From IMG/VR virus record IMGVR_UViG_3300042691_044733, positions 1 through 64,000 of that record: a stretch of 64,000 nt of DNA. The stretch is one strand, 5' to 3'. Below, piece after piece: positions 1 to 64,000 of this stretch. This DNA is from a virus. How positions within the stretch are numbered: the first letter of the stretch is position 1; every line of letters begins with the position of its first letter. The notes under the pieces are model-generated. The model saw only the letters and a list, made by a program, of their open reading frames with translations. It was not told where the DNA came from and did no database searches. Position numbers and translations under genes: made by a program.

Positions 1-1
1 T

Positions 2-400
2 GCATATTGGGATAAAGCACTGGATCCATACAAAAAAAATTTGCAGTTTGTTAATTCTACTGAATTACAGGAGTATCTTAACAGTGTTGAACCATCCAAA
101 TGTGCTGTATGCGCACGTGGTGCTATCATGTGTTCTACAATCCGTTTAGGCAATAAATTATCCTTTGCTAAACATAATAGTTCATGTATGAATGGAATTG
201 CTGAGTCTGTGGACAAATTAAAAAGTCTTACTGCATTTTCTACAGATTCTTTAAGAAGAATGGAAGCTGAATATGAATCTTCTAATTATAATCATCCGTT
301 TGCACATAATACAAGGAATAAACTTATGAATATTCTTTGTAATATACTGGTTAACGGGGATTTTAATGAAAAGGATAAAACCAATTACCTTATATCATGA
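2..400 (+). CDS. Hypothetical phage protein, 5' end outside window
   Basis: The frame is open from the first bases of the window, so the gene starts upstream; the TTG at 41 is only the first possible start inside the window. It has a cysteine cluster (CAVCARGAIMC) and an E-L-x-R-M-E type helix. The product of 6147..6584 shows a similar cysteine motif and helix order, so the two look like distant paralogues. Function not recognised. The stop overlaps the next start as ATGA (397-400), implying translational coupling. Confidence 0.75.
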   Translation, partial: AYWDKALDPYKKNLQFVNSTELQEYLNSVEPSKCAVCARGAIMCSTIRLGNKLSFAKHNSSCMNGIAESVDKLKSLTAFSTDSLRRMEAEYESSNYNHPFAHNTRNKLMNILCNILVNGDFNEKDKTNYLIS

Positions 401-1185
401 TAAAAGTAAACATTGAGAAAGAGATCCAAACCTTATCACGTCCTGATGAAAGTTTATTGAGATCTGCACAACAATTACTCATTACTTAGGGTGAAAAGGA
501 TTTAGAAATACTTAGAGCGGCAGGTCTTGATCACCATATCAGACAAGCAGCAAAAGATCATGCTAAATTACTTGTTCATGCTGAGATTTCTAAAGAATAT
601 GGAGTAGAAATTGTTACTGGTGAGGATATTAAGAAATTGTGTGTTAAATACAGACTTAAGTTTCTTCCGAGTAAGTGTTATAATGGTGCTATTCCACCCG
701 AACTTGGATCAATTATATCAAGATTTGTTGACAAACTACATGTTCCTAATAAAGAATATGCTATATCAAAGAATCTTTATATAATGGCACCTAAAGAAGC
801 ATTTAACATTGTTTCTTATGAAATACCAAGTCCAAAGGATCCTGTTCTATTCTATAAGTTTAGTACTACAGAAGGTGAGTACTATGCAGTTCTAAGAAAA
901 TGGGGTAATGATTTCACCATTTTTAGAAGAATTCAGGGAATGATCTTTAAGAACCAGATTTCTTACATGAGATGGTTCTTTATGACTAAGTTTATACTTG
1001 GTCTATCTGTTTTGTTTTTGTGTACTTCAAGTTTAAATTGGTTTGTTGGTCTTTCTGCATTATATACTCTTGTTATTACTGTAATGAGAATTGCATTACA
1101 TGATGATGCTTTAGATCCTTACTTTAGTGAGGAAGGATATAATCAGGAAACAGAACCGAAAATTTATCATTTCATAAAACCATGA
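397..1185 (+). CDS. Membrane-associated unknown protein interrupted by an in-frame TAG
   Basis: The ATG at 397 overlaps the previous stop (ATGA), the usual junction in this genome. The frame runs to 1185 except for a TAG at 487-489 (codon 31). Protein-like sequence continues on both sides of it, so the true gene very likely spans both parts; the uninterrupted part could restart at TTG 637. The C-terminal half has two hydrophobic segments. A stretch APKEAF, then KDPVLFY, then RKWG matches APKSHF, KDPVVFEY, TKWG in the gene at 13084, so the two are paralogues. TAG ends several other genes here, so this is a nonsense mutation, a sequencing error or suppressed readthrough. Confidence 0.7.
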
Positions 1186-1523
1186 AACATTTCTATTACT
1201 TTCTTTTATGTTCTTTCATATTTTTTGGATTCACATATGTAAAGGATTGTCAAACAAACTTAGAAATTGAAGAAGATATTACTATTAAAATTGCAGAGAG
1301 AGATCAAATAACTCCTGAATTTTACAAGTTAAATCTTCTTGATCAATCTAAGGTTAAACAAATACATGATGATAACAGATCTACTACAGCTGTTGTCCCA
1401 GTTAGAATTTCTTATGAAAAATCATTTTTTTATAAGAAGGAAATAAAACGGGACACTATATGGTATGGTCTTAAGAAGTTTCATGTATATGATTATTCTT
1501 GTATGTGTAACAAAAAATTATAA
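1182..1523 (+). CDS. Small exported or membrane-anchored protein
   Basis: 113 residues starting with a hydrophobic signal-like segment (about residues 3-20, FYYFLLCSFIFFGFTYV) and then a charged domain. The start overlaps the preceding stop by four bases, so it is translated with that gene. No family recognised; probably faces the periplasm or outer leaflet of the host membrane. Confidence 0.7.
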   Translation: MKHFYYFLLCSFIFFGFTYVKDCQTNLEIEEDITIKIAERDQITPEFYKLNLLDQSKVKQIHDDNRSTTAVVPVRISYEKSFFYKKEIKRDTIWYGLKKFHVYDYSCMCNKKL

Positions 1524-2626
1524 ACCCATTTTAGATTATCAATCCAAAAGTGAGATACATTTAGAGTGGGTTTACTGTAATTCACACAAAAAACAGCGGG
1601 TAATGAACCTGAAATATTGGTAGCGAGTAGTGCACCCGTAAAGTGTGAATATTATTAACATTAATGGTGGTTGCTAACCTAGTACAGCTAAAACAGGAAT
1701 TGCTGTATGAAAACTCAACTTTAGTGACGTTTAGTTGTTTAATATTGTTTCTGTAACAGGTTGAATGGTAAATTTCAGTTCCATTAGAGGATTGGACTAG
1801 AAGGCTTAGATAACGAAACTTCTGGAATTTACTTTCTGTTATCCAAATATATACTTAACAAAAGGAATCCCCAATTTTTGTGGTGAACTTGGAACCGATG
1901 CATAGGAACTGTATATATGAGTATAAACATAAAACCAAGGATATATTCTTACAAGTCAATAAGAATGAAGATATTCCACGTACCAGTGAAGCAAGTGAAC
2001 AACCACTTGTGGAAGGGTTTTTAAAATTCACATTCATGTTTTTCAATTTTTAAAACTTACACTCTATAACTTTGGTCGGTTATAGGGTATGAATTTAAGA
2101 AATTGCTGCAATTTATAATCCGAAAGGGTTACTAGGCTAAACAAAACTTGACCAACAGTAGGATAATATACTGTTAGTTTTGTGATGCCTATTGCAGCCA
2201 GTTTGAATAGATTCTGTAAAATCTATTGGTGTTTAAGCTGTTCACCAACCACAGTCAATCATATATTAGAGATTATCCTCTCCTGTATGGTATTAGATCT
2301 TAACGTCTAATAAAAAAACTTAATAACTTCACAAGTCATTGAGTGCACCAGTTTCTTTGATGAAATGGAAGTACATGCGTATCGGCAAAATAATCTGATT
2401 GAATGTGAATTATAGGAAAATACTGTTTAACAGCTAGTACATGATAATTCACATCAGTAAATAAACCTACATGTATAATATCAAAGTTTTAGGTGTAAAA
2501 CACATTTATATGGTTAATGTATTTGGTGTGATTATGAGTATCCAGGATGCTCATGATTATGACTTTAAGTAAGAATACTTAGAGTTAATGCTATTTTTAC
2601 AGGGCTATTCATTTAGCCCTTTTTTA
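1521..2626 (+). ncRNA. Large structured noncoding RNA candidate (about 1.1 kb)
   Basis: No convincing ORF on either strand. Many complementary segments follow in order: TAAACCCA/TGGGTTTA (1521/1567), ATTCACAC/GTGTGAAT (1580/1642), GATAAC/GTTATC (about 1809/1838), CTATAAC/GTTATAG (about 2063/2079), TTGCTGCAAT/ATTGCAGC closing a domain (about 2102/2190), AACAGTA/TACTGTT, and GTGAATTAT/ATAATTCAC (about 2405/2444). It ends in an intrinsic terminator at 2602-2626. Size, dense nesting and a phage setting with tRNAs resemble the large ornate RNA classes such as GOLLD and ROOL, but I cannot assign a class from memory of their consensus. Confidence 0.65.
2602..2626 (+). terminator. Intrinsic terminator of the large RNA
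   Basis: GGGCTA/TAGCCC hairpin with an 8-base loop followed directly by a run of T residues. It closes the 1.1 kb structured region. Confidence 0.75.
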
Positions 2627-2630
2627 TTAA

Positions 2631-2941
2631 TGCACCATAACTCACGTAGATATAAAGACTTCTTAGTGCAATGGCTTCAGCCCAAACAAGTATTAAGGTG
2701 AAATACTTAATAGCTAAGATGTGAAACTACCTGATTAGTTAGATGTAAGTGAGCAAGCCTTAAAGGTGATTGTGCTTCTCCTAATCAGCTCCCAAGGGTG
2801 AGCAGTTGTAAATACTATTGAACTTCATTTATGAAGCTATTCTACAGTCTGTAAACACATAAGTCAGGCTATTACAACTGAGTGCAGAGGGATAATGTAC
2901 CTATGATTTTTCAAATAAAATTTGGAATCATAGGTACTTTT
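2631..2941 (+). ncRNA. Second structured RNA with its own terminator
   Basis: No ORF. Helices visible are AGTATT/AATACT (about 2688/2702), CTGATTAG/CTAATCAG (about 2731/2780), GCTC/GAGC around 2788-2803, CTTCAT/ATGAAG (about 2822), and CAGTTGTAA/TTACAACTG (about 2804/2872) closing a lower domain. TGCAC at the start can pair with GTGCA at about 2882. It could be a 3' domain of the preceding RNA or an independent RNA. Class not recognised. Confidence 0.55.
2897..2941 (+). terminator. Strong intrinsic terminator
   Basis: GTACCTATGATT pairs perfectly with AATCATAGGTAC, followed by a T run. The 3' arm overlaps the promoter of the HNH gene downstream. Confidence 0.85.
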
Positions 2942-2952
2942 TCATATATTTG
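2921..2952 (+). promoter_or_regulatory. Bacteroidota-type promoter for the HNH gene
   Basis: TTTG at 2921-2924, a 20-nt spacer and TATATTTG at 2945-2952 match the TTTG/TAnnTTTG consensus of Bacteroidota primary sigma factors. The endonuclease ATG is 16 nt downstream. Confidence 0.7.
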
Positions 2953-2967
2953 TAAAAAATACAATAT

Positions 2968-3465
2968 ATGAAACAAATTTTTGAATCACCTTATTACATT
3001 GATGAACAAGGAATTGTTTATACACACAAATTAAAGGTCAAACAAACATATTTATCAAACTCTGGATATAAGTATGTGGTTTTGAGAATTAATGGTAAAA
3101 ATAAATGTTATTATAATCATAGATTAGTAGCATTACATTACTTATTAAATCCTAATAATTATCCTCAAGTTAATCATATTGATGGTAATAAGCTCAATAA
3201 CAATTTAGATAATTTAGAATGGTGTAATAATAGCATGAACTCTATTCATGCTTTCAAAAACAAATTGAGAACAGCTCCTAAACATTTATATAAAAAAGGA
3301 GAAGATAGTTCTAATTCTAAATTAACTGAGCAACAAGTAAGAGAAATAAAATCAAAGCTTCAACAAAAATATAAAATGGTTGATCTTTGTAAAGAATATA
3401 AAGTACATATAAATACAATTAAACGTATTAAAGGAAACATTACTTGGAGTCATATTACTATATGA
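2968..3465 (+). CDS. HNH homing endonuclease
   Basis: 165 residues. The core VNHIDGNKLNNNLDNLEW is the HNH_3 signature (H-x-D-G-N, N-N-x-x-x-N-L) seen in free-standing phage homing endonucleases. The N-terminus resembles a NUMOD-type fold, and the C-terminus (KLTEQQVREIKSK...TIKRIKGNITWSHI) is a helix-turn-helix DNA-binding tail. It has its own promoter and lies between a structured RNA and a tiny ORF, so it looks like an independent mobile gene. Expected to cut DNA at an allelic site lacking the insertion. Confidence 0.9.
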   Translation: MKQIFESPYYIDEQGIVYTHKLKVKQTYLSNSGYKYVVLRINGKNKCYYNHRLVALHYLLNPNNYPQVNHIDGNKLNNNLDNLEWCNNSMNSIHAFKNKLRTAPKHLYKKGEDSSNSKLTEQQVREIKSKLQQKYKMVDLCKEYKVHINTIKRIKGNITWSHITI

Positions 3466-3522
3466 TTGCAGTGGTGAACAAAGCCTGTTATTTTTATTTA
3501 AATTGAAAAAAACTAATCTATT

Positions 3523-3681
3523 ATGGATGAAGAATTAAAACAAATTGAATCTAAGATTGATAATCTTATTTTTAACATTGAAAAGTGTGAAGTAATTCTT
3601 TTTCAATTAGAAATAAAAGAAAAATATTTAAAATCAAAAAAAATATGTCTAAAGAATAAATGTTCATGGTGCATGCGTTAA
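3523..3681 (+). CDS. Small coiled-coil-like ORF (52 aa)
   Basis: Starts MDEELKQIES and is helical with charged heptads. It ends in a cysteine-containing tail (NKCSWCMR). It fills the gap between the HNH gene and the phosphatase gene. No family recognised. Confidence 0.5.
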   Translation: MDEELKQIESKIDNLIFNIEKCEVILFQLEIKEKYLKSKKICLKNKCSWCMR

Positions 3682-3721
3682 GTGATTAAATCATGAACTA
3701 AAATTACAAAAACAAAACATT

Positions 3722-4441
3722 ATGAAAACAATTGTAATTGGAGATATTCATGGTAGAACTGTTTGGAAAAAAATAGTTAACCAATATTTTGATAAATTTA
3801 TTTTTATTGGTGATTATGTTGATACTCATGAAAGTATTACTCCAAATCAACAATTAGAAAATCTTTTAGATATTATTGAGTTTAAAAAAAGAAATCCCGA
3901 CAAAGTAATTTTGTTATGGGGAAATCATGATCATCATTATTTAAATGTTGGGGAACGTTATTCTGGTTTTCAATCTGTTATGTTTCCTACATTTAATTAT
4001 ATTTATAAACAAAATATAGAACTATTTCAGATGGTTCATATTCAAGATAATATATTATTTTCACATGCTGGATTATCTAAAGTATGGTGTGATAATAATG
4101 ATGTAATCATTAATGAAAATCTTGAACAACAAATTAATGAACTGTTCTATGGCAGACCAAGTGTATTTAATTTTACAGGTAGAGACATATATGGAGATTC
4201 TCATGAATCTAATCCTATATGGATTAGAGAAAAATCTTTATCTGAATCTAAAATACCTGGTTATGTTTTTGTTGTTGGTCATACAACAAAAATACAACTT
4301 GCTCAAAGAGGATTTTTAATTAGTAATCATGATGGTTATAAAATATTAGATCCTAATATTTGGATGATAGATACTTTAGGAACTTCTAAAGAGTATCTAG
4401 TTATTGAAAATAACCAATTTAAAGTTTATAAATATGAGTAA
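3722..4441 (+). CDS. Calcineurin-like serine/threonine phosphatase
   Basis: 239 residues with the full metallophosphatase motif series: GDIHG (about residue 7), GDYVD (about 31), GNHD (about 66), a conserved HAG (about 120) and VGHTT (about 190). These residues bind two metal ions. The family includes lambda-type protein phosphatases and bis-nucleosyl tetraphosphatases; the substrate here is unknown. The next gene starts inside its last codons. Confidence 0.9.
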   Translation: MKTIVIGDIHGRTVWKKIVNQYFDKFIFIGDYVDTHESITPNQQLENLLDIIEFKKRNPDKVILLWGNHDHHYLNVGERYSGFQSVMFPTFNYIYKQNIELFQMVHIQDNILFSHAGLSKVWCDNNDVIINENLEQQINELFYGRPSVFNFTGRDIYGDSHESNPIWIREKSLSESKIPGYVFVVGHTTKIQLAQRGFLISNHDGYKILDPNIWMIDTLGTSKEYLVIENNQFKVYKYE

Positions 4442-4622
4442 AATTGTAAAATCACATAGATATGACATTAATAATGTTTGTATAAAATGTGGGGTAACTA
4501 GAATGAAAAAACCAATAGTCGGAAAAGGTTTTAATCCAATGCTTGTAGGAAAATATTCTATTCTTTACTCTAAAGATGGTGTTAATTTTCAAAAGGAGCA
4601 TATTGAATGTAAAAATATCTAA
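4434..4622 (+). CDS. Small CxxC protein (62 aa)
   Basis: The ATG at 4434, overlapping the phosphatase stop, is preferred over the in-frame ATG at 4404 because of the 8-nt overlap typical here. It contains NVCIKCGVTR, a zinc-knuckle-like CxxC. The other cysteine lies near the C-terminus. Function unknown. Confidence 0.6.
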   Translation: MSKIVKSHRYDINNVCIKCGVTRMKKPIVGKGFNPMLVGKYSILYSKDGVNFQKEHIECKNI

Positions 4623-4666
4623 ATCATATAGAAAGGATATTTTTTAACTTTTAAACTTTAAATAAA

Positions 4667-5206
4667 ATGGATGAAGAATGGAAAGATATTACTGGATATG
4701 AAGGTTTATATCAAATAAGTAATAGAGGTAAAGTTAAAAGTTTTCATAGAAGTGTAAACGGCAGCATAATAAAAAATCATGTTGATTCTGGTGGTTATTT
4801 GTTTATTCAGTTAAAATGTAAAAATAAACTCACTAAACACTTTAGTATTCATAGATTAGTAGCTCTACATTTTATTGAAAACTTAAATAATAAACCTCAA
4901 GTTAATCACAAGGATGGTAATAAAACTAATAATCATGTTGATAATTTGGAATGGGTTACATCAAAAGAAAATATACAACATTCAATACAAACAGGTTTAA
5001 CTGATATATCAAGAAAATCAGTTAAAGAAACATGTTCTAAACCTATTTTACAATATTCAAAAGATAATATTTTTATTAAAGAATATGTTTCTATTATAGA
5101 GGCTGCTACAGAAAACAATTTAAGTATTGCAAACATTAGTAGATGTTGTAATAATAAATATGGTTATAAAACTTGTGGTGGATTTATTTGGAAATTTAAG
5201 ATATAA
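4667..5206 (+). CDS. NUMOD4-HNH homing endonuclease with NUMOD1 tail
   Basis: Domains in order: NUMOD4 (EEWKDITGYEGLYQISNRG, residues 3-21), HNH_3 (VNHKDGNKTNN...NLEW, about 81-100) and a C-terminal NUMOD1-like DNA-binding repeat (FIKEYVSIIEAATENNLSI, then GGFIWKF). A complete free-standing homing endonuclease. It differs clearly in sequence from the one at 2968, so they arrived separately. Confidence 0.92.
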   Translation: MDEEWKDITGYEGLYQISNRGKVKSFHRSVNGSIIKNHVDSGGYLFIQLKCKNKLTKHFSIHRLVALHFIENLNNKPQVNHKDGNKTNNHVDNLEWVTSKENIQHSIQTGLTDISRKSVKETCSKPILQYSKDNIFIKEYVSIIEAATENNLSIANISRCCNNKYGYKTCGGFIWKFKI

Positions 5207-5356
5207 GTTTTTGATATTTTACCTTTGTGAATTAAAAGTTAAAAGTGAAAGAAATCTATTTTAGTACAATTAAGTACGAACTTCTTTTGAAGCCTAATTC
5301 ATATAAAAAGTTGTAGTAAGAACCCCAAGAAAGTCAGCCAGCAATGGTTACTGTAG

Positions 5357-5461
5357 ATGGTTAAAGATTCTATTAAAGTAGGATGTACTGAACTATCTTT
5401 TGAAAAGGTTGAACAGATTTACAATTACATGAAAGAACTTCAAAAAAAACAAGTAATTTAA
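5357..5461 (+). CDS. Possible 34-residue peptide
   Basis: The only ATG-started frame with protein-like composition in the 5207-5607 gap: MVKDSIKVGCTELSFEKVEQ and a helical C-terminus. No family is recognised and there is no ribosome binding site to decide it. It may be a remnant of a larger gene disrupted by the neighbouring endonuclease. Confidence 0.3.
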   Translation: MVKDSIKVGCTELSFEKVEQIYNYMKELQKKQVI

Positions 5462-5469
5462 AATATTAA

Positions 5470-5592
5470 TTGTTGTAATGTCTCCCGAAGTTGTCAAACG
5501 GGGATTGAAGCAGAAATAGTATTTAAATACATGAGTGTACAAACGACAAATTAGTACATAGAAATATTATTTAGATTTACAACAATTTTTTT
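5470..5592 (+). ncRNA. Small structured RNA with terminator-like end
   Basis: TTGTTGTAA (5470-5478) pairs with TTACAACAA (5577-5585), which is followed by T residues. Inside are a CCCG/CGGG helix (about 5483/5500) and TTGTC/GACAA complementarity that could form a pseudoknot. No ORF crosses it. Class unknown. Confidence 0.45.
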
Positions 5593-5607
5593 AATTTATT
5601 AATTATT

Positions 5608-6150
5608 ATGGAATATTTACTGTTAAAAGTAGAATTTGTTATCTTACCCTCAAAAGAACCAAGTGATTTTGAAGTTTTTACTTATATAGGTGAAAATGGA
5701 AAAGACTTTACAAGAGTTCATAAACGAGTTAGTAAAAAGTTAACTCCTAAAAGTTGTAATTTTTATTTTCTTGTAGAAGATCCTATAAAACCTGGAAATT
5801 ATATTGTATTTAACAATGAACCAGTTTTGATAAAAAGTGAGGAGCATTTATCTACTTTTGTAAATCCAAAAAAAATACTTGCAAGTACAGATGCAAAATT
5901 GATTAATTTTTGTTCTGAAGTAGATCCAGATCTTAAAATTTATGGAATTCACCCTAATTTCACAAATTTATTGCAAAAATTTGAAGAAATATTATCTGTA
6001 GAGGTTTATTATGAAGATATTTTAGTATTTGGTTGTGATCCTCAAACTGGAGAATGGAAAGATTTACCTGTAAGAAATTATCTTTTAAATAGTTATTATG
6101 GATTTACAAAAGGAAGAATAACAAAAAACAAGAAAATAATCAAAACATGA
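5608..6150 (+). CDS. Conserved phage hypothetical protein
   Basis: 180 residues. The segment NPKKILASTDAKLINF resembles KKIIAQQDQIDFSL in the gene at 16134 and KIVAQSS in the gene at 18517. This puts the three in one loose family that recurs in phages of this group. Beta-rich, no signal peptide. The stop overlaps the next start (ATGA). Confidence 0.65.
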   Translation: MEYLLLKVEFVILPSKEPSDFEVFTYIGENGKDFTRVHKRVSKKLTPKSCNFYFLVEDPIKPGNYIVFNNEPVLIKSEEHLSTFVNPKKILASTDAKLINFCSEVDPDLKIYGIHPNFTNLLQKFEEILSVEVYYEDILVFGCDPQTGEWKDLPVRNYLLNSYYGFTKGRITKNKKIIKT

Positions 6151-6584
6151 CACCAAGAATTCAAAAAGCAATAGATATATTTCTAGATGCTATCAATACA
6201 GGTAACCTTGCTAAAGGAATCTGCTCTAAATGTGCTGTAGGTAACCTTTGCGGAGGAAGTTTTTATTGGGGGAAGCTTTTTCACACTGTTGATGGGTATC
6301 AAATAATTGTAGACGAGAAAACAATCTATAAACGTTATGCTGAATTAGCTAAAAAAGATATTGAAAAAACTGATTTTTCATTAAAAGAACTTATGAGAAT
6401 TGAGCAAGCTTTTGAATGCAATACACGGATTCACTGTTCTGATTACGATAAGTGTTCTAAAGAAGAAATTCTAAAGGATCAGGTTGCTGGTTTAAAAGCA
6501 GTAATTGAGGTAATGATGACTTTTGATGATGTTAAAGTTGACATTCAAAAAGAGTTTGTTGATAAAGTTTTAGTAACCGTTTAA
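6147..6584 (+). CDS. Cysteine-containing hypothetical protein
   Basis: 145 residues. The cysteine motif CSKCAVGNLCGG, followed by a helix with ELMRIEQAFE, parallels the partial gene at the start of the window. It may bind a metal. Coupled to the upstream gene by a 4-nt overlap. Confidence 0.65.
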   Translation: MTPRIQKAIDIFLDAINTGNLAKGICSKCAVGNLCGGSFYWGKLFHTVDGYQIIVDEKTIYKRYAELAKKDIEKTDFSLKELMRIEQAFECNTRIHCSDYDKCSKEEILKDQVAGLKAVIEVMMTFDDVKVDIQKEFVDKVLVTV

Positions 6585-6593
6585 ATCACAAAA

Positions 6594-6830
6594 ATGATAC
6601 ATTTTATAATTTACTTAATTGGATTTCTTATTTGTTATAGATATATTAAGAAATCAATCCGTCATGATAATAATGATTGGTCTGATGTATTTGCAACTTT
6701 TTTGTTTTCATTGGGATCTTTTTACATGTGTATTATTTTATACGTGTTTAATTATTTTGAAGACAAAGAAATTAAATTTAATGAAACAATGAAAGAACTT
6801 TTCAAAAGAGATCCTCCAAAATGGATGTAA
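6594..6830 (+). CDS. Small membrane protein (two TM helices)
   Basis: 78 residues with hydrophobic segments at about 2-17 (IHFIIYLIGFLICYRYI) and 33-52 (FATFLFSLGSFYMCIILYVF), joined by a polar loop. Charged C-terminus. No family recognised. Confidence 0.65.
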   Translation: MIHFIIYLIGFLICYRYIKKSIRHDNNDWSDVFATFLFSLGSFYMCIILYVFNYFEDKEIKFNETMKELFKRDPPKWM

Positions 6831-6861
6831 AAACATTTATAAATTGTAAAAAAAATAAAAA

Positions 6862-7209
6862 ATGAATCCTCTTTTAAAAACAATAATTGGAATAACTTTT
6901 CTTTTAGTTTTTATTTGCTGTTGGGAGGCATGTAATAAACAAATAATAACTGCAAAAGTTATCAATCTTCAGCAAATAAACTTGTTTGAAGGTTCTCAAA
7001 ATGGTTTGAGAACAAATGTAAGATATTTGATAATTACAGACAAAGAAACTTTTGTTTGTGAAAATTCTATAGCTCATATGAAATTTAATAATTCTGATAT
7101 ATTTTTCAGATTAAAACAAGATTCAACTTATCAATTTGAAGTTGTTGGATTTGGAAAATCATTTTTGACGGATTATAAAAATGTTTTGAGTATTAAAAGT
7201 ATTCCCTAA
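6862..7209 (+). CDS. Membrane-anchored beta-domain protein
   Basis: 115 residues: an N-terminal hydrophobic anchor (about residues 5-22, with CCWEAC after it, a possible lipidation site) and then an extracytoplasmic domain of alternating strands. Function unknown. Followed by a terminator. Confidence 0.65.
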   Translation: MNPLLKTIIGITFLLVFICCWEACNKQIITAKVINLQQINLFEGSQNGLRTNVRYLIITDKETFVCENSIAHMKFNNSDIFFRLKQDSTYQFEVVGFGKSFLTDYKNVLSIKSIP

Positions 7210-7244
7210 CGAGGGATGTATTCAAGTGTTATTCGAAAAGTAAT

Positions 7245-7275
7245 AAAAGGGAATTTATTTTCCCTTTTATTTTTA
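7245..7275 (+). terminator. Intrinsic terminator
   Basis: AAAAGGGAA/TTCCCTTTT hairpin with a T-rich tail. It lies inside the longer possible reading frame of the next gene, which argues for the later start at 7288. Confidence 0.75.
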
Positions 7276-7287
7276 ATTTATTCTTTT

Positions 7288-7725
7288 ATGGAAAAGCTAT
7301 TTGTTACAATAAAACAAGCAATTGAACTTGAAAAAATAGGATTTAATGAATCCTGTTTTGGATATTATGAAAAAACAAGTGAAAATTTAATAATTTTTTA
7401 CGATAACAGTTTATTAAACATGTTGCCAGAAGAAAGATATGTTAATAATAGTTATTGTTTTTTATCAAATCAAAACAAAAGTTTACCTCAATGGGCTGTT
7501 TCTGCACCAATACATGCCCAGGTTTTTGATTTTTTTGAAAAATTGGGTTATTATGTTGAAAAAAAAGTAAATTCAGATTTAGAATATATTTTTTCAGAGT
7601 TTTCTATTAAAAAAGATAATGTGACTCTTTTAGAAACTATAAAAGGAGATTGTTCTGAAACAAATAATACTGAGAAACTAGTTATAGATTCATTGATTAA
7701 TTTTTATAATAAAGCAAAAGAATAA
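7288..7725 (+). CDS. Conserved phage protein, paralogue of 15031
   Basis: The start at 7288 was chosen because the upstream in-frame part is a terminator. The N-terminal motif KQAIELEKIGFNESCFGYY and later APIHAQVFDFFEKLGYY match YEEALELKELGFNEPCIATY and APLYQQAFRWFREKYN of the gene at 15031. The family is common in Bacteroidota phages and mobile DNA; role unknown. Confidence 0.7.
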   Translation: MEKLFVTIKQAIELEKIGFNESCFGYYEKTSENLIIFYDNSLLNMLPEERYVNNSYCFLSNQNKSLPQWAVSAPIHAQVFDFFEKLGYYVEKKVNSDLEYIFSEFSIKKDNVTLLETIKGDCSETNNTEKLVIDSLINFYNKAKE

Positions 7726-7736
7726 AAATTTTGATT

Positions 7737-8114
7737 ATGAGATTTGATAAAATTTATATAACTTTTGAGCAATCTAAAAATTTAAATATTGATGATTTTA
7801 TGATATCTACAGTATTTAATTCTAAAGGAGAATCTGGTACTGTTTCTCCAGTTTTTAGAAGATTAAGTCAAAAAAAAGATGTTTATTATCCTAGATTGCA
7901 ACAATGGGAATTAGTTAAATGATTTTGTATAAAACATAATATTTGGATTAGTATTATACCACCAAGACCTAGAAAATTAGAAAAATGGGGTTTTTATATT
8001 ACTAATGCAGATAATGAAGATAAATTCTACTATGAAAATAGAGGATATAATTCTGATGAAGATGCATATTCTGCTGCTTTTGATTTTTGTTTTCAACATA
8101 TTTTAAAAAAGTAA
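7737..8114 (+). pseudogene. Phage protein gene broken by an in-frame TGA
   Basis: From ATG 7737 the frame runs to the TGA at 7920-7922 (codon 62). It then continues without another stop to TAA 8112-8114 with protein-like sequence (KHNIWISIIPPRPRKL). The junction reads QQWELVK-stop-FCIKHNIW. A single TGG to TGA change would explain it. This is the same general family as 7288 and 15031 (QWELVKW...KHNI in place of AFRWFREKYNI). TGA ends many genes here, so recoding is unlikely. Confidence 0.65.
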
Positions 8115-8118
8115 TTTT

Positions 8119-8316
8119 ATGAGTAGTAATTTAAAAACAAATAGTTCTTTTTTGGAATTACAAAAACGTTTTAATTCTGATTTATTTATTGACAACGTTT
8201 GTTTCAGTTATAGACATGATTTTGGATTGCTTTCTCATGAGGAAAAAGAAAAGTTAAGATTTGAATGCCGAGAATGGATGAGAGCAATTTCAAACAACTA
8301 CAAATATTTTAAATAA
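8119..8316 (+). CDS. Hypothetical protein (65 aa)
   Basis: Helical and charged, with a C-terminal HEEKEKLRFECREWMRAI helix. It sits in the small-gene operon with 5-8 nt spacing to its neighbours. No function seen. Confidence 0.6.
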   Translation: MSSNLKTNSSFLELQKRFNSDLFIDNVCFSYRHDFGLLSHEEKEKLRFECREWMRAISNNYKYFK

Positions 8317-8323
8317 TAATTTT

Positions 8324-8719
8324 ATGGAAAAACCAAAAAGTAAAATAATTTCTTTGTCTGAAAAAGATATTGAAGTTTTAAAACTAGAATATCATGAATC
8401 TGGATTAAATGAAAAACAATTAGCTAGTAAATATGGTTTTTCTTTAAAATTATTAAGACAAATAATTTTTGATAAAATTACTACCAATGAAAAATTGTTA
8501 GTAAAAGATAAAAAAGTTACAAAACCAAAAAAAATATTAGAAAGATATTGCAAATATTGTGCTAAAGCATTGAGTGGTTCTACAAAAAGTCTTTTTTGTG
8601 AAGAACATAAGAACCCTAAGAAAAGAACAATATTTACAGAGAAGTTCAATTACATTGAAAATCATAAGATTAATGTTAGTTTTTCAAAACCAAATTTACA
8701 GTATTACGATAGTATTTAA
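8324..8719 (+). CDS. Helix-turn-helix plus zinc-ribbon protein
   Basis: 131 residues. Residues about 20-50 look like a homeodomain-type HTH (GLNEKQLASKYGFSLKLLRQ). About 72-95 is a C-x2-C ... C-x2-H cluster (RYCKYCAKAL...FCEEH) like a zinc ribbon. Probably binds DNA or RNA. It could also be a degraded endonuclease-associated protein. Followed directly by a tRNA gene. Confidence 0.6.
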   Translation: MEKPKSKIISLSEKDIEVLKLEYHESGLNEKQLASKYGFSLKLLRQIIFDKITTNEKLLVKDKKVTKPKKILERYCKYCAKALSGSTKSLFCEEHKNPKKRTIFTEKFNYIENHKINVSFSKPNLQYYDSI

Positions 8720-8721
8720 CG

Positions 8722-8797
8722 TGCAGAGGGGAGAAACGGTTTCCTCGTGAGGTTCATATTCTCAAGACATTGGGTTCGATTCCCATCTCTGCACCCA
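8722..8797 (+). tRNA. tRNA with CAU anticodon (Met or Ile2)
   Basis: Acceptor TGCAGAG/CTCTGCA, 3-bp D stem GAG/CTC, anticodon stem TGAGG/TCTCA with loop TTCATAT (anticodon CAU), T loop TTCGATT in a GGG/CCC stem, and a genome-encoded CCA at 8795-8797. Lysidine-dependent Ile2 cannot be told from Met by eye. Confidence 0.85.
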
Positions 8798-8812
8798 AAT
8801 TAACCAAAAATT

Positions 8813-9088
8813 ATGAAAATCATTTTTAAGTACAGAATCAAAAAAGATGGAGAAACAAAAACTTTGGGATTTCATGGATCTGAAGCATGTGAAGTAGTTA
8901 CTTCAATGAATGCAAAGGTTTATAATCTTGAAGAACACGAGGTAGAAATCATGAAAGAAATGATCAGCAACAATCTGAAATATGCTCTTGGACATCCTAA
9001 GTTTCATGATCCAAAGTTTGCTGGTAGAAAATTTAGTGATATTACTGTAGAAGCAGAAAGGGTATTTGTACGTGCTACAGTAGAATAA
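8813..9088 (+). CDS. Hypothetical protein (91 aa)
   Basis: A compact, soluble alpha/beta sequence starting MKIIFKYRIKKDGETKTLGF. No motif recognised. Sits between the tRNA and a lipoprotein gene. Confidence 0.6.
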   Translation: MKIIFKYRIKKDGETKTLGFHGSEACEVVTSMNAKVYNLEEHEVEIMKEMISNNLKYALGHPKFHDPKFAGRKFSDITVEAERVFVRATVE

Positions 9089-9211
9089 AAAAACAATTAA
9101 ACTTCAATAAATGGCTCTTAATTTACGTGTTGTTTTGATTTTTCTAAGCTTTTCCATTTATTGTGCATAACTAAGTTTTATATAAAAAACGTTTTAAAAT
9201 TTTATAAGTTT

Positions 9212-9520
9212 ATGAAAAAATTACTAATTATATTAGCTTTATTTGCTTCATGTAAGCAGGTAAACAAAAAAGAAAATTCCTCTAATGAACCAACGGAAAT
9301 TATTTTTCCGAGGAATCAGTGTTTTCACAGAGGTCATAATTATGTTTTAAAAGCTTCTGATAATCATGATTATTTGATAGTAAAATATGATTTAAATGAT
9401 GAGCAAATTAGCCATTACATAGAATGCAGACATTGTCAAAACAAAAAAGATCTTGAAAAATTAAAAAACACTCAAAATGAAAGTTTTGGATTATCTGAAT
9501 CAGAACAAACATCTTATTGA
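9212..9520 (+). CDS. Putative lipoprotein
   Basis: The start at 9212 gives a clean lipoprotein signal, MKKLLIILALFASCKQ, with the lipobox cysteine at residue 14; the longer frame from 9161 does not. The mature part has IECRHCQNK, a CxxC motif. Likely anchored in the host envelope; a role in superinfection exclusion is possible but not shown. Confidence 0.7.
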   Translation: MKKLLIILALFASCKQVNKKENSSNEPTEIIFPRNQCFHRGHNYVLKASDNHDYLIVKYDLNDEQISHYIECRHCQNKKDLEKLKNTQNESFGLSESEQTSY

Positions 9521-9749
9521 AAGATTCAAGATTATTCCTGAATCAGTTCTACAAGAAGAGTATAATAAAAAAACTCTGACTCTTATTTATCACATTTACA
9601 TGTATTATGATACTTCATTAGGTGAAGAACTTATTGAAATTCTTTCAAGTGTACATGGTGATAAAATTTATGAAGATATTTCTGACATGTATTCTTATAG
9701 AATAAATAAAAATGTCATTGAACATAATTCATTAATTTATCTAAATTAA
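9477..9749 (+). CDS. Hypothetical protein (90 aa)
   Basis: Overlaps the lipoprotein gene by 44 nt. Helical, soluble, no recognised domain (MKVLDYLNQNKHLIERFKII start). Confidence 0.55.
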   Translation: MKVLDYLNQNKHLIERFKIIPESVLQEEYNKKTLTLIYHIYMYYDTSLGEELIEILSSVHGDKIYEDISDMYSYRINKNVIEHNSLIYLN

Positions 9750-9754
9750 ACCAG

Positions 9755-9904
9755 ATGTTTACTAAAACCATTATTGAAAGGGGAAATTTCAGAAAAATGA
9801 GGAAAATTTTTAAAAATTCTGAACAAACAGATTGTAAAATTTACAAATCTGTTAACAACCCTAAAAACTGTTTGATAGTAAAGGAAACTACAGCAAACAG
9901 GTAA
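9755..9904 (+). CDS. Possible small basic protein (49 aa)
   Basis: ATG-started frame six bases after the previous stop, MFTKTIIERGNFRKMRKIFK, basic throughout. Its last codons fall in an RNA hairpin arm at 9883, so it is either a real gene overlapping the hairpin or a chance frame. Confidence 0.4.
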   Translation: MFTKTIIERGNFRKMRKIFKNSEQTDCKIYKSVNNPKNCLIVKETTANR

Positions 9905-9957
9905 GCCTAACATATCGGGTATGAAGAAAGATATGTAAGAAATGTGTTGTAGTTTCC
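9883..9957 (+). ncRNA. Long hairpin RNA element
   Basis: GGAAACTACA (9883-9892) pairs perfectly with TGTAGTTTCC (9948-9957). An inner ACATATC/GATATGT stem (9910/9930) nests inside. A terminator follows 25 nt later. Could be a small RNA or a processing site. Confidence 0.5.
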
Positions 9958-9982
9958 TCTATAAACACTTTTTATTAACAAC

Positions 9983-10012
9983 AAGGGAGGCTAGATCAAC
10001 CTCCCTTTTAAT
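9983..10012 (+). terminator. Intrinsic terminator
   Basis: AAGGGAGG/CCTCCCTT hairpin followed by T residues, just before the ATPase gene. Confidence 0.8.
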
Positions 10013-10020
10013 TTTTATTT

Positions 10021-10686
10021 ATGAATGATTTAAAAACTTTTACTTTAACAAGTACTTGTTTAGGATTCAATTTTCAAAACATTGAATTTAAAAACTTAAA
10101 TGTTTTTGTTGGAGCAAACGCAACTGGTAAGTCTTTTATTTTCAAAACTATATTTGGTATTTGTGAAGGAATTGAACTTGTAAAGAGTGGATTTTTTGGT
10201 GAACCTACAGATGCTCTACAGTATATTTTGAAACATACTTTTGATGATTTTGAAAAATTAGATTTCAAAGTTCACTTAAAATTTACTGAAGGGAATTGTG
10301 ATGTTGAAGTAGATGGAAAAGTTACACAATTTGATTTTGATCATCATCTTAAATATCCAAGAATTAATTATTTCAGTCCAAACACCAGATTGTTTGGGAA
10401 TTTTGATTTGTATTTGACTTTAAAGAAAAATGTTTCAGAAGAAGATTTATTGAAAACAATAAAAATATATGATATAATTCAAATTGAAAAAATTCTTAAT
10501 AAATTACCCGCTGATGTAAAAATTCTTAATCTTAATAACGAAGAAGAAGACGTGAAGATTTATGTTAAAGATAACAAAATGTTCATGACAAGATCTAACG
10601 GAACCGAAGTAAGATTATCTTCTCTTTCTAATGGAGAACAAAGTTTAATAATGTTATCTGGCATAATTTCATTAACAATATCATGA
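10021..10686 (+). CDS. Truncated ABC/SMC-type ATPase
   Basis: 221 residues. Walker A is GANATGKS (about residue 31-38), after an N-terminal strand pair typical of SMC/RecF/OLD ATPases (FKNLNVFVGANATGKS). The ABC signature LSNGEQSL is near residue 204. The protein ends about 17 residues later, before a Walker B motif could occur, so on its own it lacks an intact catalytic site. Either a 3'-truncated gene or a subunit completed by another chain. A 4-nt overlap leads to the next gene. Confidence 0.75.
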   Translation: MNDLKTFTLTSTCLGFNFQNIEFKNLNVFVGANATGKSFIFKTIFGICEGIELVKSGFFGEPTDALQYILKHTFDDFEKLDFKVHLKFTEGNCDVEVDGKVTQFDFDHHLKYPRINYFSPNTRLFGNFDLYLTLKKNVSEEDLLKTIKIYDIIQIEKILNKLPADVKILNLNNEEEDVKIYVKDNKMFMTRSNGTEVRLSSLSNGEQSLIMLSGIISLTIS

Positions 10687-10889
10687 TTTACTACATTACA
10701 ACATTCATTTTATTATTTTCACTGTACTTGTTATTCTGTAAAAGAATAGAAGCAGTGTGCAAACAAAAAAATGTGCAATATAATTCATTAGAATTACCTT
10801 ATTATTTTGAGTACGTTGTATTCAATTTTGTAAGAGTTCTGTTGTTTATATGTGCACTTACAATAATTATTAAAATTTTAATCATATGA
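10683..10889 (+). CDS. Small membrane protein (two TM helices)
   Basis: 68 residues: hydrophobic segments at about 2-18 and 45-66 with a polar loop between. ATGA-coupled to the ATPase fragment and to the next peptide. Function unknown. Confidence 0.6.
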   Translation: MIYYITTFILLFSLYLLFCKRIEAVCKQKNVQYNSLELPYYFEYVVFNFVRVLLFICALTIIIKILII

Positions 10890-11056
10890 TAGCCGCAGGA
10901 TTTATAATTATTCGGGTACTCATATTTTTACTTATTGCATATTTGATTATCCGTTATGCAATTGGGTACCCTGTTTTTAAGAAAACAAATACAAATACAA
11001 ATAATTCAAAAACAACAAAAAACACAAAAAGAAATGGAAACAAAAAAAATCATTAA
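10886..11056 (+). CDS. Small membrane peptide with polar tail (56 aa)
   Basis: ATGA overlap with the previous gene supports the start. A hydrophobic segment (about residues 3-29, FIIIRVLIFLLIAYLII) is followed by a Thr/Asn/Lys-rich tail. It overlaps the SPFH gene start by 23 nt. It may work with that membrane protein. Confidence 0.55.
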   Translation: MIAAGFIIIRVLIFLLIAYLIIRYAIGYPVFKKTNTNTNNSKTTKNTKRNGNKKNH

Positions 11057-12278
11057 ACTGGTCTCAATTGCAGTAATTCTGATCTTGGGGATTATCATTG
11101 CTGACAACATGATGATTAATGTGAATGCAAATGAAGTCGTAGTACTTCAAGATCCGATTGATGGAGAAATCCATGTACACAGTCAACCTGGTGTAAAAAA
11201 TCAGAATTTTGCAAAAGTAGGTGCTACTTATTTTAAGCAGTACACTTATGCTTTTGATATTCCTGAAGATAAAAAGGATGAATTAAATTATGACAGCGCC
11301 TGGGTTGATCCGAATGTATCACAGTATGGAATTAAAATTCAATTTAATGACAATGGTGAAGCTTATATTTTTGGTTCAATGCCTACTTATTTTCCTGAAG
11401 ATGAAGTAAATGTTAAAAATTTACATTCTAAATGGGGTACTTTTGAAAGTGTAACTAAAGGGTTAATACAAAGACAATTAAACAGTGCTGTATTTAATGT
11501 AGGTCCTTTAATGTCTTCTAAAGAAAGTGTTTCTGAAAAAAGATCTGATCTTTTAAGATACATTGAAGACATTGTAACAAATGGTACTTATCAAATGAAA
11601 ATAACTGAAAAAAAAGAAATAGATGGTATTTCCAAAGATACTATTGTAGTCAAACGTGCAGAACTTGCAGAAGATTTAAATTCTCCAGGTGGTCTTAAAA
11701 GACAAAGTAGTTCTGAAATATCTCTTTATGGAATAAGAATCGGTTCTCCTGTTATTTCTCGAATTGTTTATTCTCCTAAAGTTAAAGGTCAAATTGATAC
11801 TCAACAAGAATTAATGATGAATATTCAAACTGCTAAAGCAAAATCACTTGAAGCTCAACAAAATGAGAAAACTGCAATTAGTCAAAAAGCAGCAGCAGTT
11901 GCAGCAGTTGAAGCAAAATATGAAGCAGAGAAAAGACAAGCAACTATTGAAGCAGAAAAAGAGAGAGATGTTGCTCTTGTTAACATGAAAAAAGCAGAGT
12001 ACAATAAACAAGAAATGATTTTACGTGCAGAAGGTGAAGCTGAATATAAAAGAAAAATCATGATTGCAGATGGTGCACTTGATAAAAAACTTGAAGCATA
12101 CACTACTGTTATGACTTCATTTTTTGAAAATTGGGGTAAGAATAAGGTGTCAATTGTACCTTATATGTCTTCAGGTGGTAACTCTGCATCAGGTGGAGAT
12201 GCTTTAAACCAGTTTTTCATGTTGCAGAATGCTTCTGTAGCAAAACAGTTGGGTTTAGATTTTAACATTCAAAAGTAA
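11034..12278 (+). CDS. SPFH/band 7 (prohibitin-like) membrane protein
   Basis: The start at 11034 (METKKIIKLVSIAVILILG) gives a normal N-terminal TM anchor; the longer frame adds a low-complexity leader. After the anchor come an SPFH-type domain (about 30-250; V-V-L-Q-D-P-I-D-G-E start, RQLNSAVF, YGIRIGSPVIS) and an Ala/Glu/Lys-rich coiled coil (about 270-370; EAEKRQATIEAEKERDVAL), the stomatin/flotillin layout. These proteins form large ring assemblies at membranes and often modulate proteases. Phage roles are mostly unknown. The gene order with a coiled-coil protein just downstream suggests a shared complex. Confidence 0.88.
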   Translation: METKKIIKLVSIAVILILGIIIADNMMINVNANEVVVLQDPIDGEIHVHSQPGVKNQNFAKVGATYFKQYTYAFDIPEDKKDELNYDSAWVDPNVSQYGIKIQFNDNGEAYIFGSMPTYFPEDEVNVKNLHSKWGTFESVTKGLIQRQLNSAVFNVGPLMSSKESVSEKRSDLLRYIEDIVTNGTYQMKITEKKEIDGISKDTIVVKRAELAEDLNSPGGLKRQSSSEISLYGIRIGSPVISRIVYSPKVKGQIDTQQELMMNIQTAKAKSLEAQQNEKTAISQKAAAVAAVEAKYEAEKRQATIEAEKERDVALVNMKKAEYNKQEMILRAEGEAEYKRKIMIADGALDKKLEAYTTVMTSFFENWGKNKVSIVPYMSSGGNSASGGDALNQFFMLQNASVAKQLGLDFNIQK

Positions 12279-12299
12279 TCAATTATTTTTCAATACAAA

Positions 12300-12926
12300 A
12301 TGGAAGAAACAAAAACAAAAGCAAAAAGAGTAGGCACTTCAAAAACAGAAGCAATTATTGGAACTGCTGCTAACAAACTTGTTCAGGCAACAACTGCACT
12401 TGCAAATGCTTCAGATGAAGCAAAGAAACTTGTAGTTCTTGTTGAGGAACAAACTTTAAAAGCAACTGATCTGGAAGAAAAAATTGCTTCTCTTGAGGAA
12501 GAATACAAACAGAAGAGAAACTCTGCAAATGTGGAACTTTCCCTTGCTTATAAAGCAGATCAAGAGCAATTTGCAAGAGAATATGCCAGAGCAAACAACA
12601 TGCAATTAATTTCTACAGAAGAGTTGAATAAACTTGCTTCAAAAGCAAAATATGAAGAAGATGTTGTAAAACAAAGAATTTCAGAAGAAGTTACTAAAGT
12701 CACTAACATGTATGAAAGTGATAAAAAAATTAAAGATGCTGAATTTGCTTCCGATAAAGCTACTTTAACTTCTGAAAATGAATCTCTTAAGAAAAACATT
12801 GCTTTTCTTCAGGATGAAATTAAGAGTTGGAAAACAGCTCTTGATAATGAAAGAGCTGCTTCAGTTGAGCGTGCTAAAGCATCTTCAGTTGGATCTATTA
12901 ATGTATCTCCAGCAGGAGGAAGATAA
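12300..12926 (+). CDS. Coiled-coil protein
   Basis: 208 residues, almost entirely heptad-like helix (VVLVEEQTLKATDLEEKIAS; SENESLKKNIAFLQDEI) with a short Gly/Pro tail. Immediately downstream of the SPFH gene and followed by a terminator, so the two form one unit. Confidence 0.7.
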   Translation: MEETKTKAKRVGTSKTEAIIGTAANKLVQATTALANASDEAKKLVVLVEEQTLKATDLEEKIASLEEEYKQKRNSANVELSLAYKADQEQFAREYARANNMQLISTEELNKLASKAKYEEDVVKQRISEEVTKVTNMYESDKKIKDAEFASDKATLTSENESLKKNIAFLQDEIKSWKTALDNERAASVERAKASSVGSINVSPAGGR

Positions 12927-12940
12927 TCATGTAAATTTAA

Positions 12941-12982
12941 ATAATACCACTTTGATTTTAAATCAGGTGGTATTATTTTTTA
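12941..12982 (+). terminator. Intrinsic terminator
   Basis: ATAATACCAC/GTGGTATTAT, 10 bp, followed by T residues. Ends the SPFH unit just before a tRNA gene. Confidence 0.85.
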
Positions 12983-12983
12983 A

Positions 12984-13056
12984 GCACCTTTAGCTCAGTT
13001 GGTAGAGCAAAAAACTCATAATTTTTAGGTCATAGGTTCAAATCCTGTAAGGTGCA
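12984..13056 (+). tRNA. tRNA with CAU anticodon (Met or Ile2)
   Basis: Acceptor GCACCTT/AAGGTGC, D arm AGCTCAGTTGGTAGAGC, anticodon stem AAAAA/TTTTT with loop CTCATAA (anticodon CAU), T arm TAGG TTCAAAT CCTG. The 3' end is A then CTA, so CCA must be added. Confidence 0.88.
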
Positions 13057-13083
13057 CTAATTAAAATTAAAAAAATTAAAACA

Positions 13084-13968
13084 ATGATAACACTACTTAA
13101 AAAACAACCAACTGTTGAACAAATACATGCTGAATTTGATTCAGCTGAAGAAAGAATTTTATCAGAATGTGATAAAATATTATCAGAATTAAAAATACCT
13201 ACTGAAACTCAAATAGAGCGTAAAGCTTCTATTATGAAAGAAATAGGATTTATTAATTCAGAAACTGTTAAACAAGCTCAAGCTTTAAAAAAGAACAATG
13301 AACTTATTCAGAAACAATTAGAAATTACTTCTAAACAAGCTAATTTCATAAAAGAATTAAAACAATATTATCCTTTTGAAAAGTTTATTACAGTAGATGA
13401 ATTAGAAAGAATATGTAGTAAGTATAATCTTATTCATGCTCCAATTGCTAATTACATAAAAGATGTTCCTGAAAAAAATCTTTTAGAAATTAAAAATTGT
13501 AAGAAATTATTATATGGTCATAAATGTGAAATATTATATAAAGTTACATTTAGTTGTTTTCTTAATCTTATACAAAATAAAGAGTATAAAGACTATATCG
13601 GATTAAAAGATTATCGTAAAATTCCTAAAACTTTAATAGTTCCTGAAGATATTGATACTACTTGGAGATTTTCAAATTTTATAAAAAAAAAATATAATAT
13701 TGAAAAAACTATTCCAATTGAAAGTTCACAATTTGAAAAAATAGATAAATCAGGACTATTTATTGCTGCTCCTAAATCACATTTTGATTTAAAAGGTTTG
13801 AAACATAAATCTAAATTTGGATTTTTTAAAACAGAAATACTTGAAGTAAAAGATCCAGTAGTATTTGAATATTGTAAAAATGATATTTGCAGAATTATTA
13901 CTAAATGGGGTACTGATGATGATCAAAGTTATTTGGATCCAAATTTAATTAATGAAACTTTAAATTAA
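13084..13968 (+). CDS. Unknown protein, paralogue of the interrupted gene at 397
   Basis: 294 residues: a helical N-terminal half (about 1-110), then a globular C-terminus with GLFIAAPKSHFDL, VKDPVVFEY and ITKWG. The same pattern appears in the gene at 397. Shorter membrane-free version; no catalytic motif seen. Confidence 0.65.
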   Translation: MITLLKKQPTVEQIHAEFDSAEERILSECDKILSELKIPTETQIERKASIMKEIGFINSETVKQAQALKKNNELIQKQLEITSKQANFIKELKQYYPFEKFITVDELERICSKYNLIHAPIANYIKDVPEKNLLEIKNCKKLLYGHKCEILYKVTFSCFLNLIQNKEYKDYIGLKDYRKIPKTLIVPEDIDTTWRFSNFIKKKYNIEKTIPIESSQFEKIDKSGLFIAAPKSHFDLKGLKHKSKFGFFKTEILEVKDPVVFEYCKNDICRIITKWGTDDDQSYLDPNLINETLN

Positions 13969-13975
13969 TTTAATT

Positions 13976-14368
13976 ATGATAGAAATAATTATTGCTCATT
14001 TACTGGGTGATTGGGTATTTCAATCTAGAAAAATGGCTGTAGAAAAGGGTAAACAAACATTAAAAGGTTATTTATACTGTTTATTTCATGTTATTCTTTA
14101 TACAGCCGTTTTTTATTTTATTGTACCCAATAAATCCATGTTATTTTACTTGTCAATAATGATTCCGCACTTTTTGATTGATAAATGGAGTCTTGTTTCA
14201 TATTGGCAAAGATTTAGAGATGGTAAATTTTGGTGGGAATCTTATAAAGAAAATCCTACTATATTTACAGAAAGAGTTGAAATGGGATTTGCAGGATTAA
14301 GATATGCAGTTGAAGATAATACAATTCATTTAATTTGTCTGTATTTATCTTTTGTATTTTTTTCTTAA
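13976..14368 (+). CDS. DUF3307-type membrane protein
   Basis: 130 residues with three or four hydrophobic segments. Motifs HLLGDWVFQSRKMA near the N-terminus and PHFLIDKWSLV in the middle are characteristic of DUF3307 small membrane proteins, in which the His/Asp residues sit at membrane borders. Biochemical role of the family not known to me. Confidence 0.75.
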   Translation: MIEIIIAHLLGDWVFQSRKMAVEKGKQTLKGYLYCLFHVILYTAVFYFIVPNKSMLFYLSIMIPHFLIDKWSLVSYWQRFRDGKFWWESYKENPTIFTERVEMGFAGLRYAVEDNTIHLICLYLSFVFFS

Positions 14369-14379
14369 AATTGTATCCT

Positions 14380-14464
14380 TACCGAGGTGGAGAAATTGGT
14401 AAACTCGCAACACTTAAAATGTTGTGTCTCAATGACTTACGGGTTCGATTCCCGTTCTCGGTAC
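14380..14464 (+). tRNA. tRNA-Leu (UAA)
   Basis: Acceptor TACCGAG/CTCGGTA, anticodon stem CAACA/TGTTG with loop CTTAAAA (anticodon UAA), a long variable arm as expected for Leu, and T arm ACGGG TTCGATT CCCGT. No encoded CCA. Confidence 0.9.
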
Positions 14465-14484
14465 TAATTAAAAAATTAAATAAT

Positions 14485-14595
14485 ATGGAAAATAATATAC
14501 CAACAGCAGAAGCTGCTTTAAAAACTGCTTGGGGAGCTGAATTTAATAGTTTTGAAGAATTTATGAACTGTTATCCACTTGATAAAATAAAATAA
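14485..14595 (+). CDS. Small protein (36 aa)
   Basis: MENNIPTAEAALKTAWGAEF then a short acidic helix. The longer in-frame ORF from 14335 runs through the tRNA-Leu gene and is not used. Next gene starts 5 nt later. Confidence 0.6.
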   Translation: MENNIPTAEAALKTAWGAEFNSFEEFMNCYPLDKIK

Positions 14596-14599
14596 TATC

Positions 14600-14869
14600 A
14601 TGAACGGAGAAAGAATAAATTATGTATTTACTGGAGAATATTTTGTCGGTGTACCAGTTAATATTTCTGGGGTTGTTATACAAGCAAAATCATTAGAAGA
14701 ATTGCAATCAAAAGCTCTAATAATTTGTAATGCTCATTTAAAAATGTTAATGAAATTAATAAATGAACAGCCTTTTAAGTTGGTGGAAGTTGATGAATTG
14801 GAGAGCACTAAACAATTTAAAGAGCTAAGAAGATATAAAGAACTTTTTGGTGAGTTACCAACTTATTAG
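14600..14869 (+). CDS. Hypothetical protein (HicB-like fold possible)
   Basis: 89 residues. The start FTGEYFVGVPVNISGVVIQAKSLEELQ has the strand-strand-helix order of HicB-type small proteins, but no partner HicA is present. Function not assigned. Confidence 0.55.
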   Translation: MNGERINYVFTGEYFVGVPVNISGVVIQAKSLEELQSKALIICNAHLKMLMKLINEQPFKLVEVDELESTKQFKELRRYKELFGELPTY

Positions 14870-15080
14870 TCCTGCACCAAAATATAAACCTTATGAGTGG
14901 AAAAATAAACCCACTAAGCATTGGTTGTCTAAATCAATAAAATGTATTGAAGATAATTTAGTTTTTGATTCTCAAACAGAAGCAGCTAAATACTACAATA
15001 TATCAGTAACATCAATTAATAATATATTAAATGGAAAAAGTAAAAAAACAAGAAGTGGGAAGTCTTTTTGTGTCTTATGA
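14847..15080 (+). CDS. NUMOD1 fragment of a homing endonuclease
   Basis: Contains one NUMOD1 repeat (VFDSQTEAAKYYNISVTSIN, then GKSKKTRSGKSF), the DNA-binding tail normally attached to HNH or GIY-YIG enzymes, but no nuclease domain. No ATG start; TTG 14847 or GTG 14850. It overlaps the genes on both sides, so it is probably a decayed endonuclease remnant. Confidence 0.55.
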   Translation: MVSYQLISPAPKYKPYEWKNKPTKHWLSKSIKCIEDNLVFDSQTEAAKYYNISVTSINNILNGKSKKTRSGKSFCVL

Positions 15081-15396
15081 AGAAGCATTAGAACTTAAAG
15101 AACTTGGGTTTAATGAACCATGTATTGCTACTTATGACGAGGACAAAGAGTTTGAAATACAAGATTTTGAACAAAATTATGATACTTTTCCTTCACACAT
15201 AATTGCAGCACCACTATACCAACAAGCATTTAGATGGTTTAGAGAGAAGTATAATATCCATATCAGAATTGAAAAATATAATGAAACTAAATGGTGGGCA
15301 AATTGGGGAAGTTGGACTTCAGAAATTTATGATTCATACGAAGAAACAGAACTTGCTTGTCTTAAAAAATTAATTGAAATTGTTAAAAATAAATAA
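15031..15396 (+). CDS. Conserved phage protein, paralogue of 7288
   Basis: 121 residues. Motifs SYEEALELKELGFNEPC, APLYQQAFRWFREKYN and the C-terminal SYEETELACLKKLIEI define this recurring Bacteroidota phage family. Role unknown; possibly a DNA- or protein-binding module. Confidence 0.75.
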   Translation: MEKVKKQEVGSLFVSYEEALELKELGFNEPCIATYDEDKEFEIQDFEQNYDTFPSHIIAAPLYQQAFRWFREKYNIHIRIEKYNETKWWANWGSWTSEIYDSYEETELACLKKLIEIVKNK

Positions 15397-15399
15397 CTT

Positions 15400-15678
15400 A
15401 TGAAACACAAAACATGGATTAAAACAAGCTTTTACAGTTTATTATTAGGATGGTTCTTTTTTATGATATTATCTCTTTATAGTCATCATAATAATAATGA
15501 AAATGTTAGTATATGTGTATTTATCATAGGATTATCTTTTTGTCTTTTGGGTAGTTTTATAATGTTACCTCTTTTAAGAAATGAAGATTTATTCAAATCT
15601 ATCGAAGAACTTGAAAAAGAAAGAGAAAAATATTATAAAATAAGAATAAGAATTGAACAAAAAATAAATGAGTTATGA
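15400..15678 (+). CDS. Membrane protein with coiled-coil tail
   Basis: 92 residues: TM segments at about 9-27 and 37-57, then a charged coiled coil (SIEELEKEREKYYKIRIRIE). ATGA-coupled to the next gene. Could act like a spanin or holin partner, but no lysis gene is beside it, so this is not assigned. Confidence 0.6.
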   Translation: MKHKTWIKTSFYSLLLGWFFFMILSLYSHHNNNENVSICVFIIGLSFCLLGSFIMLPLLRNEDLFKSIEELEKEREKYYKIRIRIEQKINEL

Positions 15679-15950
15679 AAGGAATTTATTTAACAGAACA
15701 AGGTAAACAAGAGATTGAAGCTAAGATAGCTGAGCTTGAATATATTTTTGAAAGGGAAGGTGAGTTGTTTTCAAGTAGAGATAGTGGGAAATATCACTTG
15801 TATAAAGAAATCCTATCCTCAGCAACAATACTTCCTGTTGAAGAACGTTGGGATAATATAGTTGCTATTATAAATATGGATTCTGGTGCTGTAAATGCAT
15901 TAAACTATTCACATTTTCCAAACGGAGTAATAATTCAACCTAAACAATAA
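15675..15950 (+). CDS. Conserved hypothetical protein (91 aa)
   Basis: Begins GIYLTEQGKQEIEAKIAELE and continues with an alpha/beta domain; the type recurs in Bacteroidota mobile DNA. No catalytic motif. Confidence 0.6.
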   Translation: MKGIYLTEQGKQEIEAKIAELEYIFEREGELFSSRDSGKYHLYKEILSSATILPVEERWDNIVAIINMDSGAVNALNYSHFPNGVIIQPKQ

Positions 15951-15954
15951 AGTT

Positions 15955-16134
15955 ATGACACAAACTAAAAAGCAGCAAGAGGAAATTAAGCAAGCGATAA
16001 GGCAAAGTCCTCCAAAAGATGAAAGAAGCTATCTTTTTGACATAACAGGATGTCCTGGATATGAAGGTTATATACCTAAATCATTAGGACATGAAGTATG
16101 TAAATATTGTGGAACAATTGAATATTATCACTAA
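15955..16134 (+). CDS. Small CxxC protein (59 aa)
   Basis: Polar N-terminus, then TGCPGYEGYIPK and VCKYCGTIEYYH, giving two cysteine groups that could hold one zinc ion. Its stop shares a base with the next start (TAATG), which supports the frame. Confidence 0.6.
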   Translation: MTQTKKQQEEIKQAIRQSPPKDERSYLFDITGCPGYEGYIPKSLGHEVCKYCGTIEYYH

Positions 16135-16676
16135 TGAATTACACACTACACAAACTACCAGAAGGATTTATTGTTACTTCTGATGAAGAAATAAAAGAAG
16201 GTTGTTCATCGTGTTATGATACATTAAGACACCATATTACAAGTAAATGTATCGAAATCATTGTTAAAGATATTCACAGAAACGACTATTTAGTTTTTGA
16301 AGGTAATACAGGTAACCCGAGAGACACTTATAAAAAAATAATAGCCCAACAAGACCAAATAGATTTTAGTTTAGTTAAAGATAAAATCACTGATTGTAAA
16401 TTTCCTGTAAATGTAACAGGTAATTTTGAAAATGGTGTTTTTAGGATACAGAGTATTATAGGTAAAGAATATGAAATTCCTATTGTTTGGGAAAGTTATA
16501 AAAGGTATAAAGTGGAAGCAAATAATCTTGAAGAAGCTGTTACTAAAGCTTTAAAACAGTTTTTATCAGAACCAGATGATGAATATATTGAAGATAGTTT
16601 TTCTATAGATGATATTATTTATGATGAAAATCCCGATGAAGATTTTCATATTCATAAAATATATAACTCTTTGTAA
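16134..16676 (+). CDS. Conserved phage hypothetical, same family as 5608
   Basis: 180 residues; KKIIAQQDQIDFSLVKDK is the shared segment. The C-terminus is strongly acidic. Overlaps the upstream stop by one base. No function assigned. Confidence 0.65.
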   Translation: MNYTLHKLPEGFIVTSDEEIKEGCSSCYDTLRHHITSKCIEIIVKDIHRNDYLVFEGNTGNPRDTYKKIIAQQDQIDFSLVKDKITDCKFPVNVTGNFENGVFRIQSIIGKEYEIPIVWESYKRYKVEANNLEEAVTKALKQFLSEPDDEYIEDSFSIDDIIYDENPDEDFHIHKIYNSL

Positions 16677-16679
16677 AAA

Positions 16680-16711
16680 TTTGGAATTGTAATTTATTTG
16701 TTGTATATTTG
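16680..16711 (+). promoter_or_regulatory. Bacteroidota-type promoter
   Basis: TTTG (16680-16683), 20-nt spacer, TATATTTG (16704-16711). It drives the RHH gene and the HNH gene behind it. Confidence 0.75.
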
Positions 16712-16733
16712 TAGGATAAAAATATATAATATT

Positions 16734-16871
16734 ATGATTAAAGAAAAAGATTTAACAATCAGACTTGAGTTTGAACTCAAACAAAAAATTAAAGAAAAGG
16801 CTAAACAACTTGGTTTATCTACTTCTGCTTATGTTAGAATGATAATTAAAAAGGAGGTAGAAAATGGATAA
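16734..16871 (+). CDS. Ribbon-helix-helix (Arc-type) regulator
   Basis: 45 residues. KDLTIRLEFELKQKIKEKAK, then LGLSTSAYVRMIIKKEV, is a classic RHH pattern of one strand and two helices. It has its own promoter and overlaps the NUMOD4-HNH gene by 8 nt, so it probably represses its own promoter and so controls the endonuclease. Confidence 0.75.
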   Translation: MIKEKDLTIRLEFELKQKIKEKAKQLGLSTSAYVRMIIKKEVENG

Positions 16872-17397
16872 TCAAGAGATTTGGAAAGATATACCTGTTT
16901 ATGAAGGGTTGTATCAGGTAAGTAATTTAGGAAGAGTTAAAACTTTAGAAAGAAATGTTTTTTCAAAAGGTAAATTACATTATATTCAAAAAGAAAAGAT
17001 TTTAAAAACATCTTTATACAAAGATGGATATGAAAAAGTTATCTTACAAAAAGATAAACATATAAAAACCTATAAAGTACATACATTAGTAGCAATATGT
17101 TTTTTAAATCATAAACCTGATGGAACTCATAAAATTGTAGTTGACCATATTGATAATAACAGAAGTAACAACAATCTTAATAATTTAAGATTAATTAGTA
17201 ACAGAGAAAATTTATCCAGATTAAAAAGAAAATCTAAATATGTAGGTGTACATTGGTGTAAACTTAATCAAAAATGGAAAGCTGCAATATGGATAGATGG
17301 TAAAAGAAAAAGTCTAGGTTATCATTTAGATGAATATTCTGCTCATTTAAAATATCAAGAAGAACTAAATAAACTAAAAGAAAATGTACATACTTAA
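16864..17397 (+). CDS. NUMOD4-HNH-AP2 homing endonuclease
   Basis: Domains in order: NUMOD4 (EIWKDIPVYEGLYQVSNLGR, 5-24), HNH_3 (VDHIDNNRSNNNLNNLR, about 98-114) and AP2/ERF-like DNA-binding (KYVGVHWCKLNQKWKAAI, about 125-165). Full length and intact. Co-transcribed with the RHH gene. Confidence 0.92.
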   Translation: MDNQEIWKDIPVYEGLYQVSNLGRVKTLERNVFSKGKLHYIQKEKILKTSLYKDGYEKVILQKDKHIKTYKVHTLVAICFLNHKPDGTHKIVVDHIDNNRSNNNLNNLRLISNRENLSRLKRKSKYVGVHWCKLNQKWKAAIWIDGKRKSLGYHLDEYSAHLKYQEELNKLKENVHT

Positions 17398-17506
17398 AAA
17401 AATAGATAATAATTTTGAATTATTTGATAATGATAAGTTTATATCAAATAATTTGGATTTCTCTAATCTTACAGAAGAAGAACAGAAAAAGATTGGATTA
17501 ATTTAA
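17384..17506 (+). CDS. Small acidic protein (40 aa)
   Basis: Overlaps the HNH gene end by 14 nt; MYILKKIDNNFELFDNDKF and a C-terminal TEEEQKKIGLI. No family recognised. Confidence 0.5.
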   Translation: MYILKKIDNNFELFDNDKFISNNLDFSNLTEEEQKKIGLI

Positions 17507-17537
17507 AATATCTCTTTTTTTTATCAAAAAGATTGTT

Positions 17538-17545
17538 TATCTTTG
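17538..17545 (+). promoter_or_regulatory. -7 type promoter element
   Basis: TATCTTTG, matching TAnnTTTG, 19 nt before the endonuclease ATG. The upstream -33 position is only T-rich. Confidence 0.45.
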
Positions 17546-17564
17546 AAGATAAAATCTAATCAAT

Positions 17565-18134
17565 ATGTTAAAAGCAAAAAATTCAACTTATAGAAGTTGG
17601 CAATCAATGAAAGCAAGATGTTATAATCCTAATCACTTAAAATATTTAGATTATGGTGGTAGGGGTATAACAGTTTGTGAAGAATGGAAAAATTCTTTTG
17701 AAAAGTTTTTAGAAGATATGGGTGAAAAACCTGACTCTTCTTATTCAATAGAAAGAATTAATAATGATTTAGGGTATTTTAAAGAAAACTGTAAGTGGGC
17801 TACTAAAAAAGAACAATCTAATAATAGAAGAAATTGTATCAATATTACTATTAATGGAGAAACTTTAACAGTTACACAATGGGCTGAAAAACTTGGAGTT
17901 AGTAATATGACTTTAAGAAATAGAATAAAAAGAGGTTGGGATTTAGAAGAAGCTGTTAAAACTAAAATAGTAAAAGGTAAAGATACAAGAAGATTTGAGT
18001 TATTGTTTGAGTTTTTAGATAAAGGTATGTCTTTGAAAGATGTAGCTTTGATTGCATATTCTACACCTGAAAAAATTCAAAAAGCATATGAAAAAAGAAA
18101 TAAAAACAACAAAAATGAAAAATACTTCAAATAA
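17565..18134 (+). CDS. Putative homing-endonuclease-like DNA-binding protein
   Basis: 189 residues. SWQSMKARCYNPNH...YGGRGITVCEEW...FLEDMG...YSIERINNDLGYF...CKWATKKEQSNNRR is a pattern seen in phage proteins usually annotated as HNH endonucleases. The C-terminal half has an HTH-like LTVTQWAEKLGVSNMTLRNR. I do not see a textbook HNH triad, so nuclease activity is inferred. Confidence 0.7.
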   Translation: MLKAKNSTYRSWQSMKARCYNPNHLKYLDYGGRGITVCEEWKNSFEKFLEDMGEKPDSSYSIERINNDLGYFKENCKWATKKEQSNNRRNCINITINGETLTVTQWAEKLGVSNMTLRNRIKRGWDLEEAVKTKIVKGKDTRRFELLFEFLDKGMSLKDVALIAYSTPEKIQKAYEKRNKNNKNEKYFK

Positions 18135-18462
18135 GGTTTTTTCTTTAGAAGAAGCAAAAGAAATATGGAAAGCTGGACAAGAATATTGGAAAACTTCTGG
18201 TGAAAGTAAGACTTTTGAAGAAACAATAGAACCTCTTGGAGAACTTCTATCTGATAAAAAGTTTACTTTGGAGGATATAGAGCAAGCTATGATTGAAGGA
18301 TTGTCTATTGAAAAGTTTTGGGAAAAATGTGTTCAATCTCTATCTCAACCTAAATCATGGAAAATAGAGTTGGAGATGGAGTTTTGCCCACAAGCATTAC
18401 CACAAGATAGATACAAACCAGAACTCACTGACGGTAAAGTTAAAATACTTAGAGTACTATGA
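18115..18462 (+). CDS. Hypothetical protein (115 aa)
   Basis: Start at 18115 chosen (MKNTSNKVFSLEEAKEIWK). It contains EIWKAGQEYWKTSGESKTFEE, a motif recurring in Bacteroidota phage proteins. Overlaps the preceding gene by 20 nt. Confidence 0.6.
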   Translation: MKNTSNKVFSLEEAKEIWKAGQEYWKTSGESKTFEETIEPLGELLSDKKFTLEDIEQAMIEGLSIEKFWEKCVQSLSQPKSWKIELEMEFCPQALPQDRYKPELTDGKVKILRVL

Positions 18463-18536
18463 TTGATTTTATAATCTATACTGTTATTTTTATACTTTTT
18501 ACGATTTTATTATACTATGAAACAAATAACAAATAA
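18459..18536 (+). CDS. Possible 25-residue memb. peptide
   Basis: ATGA overlap with the previous stop, and nearly all hydrophobic (FIIYTVIFILFTILLYY). It overlaps the next gene start by 20 nt. Too short to be sure. Confidence 0.3.
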   Translation: MIDFIIYTVIFILFTILLYYETNNK

Positions 18537-19098
18537 AACAATCCTTAAACAAGGTCAAAATACATTTCAACCAATAGAAGTTGATGGAGTTATTTATTGG
18601 TATGAAGATAAACAAATACCTAATGTTGGTTATGTTAAATCAATCTGTTTAGGTGAAATTGAAGCCAATAAAACACATGGAGTTAAATTAGGCGACAAAC
18701 AATATGTCTCTCCATTTGTAAATAAAGTTGGTGAATGCTATGGTTGCAGAAAAATAGTAGCTCAATCTTCACTTAAACTTGAAGGAATACCTGTTATTAG
18801 TTTGGATAGTTATGTTCAAGATAAAGCATATAAACACACAGAAAACCTTATTCTTTCTTCAGAAGGTAGAACTCAAAGATGGTGGGGATTTATAGAAGGT
18901 TACAAATCAAACCCAAATCAATACACTCAAAAAGATATTGAGAAAGCTATTGAATTAGCAAGGGAATACACTTTAAGTGAAAAATATGGTGATATTGTTG
19001 TTGATTTTGATTACTTTGAAACTCAAATTATAGATCAAATCAATTTTATTTCAGTAATTGAAGTGGATGAATTTTTTTGTATAAAAGATTATTTTTAG
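18517..19098 (+). CDS. Conserved phage hypothetical protein
   Basis: 193 residues. CYGCRKIVAQSSLKLEG is similar to the KKIIAQ segment of 16134. The middle region LILSSEGRTQRWWGFIEGY and the C-terminal ISVIEVDEFF also look conserved. The end lies exactly where the promoter of the next, mobile GIY-YIG gene begins, so the 3' end may have been altered by insertion. Confidence 0.65.
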   Translation: MKQITNKTILKQGQNTFQPIEVDGVIYWYEDKQIPNVGYVKSICLGEIEANKTHGVKLGDKQYVSPFVNKVGECYGCRKIVAQSSLKLEGIPVISLDSYVQDKAYKHTENLILSSEGRTQRWWGFIEGYKSNPNQYTQKDIEKAIELAREYTLSEKYGDIVVDFDYFETQIIDQINFISVIEVDEFFCIKDYF

Positions 19099-19106
19099 TA
19101 TCTTTG
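19076..19106 (+). promoter_or_regulatory. Bacteroidota-type promoter for the GIY-YIG gene
   Basis: TTTG (19076-19079), 19-nt spacer, TATCTTTG (19099-19106), 15 nt before the ATG. The -33 element lies inside the previous coding sequence. Confidence 0.7.
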
Positions 19107-19120
19107 TAAAAAGAACTAAA

Positions 19121-19891
19121 ATGAAATTAAAAGATTTACACTCAGAGTTACCAGAAAATATATTGAAAACGGGAGTCTATATTATTTATCTTACTAATAA
19201 ACCAAATTATTTTTATGTAGGTAGTGGAAGTACAATAAAAAGTTCTTCTAACAAAGTAGGTATAGAACAAAGATGGTTTAATCATTTTTCTACTTTAAAA
19301 AGAAATAAACATTACAATAAGTATTTACAAAGAAGCGTAAATAAGTACGGTATTGAAAATTTAAGGTTTAAAATAATAGAATTATGTAGTCCTGAAGAAT
19401 GTATTAACATTGAACAAAAATGGTTGCAATATTACATTACAAATTTTAAAGTTTATAATCTAAATAAAGTCAACCCAAACAGGTTAGGTGTTAAGTTAAA
19501 TCAAAAAACAAAAAATAAAATAGGAAAAGCTAATTCTAAATTACCTGTTTATCAATTTGATTTTAATGGAAATTTAATAAAAGTATGGGATTCTGTTTCA
19601 CAAGCAGAAAAACATTTTAATAATGGAAAAATTATTTATAAGTGTGTACAAAATAAATCTAACACCGCTTATGGGTATATTTGGTCTTATAGTAAAGAAT
19701 TTAGTTTCAAATCATATAACAATAGTAAAAAAATTCGTCAATATGACTTAGAAGGAAATCTTGTTAAAGAATGGTTTAGTATAACTGAAGCAGCTAAATT
19801 TTATAAGGTACAAGGAAGCTCTATATCTATTTGTTGTAGAGAAAACTATAGAACTTGTTGTGGATTCAAATGGAGTTATGCAACTAATTAA
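19121..19891 (+). CDS. GIY-YIG homing endonuclease with two NUMOD1 repeats
   Basis: 256 residues. The GIY-YIG core is TGVYIIYLTNKPNYFYVGSG (about 17-36), with R at QRWFNHF and E at IIELCSPEECINIEQKW. A short NUMOD3-like linker (NRLGVKLNQKTKNKIGKAN) follows. Two NUMOD1 repeats come next (about 147-185 and 207-252), each ending in a GYIWSY/GFKWSY motif. Complete enzyme with its own promoter. Confidence 0.92.
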   Translation: MKLKDLHSELPENILKTGVYIIYLTNKPNYFYVGSGSTIKSSSNKVGIEQRWFNHFSTLKRNKHYNKYLQRSVNKYGIENLRFKIIELCSPEECINIEQKWLQYYITNFKVYNLNKVNPNRLGVKLNQKTKNKIGKANSKLPVYQFDFNGNLIKVWDSVSQAEKHFNNGKIIYKCVQNKSNTAYGYIWSYSKEFSFKSYNNSKKIRQYDLEGNLVKEWFSITEAAKFYKVQGSSISICCRENYRTCCGFKWSYATN

Positions 19892-19912
19892 AACAATTTA
19901 ATATTATAAGTT

Positions 19913-20170
19913 ATGAATAAACATACAGTTTATGTACCTAAACCTGAAGTTCTTAATGAGGGATATTCTACTGCTGACTTTAATAGTTTAGAAGCATATG
20001 TATTTACTCCAGAAGAATTAAAACAACTTCTTTCAGAATATACTAATAGAATTGTTGAAAATACTAAAATAACTAACGATTATGGTAGTGGTGGAGAACT
20101 GTTTGATTGCATAGATAAAGAATCAATTACATCTCAACTTCCTAAATTTTTAAAAGAAAAAGGAATATGA
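19913..20170 (+). CDS. Hypothetical protein (85 aa)
   Basis: Soluble. VFTPEELKQLLSEYTNRIVE is a helical middle part. ATGA-coupled to the next gene. No function recognised. Confidence 0.6.
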   Translation: MNKHTVYVPKPEVLNEGYSTADFNSLEAYVFTPEELKQLLSEYTNRIVENTKITNDYGSGGELFDCIDKESITSQLPKFLKEKGI

Positions 20171-20409
20171 CTAGAAAACAATGTATTAAAATACTTCCTG
20201 TAATAACAGCATTTGCAGAAGGTAAACATATTGAATATTGGGATAGTATGCAAATTGTTGGAACTTTTAAAAGAGGCATGTGGAAAACTGCCGATAACAT
20301 TGGATTTGGGGTTGGATGTTCAAATTACAGAATGATTGAAAACGGAGTGGTACATTATTTTGATGGAAGACCTTCTGTCACAGATAGTTTAAACAAATAT
20401 ATATTTTAA
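20167..20409 (+). CDS. Hypothetical protein (80 aa)
   Basis: Coupled to the preceding gene by ATGA. MTRKQCIKILPVITAFAEGK then a small beta domain with G-x-W-K and YRMIENG; resembles small phage proteins of unknown role. Confidence 0.6.
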   Translation: MTRKQCIKILPVITAFAEGKHIEYWDSMQIVGTFKRGMWKTADNIGFGVGCSNYRMIENGVVHYFDGRPSVTDSLNKYIF

Positions 20410-20450
20410 AAGAAAAAGGTTATGAATAACTTATTAAGAATTAAATAAAA

Positions 20451-20687
20451 ATGACAAAACCAGGATTTGTAAAGAAAAGAATTGATGCTTTATTCAAATC
20501 CTCAGATGAGGATAGTAAAGAGCAAATTGTAGAATTATTTGGTAATTACCGAAACAATGTAAAAAGTGTTTGCTATTGTGGAATAGTAAATATTTGTAGT
20601 TGTCCTAATCCAGATCTAATAGGATTTAAAATAGCATTACAAGATGGTTTTATATCAGAAGAAACTCTTTTAAAAATTATAAAATGA
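20451..20687 (+). CDS. Cysteine-rich small protein (78 aa)
   Basis: SVCYCGIVNICSCPNPD contains four cysteines in 11 residues, suggesting a metal site. ATGA-coupled to the membrane gene downstream. Confidence 0.6.
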   Translation: MTKPGFVKKRIDALFKSSDEDSKEQIVELFGNYRNNVKSVCYCGIVNICSCPNPDLIGFKIALQDGFISEETLLKIIK

Positions 20688-20917
20688 CTCAATTAATTAA
20701 ACTTTGTTTTAGTGTAATTCTTATAGGATTAGTTTTACCTGTTTTTACTTTAATTTTTAGGATTTATGATTTTATAAATGTATATATAGAAAGAGATCCT
20801 CTATGGGATCACATTGTTTTTTATCTAAACTATGTAATTATGGTTTATTTAGTTTATAAAATTGTATTTTTTAAAGAAACTTCTAAAACTGAAAAAAATG
20901 AACATATTTCTGGATGA
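20684..20917 (+). CDS. Small membrane protein (77 aa)
   Basis: Two hydrophobic segments (about 4-27 and 44-65) with a polar loop and charged tail. The last codons overlap the next gene start. Confidence 0.6.
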   Translation: MTQLIKLCFSVILIGLVLPVFTLIFRIYDFINVYIERDPLWDHIVFYLNYVIMVYLVYKIVFFKETSKTEKNEHISG

Positions 20918-21296
20918 TGTAAGAAATCCAAGTGATTGTGCTAGTTATATGCACAAAAGAATTGGTTTGGCTAATTCAATTTACATAAATGAATCATGGG
21001 TTGTCGTAAGAAATTTTGAAGATTTTCAAAAAGTAGTTGAAGAAAATCTTGGTAAAATTTCAACTATTAGTTTTGATCATGACTTGGCAGATTCACATTA
21101 TGATCCTTCAATGTATGAAAGTTATGAAAAATATGAAGAAGCTATTAAAAATGTAAAAGAAAAAACAGGGTATGATTGTGCTATTTGGTTTAAAGAACTT
21201 TATATTTTAAAAGATTTAGCTTTTCCTGTTATTGTAGTACATTCTATGAATCCAGTTGGAACTCGAAGAATAAATCAAGTATTTGAAGACAATTGA
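20898..21296 (+). CDS. Cyclic-phosphate processing receiver (cpREC) domain protein
   Basis: The start at 20898 gives MNIFLDDVRNP, the usual N-terminus. The pattern LDDVRNP, then FDHDLAD (about 58-64), tGYDCAIWF (about 94-102) and VHSMNPVG (about 116-123) is the family signature. The family is a receiver-like fold predicted to act on cyclic phosphate ends of damaged RNA. Its position one gene upstream of a circularly permuted tRNA fits an RNA repair or tRNA maturation role, but activity is inferred from the family only. Confidence 0.8.
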   Translation: MNIFLDDVRNPSDCASYMHKRIGLANSIYINESWVVVRNFEDFQKVVEENLGKISTISFDHDLADSHYDPSMYESYEKYEEAIKNVKEKTGYDCAIWFKELYILKDLAFPVIVVHSMNPVGTRRINQVFEDN

Positions 21297-21302
21297 GATA
21301 TA

Positions 21303-21584
21303 TTGGAAGAAATAACTTCTGATGAATGGGAGTTTTATTACTGGAGAAAAGGAACAAGTGGTAATTTTAGATCAAATATGTATGCAACATATTTTAGTGC
21401 AGATGCAATCAATAGAAGTCTTTTGAGAAAAACTTTTCCTTGGTTGCAAGTAGCAGAAGATTTTCAAAATTGTCCTGGGTATAATGAACTTTATAATGCT
21501 GTAATAGAAGCATTGGAAAAAGCAAATGATTCAGAATCAGTAACAAGTGATCTTGGAGATAAAATGCTTGATTTCTTGTTTTAA
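21303..21584 (+). CDS. Hypothetical protein (93 aa)
   Basis: Starts at TTG 21303, six bases after the previous stop; no ATG is suitably placed. Helical, with aromatic FYYWRKG and TFPWLQV segments. The last protein gene before the permuted tRNA. Confidence 0.55.
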   Translation: MEEITSDEWEFYYWRKGTSGNFRSNMYATYFSADAINRSLLRKTFPWLQVAEDFQNCPGYNELYNAVIEALEKANDSESVTSDLGDKMLDFLF

Positions 21585-21589
21585 AAATA

Positions 21590-21700
21590 TACTCATAGCT
21601 TCAGTTTTACAGTTACATAACTAGGGTGTTAGATTTACATTTTTAGTGTTGTGAGTAAAGTATAAGTTTGAGTATTATAACCGAAAGTCATGTTATAGCA
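21590..21700 (+). ncRNA. Folded flank upstream of the permuted tRNA
   Basis: TACTCA (about 21590) pairs with TGAGTA (about 21652), TTTAC with GTAAA inside it, and TATAAC with GTTATA (21676/21691) just before the 3' tRNA half. The stretch AAGTATAAGTTTGAG followed by a hairpin recalls the S segment plus P9 of group I introns (the intron at 25158 has AAAATATATGCTGAAC plus a hairpin). This would fit one half of a permuted intron. A pairing partner for P7 was not found. Confidence 0.4.
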
Positions 21701-21783
21701 CTCTTTAGCGGGGGTTCGAATCCCCTCTCCCCATCTATTTTATTTTTTATATTGGGGAGTGGACAAGGGGTTAAGTCAAAGAG
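21701..21783 (+). tRNA. Circularly permuted tRNA (3' half before 5' half)
   Basis: 3' half: CTCTT anticodon-stem strand (21701), variable TAGC, T arm GGGGG TTCGAAT CCCCT, acceptor CTCCCCA (21727-21733), then T-CTA. After an 18-nt AT linker comes the 5' half: acceptor TGGGGAG (21753-21759), D stem GAC/GTC with loop AAGGGGTTAA, and anticodon-stem strand AAGAG (21779-21783). All four stems pair only in this permuted order, and no alternative partners occur nearby. The anticodon loop is split between the two outer ends, so the anticodon cannot be read with certainty. Confidence 0.75.
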
Positions 21784-21823
21784 ATTCAGTTATAAAATAA
21801 TATGAATACGAGTAGGTATGAAT

Positions 21824-21857
21824 AAATTGAGAGTACGGGATATTGTACTCTCAATTT
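21824..21857 (+). terminator. Perfect 13-bp hairpin, possible terminator
   Basis: AAATTGAGAGTAC pairs with GTACTCTCAATTT around an 8-nt loop, between the permuted tRNA and the next tRNA. The T tract is weak (TTTACTTT). It may be a processing site or part of an intron half instead. Confidence 0.5.
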
Positions 21858-21864
21858 ACTTTAC

Positions 21865-21941
21865 AGAGAGATATGCAAACGGCAAAGCAGTAAGTTTCCC
21901 TAGGATTTGTGTTGGTGTTGGTTCGAATCCAGCTCTCTCTA
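21865..21941 (+). tRNA. tRNA, anticodon uncertain (possibly CCC)
   Basis: Acceptor AGAGAGA/TCTCTCT, D stem TGC/GCA, T arm GTTGG TTCGAAT CCAGC and a 3' A-CTA are clear. The anticodon arm is irregular: AAGTT/GATTT encloses TCCCTAG, which puts C at position 33. Reading CCC (Gly) needs a shifted stem. It may be a degenerate or specially processed tRNA. Confidence 0.65.
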
Positions 21942-21958
21942 CTAAATTTTTTTTAAAA

Positions 21959-22555
21959 ATGAAAATAGTTTCCCGTTTTAAAGATTATTATGATCATTTG
22001 GTTGGTAAATATGGTTATGATGAAAAAGTAATTTACACAAGAAAAACTATTAAACATAATAAAAGTAGTTATGCTGAAAAGAAAGAAATGATTTATAAAA
22101 CTCTTGATAATTTTGTACAACGTGAGTTTTCAATATTTGATTTAAAAACAGATAAATACTGCCTTTTAATGTATTTAGTAATTGGATCAAGAGTATTTAA
22201 AGGATTGATATATCAAAACAATATAAAATGGAATCTACCTAAAGAAGAAATTGAAGAATTACCAAATTACATTAAATATTACTACCAAAATACTGATATA
22301 ATACAAGTACCTGAAGATGTTCCTGTGTTTATGAGTTTTAAATGTCTTGAAGGAGATATTAAACACAGAAGTTTTTCTTTAGAAAATCCTAATTTATCAA
22401 TGTTTAAGGTCGTGAAGATATTATCTGCTGAAGATTGTTATGTTGAAATATATAACAAACTTATTAAAACAAAAGATGTTCCTGATAATATGACAAATAA
22501 AGAAAAGATTTTATCACATGGTTTTGATTTAAAAAAAAGTTTTAGAAAACGATGA
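21959..22555 (+). CDS. Conserved phage hypothetical protein
   Basis: The start at 21959 (MKIVSRFKDYYDHLVGKYGYD) is chosen because the longer frame runs through the tRNA. This opening motif recurs in phages of this type. 198 residues, soluble. ATGA-coupled to the next gene. Confidence 0.7.
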   Translation: MKIVSRFKDYYDHLVGKYGYDEKVIYTRKTIKHNKSSYAEKKEMIYKTLDNFVQREFSIFDLKTDKYCLLMYLVIGSRVFKGLIYQNNIKWNLPKEEIEELPNYIKYYYQNTDIIQVPEDVPVFMSFKCLEGDIKHRSFSLENPNLSMFKVVKILSAEDCYVEIYNKLIKTKDVPDNMTNKEKILSHGFDLKKSFRKR

Positions 22556-22746
22556 AGACATTATTGCTTACTTGGATATTAACCTTTCAAAATCCTCATT
22601 TTGTGTTTTTGAAAGAAGAAGAATTGAGAATAATTTTTGTGAAACCTCAAAATACTAAATTTAAACCAAGATTTATGAATTCTAAAAAGAATTCTACACA
22701 AGTTTTGTTTAAAAAAAGAATAAACCGAAAAATTTTAGAAAGATGA
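22552..22746 (+). CDS. Small basic protein (64 aa)
   Basis: ATGA overlaps at both ends support the frame. Hydrophobic N-terminus and very basic C-terminus (VLFKKRINRKILER). Function unknown. Confidence 0.55.
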   Translation: MKTLLLTWILTFQNPHFVFLKEEELRIIFVKPQNTKFKPRFMNSKKNSTQVLFKKRINRKILER

Positions 22747-23402
22747 GAGTAAATAGTATAGAAGAAGCAGAGTTAAAATTTGATAAACTTGATTGTATCA
22801 AAGGTTTTTCAAAAAAAGCAAAGTTTGAAGATTATTATAATTATTATAGGAGTAATAATATTTATCGTGATGTTGAAAGACTTTTGAGAAATAATATTAA
22901 CAAATCTTTTCCTCTTACTTATACTTATGCTAAGAAAAAATTAAGATATAAAGACAGATCTCAAAGAAAATATAAACATCTTTCTTTAGATGGAGTATTT
23001 TTTTATTACTTGAGGTCATTTAAACAAAATACTAATATTTCTCAAATTGAATGGAAATACAGATATGGATATTCTTTAACTTATTATTTAGATAATAATA
23101 TTATAAGACTTGTTCCTAAAAAAAGTGAAAAAAAATTTTGGCATTCAAGCAAATACATTTCTTCTGTTAATGAAAAAAATGAATTTGTTTTAGTTCCTGC
23201 TTGGCAATTTGAGAAAAGAAAAGAAAATCGCAAGAAATACATTCAAGCTCTTCAAAATGACATAAAATCACAAGATAAATCTTTAAGAGATTACAAAGTA
23301 TTAACTGATGAAAAGTTTAGAGAATTATTAAAAAATCACAATAAAAACAAAAACAATGTCAATGATAACAGAGGTCGTGTATTCATTTCCTTCAAAATAT
23401 AA
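22743..23402 (+). CDS. Hypothetical basic protein (219 aa)
   Basis: Lys/Tyr/Arg-rich, helical; no domain recognised (MRVNSIEEAELKFDKLDC start). Overlaps the following gene by 47 nt. Confidence 0.6.
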   Translation: MRVNSIEEAELKFDKLDCIKGFSKKAKFEDYYNYYRSNNIYRDVERLLRNNINKSFPLTYTYAKKKLRYKDRSQRKYKHLSLDGVFFYYLRSFKQNTNISQIEWKYRYGYSLTYYLDNNIIRLVPKKSEKKFWHSSKYISSVNEKNEFVLVPAWQFEKRKENRKKYIQALQNDIKSQDKSLRDYKVLTDEKFRELLKNHNKNKNNVNDNRGRVFISFKI

Positions 23403-23619
23403 AGAAGGTTTAACTGAGAAAGAAATATCTGAGATAATAAATTTAATTTCATTATCTGAAACTAATTCAGAAACAACATTTGATGACGTAATTATTGCAC
23501 TTGGTAATAAAGGTGGTATTTTAGGTTTTAGTGATGATTCGTCAGAAATTCTCTATTCTAGATATGCCTTAGAGAAAATGTTAATAGATTTAACAGACAT
23601 TCCTCATGATGGTGAGTAA
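23356..23619 (+). CDS. Hypothetical protein (87 aa)
   Basis: Soluble acidic alpha/beta sequence with EGLTEKEISEIINLISLSE. The start is inside the preceding gene; the next gene starts 13 bases before its end. Confidence 0.55.
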   Translation: MSMITEVVYSFPSKYKEGLTEKEISEIINLISLSETNSETTFDDVIIALGNKGGILGFSDDSSEILYSRYALEKMLIDLTDIPHDGE

Positions 23620-23785
23620 AGAAAGTATAATTTTGTTCTTGTTTCTTATTACAGGAATATATGTTAATATTTCTCTTATAGAGCAGAACTTTGATTTCAC
23701 AACTTGGAAAACAAAACCAAGTGTATTACAGCTAATAATTGCAATTTTAATATGTTTCGCACTTTCAATAATTTTTAATCCATGA
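23606..23785 (+). CDS. Small membrane protein (two TM helices)
   Basis: Starts at ATG 23606 or the adjacent ATG 23609. Hydrophobic segments IILFLFLITGIYVNISL and LQLIIAILICFALSIIF flank a polar loop. Overlaps both neighbours, as other genes here do. Confidence 0.55.
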   Translation: MMVSKESIILFLFLITGIYVNISLIEQNFDFTTWKTKPSVLQLIIAILICFALSIIFNP

Positions 23786-23910
23786 AATATACAAACAAAC
23801 AAAAAAAACTTGCTGGTAGAATTAATCACTTTTCTACTGACAGAACAATTCAGGAATCAAACAAAAAACACCCTGGTTCTTATACAAAACCTGGAAGTTA
23901 CAACAAATGA
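23782..23910 (+). CDS. Small basic protein (42 aa)
   Basis: MKYTNKQKKLAGRINHFSTD and a Pro/Gly/Tyr tail. ATGA overlaps with both neighbours make it likely to be translated. Confidence 0.55.
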   Translation: MKYTNKQKKLAGRINHFSTDRTIQESNKKHPGSYTKPGSYNK

Positions 23911-24104
23911 GCACAAAAAATTTGTGGTGGGGTTATTTACATCAAAATGGAAGTTTAATAATTAAAAGATATTTATCGGAAGATGATGTTCTTGAAGCAC
24001 TAGAAAGTGATTTCTGTGTTAAAATATTCAATCCCTTTTGGGCAACGACCCGTCAAGATGCACTAAATCAAATAAATAACAAATTAAAAAATGGCAACAA
24101 TTAA
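23907..24104 (+). CDS. Hypothetical protein (65 aa)
   Basis: NLWWGYLHQNGSLIIKRYLS then a helix with WATTRQDALNQI; small soluble protein of unknown role. Overlaps the next gene by 14 nt. Confidence 0.6.
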   Translation: MSTKNLWWGYLHQNGSLIIKRYLSEDDVLEALESDFCVKIFNPFWATTRQDALNQINNKLKNGNN

Positions 24105-24336
24105 TAAAACAAAAGCAGTTGAGATTATTTCTTCAACGGCAGGTAAGTTCTTCACAGTAACTTTTCTTAAAAAAAATGGTGAAAAAAGAACTATTAACGG
24201 AAATTGTAAAAAAAATTGTCTCGACAAGTTGGGATATATTCTGGTAAATGATCTTCAGAAAAAAGAAAAAAGAAAAATCAATACCAGAGAAATTAAACAA
24301 CTGGTTTTTAATGGTATAACTTATAATGTAAAATAA
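24091..24336 (+). CDS. Small SH3-like beta protein (81 aa)
   Basis: KFFTVTFLKKNGEKRTINGN is a beta pattern common in small phage proteins that end in a basic tail. Function not known. Confidence 0.6.
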   Translation: MATINKTKAVEIISSTAGKFFTVTFLKKNGEKRTINGNCKKNCLDKLGYILVNDLQKKEKRKINTREIKQLVFNGITYNVK

Positions 24337-24338
24337 CA

Positions 24339-31755: not shown

Positions 31756-31838
31756 GTATTTTAGGATTATTTTTTTCAGCAGTTTTAATTCTTTGTCTTT
31801 ACGTGTATAATTACAGAAAACACTACTTAAGAAAATGA
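31752..31838 (+). CDS. Single-TM micropeptide (28 aa)
   Basis: MSILGLFFSAVLILCLYVYN and a basic tail. It overlaps both neighbours as ATGA, which supports translation in spite of its size. Confidence 0.55.
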   Translation: MSILGLFFSAVLILCLYVYNYRKHYLRK

Positions 31839-32035
31839 AAGTAAGTTATCTGCGTTATTTCTTAATAAACAAATATCATTATGCTCTTGCGGTTTACCTA
31901 GTAATATTTATTAGTAGTGCTATAGGAGGAATAACGTATCCACAGGTTCACTTTATTAGTGGATTTATGGTTATATGTATTACTCTTTTAATAGTTTTAT
32001 CTAGAAGAGCATATAATAAATATCTGAAAGCATGA
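31835..32035 (+). CDS. Small membrane protein (66 aa)
   Basis: Hydrophobic segments at about 16-31 and 38-56. ATGA-coupled on both sides in a run of four small membrane genes. Confidence 0.6.
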   Translation: MKVSYLRYFLINKYHYALAVYLVIFISSAIGGITYPQVHFISGFMVICITLLIVLSRRAYNKYLKA

Positions 32036-32427
32036 TTAATTTTTTATACTTTCAAATATTTGTAGTGATTTCAGCAATGGTGGAGGCATCTTTATTTCAA
32101 CAAATAAAGACTTACACTAAGATGAAAATAGATGAACATGTATATCTAACAGCTTTGAGAATATATGTTTATTGTATCTGTTTTCAACCACATTTTAAAC
32201 TAGCAATAGTTTATCTAATTCCTTCATTATTAATGTTTTCCTTTGTTCATAATAGTATTTATTATGAAACAAGAAAGTACTTAAGCAATGGAAAAGTGTA
32301 TCCCGAAGGATACAAAAGTACAAGTACTACCACAGATGCAAAAATCAGTTTTAATTTTAAAACCAGATCTTTGTTATTTATTGGAGGACTTATTTTAATC
32401 ACATTAATCAATTATTTTTACCAATAA
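32032..32427 (+). CDS. Membrane protein (131 aa)
   Basis: Three hydrophobic segments (about 3-20, 47-73, 111-129). Function unknown; last member of the coupled membrane-gene run. Confidence 0.6.
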   Translation: MINFLYFQIFVVISAMVEASLFQQIKTYTKMKIDEHVYLTALRIYVYCICFQPHFKLAIVYLIPSLLMFSFVHNSIYYETRKYLSNGKVYPEGYKSTSTTTDAKISFNFKTRSLLFIGGLILITLINYFYQ

Positions 32428-32711
32428 TTTTTCATTTTTATTCAAATGCTACTGAAAGCAACAGAATTTCATTAGCAGCTCAACATCAGGATGGTGTTTT
32501 AAAAATTGCGTATGCAAGATGCAGTAAAAAAGATGCTTTTAACCGTAAAAACGGTAGAAAAATTGCAGAAGGAAGACTTTCTAAAGGAAAGTGCTTTAAA
32601 ACTATTGCAGTTGATTCTTTTACAGGTTCTGAATTTATTGAAATTGCAGAAAAAACCTGTAGAGAAATTAACCAATCTTACAGAAAAAAAAGTCTTAGTG
32701 GTTACAGGTAG
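32424..32711 (+). CDS. Conserved small protein lacking a normal start codon
   Basis: An open frame of about 95 codons with good protein character (KIAYARCSKKDAFNRKNGRK, then IAEGRLSKGKCF), a pattern I recognise from Bacteroidota phage proteins. It has no ATG, GTG or TTG at its beginning. The junction with the upstream gene reads ATAA where ATGA would be expected, so a G to A change could have turned ATG into ATA while keeping a stop codon for the first gene. Non-standard initiation or inactivation are both possible. Confidence 0.55.
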   Translation: MIFHFYSNATESNRISLAAQHQDGVLKIAYARCSKKDAFNRKNGRKIAEGRLSKGKCFKTIAVDSFTGSEFIEIAEKTCREINQSYRKKSLSGYR

Positions 32712-32751
32712 TGTGAAAGTTGTTTAAACGTAAACAAAGTTCACCGTGAAA

Positions 32752-32787
32752 AATAATGGGGTATTGCTACCCCATTATTGTTTTTTA
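32752..32787 (+). terminator. Intrinsic terminator
   Basis: AATAATGGGGTA/TACCCCATTATT 12-bp stem with 4-nt loop and T run. Confidence 0.88.
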
Positions 32788-32802
32788 AAAAAAATTAAAA
32801 CA

Positions 32803-33573
32803 ATGAAAGAAAATTTTAAAGAAGAAATAATGATAGCATTGACAAACTGCCCTGCTAATGAAGTATCACGTAAAGCATTTTTATGGGCAGCTTCTAATCT
32901 TCCTGATGAAGGTGGAGTTGGTTCTTTCTCTACTGGATTTAAAGATATTGATCATGAAAAAGATTCTGTTGAAAAAGCTTTTGGTTTAAATGATAAAGTT
33001 TCAGAAGAATTAAATAATTCTTTCAATAAACTTTGTAAAGAACTTCAAAAAAAGGAAGAAAAATTAAAAACTTCTCAAGTAATTGAGAAATTTCTTAACA
33101 TTCACCCTTTTGCATATAAATTGTTTTTGGTTAGAGGTGCAATGGAAGTTCTTAGTGAACTAAAAGAAGATTCTCATAACAACGAATTAAATGAAATTGA
33201 AGACGGTATCAAAAAAGCTTTAGAACAAGCTGGTATTGATATTAGTAATGTCAAAATTGAAAGAAAAGTTATTGAAACAGATACTCAAGAAGAATATGAA
33301 CTCATAAAACAAATGCTTATTGAGAAAAATGAATTGAGTCAAATGAAGAAAAAAATGGAAGGTCTTCGTGATTCTATCGCAGATGGAAAAATTTCTCAAG
33401 AGAAAAAAGAATTTACAAGAAAAGAAGCAGGTTTAGTTGTAGAAAAGCTTGAAAAAATGCTAAGTATTGCAAAGAAATTAAATGCAAGAAAAACTCCAGG
33501 GTTTTCTGACAACGATATTACTAGAATGGAATCAGATTTAAAAATATTAAAACTTATTTACGAAAATTTATGA
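32803..33573 (+). CDS. Helical protein upstream of the MoxR-type ATPase
   Basis: The start at 32803 follows the terminator; the earlier in-frame ATG lies in it. 256 residues, mostly helix, acidic and lysine-rich. ATGA-coupled to the AAA+ gene, so probably a partner or substrate adaptor. Confidence 0.65.
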   Translation: MKENFKEEIMIALTNCPANEVSRKAFLWAASNLPDEGGVGSFSTGFKDIDHEKDSVEKAFGLNDKVSEELNNSFNKLCKELQKKEEKLKTSQVIEKFLNIHPFAYKLFLVRGAMEVLSELKEDSHNNELNEIEDGIKKALEQAGIDISNVKIERKVIETDTQEEYELIKQMLIEKNELSQMKKKMEGLRDSIADGKISQEKKEFTRKEAGLVVEKLEKMLSIAKKLNARKTPGFSDNDITRMESDLKILKLIYENL

Positions 33574-34433
33574 TACTAAGTGATGATAAAAAGATAGATC
33601 TTGAATATATCAAATATCTTTACAATAATCCTGCTAACTGTGTTTCCAGCATGTTAATATTTGGTGAACCTGGAGCGGGTAAGACAAGTTTTGCTAAGTA
33701 CGTTGCTAAAGAATTAAACACTCATTTTATATTTGGTCCATGTTATGATGGTATGGGTGCAGATAAAATGGTTTATGACTGGGATTTGGGTACTTTAGCT
33801 GATGCTATGACAACTGAAGGTGTAAGTGGTAGAGAAGCATTAAAAGATGGTTATTTAATGCAGGCTTTGAAAAAATCAAATGAACAAAAAGTTTTACTTC
33901 TTATTGATGAGATTGATAAAGCAAAACCATCTGTTGATACTTTTTTGTTAAGCTATTTACAAGAATGTATGCTGAATGATCCTATAGCGGGGGTAATTCA
34001 TGGTAAAAAAGAGAATCTTTTTATTATTTTCACAAGTAACAAAAGAAGAGATCTTGAAGATGCTTTGGATAGAAGGTTTACTATGATCAGAGAATTTACT
34101 TTTCCTGAAAAGAATGAACTCATTCAACAAGTTAAAATGATGATTAATATTCCTTATAATGAAACTAAATTTCATTTTCTCATTGACCTCTTTTTGACTT
34201 ATAGAAGTTTAAAAGTAAATAAGAAACCATCTCAAAATCAGATTGCTGACCTTATACATGAATTGTATAATATTGGTAATTTGAGAATTGGAAGAATAAC
34301 TTCAAACAGAGCAAAATTCAGAGCATTACTTTGGAAATTATCCCAAGAAGAATCTGATCACAAAGTGTTTGTAGCTCACTGTAAAAAAATATATAAAGAC
34401 GTTTTTGAAAGCTACATTGGAAGTATGATTTAA
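33570..34433 (+). CDS. MoxR-type AAA+ ATPase (first copy)
   Basis: 287 residues. Walker A GEPGAGKT (32-39), Walker B LLLIDEIDK (about 110-118), sensor 1 FTSNKR (about 152-157), arginine finger region LDRRF. A chaperone-like ATPase of the kind that works with vWA proteins. The next gene encodes a vWA-like protein, as expected for such a pair. Confidence 0.85.
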   Translation: MILSDDKKIDLEYIKYLYNNPANCVSSMLIFGEPGAGKTSFAKYVAKELNTHFIFGPCYDGMGADKMVYDWDLGTLADAMTTEGVSGREALKDGYLMQALKKSNEQKVLLLIDEIDKAKPSVDTFLLSYLQECMLNDPIAGVIHGKKENLFIIFTSNKRRDLEDALDRRFTMIREFTFPEKNELIQQVKMMINIPYNETKFHFLIDLFLTYRSLKVNKKPSQNQIADLIHELYNIGNLRIGRITSNRAKFRALLWKLSQEESDHKVFVAHCKKIYKDVFESYIGSMI

Positions 34434-34441
34434 AAAAATTT

Positions 34442-35329
34442 ATGATTCATTTTAGACAAGATAAGCTTTTTGAAGATTACTTCGAGAAAAATAAATTTAT
34501 AGAACATACATACAAAGATAAGAAATTAACAATAAGTAAAGAAAATATAAACTCTATACCAAAAGAGTTTGTACAAAGTTTAGCAACAAGATTGGCAAAA
34601 AGTAATAGTAGCAGTTCTAAAATGGTTCCAGGCAAAGGAAATGGGGATAAAAAACCTGTACAATTTGATATGGCCCCTGATGGAAAAGATAGTGAAATCG
34701 GCAAAAACAAAGGTGGTAAAGTTAAAAGAGCTGAAGATAAAGTTGATAACACAATAGATAAGAAAGAATTTGTTAAAAAACAGGTTTTAAGACTTTCTAC
34801 AACAACTCATCTTTTTGAAGATAAGCTGGATTATCCTAAAGTATTCAAAGCTTTATTAACTGAACCACATAATGCTCTAGACTACAGAAGAAAAACAGAA
34901 GAAGATATTATTCAGTCTATCTTTGTAATTGATCCTGCAATAGGATATAATAATAATGATAAAGGATTTCATAAAACATTAATAACTGTCTGTAAAGAAA
35001 TTAAAGGTGTTGATGTTTTGGAGTTAACTTCTTTAACTGATTATTCTAGCGGAGAGTATTACTTAAACAAATTAGATCAAATAATGAAAAAAAATAAAGG
35101 TAATATTTATGTTTTTTCACAAGGTTGTGGGGGAAGTCCTCCAGATGTGCCATTTGATCTTAAAAAAGTTATTGGGACAAGAAAATTAACATTTTGCACA
35201 TGTTTTAAACATGGTGAAACTTGTGGATGTGATATTATACCTTCCCACGAACGTTTGCAAAAAGTTAATAAAAGCATGAAAATTTATTATAGCATTGATA
35301 GTTATAATAAACTTTCTTTATTAGAGTAG
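34442..35329 (+). CDS. vWA-like partner protein (degenerate MIDAS)
   Basis: 295 residues. A low-complexity, Gly/Lys-rich linker (about 55-95) precedes a C-terminal domain: QSIFVIDPAIGYNNN, then KIMKK-type helices and a strand NIYVFSQGCGGSPPD. The position and strand order suggest a vWA fold, but the DxSxS metal site is missing. The cysteine-rich LTFCTCFKHGETCGC may hold zinc instead. Confidence 0.5.
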   Translation: MIHFRQDKLFEDYFEKNKFIEHTYKDKKLTISKENINSIPKEFVQSLATRLAKSNSSSSKMVPGKGNGDKKPVQFDMAPDGKDSEIGKNKGGKVKRAEDKVDNTIDKKEFVKKQVLRLSTTTHLFEDKLDYPKVFKALLTEPHNALDYRRKTEEDIIQSIFVIDPAIGYNNNDKGFHKTLITVCKEIKGVDVLELTSLTDYSSGEYYLNKLDQIMKKNKGNIYVFSQGCGGSPPDVPFDLKKVIGTRKLTFCTCFKHGETCGCDIIPSHERLQKVNKSMKIYYSIDSYNKLSLLE

Positions 35330-35336
35330 AAAAAAT

Positions 35337-35898
35337 GGTTTGGATCCTTTTTAAATCTAATTATTTAAATTCGTAAATGCTTACCACGCGAGTTTAAACA
35401 AAACATACACTAAGTTTAAAGATCTGATAAAGTATTCAATGTACGTTTACTTCGGGTAAACCTCTGGCAGTTGATTTATTGGTGAAATAAATTGATTACT
35501 ATCTAAAATAAGTTTTTGATGTTGGAATATACTGATAGAACTTAGAGAGTTATGGAAGCAACAATAAGATTTTGGTTTTTTTAAAGTTATTTGTGAAAAT
35601 ACTTTGGAAGAATATTGAGGAATTGTTGAATAAGTGAATTATTTAGTAAGAGTGTGAAGAAATTCAATTTTGTTTTTACAAGGTGATGAAAAGTCTCTTT
35701 ACGGATATTAAATAAGGATTTAAAAGTGACTAAAAACTATGCTCTGAAATGGGTATAGAAGTGGCAAGATTGCACCACAAATTACCTTTTTCGTATTATA
35801 GAAAGGTAAGATCTTAGTAAAGGTCCAAACTTAAAAGTGATTAAAAAGTATTGTGAGGAGGAAGTTCAGAAATGAATATTTCTCCTCACATATTTTTA
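35337..35898 (+). ncRNA. Large structured noncoding RNA candidate (about 0.56 kb)
   Basis: No ORF. A long-range helix, GTTTGGA-CCTTT (about 35338) with AAAGG-TCCAAAC (about 35819), closes almost the whole region. Inside are GTTTAC-TTCG-GGTAAAC (about 35447), TTGATTTATT/AAATAAATTGA (about 35473), CTAT/ATAG (about 35738) and GTGG/CCAC (about 35761). A terminator hairpin TGTGAGGAG/CTCCTCACA (35852/35882) ends it. Class unknown. Confidence 0.65.
35852..35898 (+). terminator. Terminator of the 0.56-kb RNA
   Basis: TGTGAGGAG/CTCCTCACA followed by T-rich sequence. It overlaps the early in-frame ATG (35872) of the next ORF. Confidence 0.75.
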
Positions 35899-35913
35899 TT
35901 TAAAAAATCAATT

Positions 35914-36060
35914 ATGTACCAAATTTGCGCATTAAAGGATGAAAAAATTTTATATGAGGGGGATGTTGATCAATGCTGGAAATTTGTACAAAGCAATAAA
36001 GATTTAAAATATTTTATTGTTAGAGAAGCTGCAATAAAAGAATCTAGAATTACAAGATGA
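35914..36060 (+). CDS. Small protein (48 aa)
   Basis: MYQICALKDEKILYEGDVDQ then a short helix; the start at 35914 is used because the longer frame lies in a terminator. Converges with the minus-strand gene, overlapping it by 11 nt. Confidence 0.55.
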   Translation: MYQICALKDEKILYEGDVDQCWKFVQSNKDLKYFIVREAAIKESRITR

Positions 36061-36964
36061 TATTGTCAACTTTAGTTTTATTTTTTTCTGTAGTTACAAT
36101 GGCAAATCCATTAACCCAATTGTTAAACGGTAGATAGTTTGGTGACAAATCACATAAACAACCTACACTATAACAGTTTATACTTTTACCTGTAATATCT
36201 TTGAGTTTGTAAGAAGACTCTCTATGAAAATGTCCACATAAAACACTATGTTTTGTTTTATTGTAAATATTTTTTGCGGGGTTATCTCCACCAGACCCAG
36301 GATATTCATGTCCATGTAAGATAATTAAATCTTCAATTTTTACAGGAGTATATTTATTAATCTTAATAATATTGAATTTTTCAAAATCTAAAAGATTTTC
36401 AATCTTTAGTACATCCAAATCTTCAAGTTCTTTAGCTTTAGATTGAATGTATTTTTCTAATCTTATTTCATGATTTCCAAGTTTGAAATAGATAGGAATA
36501 TTTGGAAATAACTTTCTAAGATCTTTGAAAAACTTCTTTGTAATCTGTACTTCAGTATTCAAAGAAGGTTTATTTTTTTCTTTTACATGTACACTTAACT
36601 GATAAAAATCAAGTACATCACCATTTAGTAGTATTGCTGTTACTTTCTCATCTATACACTTTTGTATTGCTTTAGATAAAGCTTTTTTATTGTGATATGG
36701 AAAATGAATATCATTTAATATTGCTAATTTTGCTGTTTTGATTTCATAAATGCTGTTATCTTCTTTTTTACCATCTGGGATTGATAAGATTTTCTTTTCC
36801 TTACCTGGTAAATTTAAAAAAGATCTCAAATAAGATCTTGCGTGTTCAGTTCCTGTAAAGGTTTTAGGATTTTCTAAAAATAGTTTTCTTGATAAAGAAG
36901 CTAAAGATTCATTTGGATCTGCTGTTTTTAGAAATTTTTCAACTACATTGTAATTTTTATTCAT
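36050..36964 (-). CDS. Metallophosphoesterase with N-terminal helical domain
   Basis: 304 residues. Motifs LNDIHFPYH (D-x-H, about 84-92), NGDVLDF (about 114-120), LGNHEIR (about 161-167), LHGHEYPG (about 217-224) and CGHFHRE (about 244-250) form a complete two-metal phosphoesterase site. The N-terminal 80 residues resemble a helical DNA-binding or packing module. Substrate unknown: nucleic acid or nucleotide phosphodiesters are likely for phage members. It is on the opposite strand to its neighbours, with a divergent promoter at 36982. Confidence 0.88.
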   Translation of the reverse strand: MNKNYNVVEKFLKTADPNESLASLSRKLFLENPKTFTGTEHARSYLRSFLNLPGKEKKILSIPDGKKEDNSIYEIKTAKLAILNDIHFPYHNKKALSKAIQKCIDEKVTAILLNGDVLDFYQLSVHVKEKNKPSLNTEVQITKKFFKDLRKLFPNIPIYFKLGNHEIRLEKYIQSKAKELEDLDVLKIENLLDFEKFNIIKINKYTPVKIEDLIILHGHEYPGSGGDNPAKNIYNKTKHSVLCGHFHRESSYKLKDITGKSINCYSVGCLCDLSPNYLPFNNWVNGFAIVTTEKNKTKVDNIIL

Positions 36965-36981
36965 TTTTTAAAAAATGTTTC

Positions 36982-36999
36982 TATATTTGTACAAATATA
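36982..36999. promoter_or_regulatory. 18-bp palindrome with facing -7 elements
   Basis: TATATTTGTACAAATATA is a perfect inverted repeat holding TATATTTG on each strand. It sits between the divergent phosphoesterase and acidic-protein genes. It could be two overlapping promoters, an operator, or both. Confidence 0.6.
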
Positions 37000-37009
37000 C
37001 AAAATTTTT

Positions 37010-37249
37010 ATGTTATACCAATTACCTACAGGAAAAGTTATAAATATTTCAATTGATGACTATTTAAAGCTTACTGAATTAGACATTCAACATCTTATTA
37101 GCATTGATGCAGGATTTTATTCAAATTCTCCTTTTTTAGGTTCATCACTTGATAATGATTTTGATGAAATTATTGAAGAAGACCCTGATTCAAATGAAGA
37201 CCTTGACTTAGACATTGATTACGAATTATTTAATCCTTATGACCCATGA
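37010..37249 (+). CDS. Small acidic protein (79 aa)
   Basis: The N-terminal IDDYLKLTELDIQHLISIDA is helical. The C-terminal half is very rich in Asp and Glu (EEDPDSNEDLDLDIDYE). Possibly a DNA mimic or a partner of a basic protein. ATGA-coupled downstream. Confidence 0.65.
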   Translation: MLYQLPTGKVINISIDDYLKLTELDIQHLISIDAGFYSNSPFLGSSLDNDFDEIIEEDPDSNEDLDLDIDYELFNPYDP

Positions 37250-37701
37250 AAACAGAACAAATCATTTATCAAGGAAATTTAAAAAACTATCAAATTTTTA
37301 AGAACACCAATCCAATAAGTTATGAAAAAGACATTTTCAACGAAAAACAAAATTTCTTTTATAAAAGAGCCTTGTATGGTTTAAAATCATATGCGCCTGA
37401 AGAATGGGAAAAGATTCCTGGTGTAAAGAAAAAAAGAATTATCAAAGTAAACAAACGTGCACAAGAGATTCTTAATATCTGGAAACAGGAATTAGTGAAT
37501 GAAAAATACAATTCTTTATTGAAATCTGTATTTTTCCATAGTAAATTAATTAATGATTTTATTTCAGAATTTGGAAAAGAAACAGATCCAGAGTATATTT
37601 GTACTGTAAGTTTCAAAGAACTTAATTTGACTAAAAAAGATATAGCTCAAAAATTAGTATCTGAGAAAGTATTACCAGTAAATTTTTTTGAATTAAAGTA
37701 G
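37246..37701 (+). CDS. Hypothetical protein (151 aa)
   Basis: Soluble basic protein (IPGVKKKRIIKVNKRAQEIL). Ends with TAG; the next gene starts 3 nt later in the same frame, so a readthrough product with 37705 is formally possible. Confidence 0.6.
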   Translation: MKTEQIIYQGNLKNYQIFKNTNPISYEKDIFNEKQNFFYKRALYGLKSYAPEEWEKIPGVKKKRIIKVNKRAQEILNIWKQELVNEKYNSLLKSVFFHSKLINDFISEFGKETDPEYICTVSFKELNLTKKDIAQKLVSEKVLPVNFFELK

Positions 37702-37704
37702 AAT

Positions 37705-38028
37705 ATGGGACAGTTCCACAATCTTGATAATGAAGATGTTATCTTTGTTTATTTATCAAACGAAAGATTTCTTGAAGAGTATGAATTACTTTTTGAAGCA
37801 AAATCAGTTGATAAAATCTCTTCTGTGAATAATGATACAGTAATGTTTTCATCAATTACATTTTCAGATGAAGAGATAGAAGAAATAAAAAATAGAGATC
37901 ATTACAAGTATTGTATGTCTGTCAGAAATAAACTTGGTCCCATTGTTGAAATAATTAAAGAAACTCTTCCAGATATTTATGATAAAGTCTATAAAACAAT
38001 GACACAATCTAATGAAGACGTACTGTAA
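37705..38028 (+). CDS. Hypothetical acidic protein (107 aa)
   Basis: MGQFHNLDNEDVIFVYLSNE start; acidic and helical. Overlaps the HNH gene by 17 nt. Confidence 0.6.
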   Translation: MGQFHNLDNEDVIFVYLSNERFLEEYELLFEAKSVDKISSVNNDTVMFSSITFSDEEIEEIKNRDHYKYCMSVRNKLGPIVEIIKETLPDIYDKVYKTMTQSNEDVL

Positions 38029-38368
38029 TTGCGGTTCTTCTAAAATTTGGAAAAATGTTGAAGGAAAAAAATACTGTAAAGTTTGTTGTTCTAAACTTGG
38101 ATTTTTCAAAAAGTTGAAAAAAGTTTCAAGTAAACAAAAAGAAATCAATAAAGAATACAGTGTTAATAGAAGGAACTTCTTAGAAGAGAATCCTTATTGT
38201 CAAGCTAAATTACCTGGTTGCACAATCTATGCAACAGATATTCATCACAAAGAAGGTAGGGGAAATAACACAAATGAAGTAAATACTTTTATGGGTTTAT
38301 GCAGAGCATGCCATGAGTATATTCATTCTAATCCTATTCAAGCAAGAGAATTAGGTTATTTAAAATAA
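38012..38368 (+). CDS. HNH nuclease with zinc ribbon
   Basis: 118 residues. N-terminal C-x-C...C-x2-C ribbon (CNCG...CKVCC, about 5-27), then CQAKLPGCTIYATDIHHKEG and LCRACHEYIHSNP, a compact zinc-stabilised HNH fold. It lacks NUMOD domains and sits in the replication-linked block, so it is more likely a recombination or junction nuclease than a homing enzyme. Confidence 0.8.
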   Translation: MKTYCNCGSSKIWKNVEGKKYCKVCCSKLGFFKKLKKVSSKQKEINKEYSVNRRNFLEENPYCQAKLPGCTIYATDIHHKEGRGNNTNEVNTFMGLCRACHEYIHSNPIQARELGYLK

Positions 38369-38369
38369 T

Positions 38370-39449
38370 ATGACAAAAGATGAAATACAGGATGAATGTT
38401 TAAAAACTCTTATTCCTCTAAAAAATGGTACTTCTGTATTAAGTGTTGGTGTTGGTAAAACTAGAATTGCTTTAAGGCACATTGATTATCTTTTTCAAAA
38501 AGGCTTGATAAAAACAGTTTTAGTTGTTATTCCAAAAATATCTACGATTAAAACCTGGAAAGATGAAATTGCTTTAACAAGTTTAAATCATTTAAATGAT
38601 ATTATTACTTACACTACATACAGAAGTTTAAACAAACAAAGTAAAGATTACTCTATTGTATATTTTGATGAAATTCATAATATTTTAAAAACTCACAATG
38701 TTTATCTAAAGGATTATCAAGGTTATGTATTTGGTTTAACTGGTACTTTACCAATTTACAAATCAAATATTAAACGAAAAATGATTGATTATTATGCTCC
38801 TGTTGTGTTTAAATGTACAATAAAAGAAGCTGTTGATAATAAAATCATTAATGATGTAGATATCATTATTCACTACATACCATTATCTGATAAAAAAGAT
38901 GTCAAAATAACTACTGCTAAATCAGAGTTTTTTGTTAGTGAATTGGATAATTACAATTATATCTGCAAACAGATAGAAAATAATCCAGAAAAAGAGTTCT
39001 TGAAAATTATGAGAACTAAAATTTTACAAGAGTATAAATCTAAAGTTGATTTTATCAAAAAATTAAAAACTGAGATAACTGAAAAGTGTTTAATTTTTGT
39101 TAATTCAAAAATTCAAGCACAAGAAGTTTGTTCTCATTCTTATTTTTCTGGAAATGAACTTAGTGATGAAAATTTACTTAAGTTTAAAAAAGGTATAATC
39201 AAACAAATGAGTTGTATTTTGCAACTCAGTGAAGGAATTAACATTCCTGATTTAAGATGTGGAATTATTTCACATTCTTTTGGAAATGAGTTCAAATTAA
39301 ACCAACGTATCGGTAGGTTGTGTAGACTTAATCCAGACCAACTCTCTACAGTTCATATATTATGCTATAAAGGCACTATTGATGAAACATGGGTTGAAGA
39401 ATCTTTAAAAGATTTAAATCACAAAAAAATTAAAAAATTTTATTACTAA
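38370..39449 (+). CDS. SF2 DNA helicase
   Basis: 359 residues. Walker A SVGVGKTR (25-32), DEIH box (YFDEIHN, about 100), motif III LTGTLP, and motif VI QRIGRLCR near 329. Short compared with most SF2 helicases. Likely works in replication fork or recombination steps with the neighbouring HNH enzyme. Confidence 0.88.
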   Translation: MTKDEIQDECLKTLIPLKNGTSVLSVGVGKTRIALRHIDYLFQKGLIKTVLVVIPKISTIKTWKDEIALTSLNHLNDIITYTTYRSLNKQSKDYSIVYFDEIHNILKTHNVYLKDYQGYVFGLTGTLPIYKSNIKRKMIDYYAPVVFKCTIKEAVDNKIINDVDIIIHYIPLSDKKDVKITTAKSEFFVSELDNYNYICKQIENNPEKEFLKIMRTKILQEYKSKVDFIKKLKTEITEKCLIFVNSKIQAQEVCSHSYFSGNELSDENLLKFKKGIIKQMSCILQLSEGINIPDLRCGIISHSFGNEFKLNQRIGRLCRLNPDQLSTVHILCYKGTIDETWVEESLKDLNHKKIKKFYY

Positions 39450-39456
39450 GAAAATT

Positions 39457-40533
39457 ATGAAAAGTTCATTTGAAAAAGCTACGGAAAGTGAAATGGCAGC
39501 TAAAATGGCAGATACATCACCTGTAATTACTGAGCATGAAATCTCTGTGAGTAATATTGAAGATCTTACGACATACGGAAAAGAATCAATTATCTCTAAA
39601 CTTATCGGAGATGTTGCTGCAAAAGCTGCAAAAGAAGTTGCTTCAAAGGTTGTTGTAAAAACACCATTGGAAACACTTATAGATGATACAAAAGAGGATT
39701 ACATTACTCTAAAAGACAAATTTTTTGTCCAAAAAGCAGATTTTAAATTTCTGTGTGATGCAATTTCTGAAAAAATCAATGTTTTGATTTTTGGTGATAC
39801 TGGTGCTGGTAAAACTGAAATGATCAAATATGTTGGAGATTTTTTAAGTCTTCCTGTTTCTTTCTTTGATATGGGTGCTATGACAGACCCAATTTTGGGT
39901 TTGATTGGAACTCACGTTATCAAAACTGAAGATGGAAAAGCTATAAGTAAATTCTTTCCTTCAAGATTCAGTGAAGTTATTCAACGTCCTGGTATTGTTG
40001 TATTGGATGAGATCAACAGAAATACCCCTATGAGTAATAACCTGTTGTTTCCTTGTTTAGATTTCAGAAGAACTCTGTCAATGGAATATTCTTTTGATAG
40101 CATGGAACCTATTAATATACATCCTGATTGTATATTTGTTGCTACAGCAAATGTAGGTAATTCTTATTCTGGTACTAGCAAAATTGACAGAGCATTGCTT
40201 GACAGGTTTATGTGTATGACTATTGAAAATCTTGATCAGGAAAGAATTACTAAAATTGTCAAAGTAAACTATCCTGACTTGGGTGAAACTACTAGATCTA
40301 TTATTGTAGATGTTTACACTAAAATCAATAAAGCAAATGATGAATTTACAATTGATTTCAGATTGTCACCAAGACATATTCACAACATCTGTAAATTGGT
40401 TTCTAAAGGGAACACAATCTTTGATGCTTACTACATTATAACTAATGGTTTAGGCTCTAAAGCAGGTACAGAATTTATAAAAACAATTACAGGTTTGACA
40501 AAATCAAAATCATTGATTTCAAAAGAAGCTTAA
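39457..40533 (+). CDS. MoxR-type AAA+ ATPase (second copy)
   Basis: 358 residues. Walker A GDTGAGKT (113-120), Walker B GIVVLDEIN (about 182-190), sensor 1 FVATANVG, arginine finger LLDRF. The N-terminal 80 residues are low-complexity. Directly upstream of a canonical vWA gene, the classic MoxR/vWA arrangement used to remodel or load protein complexes. Confidence 0.88.
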   Translation: MKSSFEKATESEMAAKMADTSPVITEHEISVSNIEDLTTYGKESIISKLIGDVAAKAAKEVASKVVVKTPLETLIDDTKEDYITLKDKFFVQKADFKFLCDAISEKINVLIFGDTGAGKTEMIKYVGDFLSLPVSFFDMGAMTDPILGLIGTHVIKTEDGKAISKFFPSRFSEVIQRPGIVVLDEINRNTPMSNNLLFPCLDFRRTLSMEYSFDSMEPINIHPDCIFVATANVGNSYSGTSKIDRALLDRFMCMTIENLDQERITKIVKVNYPDLGETTRSIIVDVYTKINKANDEFTIDFRLSPRHIHNICKLVSKGNTIFDAYYIITNGLGSKAGTEFIKTITGLTKSKSLISKEA

Positions 40534-40544
40534 AAAATTAAATA

Positions 40545-41843
40545 ATGAAAGTATTAAAAAGATTTAGCTCAACAGATTGGGAAAATTCTTTTTACGGCGG
40601 ATATCACAGGATGGTGAATAACTATCCTGTGATAAAAGGCTGTGATGAATTTCGTGGTCAGTTTTCTACTGATTATGGTACAAAAGTACTTTATGATCTG
40701 ACTTATTATGAAAGAGAGAAGCTTATTAAAATATTCTTAAATGAAATTAAAAAACATAATCTTTTAAATTCTTTAGTTTTTGGTTTAGATTTTAAAGATT
40801 TAGGTGTTGATAAAAGAGAATATATTTTTTCCAAAGGTTCGATCAAAAATTGCTTGTCTACTTTGATAAGTAAATCAGGAGAATTAAAAAGTTTATTTGT
40901 CTATTTTGCAGAAAGTTTATCTAATATGAGACTTTCTATAATTTTAAACAAAGATCAAAGTATATATGAAGCTTTGATTGGTATAGAAGAAGTAAAACCA
41001 TTTTGGCAAAACATAAGTATTACAAGTTTTAATAAAGATGGTAAAAGAAGTCTTATAACAAAAGTTATTGAAAAAAGTACTAACAAAGCAATATTTACAA
41101 AAAAAGAAATTGAATATGCTAACACATTCAAAAAACTTTTAGATGTAAATTTTGATAAAGGAATAATAAAAAATACTAATCTCTTGACTGGTAAATTGGA
41201 TGTAAGAAAACTTGCAGAATCTCAGTCAGGTTACATGCCAATTTATTATTCTTTAGAAGAATTTGAAAGAATGAAACCTTTTAGAGTAGCTCTTCTTATT
41301 GATGAAAGTGGTTCAATGGATTACACTTACAAAGCTCCAACTGCACAAACTCTTGCCAATGTTTTGTATTTAACTTTTAAAGATCTTTTACCTGCTCAGA
41401 ATTTATCAATTTTTGGACATAGTGGTGAAAATGATCCAGAGTTAAGAATTTATAAAGGATTTGAAGAAGATTTTGAATGTTATGAAGAAAGATCTGCTAG
41501 AATGTTTGTTAATAGATGTCAGAACTATGATGGTCCAATCGTAGAAAGAATTTATGAAAAATATTTAAAAGGATCTGATACAAACAATCTTTTCATAGTT
41601 ATTTCAGATGGTCAACCTGCTGGTTATCTTTATGGAAGTCAAAGTGATTATGTAGATTTGAAAAAGATTATTGAAAAGATTAGAAGAGAAAATATTGTTA
41701 CATTGGGAATCGGAATCAATTATTATAATATGGATTTTTATAAGTATTCTACAACAATGAGGGTTCCTCAGCAAACTATTGAATCTTGTATTGAAAAATT
41801 TGCAAAAACTATAAATAATGTTGTGAAACAGGAATTTTCTTAG
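40545..41843 (+). CDS. vWA-domain protein (CobT-like arrangement)
   Basis: 432 residues. The C-terminal vWA domain has an intact MIDAS, LLIDESGSMD (251-260), and FIVISDGQPAG for the later strand. The N-terminal 230 residues are helical. Partner of the ATPase 11 nt upstream. Confidence 0.85.
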   Translation: MKVLKRFSSTDWENSFYGGYHRMVNNYPVIKGCDEFRGQFSTDYGTKVLYDLTYYEREKLIKIFLNEIKKHNLLNSLVFGLDFKDLGVDKREYIFSKGSIKNCLSTLISKSGELKSLFVYFAESLSNMRLSIILNKDQSIYEALIGIEEVKPFWQNISITSFNKDGKRSLITKVIEKSTNKAIFTKKEIEYANTFKKLLDVNFDKGIIKNTNLLTGKLDVRKLAESQSGYMPIYYSLEEFERMKPFRVALLIDESGSMDYTYKAPTAQTLANVLYLTFKDLLPAQNLSIFGHSGENDPELRIYKGFEEDFECYEERSARMFVNRCQNYDGPIVERIYEKYLKGSDTNNLFIVISDGQPAGYLYGSQSDYVDLKKIIEKIRRENIVTLGIGINYYNMDFYKYSTTMRVPQQTIESCIEKFAKTINNVVKQEFS

Positions 41844-41851
41844 TACATTTG
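41821..41851 (+). promoter_or_regulatory. Bacteroidota-type promoter
   Basis: TTG (41821-41823), 20-nt spacer, TACATTTG (41844-41851), 22 nt before the ATG at 41873; it overlaps the vWA stop codon. Confidence 0.6.
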
Positions 41852-41872
41852 CTTAAACAAAATAAATAAAAT

Positions 41873-42295
41873 ATGAACATTACATTTATTACAATGGGTG
41901 CTCTAGCAATTGTTTCTCTTATGCTAGCAGTTTCCCGTAGAAAAGCAATTAAGAAACTTGAGATTGCTGAAAGAGAATATCAAAATGCTGTAAGAGAAAA
42001 GAACACTTTTATGTCAGAGTCTTCAAAAAGACTTAAGGAAATTGAAATTCTAAAAGCTTCTAATATTAAACTTTCCACAGATTTGGAAACAACTGCAAAA
42101 GTTAGTATTGAAAGAGCTAATGAAATTGACAAATTTAAAAAAAGTGTAAATGATTTTGAAAATCGTTTGAAAACTTCTGAAGGTAAACTGCATGAGTGCA
42201 GAAAAACTTTGGAAGGATTTAAAAGTTTTAAATCTTCTCCTTCTCCAAAGAAAAAAGCTGCTGGTAAAGCAGAAAATAAAAATGAAAAAAAATAA
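41873..42295 (+). CDS. Membrane-anchored coiled-coil protein
   Basis: 140 residues: N-terminal TM (about 3-19), long coiled coil (about 25-115), and a Lys/Ala-rich tail. Own promoter upstream. Resembles phage membrane tethers, but function is not known. Confidence 0.65.
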   Translation: MNITFITMGALAIVSLMLAVSRRKAIKKLEIAEREYQNAVREKNTFMSESSKRLKEIEILKASNIKLSTDLETTAKVSIERANEIDKFKKSVNDFENRLKTSEGKLHECRKTLEGFKSFKSSPSPKKKAAGKAENKNEKK

Positions 42296-42670
42296 ATGAA
42301 TCTCATTCCTGTAACAGTCAATTTCATCAAAAGTGGAAAAAAACTGTCTTTTAAAACAGATGATGATAAACTCATTTATGATACATTTGTGCAAAAGCTA
42401 CCTGAAAATGAAAATGTTTCTATGACTTTAGAAACACAATCAGATTCAGGTAGTTATGCACAATTATCTAAGATTCACAAATGCATAAGGGAATTAGCAG
42501 TTTTTACAGGATCTACATTTGAAGAAATGAAAGATATTGTAAAAATGCATTCTGGTCTTGTATTTTCAGATACAGTTATTTCTTTTTCTTCTTGCTCTAA
42601 AGAAGAGCTGGATTTAGTTATTAAATCAATATATGAAATTGGAGAAAAAGTTAGTTTTCCTCTTCCTTAA
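42296..42670 (+). CDS. Conserved phage protein, possible NinB-like
   Basis: 124 residues. AQLSKIHKCIRELAVFTGST, then SSCSKEELDLVIKSIYEIGE, is a pattern found in Bacteroidota phage recombination regions and faintly like NinB. Converges with the minus-strand gene, overlapping it by 20 nt. Confidence 0.55.
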   Translation: MNLIPVTVNFIKSGKKLSFKTDDDKLIYDTFVQKLPENENVSMTLETQSDSGSYAQLSKIHKCIRELAVFTGSTFEEMKDIVKMHSGLVFSDTVISFSSCSKEELDLVIKSIYEIGEKVSFPLP

Positions 42671-42953
42671 AAGAGATTTCAATTTCTTCAATTTTAATTA
42701 ATTTTTGCTCTCTTGCGCATTCTTCAATATGTTGATGAAGTGCTAAAAGAGTTTCAAGATGATAAGCTTTTATATTTTCATTAGTTCTACCTGATTTGAA
42801 TAACTCAATCATATTTTTGAGTTCTTCTTCATTTTCAAATAGAAAATTACTGAATATAAGCTGTGTTAATCTTGCATAGATATTTCCTGTAACGGAAATG
42901 TTTATAGTAGCATCAAAGGGAACTACTTCAATTGTTTCTTTTTTTGGTGTCAT
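42651..42953 (-). CDS. Hypothetical protein on the minus strand
   Basis: 100 residues; N-terminal beta (VVPFDATINISVTGNIYARL) then helices. It has a TACTTTTG element upstream on its own strand. Conserved-looking but unassigned. Confidence 0.6.
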   Translation of the reverse strand: MTPKKETIEVVPFDATINISVTGNIYARLTQLIFSNFLFENEEELKNMIELFKSGRTNENIKAYHLETLLALHQHIEECAREQKLIKIEEIEISFKEEEN

Positions 42954-42967
42954 AAAATTATTTTTTA

Positions 42968-42999
42968 CAAAAGTATGATAAAAGAAATAAATTTACAAG
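42968..42999 (-). promoter_or_regulatory. Minus-strand Bacteroidota-type promoter
   Basis: Reading the minus strand: CTTG, 20-nt spacer, TACTTTTG (plus-strand 42968-42975), 15 nt before the minus-strand ATG. Confidence 0.5.
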
Positions 43000-43679
43000 A
43001 AATAAGAAATAAAATAGTTGAAAAGATTAAACTCACTGATTGGTACCCCGCTATAGGAATGTATTTACATAGTGAGGAATTTTTAAAATTATTGAATTTT
43101 TTATTAATTGAATCACAAGAAGGTCGTAGATTTGTACCTGAATTAAAGTATGTATTTAATGCATTTGAACAATGTAGTTTGAAAGATTTATCTGTAGTTT
43201 TTGTAGGGTATGATCCTTATCCTCAAATATTAGTTCCAGATGGTTTATGTTTTTCATGCAGTAGGCAGCCAAGAGTTGAAAAGTCTTTAGATTTTATGTT
43301 TAAAGAACTTATTCTTCAGTACCCAAATGCTTCCTTAAACCCAGATTTAAAACATTGGGCAAATCAAGGAATATTGTTGTTCAACAGTTCATTAACAACA
43401 AGACCTGGAAAACCAGGTGCACATTCTCTTATATGGAAAGAATTTACAATATTGATTTTGGATTACCTTGCTTGGAATAAACCAGATTTATTATATGTAT
43501 TTTTTGGTAAAAATGCTCAGGAATTTGCAAAACTTGTTCCTGACAGTAATTACAAAAAATTATTAATACATCCAGCTGCTGCTGCACACAATCATTCTGA
43601 AAGATGGGATTCTCAAAACTTATTTGTTGAAATAAATGAAATGCTTTTAAGATTAAATAAAAAACCTATTAATTGGTAA
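42975..43679 (+). CDS. Family 1 uracil-DNA glycosylase, diverged
   Basis: 234 residues. The water-activating loop is GYDPYP (78-83; usual GQDPYH, with the key Asp kept), followed by GLCFSC. Then LLFNSSLT (about 134-141) and HPAAAAHN (199-206; usual HPSPLS, His kept). It removes uracil from DNA in the family; crAss-like phages often carry one. The two changed residues in the first motif may alter activity. Confidence 0.82.
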   Translation: MIKEINLQEIRNKIVEKIKLTDWYPAIGMYLHSEEFLKLLNFLLIESQEGRRFVPELKYVFNAFEQCSLKDLSVVFVGYDPYPQILVPDGLCFSCSRQPRVEKSLDFMFKELILQYPNASLNPDLKHWANQGILLFNSSLTTRPGKPGAHSLIWKEFTILILDYLAWNKPDLLYVFFGKNAQEFAKLVPDSNYKKLLIHPAAAAHNHSERWDSQNLFVEINEMLLRLNKKPINW

Positions 43680-44245
43680 TGAACATTCATGAAACAGTTA
43701 AGAAATACAAGCTAACACCTAACCAATTATATTTGTTATGGTGCATAGGTACTAAGAAACAACCCAGTACTATTGATACAAATACAGAGTTTAGAAAATT
43801 AAAAGCTCTGGGCATTGTTGACGATAAACTAACTATATCAGATCAAGGTTTGATTATTTTAGATTCTTTGTCTGAAAAGACAGATAAATCTGAAAATGTT
43901 ACAATATTCTCAGATAATGTCAAACAATACATAAAATTGTTCCCTCCTGGAAAATTACCAAGTGGAAAACCATCAAGAATAAATGAAAAAACAATTACAA
44001 CATGTTTTAAATGGTTTTTTGCAAATTATAATTATTCATGGGATACAATTTTTAAAGCAACAAAACATTATGTTTCAACATTTGAAGATACAGATTACAA
44101 ATACATGCGTAATAGTCAATACTTCATTGTAAAAAGCATAAATAATTCAATGAAAGATTCTGAGTTAGCAGATTATTGTGATATGATTTTATCAAAATCA
44201 TTACAAGAAAATGATAATCAAGGATTTAAAGACAATGTTGTATGA
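43679..44245 (+). CDS. Replication-initiation-like winged-helix protein
   Basis: Start at 43679 (TAATG junction). 188 residues; the N-terminal HETVKKYKLTPNQLYLLWCI and RKLKALGIVDD suggest a winged helix, and the rest is helical. It sits directly before the DnaB-type helicase, with a 4-nt overlap, as helicase loaders or initiators often do. Function is inferred from position. Confidence 0.6.
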   Translation: MNIHETVKKYKLTPNQLYLLWCIGTKKQPSTIDTNTEFRKLKALGIVDDKLTISDQGLIILDSLSEKTDKSENVTIFSDNVKQYIKLFPPGKLPSGKPSRINEKTITTCFKWFFANYNYSWDTIFKATKHYVSTFEDTDYKYMRNSQYFIVKSINNSMKDSELADYCDMILSKSLQENDNQGFKDNVV

Positions 44246-45216
44246 AAAAATGGAAATCTAAAGAAGAGGGTTTTAAAGAATCAATTCTTTATATGAGGGG
44301 TAGAAAATCTGGAGAAATTAAAAGCTTCAGAACTCCTTGGCATAAAGTAAATGATGCTGGTACAGATGGATTTGAATTTCATACTATTGTTGTTGTTGGA
44401 GGTAGACCAGGTAGTGGCAAAACACTAATGATTGATCAAATAATTAGAGAAGGAATAGAAATCAATAAAGATGTTCCTTTTAGAGCATTACAATTTCAGT
44501 TTGAGATGACTAATAGAGCAAGTGCTTTACGTGAGTATAGTAGTGCTATTGGAAGATCTTACAAGTATTTATGTAGTGCAGATGGAGTTTTAAGTGAAGA
44601 GGATTTAAACAGATGTATAGCTTATGCGGAAAAAGCAAAAGATTACCCAATTGATGTGATAGATGAACCTTATACAGTTTTAGAAATAGAAAACATTATA
44701 AAGGATTACATGAAAGCACATGCTATAATGCAAGATGGTAAATTTGTTAGATATACAAATACAGTTATCACTTTAGATCACTCTGTACTTGTGAAAAAAG
44801 CACCTTATGAAAAAGATGACACGGAAATGTTATATAATTTAGGTGCCGCGTTGACAAGACTTAAGAAAAAATATCCTATTTGTTTTATTATTCTTACTCA
44901 ATTAAACAGATCAATAGAAAACCCAGAAAGATGTGAAAATGGCAAATACAGTAATCATGTTACCACTGCGGATGTGTTTGGGGCCGACAGTTTATTAATG
45001 CATTGTGATATGTTAATTGCTTTGGATAGACCTGCATTAAGAAAAATAAAATTCTATGGTCCAGATAAATACATTATTGATGATGAAGGTATAATTGTCT
45101 TTCATTTTCTTAAATGTAGAAATGGTGATCCAAGAATGAGCTTCTTTAAAGCAAATTTTAAAGCGATGAGGATTGAAGATGCAAGAACACCAGATAAAAA
45201 ACCAGCATCTTTTTAA
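44242..45216 (+). CDS. DnaB-type replicative helicase
   Basis: 324 residues, essentially the RecA-like C-terminal ATPase of DnaB. Walker A GGRPGSGKT (53-61), FQFEMTNRA (DnaB has SLEM), Walker B-like VITLDH, then LTQLNRSIENPE, the DnaB loop. The N-terminal collar domain is missing or very short, as in many phage helicases. Confidence 0.88.
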   Translation: MKKWKSKEEGFKESILYMRGRKSGEIKSFRTPWHKVNDAGTDGFEFHTIVVVGGRPGSGKTLMIDQIIREGIEINKDVPFRALQFQFEMTNRASALREYSSAIGRSYKYLCSADGVLSEEDLNRCIAYAEKAKDYPIDVIDEPYTVLEIENIIKDYMKAHAIMQDGKFVRYTNTVITLDHSVLVKKAPYEKDDTEMLYNLGAALTRLKKKYPICFIILTQLNRSIENPERCENGKYSNHVTTADVFGADSLLMHCDMLIALDRPALRKIKFYGPDKYIIDDEGIIVFHFLKCRNGDPRMSFFKANFKAMRIEDARTPDKKPASF

Positions 45217-45228
45217 AAAAATACTAAA

Positions 45229-45750
45229 ATGGTAAAAGTAGAAATAAGTACTTCGTCAAAAATAGCTAAGTTAAGGGAGTACCATGAAAAAACATTAGAA
45301 TCTGTTGGTGCTAAAGATGCATATTTTTATCCAAAAATGGCATACAAACCAAGAGGTAAAGAAGATTTAGTCATAGGTATGTTTCCCAGTGAATTAAAAA
45401 AAGAAACAGATATTTACACTGAATTTGTCAGTAAAGAATATGAACCTGAAGATCCAGATAGAAGTTTATACAAATGGAGCTATAACCCATATTGGGAATC
45501 GGAATATGAAAAAACTGAAATAAATACTAGTGGTCAATTCAGGTATTTAATTCCTATCGCAGAATTAGAAAAAATAGAAAGACCAGTTTCTGAATTAGAA
45601 ATTGACAAAAAGTCAGGTAAAATTGTCATTAAAAAAAGTTTGGAAAAACTTTTGATTAAAGACTTAAATGTATTAGATTTACTTACCATTCTTTACAAGA
45701 AACCACTGAGTTCTAATTCTGATTTAAATGATCTTATAACAAAAATATGA
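45229..45750 (+). CDS. Hypothetical protein (173 aa)
   Basis: No recognised domain. Located between helicase and RecA-like ATPase, ATGA-coupled to the latter, so probably part of replication or recombination. Confidence 0.6.
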   Translation: MVKVEISTSSKIAKLREYHEKTLESVGAKDAYFYPKMAYKPRGKEDLVIGMFPSELKKETDIYTEFVSKEYEPEDPDRSLYKWSYNPYWESEYEKTEINTSGQFRYLIPIAELEKIERPVSELEIDKKSGKIVIKKSLEKLLIKDLNVLDLLTILYKKPLSSNSDLNDLITKI

Positions 45751-46502
45751 TAATTGACGATTTTGTATTACCTACAACGAAAGTTAAACCTTTAACAAGT
45801 AGTCCTGAAAATTTAATTCTTTTTTCTAAACCTAAGTGTGGAAAAACAAGTCTGATTTCAAAATTAGATGATTGTTTAATTCTTGACACTGAGAAAGGTT
45901 CAAGATATTTAGAAGCTTTAAAAGTAGAGATTGACAGTGTTGAAGATTTAATGAAAGTTGGAAAAGCAATTAAAAGTGCGGGTTTTCCGTACAAATATGT
46001 TGCTGTAGATACAGTTACTGCATTAGAAGATATTTTAATTCCTTATGCAGAAAGATTGTATTCAAATAAACCACAAGGTGCAAAATGGTTTGAACCTGGT
46101 GGAGGAAAAGAAAAATATGGTAGTATTTTACATCTACCAAATGGAGCAGGATATATGTTCATAAGAGAAGCTTATGACAAGATTATTGAGTATATCAAAA
46201 AACTTGCTCCAAGAACAATACTTATAGGTCACGTTAAAGATACTATTCTAGAAAAGAATGGTGCTGAATTTAACAGTTTAGACCTGGATCTTACAGGTAA
46301 AATCAAACGTATAGCATGTTCAAGAGCAGATGCTATTGGATATATTTACCGTAAAGGAGATAAAAATTATATTAGTTTTAAAACTAGTGATGAAGTTTCA
46401 TGCGGAGCACGTAATGAACACTTAAAAAACCAAGAATTCGTAATTTCTGAGTATGTTGATGGAGTTTACACAACATACTGGGATAAAATATATATTGATT
46501 AA
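45747..46502 (+). CDS. RecA-like ATPase (Sak4 type)
   Basis: 251 residues. Walker A SKPKCGKT (27-34), CLILDTEKG, Walker B-like YVAVDTVT, then ILIGHVKDT. This is the P-loop pattern of Sak4-like single-strand annealing recombinases (AAA_24). The adjacent gene has the look of its ssDNA-binding partner. Confidence 0.8.
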   Translation: MIIDDFVLPTTKVKPLTSSPENLILFSKPKCGKTSLISKLDDCLILDTEKGSRYLEALKVEIDSVEDLMKVGKAIKSAGFPYKYVAVDTVTALEDILIPYAERLYSNKPQGAKWFEPGGGKEKYGSILHLPNGAGYMFIREAYDKIIEYIKKLAPRTILIGHVKDTILEKNGAEFNSLDLDLTGKIKRIACSRADAIGYIYRKGDKNYISFKTSDEVSCGARNEHLKNQEFVISEYVDGVYTTYWDKIYID

Positions 46503-46513
46503 AAAATAAAAAG

Positions 46514-47188
46514 ATGATAAGTACAACATCAATTCCTACTTCAGGTAGTAGCATTTCAAAAGTAATTGAACCAGGAAATGTTACATGTAAAATCACAAAA
46601 GTGACTTTGGATCCAGTTCCTTATAAAGCAGGAGCCTTAAATATTAATCTTCATGTTGAAACTGAACCTATTGGTGGAGATTTTGAAGGTTTTTTGATTG
46701 ATAAAGATACTCCTGATTTAGGAAGATATCAAGGTCAAATTGGTAGAATTAGAATGGCAGAGTATCCTTTTGCTGATGGTTTAACAAAAACCAACATTGA
46801 AATTAAAAGAGATACTGAAATGCTCAAACGTTTAGATCTTCTTTGCAAAGAGTTGAATTGTTCAGACTGGTTGCAAGCACAGGATAACAAACATGAAACC
46901 ATTGAATCATTGTTTGAACAATTTAATATTGATAAACCATATGCAGATAAATATCTGTACATGTGTGTAGGTGGTAAAGAATATTTAAACAAAGAAGGTT
47001 ATGTTAACTACGATTTGTTTTTACCTAAAGCTGTAAAAGGCAAGTATGCTTTCAAAAATGTTGATGATAAAACTCATGTAATGGAATTTGAAAAAGTAGA
47101 ACATATTAAAAGAATTCCTTCAAAAGTAACTGTTGCGGAGTTTGGTACTCCTGTAACAAAAGCAACACATGATGACTTAGATATCTAA
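46514..47188 (+). CDS. Putative ssDNA-binding protein
   Basis: 224 residues, beta-rich from GNVTCKITKVTLDPVPYKAG to YMCVGGKEYLNKEGY, consistent with an OB fold, with an acidic C-terminal tail (THDDLDI) as in SSBs. Position after Sak4 supports the call. Confidence 0.65.
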   Translation: MISTTSIPTSGSSISKVIEPGNVTCKITKVTLDPVPYKAGALNINLHVETEPIGGDFEGFLIDKDTPDLGRYQGQIGRIRMAEYPFADGLTKTNIEIKRDTEMLKRLDLLCKELNCSDWLQAQDNKHETIESLFEQFNIDKPYADKYLYMCVGGKEYLNKEGYVNYDLFLPKAVKGKYAFKNVDDKTHVMEFEKVEHIKRIPSKVTVAEFGTPVTKATHDDLDI

Positions 47189-47208
47189 GTCACTAATAAA
47201 TAAATTAT

Positions 47209-47240
47209 AATAAGGGGAGTAAAATCCCCTTATTATTTTT
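47209..47240 (+). terminator. Intrinsic terminator
   Basis: AATAAGGGGA/TCCCCTTATT hairpin with T-rich tail. Confidence 0.85.
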
Positions 47241-47253
47241 ATATAACTTCAAT

Positions 47254-48213
47254 ATGTTAAGCACAAAGAATATTATACATTCAATAATTGATGTTCCTAC
47301 ATCATGGGTTTTTGAAAAATATTGTAGTTTAAACGAAAAATTAACAGGTCAAACTTGTAAAATTAAATCTATTTTTAATCCTAAAGATAGAACTCCTTCT
47401 ATGTATATATTTCCTAGTGGAAATTTATATGTATTTAAAGATTTTTCAACTGGTTTAGGTGGGGATTGTATAGATCTTGTAGCTAATGTATTAGCTGTTC
47501 CAAGAGCAAAAGCAATATCAGTAATTATTGAAGAATATAATAATTATTGTAAACTTAATGAAGTAGAACCAAGAAAATTTACAATACAAAGTAATTTAAG
47601 ATACAATTTTGAAGATTGTAAAACTAGAGAATGGAATTCTTTAGATGCTAAGTATTGGAATCAGTATAATATTTCTTCAGAATTATTAGGAGAATATGGT
47701 ATTAAACCATTAGAATCTTTTACTTTTTCATATTACAGTGAAAAAGGTGTAGAATTTTTAACAAGTTCTAAAAATTATACATATGGTTTTTTTGATATTG
47801 ACAATAGAATATATAAAATATATCAACCATATGGATCAAAGAAATATTTAAAACTAAAAGATTATTTACAAGGTTCTGATCAGTTACCAGTAAATGGAAA
47901 AAATCTTTTTATTTGTTCAGGTATGAAGGATGGATTAGCTTTAAAAACATTGTTTAGTAAAGTTAATTTCATAGCACCTGATTCAGAACAAACAATAATA
48001 AACGAAAAAATAATAACAGATTTAAAACTAAGGTTTTCTAACATATTTGTATTGTTTGATACAGATGAAGCAGGTGTTTCAGGTATGAAAAAATATAATG
48101 AAAAGTATGGATTAAAAACTATACTTTTACCGAAACACAAAGATCTTGCGGATTTTGTAAAATACGAAGGTATTAAGGAATCCAAAAAGGTTATAAATCA
48201 GTTAATTAAATGA
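47254..48213 (+). CDS. DnaG-type primase (toprim)
   Basis: 319 residues. The N-terminal part resembles the primase zinc-binding/CHC2 region without its cysteines (FNPKDRTPSMYIF, FKDFSTGLGGDCIDLV). The toprim core has CSGMKDGLA (about 226) and FDTDEAGVSGM (about 270), then LPKHKDLADFV. Makes RNA primers for replication. Confidence 0.87.
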   Translation: MLSTKNIIHSIIDVPTSWVFEKYCSLNEKLTGQTCKIKSIFNPKDRTPSMYIFPSGNLYVFKDFSTGLGGDCIDLVANVLAVPRAKAISVIIEEYNNYCKLNEVEPRKFTIQSNLRYNFEDCKTREWNSLDAKYWNQYNISSELLGEYGIKPLESFTFSYYSEKGVEFLTSSKNYTYGFFDIDNRIYKIYQPYGSKKYLKLKDYLQGSDQLPVNGKNLFICSGMKDGLALKTLFSKVNFIAPDSEQTIINEKIITDLKLRFSNIFVLFDTDEAGVSGMKKYNEKYGLKTILLPKHKDLADFVKYEGIKESKKVINQLIK

Positions 48214-48779
48214 TAGATTTAAATGTACCACTTAAAAAAAGTTTTACAACTTATATTGGAGTGGATATTGGTAAAAAAGGTGGTATATGTGTAATGAATT
48301 CAGATAATGAAACTTACAAATTACACAAAATACCAATAAAATTAAATGACATAGATATTCCATTCATTAAAGATATACTAGAAAATATAGTTACTTCTCA
48401 TTTTAACAAAGAAGGTTCTAAAGTAGTATTGATTTTTGAAAAGTTAGGATTGATCTATGGCAGTTCAAAAGCAACTGCATTTTCAATGGGATATCAATCT
48501 GGAATATTTGAAGGTATTGGAATTTCTCTTGGATGCGAAGTAATAAAAATTCCTGCTGTTAAATGGCAAAAGGAAATGTTTAAAGAAATACCAGAACAAA
48601 AGAAACCTTTTGGGAAAAGAGATACAAAAAAAATGGCATTAGAGGCTGCAAAAAAAATTATCAAGAGTAAAAAAGTTACAGAAAATTTTATAATTGGTGG
48701 TAAAAGAATTAAAATTCCACATGACGGATTAGTTGATGCTTTTTTAATTGCACAATATGCTAAAAATTTAAATTTATGA
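48210..48779 (+). CDS. RuvC-like Holliday junction resolvase
   Basis: 189 residues, RNase H fold: GVDIGKKGGI (17-26), E in LIFEKLG (about 73), and HDGLVDAFLIAQ near the end supply the acidic residues. Resolves branched DNA before packaging. ATGA-coupled to genes on both sides. Confidence 0.82.
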   Translation: MIDLNVPLKKSFTTYIGVDIGKKGGICVMNSDNETYKLHKIPIKLNDIDIPFIKDILENIVTSHFNKEGSKVVLIFEKLGLIYGSSKATAFSMGYQSGIFEGIGISLGCEVIKIPAVKWQKEMFKEIPEQKKPFGKRDTKKMALEAAKKIIKSKKVTENFIIGGKRIKIPHDGLVDAFLIAQYAKNLNL

Positions 48780-49897
48780 ATGGAGAAAGATTAGCAAAAA
48801 TAATTAAAACAATGATGCTTAAATATCCATTTTATGGTTTATATGCATCAACATTAAATAAAAAATTTACAAAGGATATTAAAACTTTAGCAGTTGCAAA
48901 AAACGGAATATTTTGTGAATTACTTATTAATCCAGATTACTTAGAATCTTTACCAGAAGATTTGCAAGAAAATGCTTTAATTCATGAACTTCTTCATATT
49001 TGTTTTGAGCACCCTTATATAGCAAAAGAATATCCTAATAAAAAAGCATTTAATTATGCTGTAGATCTTGAGGTTAATTCTTATTTAGATAAGATTAAAG
49101 ATGATTGGGTTAGTGTAAACTCTCCAGAATTCAAGCATCTGAATTTAAGTCCTAAAATGGGTACTAAGTATTACTATCCTATTATGGTTCAAGAATTAAA
49201 AAATAACCCTTCATTAGGAGATAAATACCGAGATAATGATTGGAATGGTTTTGATGATTTGGATGAAGCAACAGAAAAGTTAGAAAGAGAACAATTAAGG
49301 TTTACATTAGAAAATGTTGCTGAAGAAATAAAAAAAAGCTGTGGTTCTGTTCCTGGATTTGTAGAAGAATTGCTTAAAAGTTTTCAACTTAAAAAACCAA
49401 AATTTGATTGGAAATCATATGTTAGAAAATTTGTGGGGTTTACAATTAATTATAATATAAAACGATCTAGATCTAAGGTGAATAAAAGATTTGAAGAAAA
49501 CCCAGGATTAAAACTACAAAGAAAAAAACATATAATGGTTGCAATTGATACATCTGGATCTGTTAGTTTAGAAGAGTTAAAAGAGTTTATGAATGAGATT
49601 AATCATATTCATAAAACAGGATCTGATGTTACAGTTGTTCAAGCGGATACAAGGATTAATTCAATTAAGAAATTTAATCCTAAAGAAGAAATAAAGATTG
49701 CAGGTAGAGGAGGAACTAGTTTTGAAGAAGTTTTAGAGCATTTTAATGAAAGTAAAGATTATACTGTAGGTATATACTTCACTGATGGAGAATGTAATAC
49801 AAATCAAAAAATTAAAAAACCTTTTCTGTGGGTTTTATCTTCAAAATCTCAAGATAATTCAACTTTACCAGGTAAAAGAATAATATTACCAAAATGA
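48776..49897 (+). CDS. Metallopeptidase-like plus vWA protein (DUF2201 type)
   Basis: 373 residues. Zincin-like HELLH (70-74) in the N-terminal half and a vWA domain with MIDAS AIDTSGSVS (about 257-265) in the C-terminal half. This is the DUF2201 architecture that is usually encoded beside a MoxR-type ATPase. Such an ATPase follows two genes downstream. Confidence 0.85.
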   Translation: MNGERLAKIIKTMMLKYPFYGLYASTLNKKFTKDIKTLAVAKNGIFCELLINPDYLESLPEDLQENALIHELLHICFEHPYIAKEYPNKKAFNYAVDLEVNSYLDKIKDDWVSVNSPEFKHLNLSPKMGTKYYYPIMVQELKNNPSLGDKYRDNDWNGFDDLDEATEKLEREQLRFTLENVAEEIKKSCGSVPGFVEELLKSFQLKKPKFDWKSYVRKFVGFTINYNIKRSRSKVNKRFEENPGLKLQRKKHIMVAIDTSGSVSLEELKEFMNEINHIHKTGSDVTVVQADTRINSIKKFNPKEEIKIAGRGGTSFEEVLEHFNESKDYTVGIYFTDGECNTNQKIKKPFLWVLSSKSQDNSTLPGKRIILPK

Positions 49898-50415
49898 AAT
49901 ACGTAGTAGTAGATGTAGAAGCAGACGGAGAAATTCCAGGAACAAATTGTTATTCAATGGTTTGTTTTGGTGCTGTAGTAGTAGATAAAGAAGGAAAATT
50001 TGATAAAACTTTCTATGGTAAAACCAAACCAATTAGTTCTAAATGGAAACCAGAAGCATTAAAAATCAGTGGTTTTTCTAGAGCAGAGCATTTGAAATTT
50101 GATGATCCTTATGAGGTGATGATGAATTTTAAAAATTGGTTGAAAGAACAAGATAAGTGTATTTTTATTAGTGATAATTTAGCTTTTGATTGGCAATTTA
50201 TAAATTGGTATTTTCATTATTTTACTGGAGGAAATCCATTTGGATTTTCAGGTCAAAGAATTGGAGATAAATTTCAAGGATTTTTAAATGATCCTTTTTA
50301 TAAATGGAAAAAACACAGAGAAACTTATCACGATCATAATCCTGTTAATGATGCTAAAGGAAATGCAGAAGCATTATTGTATTTATACAAACAAGGTTAT
50401 AAACTTTTTAAATAA
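49894..50415 (+). CDS. DnaQ-like 3'-5' exonuclease
   Basis: 173 residues. DEDD residues at DVEADG (7-12), SDNLAFDWQF (about 90) and HNPVNDAKGNA (about 147-157). Could proofread, process recombination ends or act on RNA. It is wedged between the vWA and ATPase genes with 4-nt and 1-nt overlaps. Confidence 0.85.
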   Translation: MKYVVVDVEADGEIPGTNCYSMVCFGAVVVDKEGKFDKTFYGKTKPISSKWKPEALKISGFSRAEHLKFDDPYEVMMNFKNWLKEQDKCIFISDNLAFDWQFINWYFHYFTGGNPFGFSGQRIGDKFQGFLNDPFYKWKKHRETYHDHNPVNDAKGNAEALLYLYKQGYKLFK

Positions 50416-51587
50416 TGAAAGCAATAGAATTAAATACAAATGAATTGAAACAACTTATTCGTTTTACAATATCAAACAATAAGTTTTTACAAGACAATAA
50501 TAAAAAATCAATTTCTCTTAATGTAGTAGGAGAAGCGGGAATTGGTAAGACTGCAAGTGTAATGCAAGTTGCAGAAGAACTAAAATTAGATTGTGTAAAG
50601 TTATCTCTTTCACAATATGATGAGTTAGGAGAACTTGTTGGGTATCCTGTAAAGGAATTTGAGATACAGAAAGATGGTGAAATCAAATGGATACCAGAAT
50701 CATTATTTGACATGTATCTCAAAGACGGATATAAACCAACAGGTGAAAAAAGAATGGATCATGCATTACCAGATTGGATCCAAGGTAAAAAAGAGAATGG
50801 TATATTGTTTTTGGATGATTTTAGTAGATGTAATCCTTTGTTTATGCAAGCAATTATGGAATTGATTCATGAACAAACTTATGCATCTTGGAAATTACCT
50901 AAAGGATGGACTATTATACTTAGTTCAAATCCTGAAGGAGGTGACTATTTTGTAAGTTCAATGGATGATGCTATGAAAACAAGATTCATTAATGTCAATT
51001 TAAAATTTGATGTTAAGAATTGGGCAGAGTGGGCAGAACATGACATGATTGATACAAGATGTATTAATTTTGCATTGTTACATCCTGAAATATTTACAAC
51101 TAAAACAAATGCACGTTCTCTAACTAATTTCTATAATGCAATTAGTTCAGTTAATAATTTTGAGGATTCTTTACCGCTTATTAAAATTATTGGAGAAGGT
51201 AGTATTGGACCAGAAGCAACAACTTTGTTTACAATATTTATCTCACAAAAATTAGATAAATTAATTTCTCCAGACCAGATCATTTATGAAGATAACTGGG
51301 AATCTGTTAGAAGATCTTTAATTTCCTGTGTTGGAAAAGGAGATTCAAAACGAATGGATATTTCAAGTTTATTAGCTACAAGAATTGAAAATTATTTAAT
51401 TCATGTAGTTTCTAAAAAAGCTGTTTCTGAAGATATTATCAAAAGAGTTAAAGAAATTCTTAAAGATGAAGAGATTTTCACTAATGATTTAAAGTACAAA
51501 ATGACTAAGAATATTATAAATGGTGATCGAATTAAATTTCAAAAATTATTAATGGATAGTGAAATAATGAAAATAACTGTAAAATAA
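50415..51587 (+). CDS. MoxR-type AAA+ ATPase (third copy)
   Basis: 390 residues. Walker A GEAGIGKT (39-46), Walker B GILFLDDFSR, sensor 1 LSSNPEGGD, arginine-finger MKTRF. Forms a functional pair with the vWA protein at 48776. Start overlaps the exonuclease stop (TAATG). Confidence 0.88.
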   Translation: MKAIELNTNELKQLIRFTISNNKFLQDNNKKSISLNVVGEAGIGKTASVMQVAEELKLDCVKLSLSQYDELGELVGYPVKEFEIQKDGEIKWIPESLFDMYLKDGYKPTGEKRMDHALPDWIQGKKENGILFLDDFSRCNPLFMQAIMELIHEQTYASWKLPKGWTIILSSNPEGGDYFVSSMDDAMKTRFINVNLKFDVKNWAEWAEHDMIDTRCINFALLHPEIFTTKTNARSLTNFYNAISSVNNFEDSLPLIKIIGEGSIGPEATTLFTIFISQKLDKLISPDQIIYEDNWESVRRSLISCVGKGDSKRMDISSLLATRIENYLIHVVSKKAVSEDIIKRVKEILKDEEIFTNDLKYKMTKNIINGDRIKFQKLLMDSEIMKITVK

Positions 51588-52783
51588 TGAAAAGAGAAAT
51601 TTCCGCAATAACTAATTTAAATGATTTGACTAGTTTAGATACAGTAAATGTTTTTGAAACTTTGCAAATAAATAAAATTACAGGTGCTATACATAAAGAT
51701 ATTAAACAAATTTATAGGTTTGAAACAGGCACTTTATTAAGAAACTGTAATAGTTTAATTTCTGATAGGTCAAATTTATTATCTGATACTGAAATTGTTA
51801 GAGATAAAAAAGTATGTTTTTTAAAAGGTTGTGTTTTTCCAAGGTATAAGCTAGCTGATTTAAAACTCTCTCACAATCTTTCTGTTGTGAGAGATTCTGA
51901 TAAGGCAGATTTCTTATGTATTGATAATAAGTTTTTACTGGAAGATCATTTGTATGAATATATATCTTTAAAAGATTTTATTGATAATTTAAGACCTTAT
52001 AGTGTTACTTCATTTTCTAAAAAAGCAATAACTTGGAGAGACAATATTTCATCAGAATTGAATTTTTTAAAAACAGCAATTTATAATTTTTTAGAAAACA
52101 AAATTGATGTTAATATTTTTATAAAAGTTAATGAAGCAAGTAAATTCATTGATGATCTTTATCATGTATTATATATTACACACATTTTAGATAATAAAGT
52201 TTATCATTTAAATGCTGGTTTTAATAGACATTTTTATAGCTCTCAGTATATAAAAGGATTTGATAAAATAACATTTGACCAAATTAAAGATAAGTTTGAT
52301 AATAATAAATTGATTAATACAAATCTTTTTAATAGATTGACTTCTTCATCCTATATAACAGATGATGTTTACAAACAACTTGATCAAATGTTAAATAGTA
52401 GTGATAAAGATAATCATGAATTAGCAATTGTTTTGATTTCTAATTGTGATTATCAAAAAAGTGCTTTTTATTATGTACTTTTATGGAGAAAACACTATAA
52501 CAAAATGGCTAGAACAAAAGCTTTTAAATCTGTAGGAATGAAAACATTTTTACAGAATTTTCCAGAATCAATGAATAGGTTTATTTATGGTAATTTAACA
52601 TCTCATATAAAAGATATAATAAGTTATAAAACTCCAATTATTTTTAAAGAACACTTACCACTTTTAAAAAGCATACTTACTGATGAAATATTAGATTCTT
52701 TACGTCTTGATAAAAGTATAGTTTCTTTTGAAGGTTTGAAGTTTACAATAGATGTGCCATCTGAAACAGACATAATATCATAA
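51587..52783 (+). CDS. Hypothetical protein (398 aa)
   Basis: No recognised domain; mixed alpha/beta with many Asn, Asp, Lys. Overlaps the ATPase stop by one base, so may be a component of that complex. Confidence 0.65.
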   Translation: MKREISAITNLNDLTSLDTVNVFETLQINKITGAIHKDIKQIYRFETGTLLRNCNSLISDRSNLLSDTEIVRDKKVCFLKGCVFPRYKLADLKLSHNLSVVRDSDKADFLCIDNKFLLEDHLYEYISLKDFIDNLRPYSVTSFSKKAITWRDNISSELNFLKTAIYNFLENKIDVNIFIKVNEASKFIDDLYHVLYITHILDNKVYHLNAGFNRHFYSSQYIKGFDKITFDQIKDKFDNNKLINTNLFNRLTSSSYITDDVYKQLDQMLNSSDKDNHELAIVLISNCDYQKSAFYYVLLWRKHYNKMARTKAFKSVGMKTFLQNFPESMNRFIYGNLTSHIKDIISYKTPIIFKEHLPLLKSILTDEILDSLRLDKSIVSFEGLKFTIDVPSETDIIS

Positions 52784-52785
52784 AT

Positions 52786-53769
52786 ATGAATACTAAATTT
52801 TATTTTAGTTATTCTTCAATATCTAAACTTCTTTACAATCCGTGGGTATTTTATAACTATTACATTCTTAATAATAGGGATGATAAAGTTTCAAATGCCA
52901 CCACGGATGGTAAGTTGATTCACTGTTTATTACTTTCTGAAGAAGACTTTCATAATCAATTTGTAGTATCGCCAGATAAGATACCCTCTGGGCCTACAGC
53001 AGATTTGATTAAAACAATTTTTAAAGAAGTATCTTCTCAAGAAGATTATGATGATAGAAAAAAATTAGAAGATTACAAAGATTTGATACTAAGAGAATTA
53101 GTTACAATTAATTTACATCAAAAATTATTGACAGATGAACAAAGAGTTGATAAAATAATAACTGAAGACAACCAAAAATACTTTGAATTTTTAAAAGAAC
53201 AAAGCAAAAAAATACTGGTCCCTGTAGAAGTTTATAATAAGTGCTTTTATATCAAGAATTTACTAAGCAAACACGAAAAAGTTAAAAAATTATTAAATCT
53301 AGATAATAATCCTGATTTAATTACTTACAATGAGTTATCTTTGCGTGCTGATGACTCAGTAAATTTTGATAAGTCATATGGTATTCAAGGTATATTGGAT
53401 AATCTTACTATAGATAGAATTAATAAAGTAATAACTATTAATGATATAAAAACCACTAGTAAAACATTACAAGAGTTTCAAAGTTCAATTGATTACTATA
53501 AATATTGGTTACAAGCAAGTATTTATATAATGCTTGTTTCTTATAATAAAAAATTTTTTGGACTTGATGAACAAGATATATATAATTTAAAATTTAATTT
53601 TATCACTATTGATAAATATAATCAAATTTATTGTTTTCCTGTTTCAAATGAAACTTTAACTAGTTGGTTTTCAAATACTCAAAAAGTATTTGAAATTGTA
53701 GATTTTCATTATAATTTTAATAGATATGATTTACCTTATGAGTACGCTTTAGAAAAGGTAATATTATAA
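52786..53769 (+). CDS. PD-(D/E)XK nuclease (exonuclease VIII/RecB-like)
   Basis: 327 residues. FSYSSISKLLYNPWVFYNYY and the TTDGKLIHCLLL helix are typical of the Cas4/RecE-type N-terminus. The catalytic part GILDNLTIDRINKVITINDIKTT supplies D and the D-x-K motif, then QASIYIML. An end-resecting nuclease that fits with the Sak4-type annealing pathway. Confidence 0.82.
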   Translation: MNTKFYFSYSSISKLLYNPWVFYNYYILNNRDDKVSNATTDGKLIHCLLLSEEDFHNQFVVSPDKIPSGPTADLIKTIFKEVSSQEDYDDRKKLEDYKDLILRELVTINLHQKLLTDEQRVDKIITEDNQKYFEFLKEQSKKILVPVEVYNKCFYIKNLLSKHEKVKKLLNLDNNPDLITYNELSLRADDSVNFDKSYGIQGILDNLTIDRINKVITINDIKTTSKTLQEFQSSIDYYKYWLQASIYIMLVSYNKKFFGLDEQDIYNLKFNFITIDKYNQIYCFPVSNETLTSWFSNTQKVFEIVDFHYNFNRYDLPYEYALEKVIL

Positions 53770-53779
53770 ATAAAACTAT

Positions 53780-54337
53780 ATGAAAGATGTGTATAAAGAC
53801 TATTTCCAGAAATCTAAAATATTTTTATTTCCTCAACTGGATTTAGGTAAAGGTTCTATAAAACCATTGAGTACTTATACAAGTATTCCTGAAGTTATTG
53901 CACCTGAAGATTATAAATTGTTATGTCTTTATCAACTAAGAACTGATAAAGAATTCTTAAAATTTGAAAAAACTAAATTGTTTAAACATCATAGATTTGA
54001 AAGTTTTAGAGAACTAGTATCTGGCGAAGGTTTATATATTTTTGATTTTCAGGATCAAAAGAAGAATTTTGATTACTTCTACGAAGGAAAATATTCTAAA
54101 CTTGATGATAATTTCAAACAAAATATCATAAACTATTATGTTAATAAATCTTCATTTAATCTAGTTGATAGTTACATTAATCCACATAACTATTATGAGA
54201 TTTACTCAAAATTATTATTGTGCCCAGTTAGTGTATTAAAAGAGACTGTAGAGCTATGTGATAAACCAGATTTAAAGAGAGAAGCTTTACAAACTGTTTT
54301 TAAAAAATTTGACTTAAAAAACAAAATAAATATATGA
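53780..54337 (+). CDS. Hypothetical protein (185 aa)
   Basis: Starts MKDVYKDYFQKSKIFLFPQL; conserved-looking phage protein beside the polymerase region. No domain recognised. Confidence 0.65.
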   Translation: MKDVYKDYFQKSKIFLFPQLDLGKGSIKPLSTYTSIPEVIAPEDYKLLCLYQLRTDKEFLKFEKTKLFKHHRFESFRELVSGEGLYIFDFQDQKKNFDYFYEGKYSKLDDNFKQNIINYYVNKSSFNLVDSYINPHNYYEIYSKLLLCPVSVLKETVELCDKPDLKREALQTVFKKFDLKNKINI

Positions 54338-54738
54338 CAAATTCAATGATGTATGTAACTACAACTTGGAATAAAAAACCAAGTTTTAGATTAATACCAA
54401 TTACAGATACTTGTCCTTACATTGAATGTATTTTTGATGCTGAGGCAAAAGTTTTGGTTGTAGTATCAAAACTAAAAAAAGACCAATTTCACATGATCCC
54501 AAAATTGGACGATAATGGAGATATTGTTCAGAGAAGAATAAAAACTTCTCCTGAAGATAATCCTTTCAAACAAGAAAGGAAGCTAATTGAAACTTATCAA
54601 GAATATTATATTATTGATAAAAGAGAAATTCTTGATTTCTTGGACATGGCTGTAGAGAATAAAAACAATGCTGGTTACAAACAAGTTGCCTCAATGTTTG
54701 AAGAACCTACTGCAAAACTGGAAATTGTAACTCCATAA
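54334..54738 (+). CDS. Hypothetical protein (134 aa)
   Basis: Mostly beta, soluble (CIFDAEAKVLVVVSKLKKDQ). ATGA-coupled upstream and 11 nt from the polymerase gene; perhaps a polymerase accessory. Confidence 0.6.
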   Translation: MTNSMMYVTTTWNKKPSFRLIPITDTCPYIECIFDAEAKVLVVVSKLKKDQFHMIPKLDDNGDIVQRRIKTSPEDNPFKQERKLIETYQEYYIIDKREILDFLDMAVENKNNAGYKQVASMFEEPTAKLEIVTP

Positions 54739-54749
54739 TATTAACAAAA

Positions 54750-56750
54750 ATGAAAACTATTTATGTAATGGACTATGAAACAATGATTAATTTCTTTTGT
54801 GGGGTATTTGTAAATATCAAAACAAAAGAAAAAAAAGTATTTGTTGTTCATAGATCTAGAAATGATATTATTGAACTTTTAAAGTTTTTAAAAGAAAATA
54901 AAAAAAATAATGATTATCATGTTAGCATAAATGGTATGGCATTTGATGCTCAAATTACTGAGTTTTTGTTAAAGTTTGATGAAACAGCTTTTGAATCTGG
55001 TGATCCTGAAATGATTGCTAATGAATTATATGATTTTGCACAAAGTGTAATATCAGCAAAGAATAATGATGAATATTTACCATTTAAAACTTGGGAGTAC
55101 TCAATTAATCAAATAGACTTATTTCTTATGAGGCACTGGAACAACCCTGCTAAATCTTGCTCATTAAAATGGGCACAGTATAGTATGGATTGGTATAATA
55201 TTCAGGAAATGCCTTATAAGCATTATGAGTTTATTGTTGATGATTATAAAGTAAAAGAAATCGTTGATTACTGTATAAATGACTGTTTATCTACGTTAGA
55301 GGTATATAACTCTTCAAGAAAAGAATTAATACTTAGAAGAGATTTAAGTAATGAATACGGTAAAGATTTGTTAAGTGCTTCTGAACCTGGTATTAGTAAA
55401 GAAATATTCTTGTATTTCCTTAGTAAGAAAACAGGATTACCAGAAAAGCTGTTAAAAAAGTTAAGAACTTATAGAGATGAAATAGTTGTTAATGATATAT
55501 TACTTGATTTTATAGAATTTCAAACTCCAGAATTTAAAAAAATTCATGAGAAATTCAAAAAACTAGTAATAGATCCTTCAAAAACAAAAGGCAATTTTAA
55601 AGAAAGTCTAACTTTTAAGAACTGCGATATTGAATTTGCACAAGGTGGAATTCATGGAGCAAGAGCTGAAGGTGTTTATTCATCTACAGATGACATGGTT
55701 ATAGTTTCAAGTGACTTTGTTAGTTATTATCCGAGGTTAGTAATAACAAATAACTGGAGTCCAAAACACTTAGATCAAAGTATATTTTGTGAACAATACG
55801 AATGGTTCTTTAATGAAAGAATAAAAATTCCCAAATCAGATCCGCGTAATTATGTTTATAAAATTATTCTTAATAGTACGTTTGGTTTAAGTATGGATGA
55901 AAATAGTTTTTTGTATGATCCTTTATTAGGAATGAGAATAACTTTAAATGGTCAACTAGTTTTGGCAATGTTTTTTGAAAAAGTACTACTTGCTATAGAA
56001 GGATCTAAACCATTGATGATTAATACTGATGGTCTTGAAATATTAATTCCAAGAAATAAAGTAGATGAGTATTACAAAATGGCAAAAGAGTTTGAAGAAT
56101 TAACAAAAATGACTTTTGAACACGAGTTTTATGATAAACTTATACTTAGAGATGTAAATAATTACATAGGTATTTATAAAAAGAAAGAAGTAAATTCAGA
56201 AACTTATGCAAATAGTCTAACTGAAACTCCAGAGTTTGTTCATACACAAGAAGGTAATAAGTTTTTTATACAAAAAACAAAGTGTAAAGGGGCATTTGAA
56301 TTTAAAAACTTACCATTGCATAAAAATAAAAGCTTCTTAATTATAAGAAAAGCTATATATGATTACTTTGTAAAAGGTATTTCAGTAGAAACTACTATAA
56401 AATCAAGTAAAAACTTATTTGATTTTTGTGGAGGTGTTAAATCTAAAGGTGAATGGGAAGTTTATTCTAGGTGTATAAAAGGAATAAATGTAACAGAAAG
56501 ACCTTTGCAAAAAGTAACAAGATATTTTGTTACAAATAAATATGAAGCTAAATGTCATATTTATAGAAAAAATAGGATAGATGGTAGAGAAATCTACGTA
56601 ATATCAGATCCTTCAGTATCATTGAAAGAATTAAATGTTTATGATGAAACAGAAATAAACAATGTTAATTATCAATGGTATATTTCAAAATCAAAAGATG
56701 AGATAGAAAACATCTTAAAAATTAATATAAACCAATATAAATTATTTTAA
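54750..56750 (+). CDS. Family B DNA polymerase
   Basis: 666 residues. 3'-5' exonuclease motifs DYE (8-10), NGMAFD (61-66) and YCINDC (174-179). Polymerase motif A DFVSYYPRLV (322-331), motif B KIILNSTFG (371-379), motif C INTDG (424-428). In motif C the first Asp of the usual D-T-D is Asn, while the catalytic Asp is kept. Compact size fits phage PolB. Known aminoadenine phages use a PolA-type enzyme instead, which matters for the PurZ question. Confidence 0.9.
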   Translation: MKTIYVMDYETMINFFCGVFVNIKTKEKKVFVVHRSRNDIIELLKFLKENKKNNDYHVSINGMAFDAQITEFLLKFDETAFESGDPEMIANELYDFAQSVISAKNNDEYLPFKTWEYSINQIDLFLMRHWNNPAKSCSLKWAQYSMDWYNIQEMPYKHYEFIVDDYKVKEIVDYCINDCLSTLEVYNSSRKELILRRDLSNEYGKDLLSASEPGISKEIFLYFLSKKTGLPEKLLKKLRTYRDEIVVNDILLDFIEFQTPEFKKIHEKFKKLVIDPSKTKGNFKESLTFKNCDIEFAQGGIHGARAEGVYSSTDDMVIVSSDFVSYYPRLVITNNWSPKHLDQSIFCEQYEWFFNERIKIPKSDPRNYVYKIILNSTFGLSMDENSFLYDPLLGMRITLNGQLVLAMFFEKVLLAIEGSKPLMINTDGLEILIPRNKVDEYYKMAKEFEELTKMTFEHEFYDKLILRDVNNYIGIYKKKEVNSETYANSLTETPEFVHTQEGNKFFIQKTKCKGAFEFKNLPLHKNKSFLIIRKAIYDYFVKGISVETTIKSSKNLFDFCGGVKSKGEWEVYSRCIKGINVTERPLQKVTRYFVTNKYEAKCHIYRKNRIDGREIYVISDPSVSLKELNVYDETEINNVNYQWYISKSKDEIENILKININQYKLF

Positions 56751-56751
56751 T

Positions 56752-57036
56752 ATGAAAATTACAAAAGGGATTCGTTTTGAAGAATCCACCCTTAATATTA
56801 TTAATGCAATTGCAGAGATTAAAAAAACAACTCCAAATAAATTTATTGAAGAGATTGTTGATGCTGTAGCAAACGGTTTTGCTAAAACTCAAGAGTATAA
56901 AACATATACTGAAACAAAAGAAAAACTTCAGGAAATGTTGAGTTCTAAAACAGAAACAGAACAATCTGAATCTACAAATGTATCAGTAGATACGGAAATG
57001 GTACATGATGCAATAGTAGGTGAAAAATCGTTTTAA
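56752..57036 (+). CDS. Ribbon-helix-helix-like protein
   Basis: 94 residues. KGIRFEESTLNIINAIAEIK and TPNKFIEEIVDAVANGF match the strand-helix-helix of RHH regulators, with an acidic/Ser-rich tail. Starts right after the polymerase stop. Confidence 0.6.
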   Translation: MKITKGIRFEESTLNIINAIAEIKKTTPNKFIEEIVDAVANGFAKTQEYKTYTETKEKLQEMLSSKTETEQSESTNVSVDTEMVHDAIVGEKSF

Positions 57037-57038
57037 TC

Positions 57039-57419
57039 ATGACTAAACATCAGTTTGATTCGCTAATTGTAGACAGAAGATTAGAATTAATAAAAAAAAT
57101 TCTTAAGAGCAAAAATGCAGAGTATTCTTACTCTGCATCTGCTTTTGAAAATTTTGAAAAAGGAGTTGAATTAAGCATGCATGACAAAAAAGAAAAGTAT
57201 GCATGGGAACTTCTTGTTAAACATTTACAGTCTATAAAATCAATACTTGAAAATTTAAATGACAGAAAAAATCCTTCAAATGAACTTATTGAAGAAAAAT
57301 TTGGGGATGCCATCAATTATTTGATTTTATTAGAAGGAATGTTAAAAGAAAGAAACGGTTTTGAAAGTGCAATGCGCTTTGATTTAGTAAAAGAAATAAA
57401 AAATGAAAAAGCAGATTGA
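57039..57419 (+). CDS. DUF1599 / Nmad1-like protein
   Basis: 126 residues. LIVDRRLELIKKILKSKNAEYS, NFEKG, YAWELLVKHLQSI and EEKFGDAINYLILLEG give the all-helical signature of DUF1599, a MazG-related domain proposed to be associated with nucleotide modification. It overlaps the MazG-like gene, so the two may form one nucleotide-processing unit. Confidence 0.72.
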   Translation: MTKHQFDSLIVDRRLELIKKILKSKNAEYSYSASAFENFEKGVELSMHDKKEKYAWELLVKHLQSIKSILENLNDRKNPSNELIEEKFGDAINYLILLEGMLKERNGFESAMRFDLVKEIKNEKAD

Positions 57420-57810
57420 TAAAGTAAAAGAATTTCATGAAGCATTTAATGTGGATAATTCAAAAACCATGACATTATTGCCTGTAGAGGACTATACACT
57501 AAGGTATAATCTTTTAAAAGAAGAGCTTGATGAGTATATGACAGCATGTCAAAACAATAATATTGTTGAAGTTGCTGATGCACTAGGAGATCAATTATAT
57601 ATCATAATAGGTACAATGCTCAGACATGGGCTTCAAGATAAAATGGAGGAAGTATTTGATGAAATTCACTCAAGTAACATGAGTAAATTAGATGCTTCTG
57701 GAAAACCTATTTTTAGAGAAGATGGTAAAATAATGAAAAGTTCGTTGTATTTTAGACCTCAAATATCTAAAATACTAGAAAATGGAAATAATATTGCTAA
57801 TTCTAATTAG
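57403..57810 (+). CDS. MazG-like nucleoside triphosphate pyrophosphohydrolase
   Basis: 135 residues. KVKEFHEAFN, then KEELDEY (39-45) and VEVADALGDQLYI (about 55-67) supply the E-x2-E and E-x2-D metal sites of all-alpha NTP pyrophosphatases. The later EIHSSNMSKLDASGKPIF is typical of the phage branch. MazZ, the dGTP-to-dGMP enzyme of aminoadenine phages, belongs to this superfamily. Whether this one is a MazZ cannot be decided by eye. Confidence 0.82.
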   Translation: MKKQIDKVKEFHEAFNVDNSKTMTLLPVEDYTLRYNLLKEELDEYMTACQNNNIVEVADALGDQLYIIIGTMLRHGLQDKMEEVFDEIHSSNMSKLDASGKPIFREDGKIMKSSLYFRPQISKILENGNNIANSN

Positions 57811-57876
57811 CTTTGAATTATCAAAACAGCTTGTTAGGTCTTTTAAAAAGAAGACTTAATGTGTTTATATGTGTAG

Positions 57877-57906
57877 TAAAAAGGGAGGTTAATTCCTCCC
57901 TTTTTA
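57877..57906. terminator. Bidirectional terminator between converging gene blocks
   Basis: AAAAAGGGAGG/CCTCCCTTTTT stem gives a T run on either strand. It separates the plus-strand replication block from the minus-strand virion block. Confidence 0.85.
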
Positions 57907-57908
57907 TT

Positions 57909-58034
57909 TTATCTACCTTGACCTTTGTATTTCTTAGTATAATATTTACTTTTTTTACTATTACTAGATTTCTTTTTAGTGTGAACTCCTGTTTTTCTTT
58001 TTGAAGGTTTTGGTGAAAAGTTGTTAGTTTTCAT
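57909..58034 (-). CDS. Small basic protein (41 aa) typical of this phage group
   Basis: MKTNNFSPKPSKRKTGVHTK and a tail KYYTKKYKGQGR. The R-x-G-V-H ... K-K-K-S-S ... K-G-Q-G-R pattern recurs in crAss-like phages beside virion genes. Its ATG overlaps the TGA of the giant gene (ATGA), which supports the frame. Confidence 0.65.
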   Translation of the reverse strand: MKTNNFSPKPSKRKTGVHTKKKSSNSKKSKYYTKKYKGQGR

Positions 58035-61000
58035 CGTTTGGTTAATATTGATTGTTGTTTAGTAATACCAGTTACTGGATCTATAGTAGTACCAGACATG
58101 GTAAATAAGTTTTTCATCAAATAATTTAAGAATTTAGATCCTCCTTCTTGTTGAAAATCATAAGGACCAACTTCTCTTTTATAATAAGCAGCTGGATCAT
58201 CTGACATTGAATCAAGTGCATAACCAATTGCTTTACTCCAATCAATCAATGTTGCTTTTAAAGGAATTGATTGTATTGAAAGTATATTAGCATAATCATC
58301 TAATCCATAACCTGGACTTGGAATCCATGCTTCATTTTCAGATCTTACAAGCATTGCTAAGTATAGAGCATGATTTTCTAACCAACCACCAACTTTAAAT
58401 GGATGTTCTACATCTTCTGAAACAAATGGACCTGGTAATGCACCACTCTTACGTCTAAGTTTTTCATATTTATCATCATCATCTGGATTAAATCCAAATA
58501 TAATTTCAACAAGTATAGATTTTAACAGATAAAGCAATGCAACTTCAGATATAACTTTCTTCCATGCAACTTTTTGTTCAGTTGTGAGACTCTGTAAGTT
58601 TTTACCTTTTGTTAAAACTGCCATTCTCATTGAGTTGTATGCTTCTGTATAGTAGCCTAATGATAATCCGTCTGTATAAGCATTGTATCTTGGACTAAAT
58701 GCTGCATTTGTGATATGTGAATATGCAAAACGGTTCATAAACATTCTCATGAAATATGTTTTCATTGACATAATCATTCTGTAAAGCAGATATCTGTTTG
58801 CTTCTGGACTATCAAAACTACTGTAAGCACCTGCTAATGAGTTAACTGTGTTGTGTACTTTTCTTACAAAAGCTTTATATTTTTTACCATTTATATTATA
58901 TTCTGGATCAATCCCTGATTTTAATCTAATTACTCCATCTACAACTTCCCAAGCTTCATCATAAGTTATAAGTTCTGTTTTACCATTACCTATATCTCTT
59001 TTAATTTTTTCTTTGTTAAGTAAAGCTCCAAAGACACTTAATGTACTGTTTAACTCTGTCCATTTTCTAACATTAGTTAAAAACTTAAAATCAGCAACAT
59101 CTGAAAACAATGATCTAGCTGATCCAGTTGATTCACTTATTTTTGTAAATAATCTTCCTTGAAGAGGATCCATTAATTCAACTAACTGAACTTTCAAAGA
59201 TTTAGATCCTAGTTTATAAATCTGATGACTGATCTCCATTGTTGCAGATTGTGCCCATGCAGATCCTTTTGTGTAATCTATAAAGTTAAAATTATTACCA
59301 CCAGCTGATTCAATTAAACTTTGGAACCTTAAACCTAAACTGTTTTTAAGTGCACTAGGAATATTGAAAGAAAAGAATGCGTGACCAGCAGCTTTTTGTA
59401 ACTGACCAGTTAACTTAGGAAAAAATCCATTCTGAATAAGTCCTGTAAGTTGTTTACCTTCAAATTCTCTTTCTATAAAATTGTTTACTGCTTTAGCTCT
59501 TATACTTAAACCTTTTTGTTTAACAGGTGAAATTAAATCACTAGCAACCATTTTAGCTTTTCTAAAAAGTTTCATTCCTTTTACATACTTATCTGGATTG
59601 TTATCTGGATTATTAACTACACTTTGTAATGCTTTAGCAGTGGGTAACATTTCTAATAATTTAGATTGTTTTACTCCTGACTGCATGTAACGCATCATAC
59701 CACCCATAACATCATAAGAAGTTTGATCTATTTCTAAATCAAACATGCCTGTTATAGGGATCTTGATATAATCCTCATCAAACAAATCTGCATTAACAAC
59801 CATCATTTTTTCATTTGGATTTAAATCTCTATCCAAATCATCTGGTTGTCTTGTGAAAGCTGCTCTAAGTTGTTTTGCCCATCTACTTAAAGGATTTTCT
59901 TTTTTCAAAGCTGAAAGTCCAATCTCATAATTACCCATTCTGTATCTTGGAATTTCTAAGTCCAATCTACTGGAATAAGGTAGATCTTTTTGGTAACTTA
60001 AATGACTTTCTATTAAACTTAAAAGCAGTTTATACTTATCTGGTTCTGTTGTTTTTAAAGTGAAATATTTATCATTTTTATATGGACCATTGCCAGGTTT
60101 AGGTAACCATTTACCATGCATGTCAATTGTTGCCATTTCAATAGGAATACCCTGTTGAATACAATCAAGAATTGTTATTCTTTCTGTTTTAAGTTTTACG
60201 GTTTCACCATTATCATTAACATAAGAATCTTTCACTTCTCTATAGAAGTATGATCTGTCAGGTTTACCTACAATTTCATCAATGAGATTTCCTTCTGAAT
60301 CACGTATTTCAGTTTTTTCATAATAATCTTCATTAAGTGAAACTATGTATGACCATGCTCTAGAAGGTCTGTATTTTCTAATTAACTTTTTCTTTTTCTT
60401 ATATTCACTATAAATATGATTTGCATTGTACCATTTTTCAAATAATGGATTCATTGAGATCAAATTTTCAGCAAAGTCTGCATCTTGAAGTACATCCACA
60501 TTACTTGCAGTAAAGTATTTAAAACCATAATTTGTTTCCAAATACTCAATCATTTCAGGAGTTAGAAAATCATTAATAGTATCTACATAATCTGTAGTTG
60601 GCATTCTTGATTGTAAGTCAAATAACTCTTCAATTAATTCTCCAATACGTTCATTATTTTCACCTGATTTAGCACTTTCTTTAATCTTGCTAAACATATC
60701 AAATAATGTATCTAGTTCATCTTCAGTAAGTTTAGCACCTGCTTTATACAGAGTGTTTAATTCATGATAAATCTCTTGCTCTGATTCAGTCAGTGCATTT
60801 GTGATACGTAGTTTCTTTCTAATATTTATAATTTCTTCTTCTGCTTTTTTGATTTCTTTTCTGAGATCTTCATTCATTTGGGAACCTATGGGTTGACCAT
60901 TTTCATCTTTATAAGCAGAAATAAGGTTTGTAATTTTTTTATACAGTTCAATGATTTCTTCGTTTTTATTATCTTTAGATAATTCACTGATCTCATTGAG

Positions 61001-64000: not shown

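What the first reader, a model, noticed from the sequence alone, without database searches (positions are those of the whole stretch)
35337..35898. A 0.56-kb RNA closed by a long-range helix
GTTTGGA-CCTTT at the start pairs with AAAGG-TCCAAAC almost 480 nt later. Well-formed inner hairpins, one with a TTCG tetraloop, lie between. It shares no obvious sequence with the 1.1-kb RNA, so the phage seems to carry two unrelated large RNAs. It sits just after an AAA+/vWA-like gene pair.
Basis: seen in the sequence. Interest (0 to 1): 0.72.

Follow-up and report, generated by a model that had tools for sequence, protein, structure and literature searches.

The report
New large structured phage RNA family
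A bacterial virus carries a half-kilobase folded RNA that makes no protein and sits directly behind a pair of motor-type genes; related viruses keep its fold by matching changes in both strands, so it is a real and apparently undescribed RNA of unknown job.

Summary
Window 35338-35830 (+) is a ~0.49-kb noncoding RNA closed by a long-range helix and followed by an intrinsic terminator. Seven viral contigs (window, L002-L006, L016) carry it at the same place, 0-11 nt after the stop codon of a vWA-like gene that follows an AAA+ gene (gap measured in 6). The closing helix and inner helices are kept by compensatory changes: RNAalifold on a six-sequence core gives 62 pairs, 39 with changes on both sides; 93.2% of cells pair, against 76.3% shuffled and 35-47% slid. 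Rfam gives no match (ROOL and GOLLD included). A covariance model finds the RNA in 7 of 9 records that have the vWA-like gene, and in 0 of 50 DNA-polymerase relatives, none of which has that gene (profile positive control: 9 of 9). Two distant relatives (L017, L018) have the genes but no recognisable copy. Best reading: a new family of large structured phage RNA, made as the last cistron of an AAA+/vWA-like operon and probably working with those proteins. The family and fold are shown; the operon link is well supported; the mechanism is inferred. A ROOL/GOLLD-like RNA-only assembly stays open.

The parts
33570..34433 (+). AAA+ ATPase gene (287 aa), first of the pair
   Evidence: Pfam AAA_5 E 3e-14; relatives at 56-72% aa identity
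34442..35329 (+). vWA-like gene (295 aa) that ends 8 nt before the RNA
   Evidence: no Pfam/PHROGs match; AlphaFold2 model pLDDT 67, best VIA-align rows Rpn10 vWA Z 8.4 and NorD vWA Z 6.3-7.0; homologues in 9 of 9 records tested
35338..35830 (+). the structured noncoding RNA, 493 nt
   Evidence: fold z -3.30; homologues and covariation; model R1 match at 35602-35830, 48.5 bits (the window is one of the sequences R1 was built from)
35338..35350 (+). P1 closing helix, 5' strand
   Evidence: pairs with 35819-35830; 7 of 7 pairs in 6 of 6 complete copies; 6 of 9 pairs with changes on both sides
35819..35830 (+). P1 closing helix, 3' strand
   Evidence: as for the 5' strand
35351..35358 (+). P2, 5' strand
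   Evidence: pairs with 35716-35723; 8 of 8 pairs in 7 of 7 copies, swapped mean 48%
35716..35723 (+). P2, 3' strand
   Evidence: as for the 5' strand
35373..35377 (+). P3, 5' strand
   Evidence: pairs with 35698-35702; 5 of 5 pairs in 7 of 7 copies
35698..35702 (+). P3, 3' strand
   Evidence: as for the 5' strand
35378..35392 (+). conserved core, 5' side (UGCYUACYACGCGAG)
   Evidence: strongly conserved columns of A3/A7; in the consensus it pairs with the 3' core
35680..35697 (+). conserved core, 3' side (AGGUAUUGGACGGUCUC in most relatives)
35440..35469 (+). hairpin module UGUAC-stem-CUCUGGC, the one with the TTCG loop
   Evidence: flanks kept and stem covarying in 5 of 7 copies; absent from L003 and L004
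35729..35733 (+). P4, closing helix of the 3' arm, 5' strand
   Evidence: pairs with 35814-35818; 5 of 5 pairs in 6 of 6 complete copies; 8 of 8 consensus pairs with changes on both sides
35814..35818 (+). P4, 3' strand
   Evidence: as for the 5' strand
35742..35753 (+). P5 hairpin with UGAAAU loop
   Evidence: UGARAU loop in 7 of 7 copies; stem varies by paired changes
35837..35841 (+). GUGAU just 3' of P1
   Evidence: within 40 nt of P1 in 6 of 6 complete copies; background 0.03-0.06 per 40 nt
35853..35900 (+). intrinsic terminator (GTGAGGAG...CTCCTCAC then T-rich tract)
   Evidence: sequence; a hairpin plus T-rich tract follows P1 in all six complete copies (read by eye)

Best explanation
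A new family of ~0.5-kb structured noncoding RNA of phages, made as the last cistron of an operon that encodes an AAA+ ATPase and a vWA-like protein. Shown: the region is noncoding, structured, conserved by compensatory changes and followed by an intrinsic terminator. Well supported: it is transcribed with, or tightly tied to, the two genes (0-11 nt after the stop codon in 6 of 6 copies; not found away from them). Inferred: the RNA is released by processing or by termination, folds into a P1-closed molecule with a conserved core and exchangeable peripheral hairpins, and works in trans as the RNA part of a particle with the AAA+/vWA-like pair, the vWA-like protein acting as adaptor and the AAA+ ring remodelling the RNA or what it binds.
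For: Covariation: 62 pairs, 39 with compensatory change, score 0.608 against 0.250 shuffled, 0 of 500 shuffles reach it, 0.07-0.15 when slid. Noncoding in all six complete copies. Synteny: RNA directly after the vWA-like gene in 7 of 7 contigs with a recognisable copy, stop-to-P1 gap 0-11 nt in the 6 measured. RNA-first searches led to the same neighbourhood: 4 of 4 contigs, and 5 of 5 true matches (the other 12 of 17 lie in an open protein frame). Co-absence: vWA-like profile 0 of 50 and RNA model 0 of 50 at E<0.01 in DNA-polymerase relatives, against 9 of 9 and 7 of 9 in the records that carry the gene. The vWA-like model resembles NorD, whose solved structures are complexes with the AAA+ protein NorQ (Z 6.3-7.0).
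Against: No binding, expression or processing data exist. Seven copies in fairly close phages could share synteny by descent alone. L017 and L018 keep both genes but have no recognisable copy; a noncoding stretch of about 420 nt follows their genes (L017 fold z -2.65) but homology is not shown. The vWA assignment rests on a middling model (pLDDT 67, best Z about 8) and rows of unrelated folds score nearly as high. All records may be fragments, so absences are soft. Six of the seven copies built the model, so its matches to them are by construction.
Confidence: 0.5

Rival explanations
1. A stand-alone large phage RNA that works like ROOL or GOLLD, as an RNA-only homo-oligomer, and is merely carried behind these genes.
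For: Similar size, complexity and phage origin; ROOL and GOLLD lie near tRNA islands and form RNA-only cages (PMC12286853, passages); tRNA genes lie within about 0.6-2.3 kb downstream in L004, L006 and L002, and about 4.6 kb upstream in the window.
Against: No Rfam match to either family. The RNA was not found without the AAA+/vWA-like genes, which a free-standing element would not need.
Confidence: 0.27
2. A cis-acting 3' untranslated region of the AAA+/vWA-like mRNA that protects it or controls its termination or translation.
For: P1 begins 0-11 nt after the stop codon in 6 of 6 copies, inside the footprint of a terminating ribosome (footprint recalled), and a terminator follows.
Against: Half a kilobase with a conserved core, invariant loops and exchangeable peripheral hairpins is far more than a 3' end needs.
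Confidence: 0.15
3. A self-splicing intron or other ribozyme-based mobile element.
For: Size and a long-range closing helix.
Against: It follows a stop codon and interrupts no gene; no Rfam intron or ribozyme match at gathering level; no long reading frame inside; same place in all 7 copies.
Confidence: 0.05
4. Chance folding of an AT-rich noncoding gap.
For: The minus strand also folds better than shuffles (z -3.47).
Against: Compensatory changes in 39 of 62 consensus pairs, 0 of 500 shuffles.
Confidence: 0.01

Closest known systems
ROOL RNA (Rfam RF03087)
   Same: Phage RNA of about 0.5-0.65 kb, many hairpins, function unknown, tRNA genes in the neighbourhood (PMC12286853, passages)
   Different: No sequence or covariance match; tied to an AAA+/vWA-like operon
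GOLLD RNA
   Same: Large structured phage RNA; conserved 3' region and less conserved 5' region (PMC12286853, passages), as here where the 5' domain is the more variable part
   Different: No Rfam match; about half the length; other genomic setting
MoxR-type AAA+ / vWA protein pairs such as NorQ-NorD
   Same: AAA+ gene followed by a vWA-like gene; the vWA-like model resembles NorD
   Different: No RNA is part of those pairs as far as I recall; the second protein lacks any Pfam vWA match
Ro60 (TROVE + vWA) with Y RNA
   Same: A vWA-bearing protein linked to a noncoding RNA, as a loose analogy (recalled; only a search listing with abstract starts seen)
   Different: No TROVE domain found; RNA much larger; no Rfam Y RNA match

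Membership tests
ROOL RNA | Covariance match above the RF03087 gathering score | tested here: not met
   region, E up to 10; relatives; L016; whole record; no control genome rang
ROOL RNA | Ordered homo-oligomeric nanocage | not testable with these tools
   needs cryo-EM or native gels
ROOL RNA | Lies near tRNA islands | tested here: inconclusive
   tRNAs within about 0.6-2.3 kb in L002, L004, L006; about 4.6 kb away in the window
GOLLD RNA | Covariance match above the family's gathering score | tested here: not met
   (whole Rfam 15 library)
Group I / group II intron | Conserved catalytic core recognised by Rfam, interrupting a gene | tested here: not met
   no Rfam intron match at gathering level; RNA lies after a stop codon
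MoxR AAA+/vWA pair | AAA+ domain in the first gene | tested here: met
   Pfam AAA_5 E 3.3e-14
MoxR AAA+/vWA pair | vWA domain in the second gene | tested here: inconclusive
   no Pfam match, no PDB sequence match; VIA-align Z 8.4 Rpn10 vWA, 6.3-7.0 NorD vWA, model pLDDT 67
Ro60-like RNP | TROVE domain in the RNA-binding protein | tested here: not met
   no TROVE match in the AAA+ or vWA-like protein
Structured noncoding RNA family | Covariation beyond shuffles and slid partners, without a long reading frame | tested here: met

The most novel reading that the evidence does not exclude
A new class of phage ribonucleoprotein machine: a MoxR-type AAA+ ring, a vWA-like adaptor and a dedicated ~0.5-kb RNA made from the same operon, the RNA serving as scaffold or as the substrate that the ring remodels.
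Probability: 0.33. Interest if true: 0.88.

Novelty: new variant of a known kind. Interest (0 to 1): 0.7.

Why it matters
Only a few very large structured phage RNAs are known and their functions are open; ROOL and GOLLD turned out to be RNA-only cages (PMC12286853, passages). A further, unrelated family adds to the evidence that phages keep making large folded RNAs. Unlike ROOL and GOLLD it comes with named candidate protein partners next to it, so a function can be tested directly by pull-down and gene removal.

Tried and rejected
Rfam at permissive thresholds gave only weak matches of eukaryotic or unrelated families with no consistency. BLASTN against 50,697 phage records found nothing for the RNA and TBLASTN found nothing for the vWA-like protein. 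A DNA pattern for the 3' core gave 17 stretches, of which 12 lie in an open protein frame (helicase-like by my reading, recalled) and were dropped. The genome-contig scan with the AAA+ alignment gave only two short P-loop matches in Lysinibacillus-type genomes and was dropped. L031, a weak AAA+ match, gave no RNA.

L017/L018: I looked by eye for the same helices and motifs; model R1 with filters off gives at most 6.3 bits, on the wrong strand, so I do not count them as members. The weak model matches in DNA-polymerase relatives (6 of 50 at E<=1, best E 0.039) were not counted; the best one overlaps a protein-coding frame. For the vWA-like protein, Foldseek gave no match with E below 0.001 and a profile search of PDB sequences gave none. 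Paper searches for an RNA tied to AAA+/vWA genes in phages found none; the library holds only open-licence papers, so this does not show that the RNA is unpublished. R1 covers a core with the variable middle cut out, so its alignments to whole copies place the 5' part badly. L003 was left out of A7 because its contig ends inside the RNA; L017 and L018 were left out for lack of similarity. Alignment A8 was made and not used. Three named phage records were opened as possible relatives and not taken further.

Full report
What was checked. The window lies in an uncultivated virus record of 126,979 bases. The finding covers the gap between the vWA-like gene (stop codon 35327-35329) and the intrinsic terminator that ends near 35900. 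The closing helix is as described: 35338-35350 with 35819-35830. The strand folds with z -5.08 (35330-35900) or -3.30 for the RNA body alone; an equally long piece of the neighbouring gene gives -0.77. The minus strand also gives -3.47, so folding energy alone would not settle the matter.

Relatives. The AAA+ protein led to five contigs at 68-72% identity; an alignment led to L016 (65%) and to two distant ones, L017 and L018 (56-57%). In L002-L006 and L016 a noncoding stretch follows the vWA-like gene and carries the same motifs: a 5' core close to AAUGCCUACUACGCGAGGUAU, a 3' core close to AGGUAUUGGACGGUCUCUU, a hairpin loop UGARAU (7 of 7 copies), a GUAC-stem-CUCUGGC hairpin (5 of 7; missing in L003 and L004) and GUGAU just after the closing helix (6 of 6 complete copies). 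L004 carries a long extra insertion in the 3' arm that is shared in part by L003. P1-to-P1 length is 457-514 nt in six complete copies and the distance from the stop codon to P1 is 0-11 nt. A hairpin with a T-rich tract follows in all six (read by eye in the output).

Covariation. Helix strands picked by eye pair fully in every copy used (P1 6 copies, P2 7, P3 7, P4 6, P5 7), whereas strands swapped between distinct copies pair at 77, 48, 79, 46 and 64% on average; the full pairing is partly by choice of the strands. Without such choice, RNAalifold on the whole seven-sequence alignment gives 69 pairs, 45 of them with a compensatory change, and on the spliced six-sequence core 62 pairs, 39 compensatory. 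In that core 93.2% of 367 cells pair, against 76.3% in shuffles and 35-47% when partners are slid; the covariation score is 0.608 against 0.250 (sd 0.025), and 0 of 500 shuffles reach any of the five measures. Related sequences can exceed shuffles without structure, but the slid control keeps relatedness and falls far below. The structure was derived from the same alignment, which favours it over the slid versions.

Distribution. A covariance model of the core finds the place in 7 of 9 records that have the vWA-like gene; extra rows in some records are another part of the same RNA or weak. Six of these seven built the model; L003, left out, scores 23.5 bits and 34.6 bits in the record-wide search. 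Searches that started from the RNA gave 4 of 4 contigs and 5 true matches among 17, all of them contigs that carry the two genes. DNA-polymerase relatives were then drawn (281 relatives, 80 kept); in 50 of them (24.7-122.6 kb, possibly fragments) the vWA-like profile rings in 0 (positive control 9 of 9) and the RNA model in 0 at E<0.01 (6 weak matches at E<=1, best 0.039). L016 is no closer to the window in its polymerase (50%) than these 50 (about 45-53%), yet it has genes and RNA together. RNA and gene pair therefore come and go together in what was examined, except in L017/L018, where the genes are kept and no homologous RNA can be recognised.

The proteins. The first gene is an AAA+ ATPase. 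The second has no family match. Its model (pLDDT 67) matches vWA domains best (Rpn10 Z 8.4; NorD in NorQ-NorD complexes Z 6.3-7.0, aligned over 164-176 residues), but unrelated folds follow closely, so 'vWA-like' remains likely, not shown. A second AAA+/vWA pair at 39457-41843 is of another type.

Interpretation. The RNA begins so close to the stop codon that a terminating ribosome would cover the 5' strand of P1 (ribosome footprint recalled), so the RNA is probably co-transcribed with the genes and either processed at its 5' end or folded only after translation ends. This is inference. Given the operon position, the conserved core and the shared presence and absence, the most likely function is in trans together with the AAA+/vWA-like pair. 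The alternative of an RNA-only assembly like ROOL and GOLLD (PMC12286853, passages seen) stays open because the RNA shares size and phage setting with them. It belongs to neither family by the Rfam test. A cis-acting 3' untranslated region is less likely in view of the size and complexity.

Novelty. No Rfam 15 family matches at its gathering score. Seven paper searches were run; five of them could have shown an RNA tied to AAA+/vWA genes in phages and none did. Only open-licence papers are held, so prior description elsewhere cannot be excluded.

Noticed in passing
window 30041-30660: An array of about 40-nt hairpin-closed repeats, each with TTACTTCTA just inside the 5' arm (TTACTTCTA occurs 9 times in the window, 6 of them at 30048-30613; 1.76 expected). 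Two tRNA genes (30176-30287, 30541-30651) carry insertions of about 40 nt that contain or end in ACTTCTA, as if the element had entered tRNA genes or formed tiny introns.
   Followed up: partly
window 2615-2900; L016 3836-3975; L017 2016-2151; L018 5105-5129; L004 6855-6873: Short blocks (such as TTACAACTGAGTGCAGAGGG) recur in relatives, in L016-L018 upstream of the AAA+ gene; probably another conserved structured RNA element.
   Followed up: partly
window about 2313-2509; L018 3930-4012: Two blocks of the 1.1-kb noncoding stretch (CACCAGTTTCTTTGA and ATCAAAGTTTTAGGTGTAAAACACATTT) recur at 85-97% but close together in L018, as a shortened version.
   Followed up: partly
window 26696-27784: A PurZ-like adenylosuccinate synthetase (PHROG 1211, E 5e-44), which hints at 2-aminoadenine DNA in this phage (the meaning is recalled).
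   Followed up: no
window 27967-30030: A 687-aa protein that matches only PHROG 33734 of unknown function.
   Followed up: no
window 39457-41843: A second AAA+/vWA pair with weak TerF- and CobT-like vWA matches.
   Followed up: no
L017 4587-5015, L018 7608-8040: A noncoding stretch of about 420 nt with a possible closing helix follows the same gene pair, with a tRNA-like gene right after it (read by eye); no homology to the RNA could be shown.
   Followed up: partly
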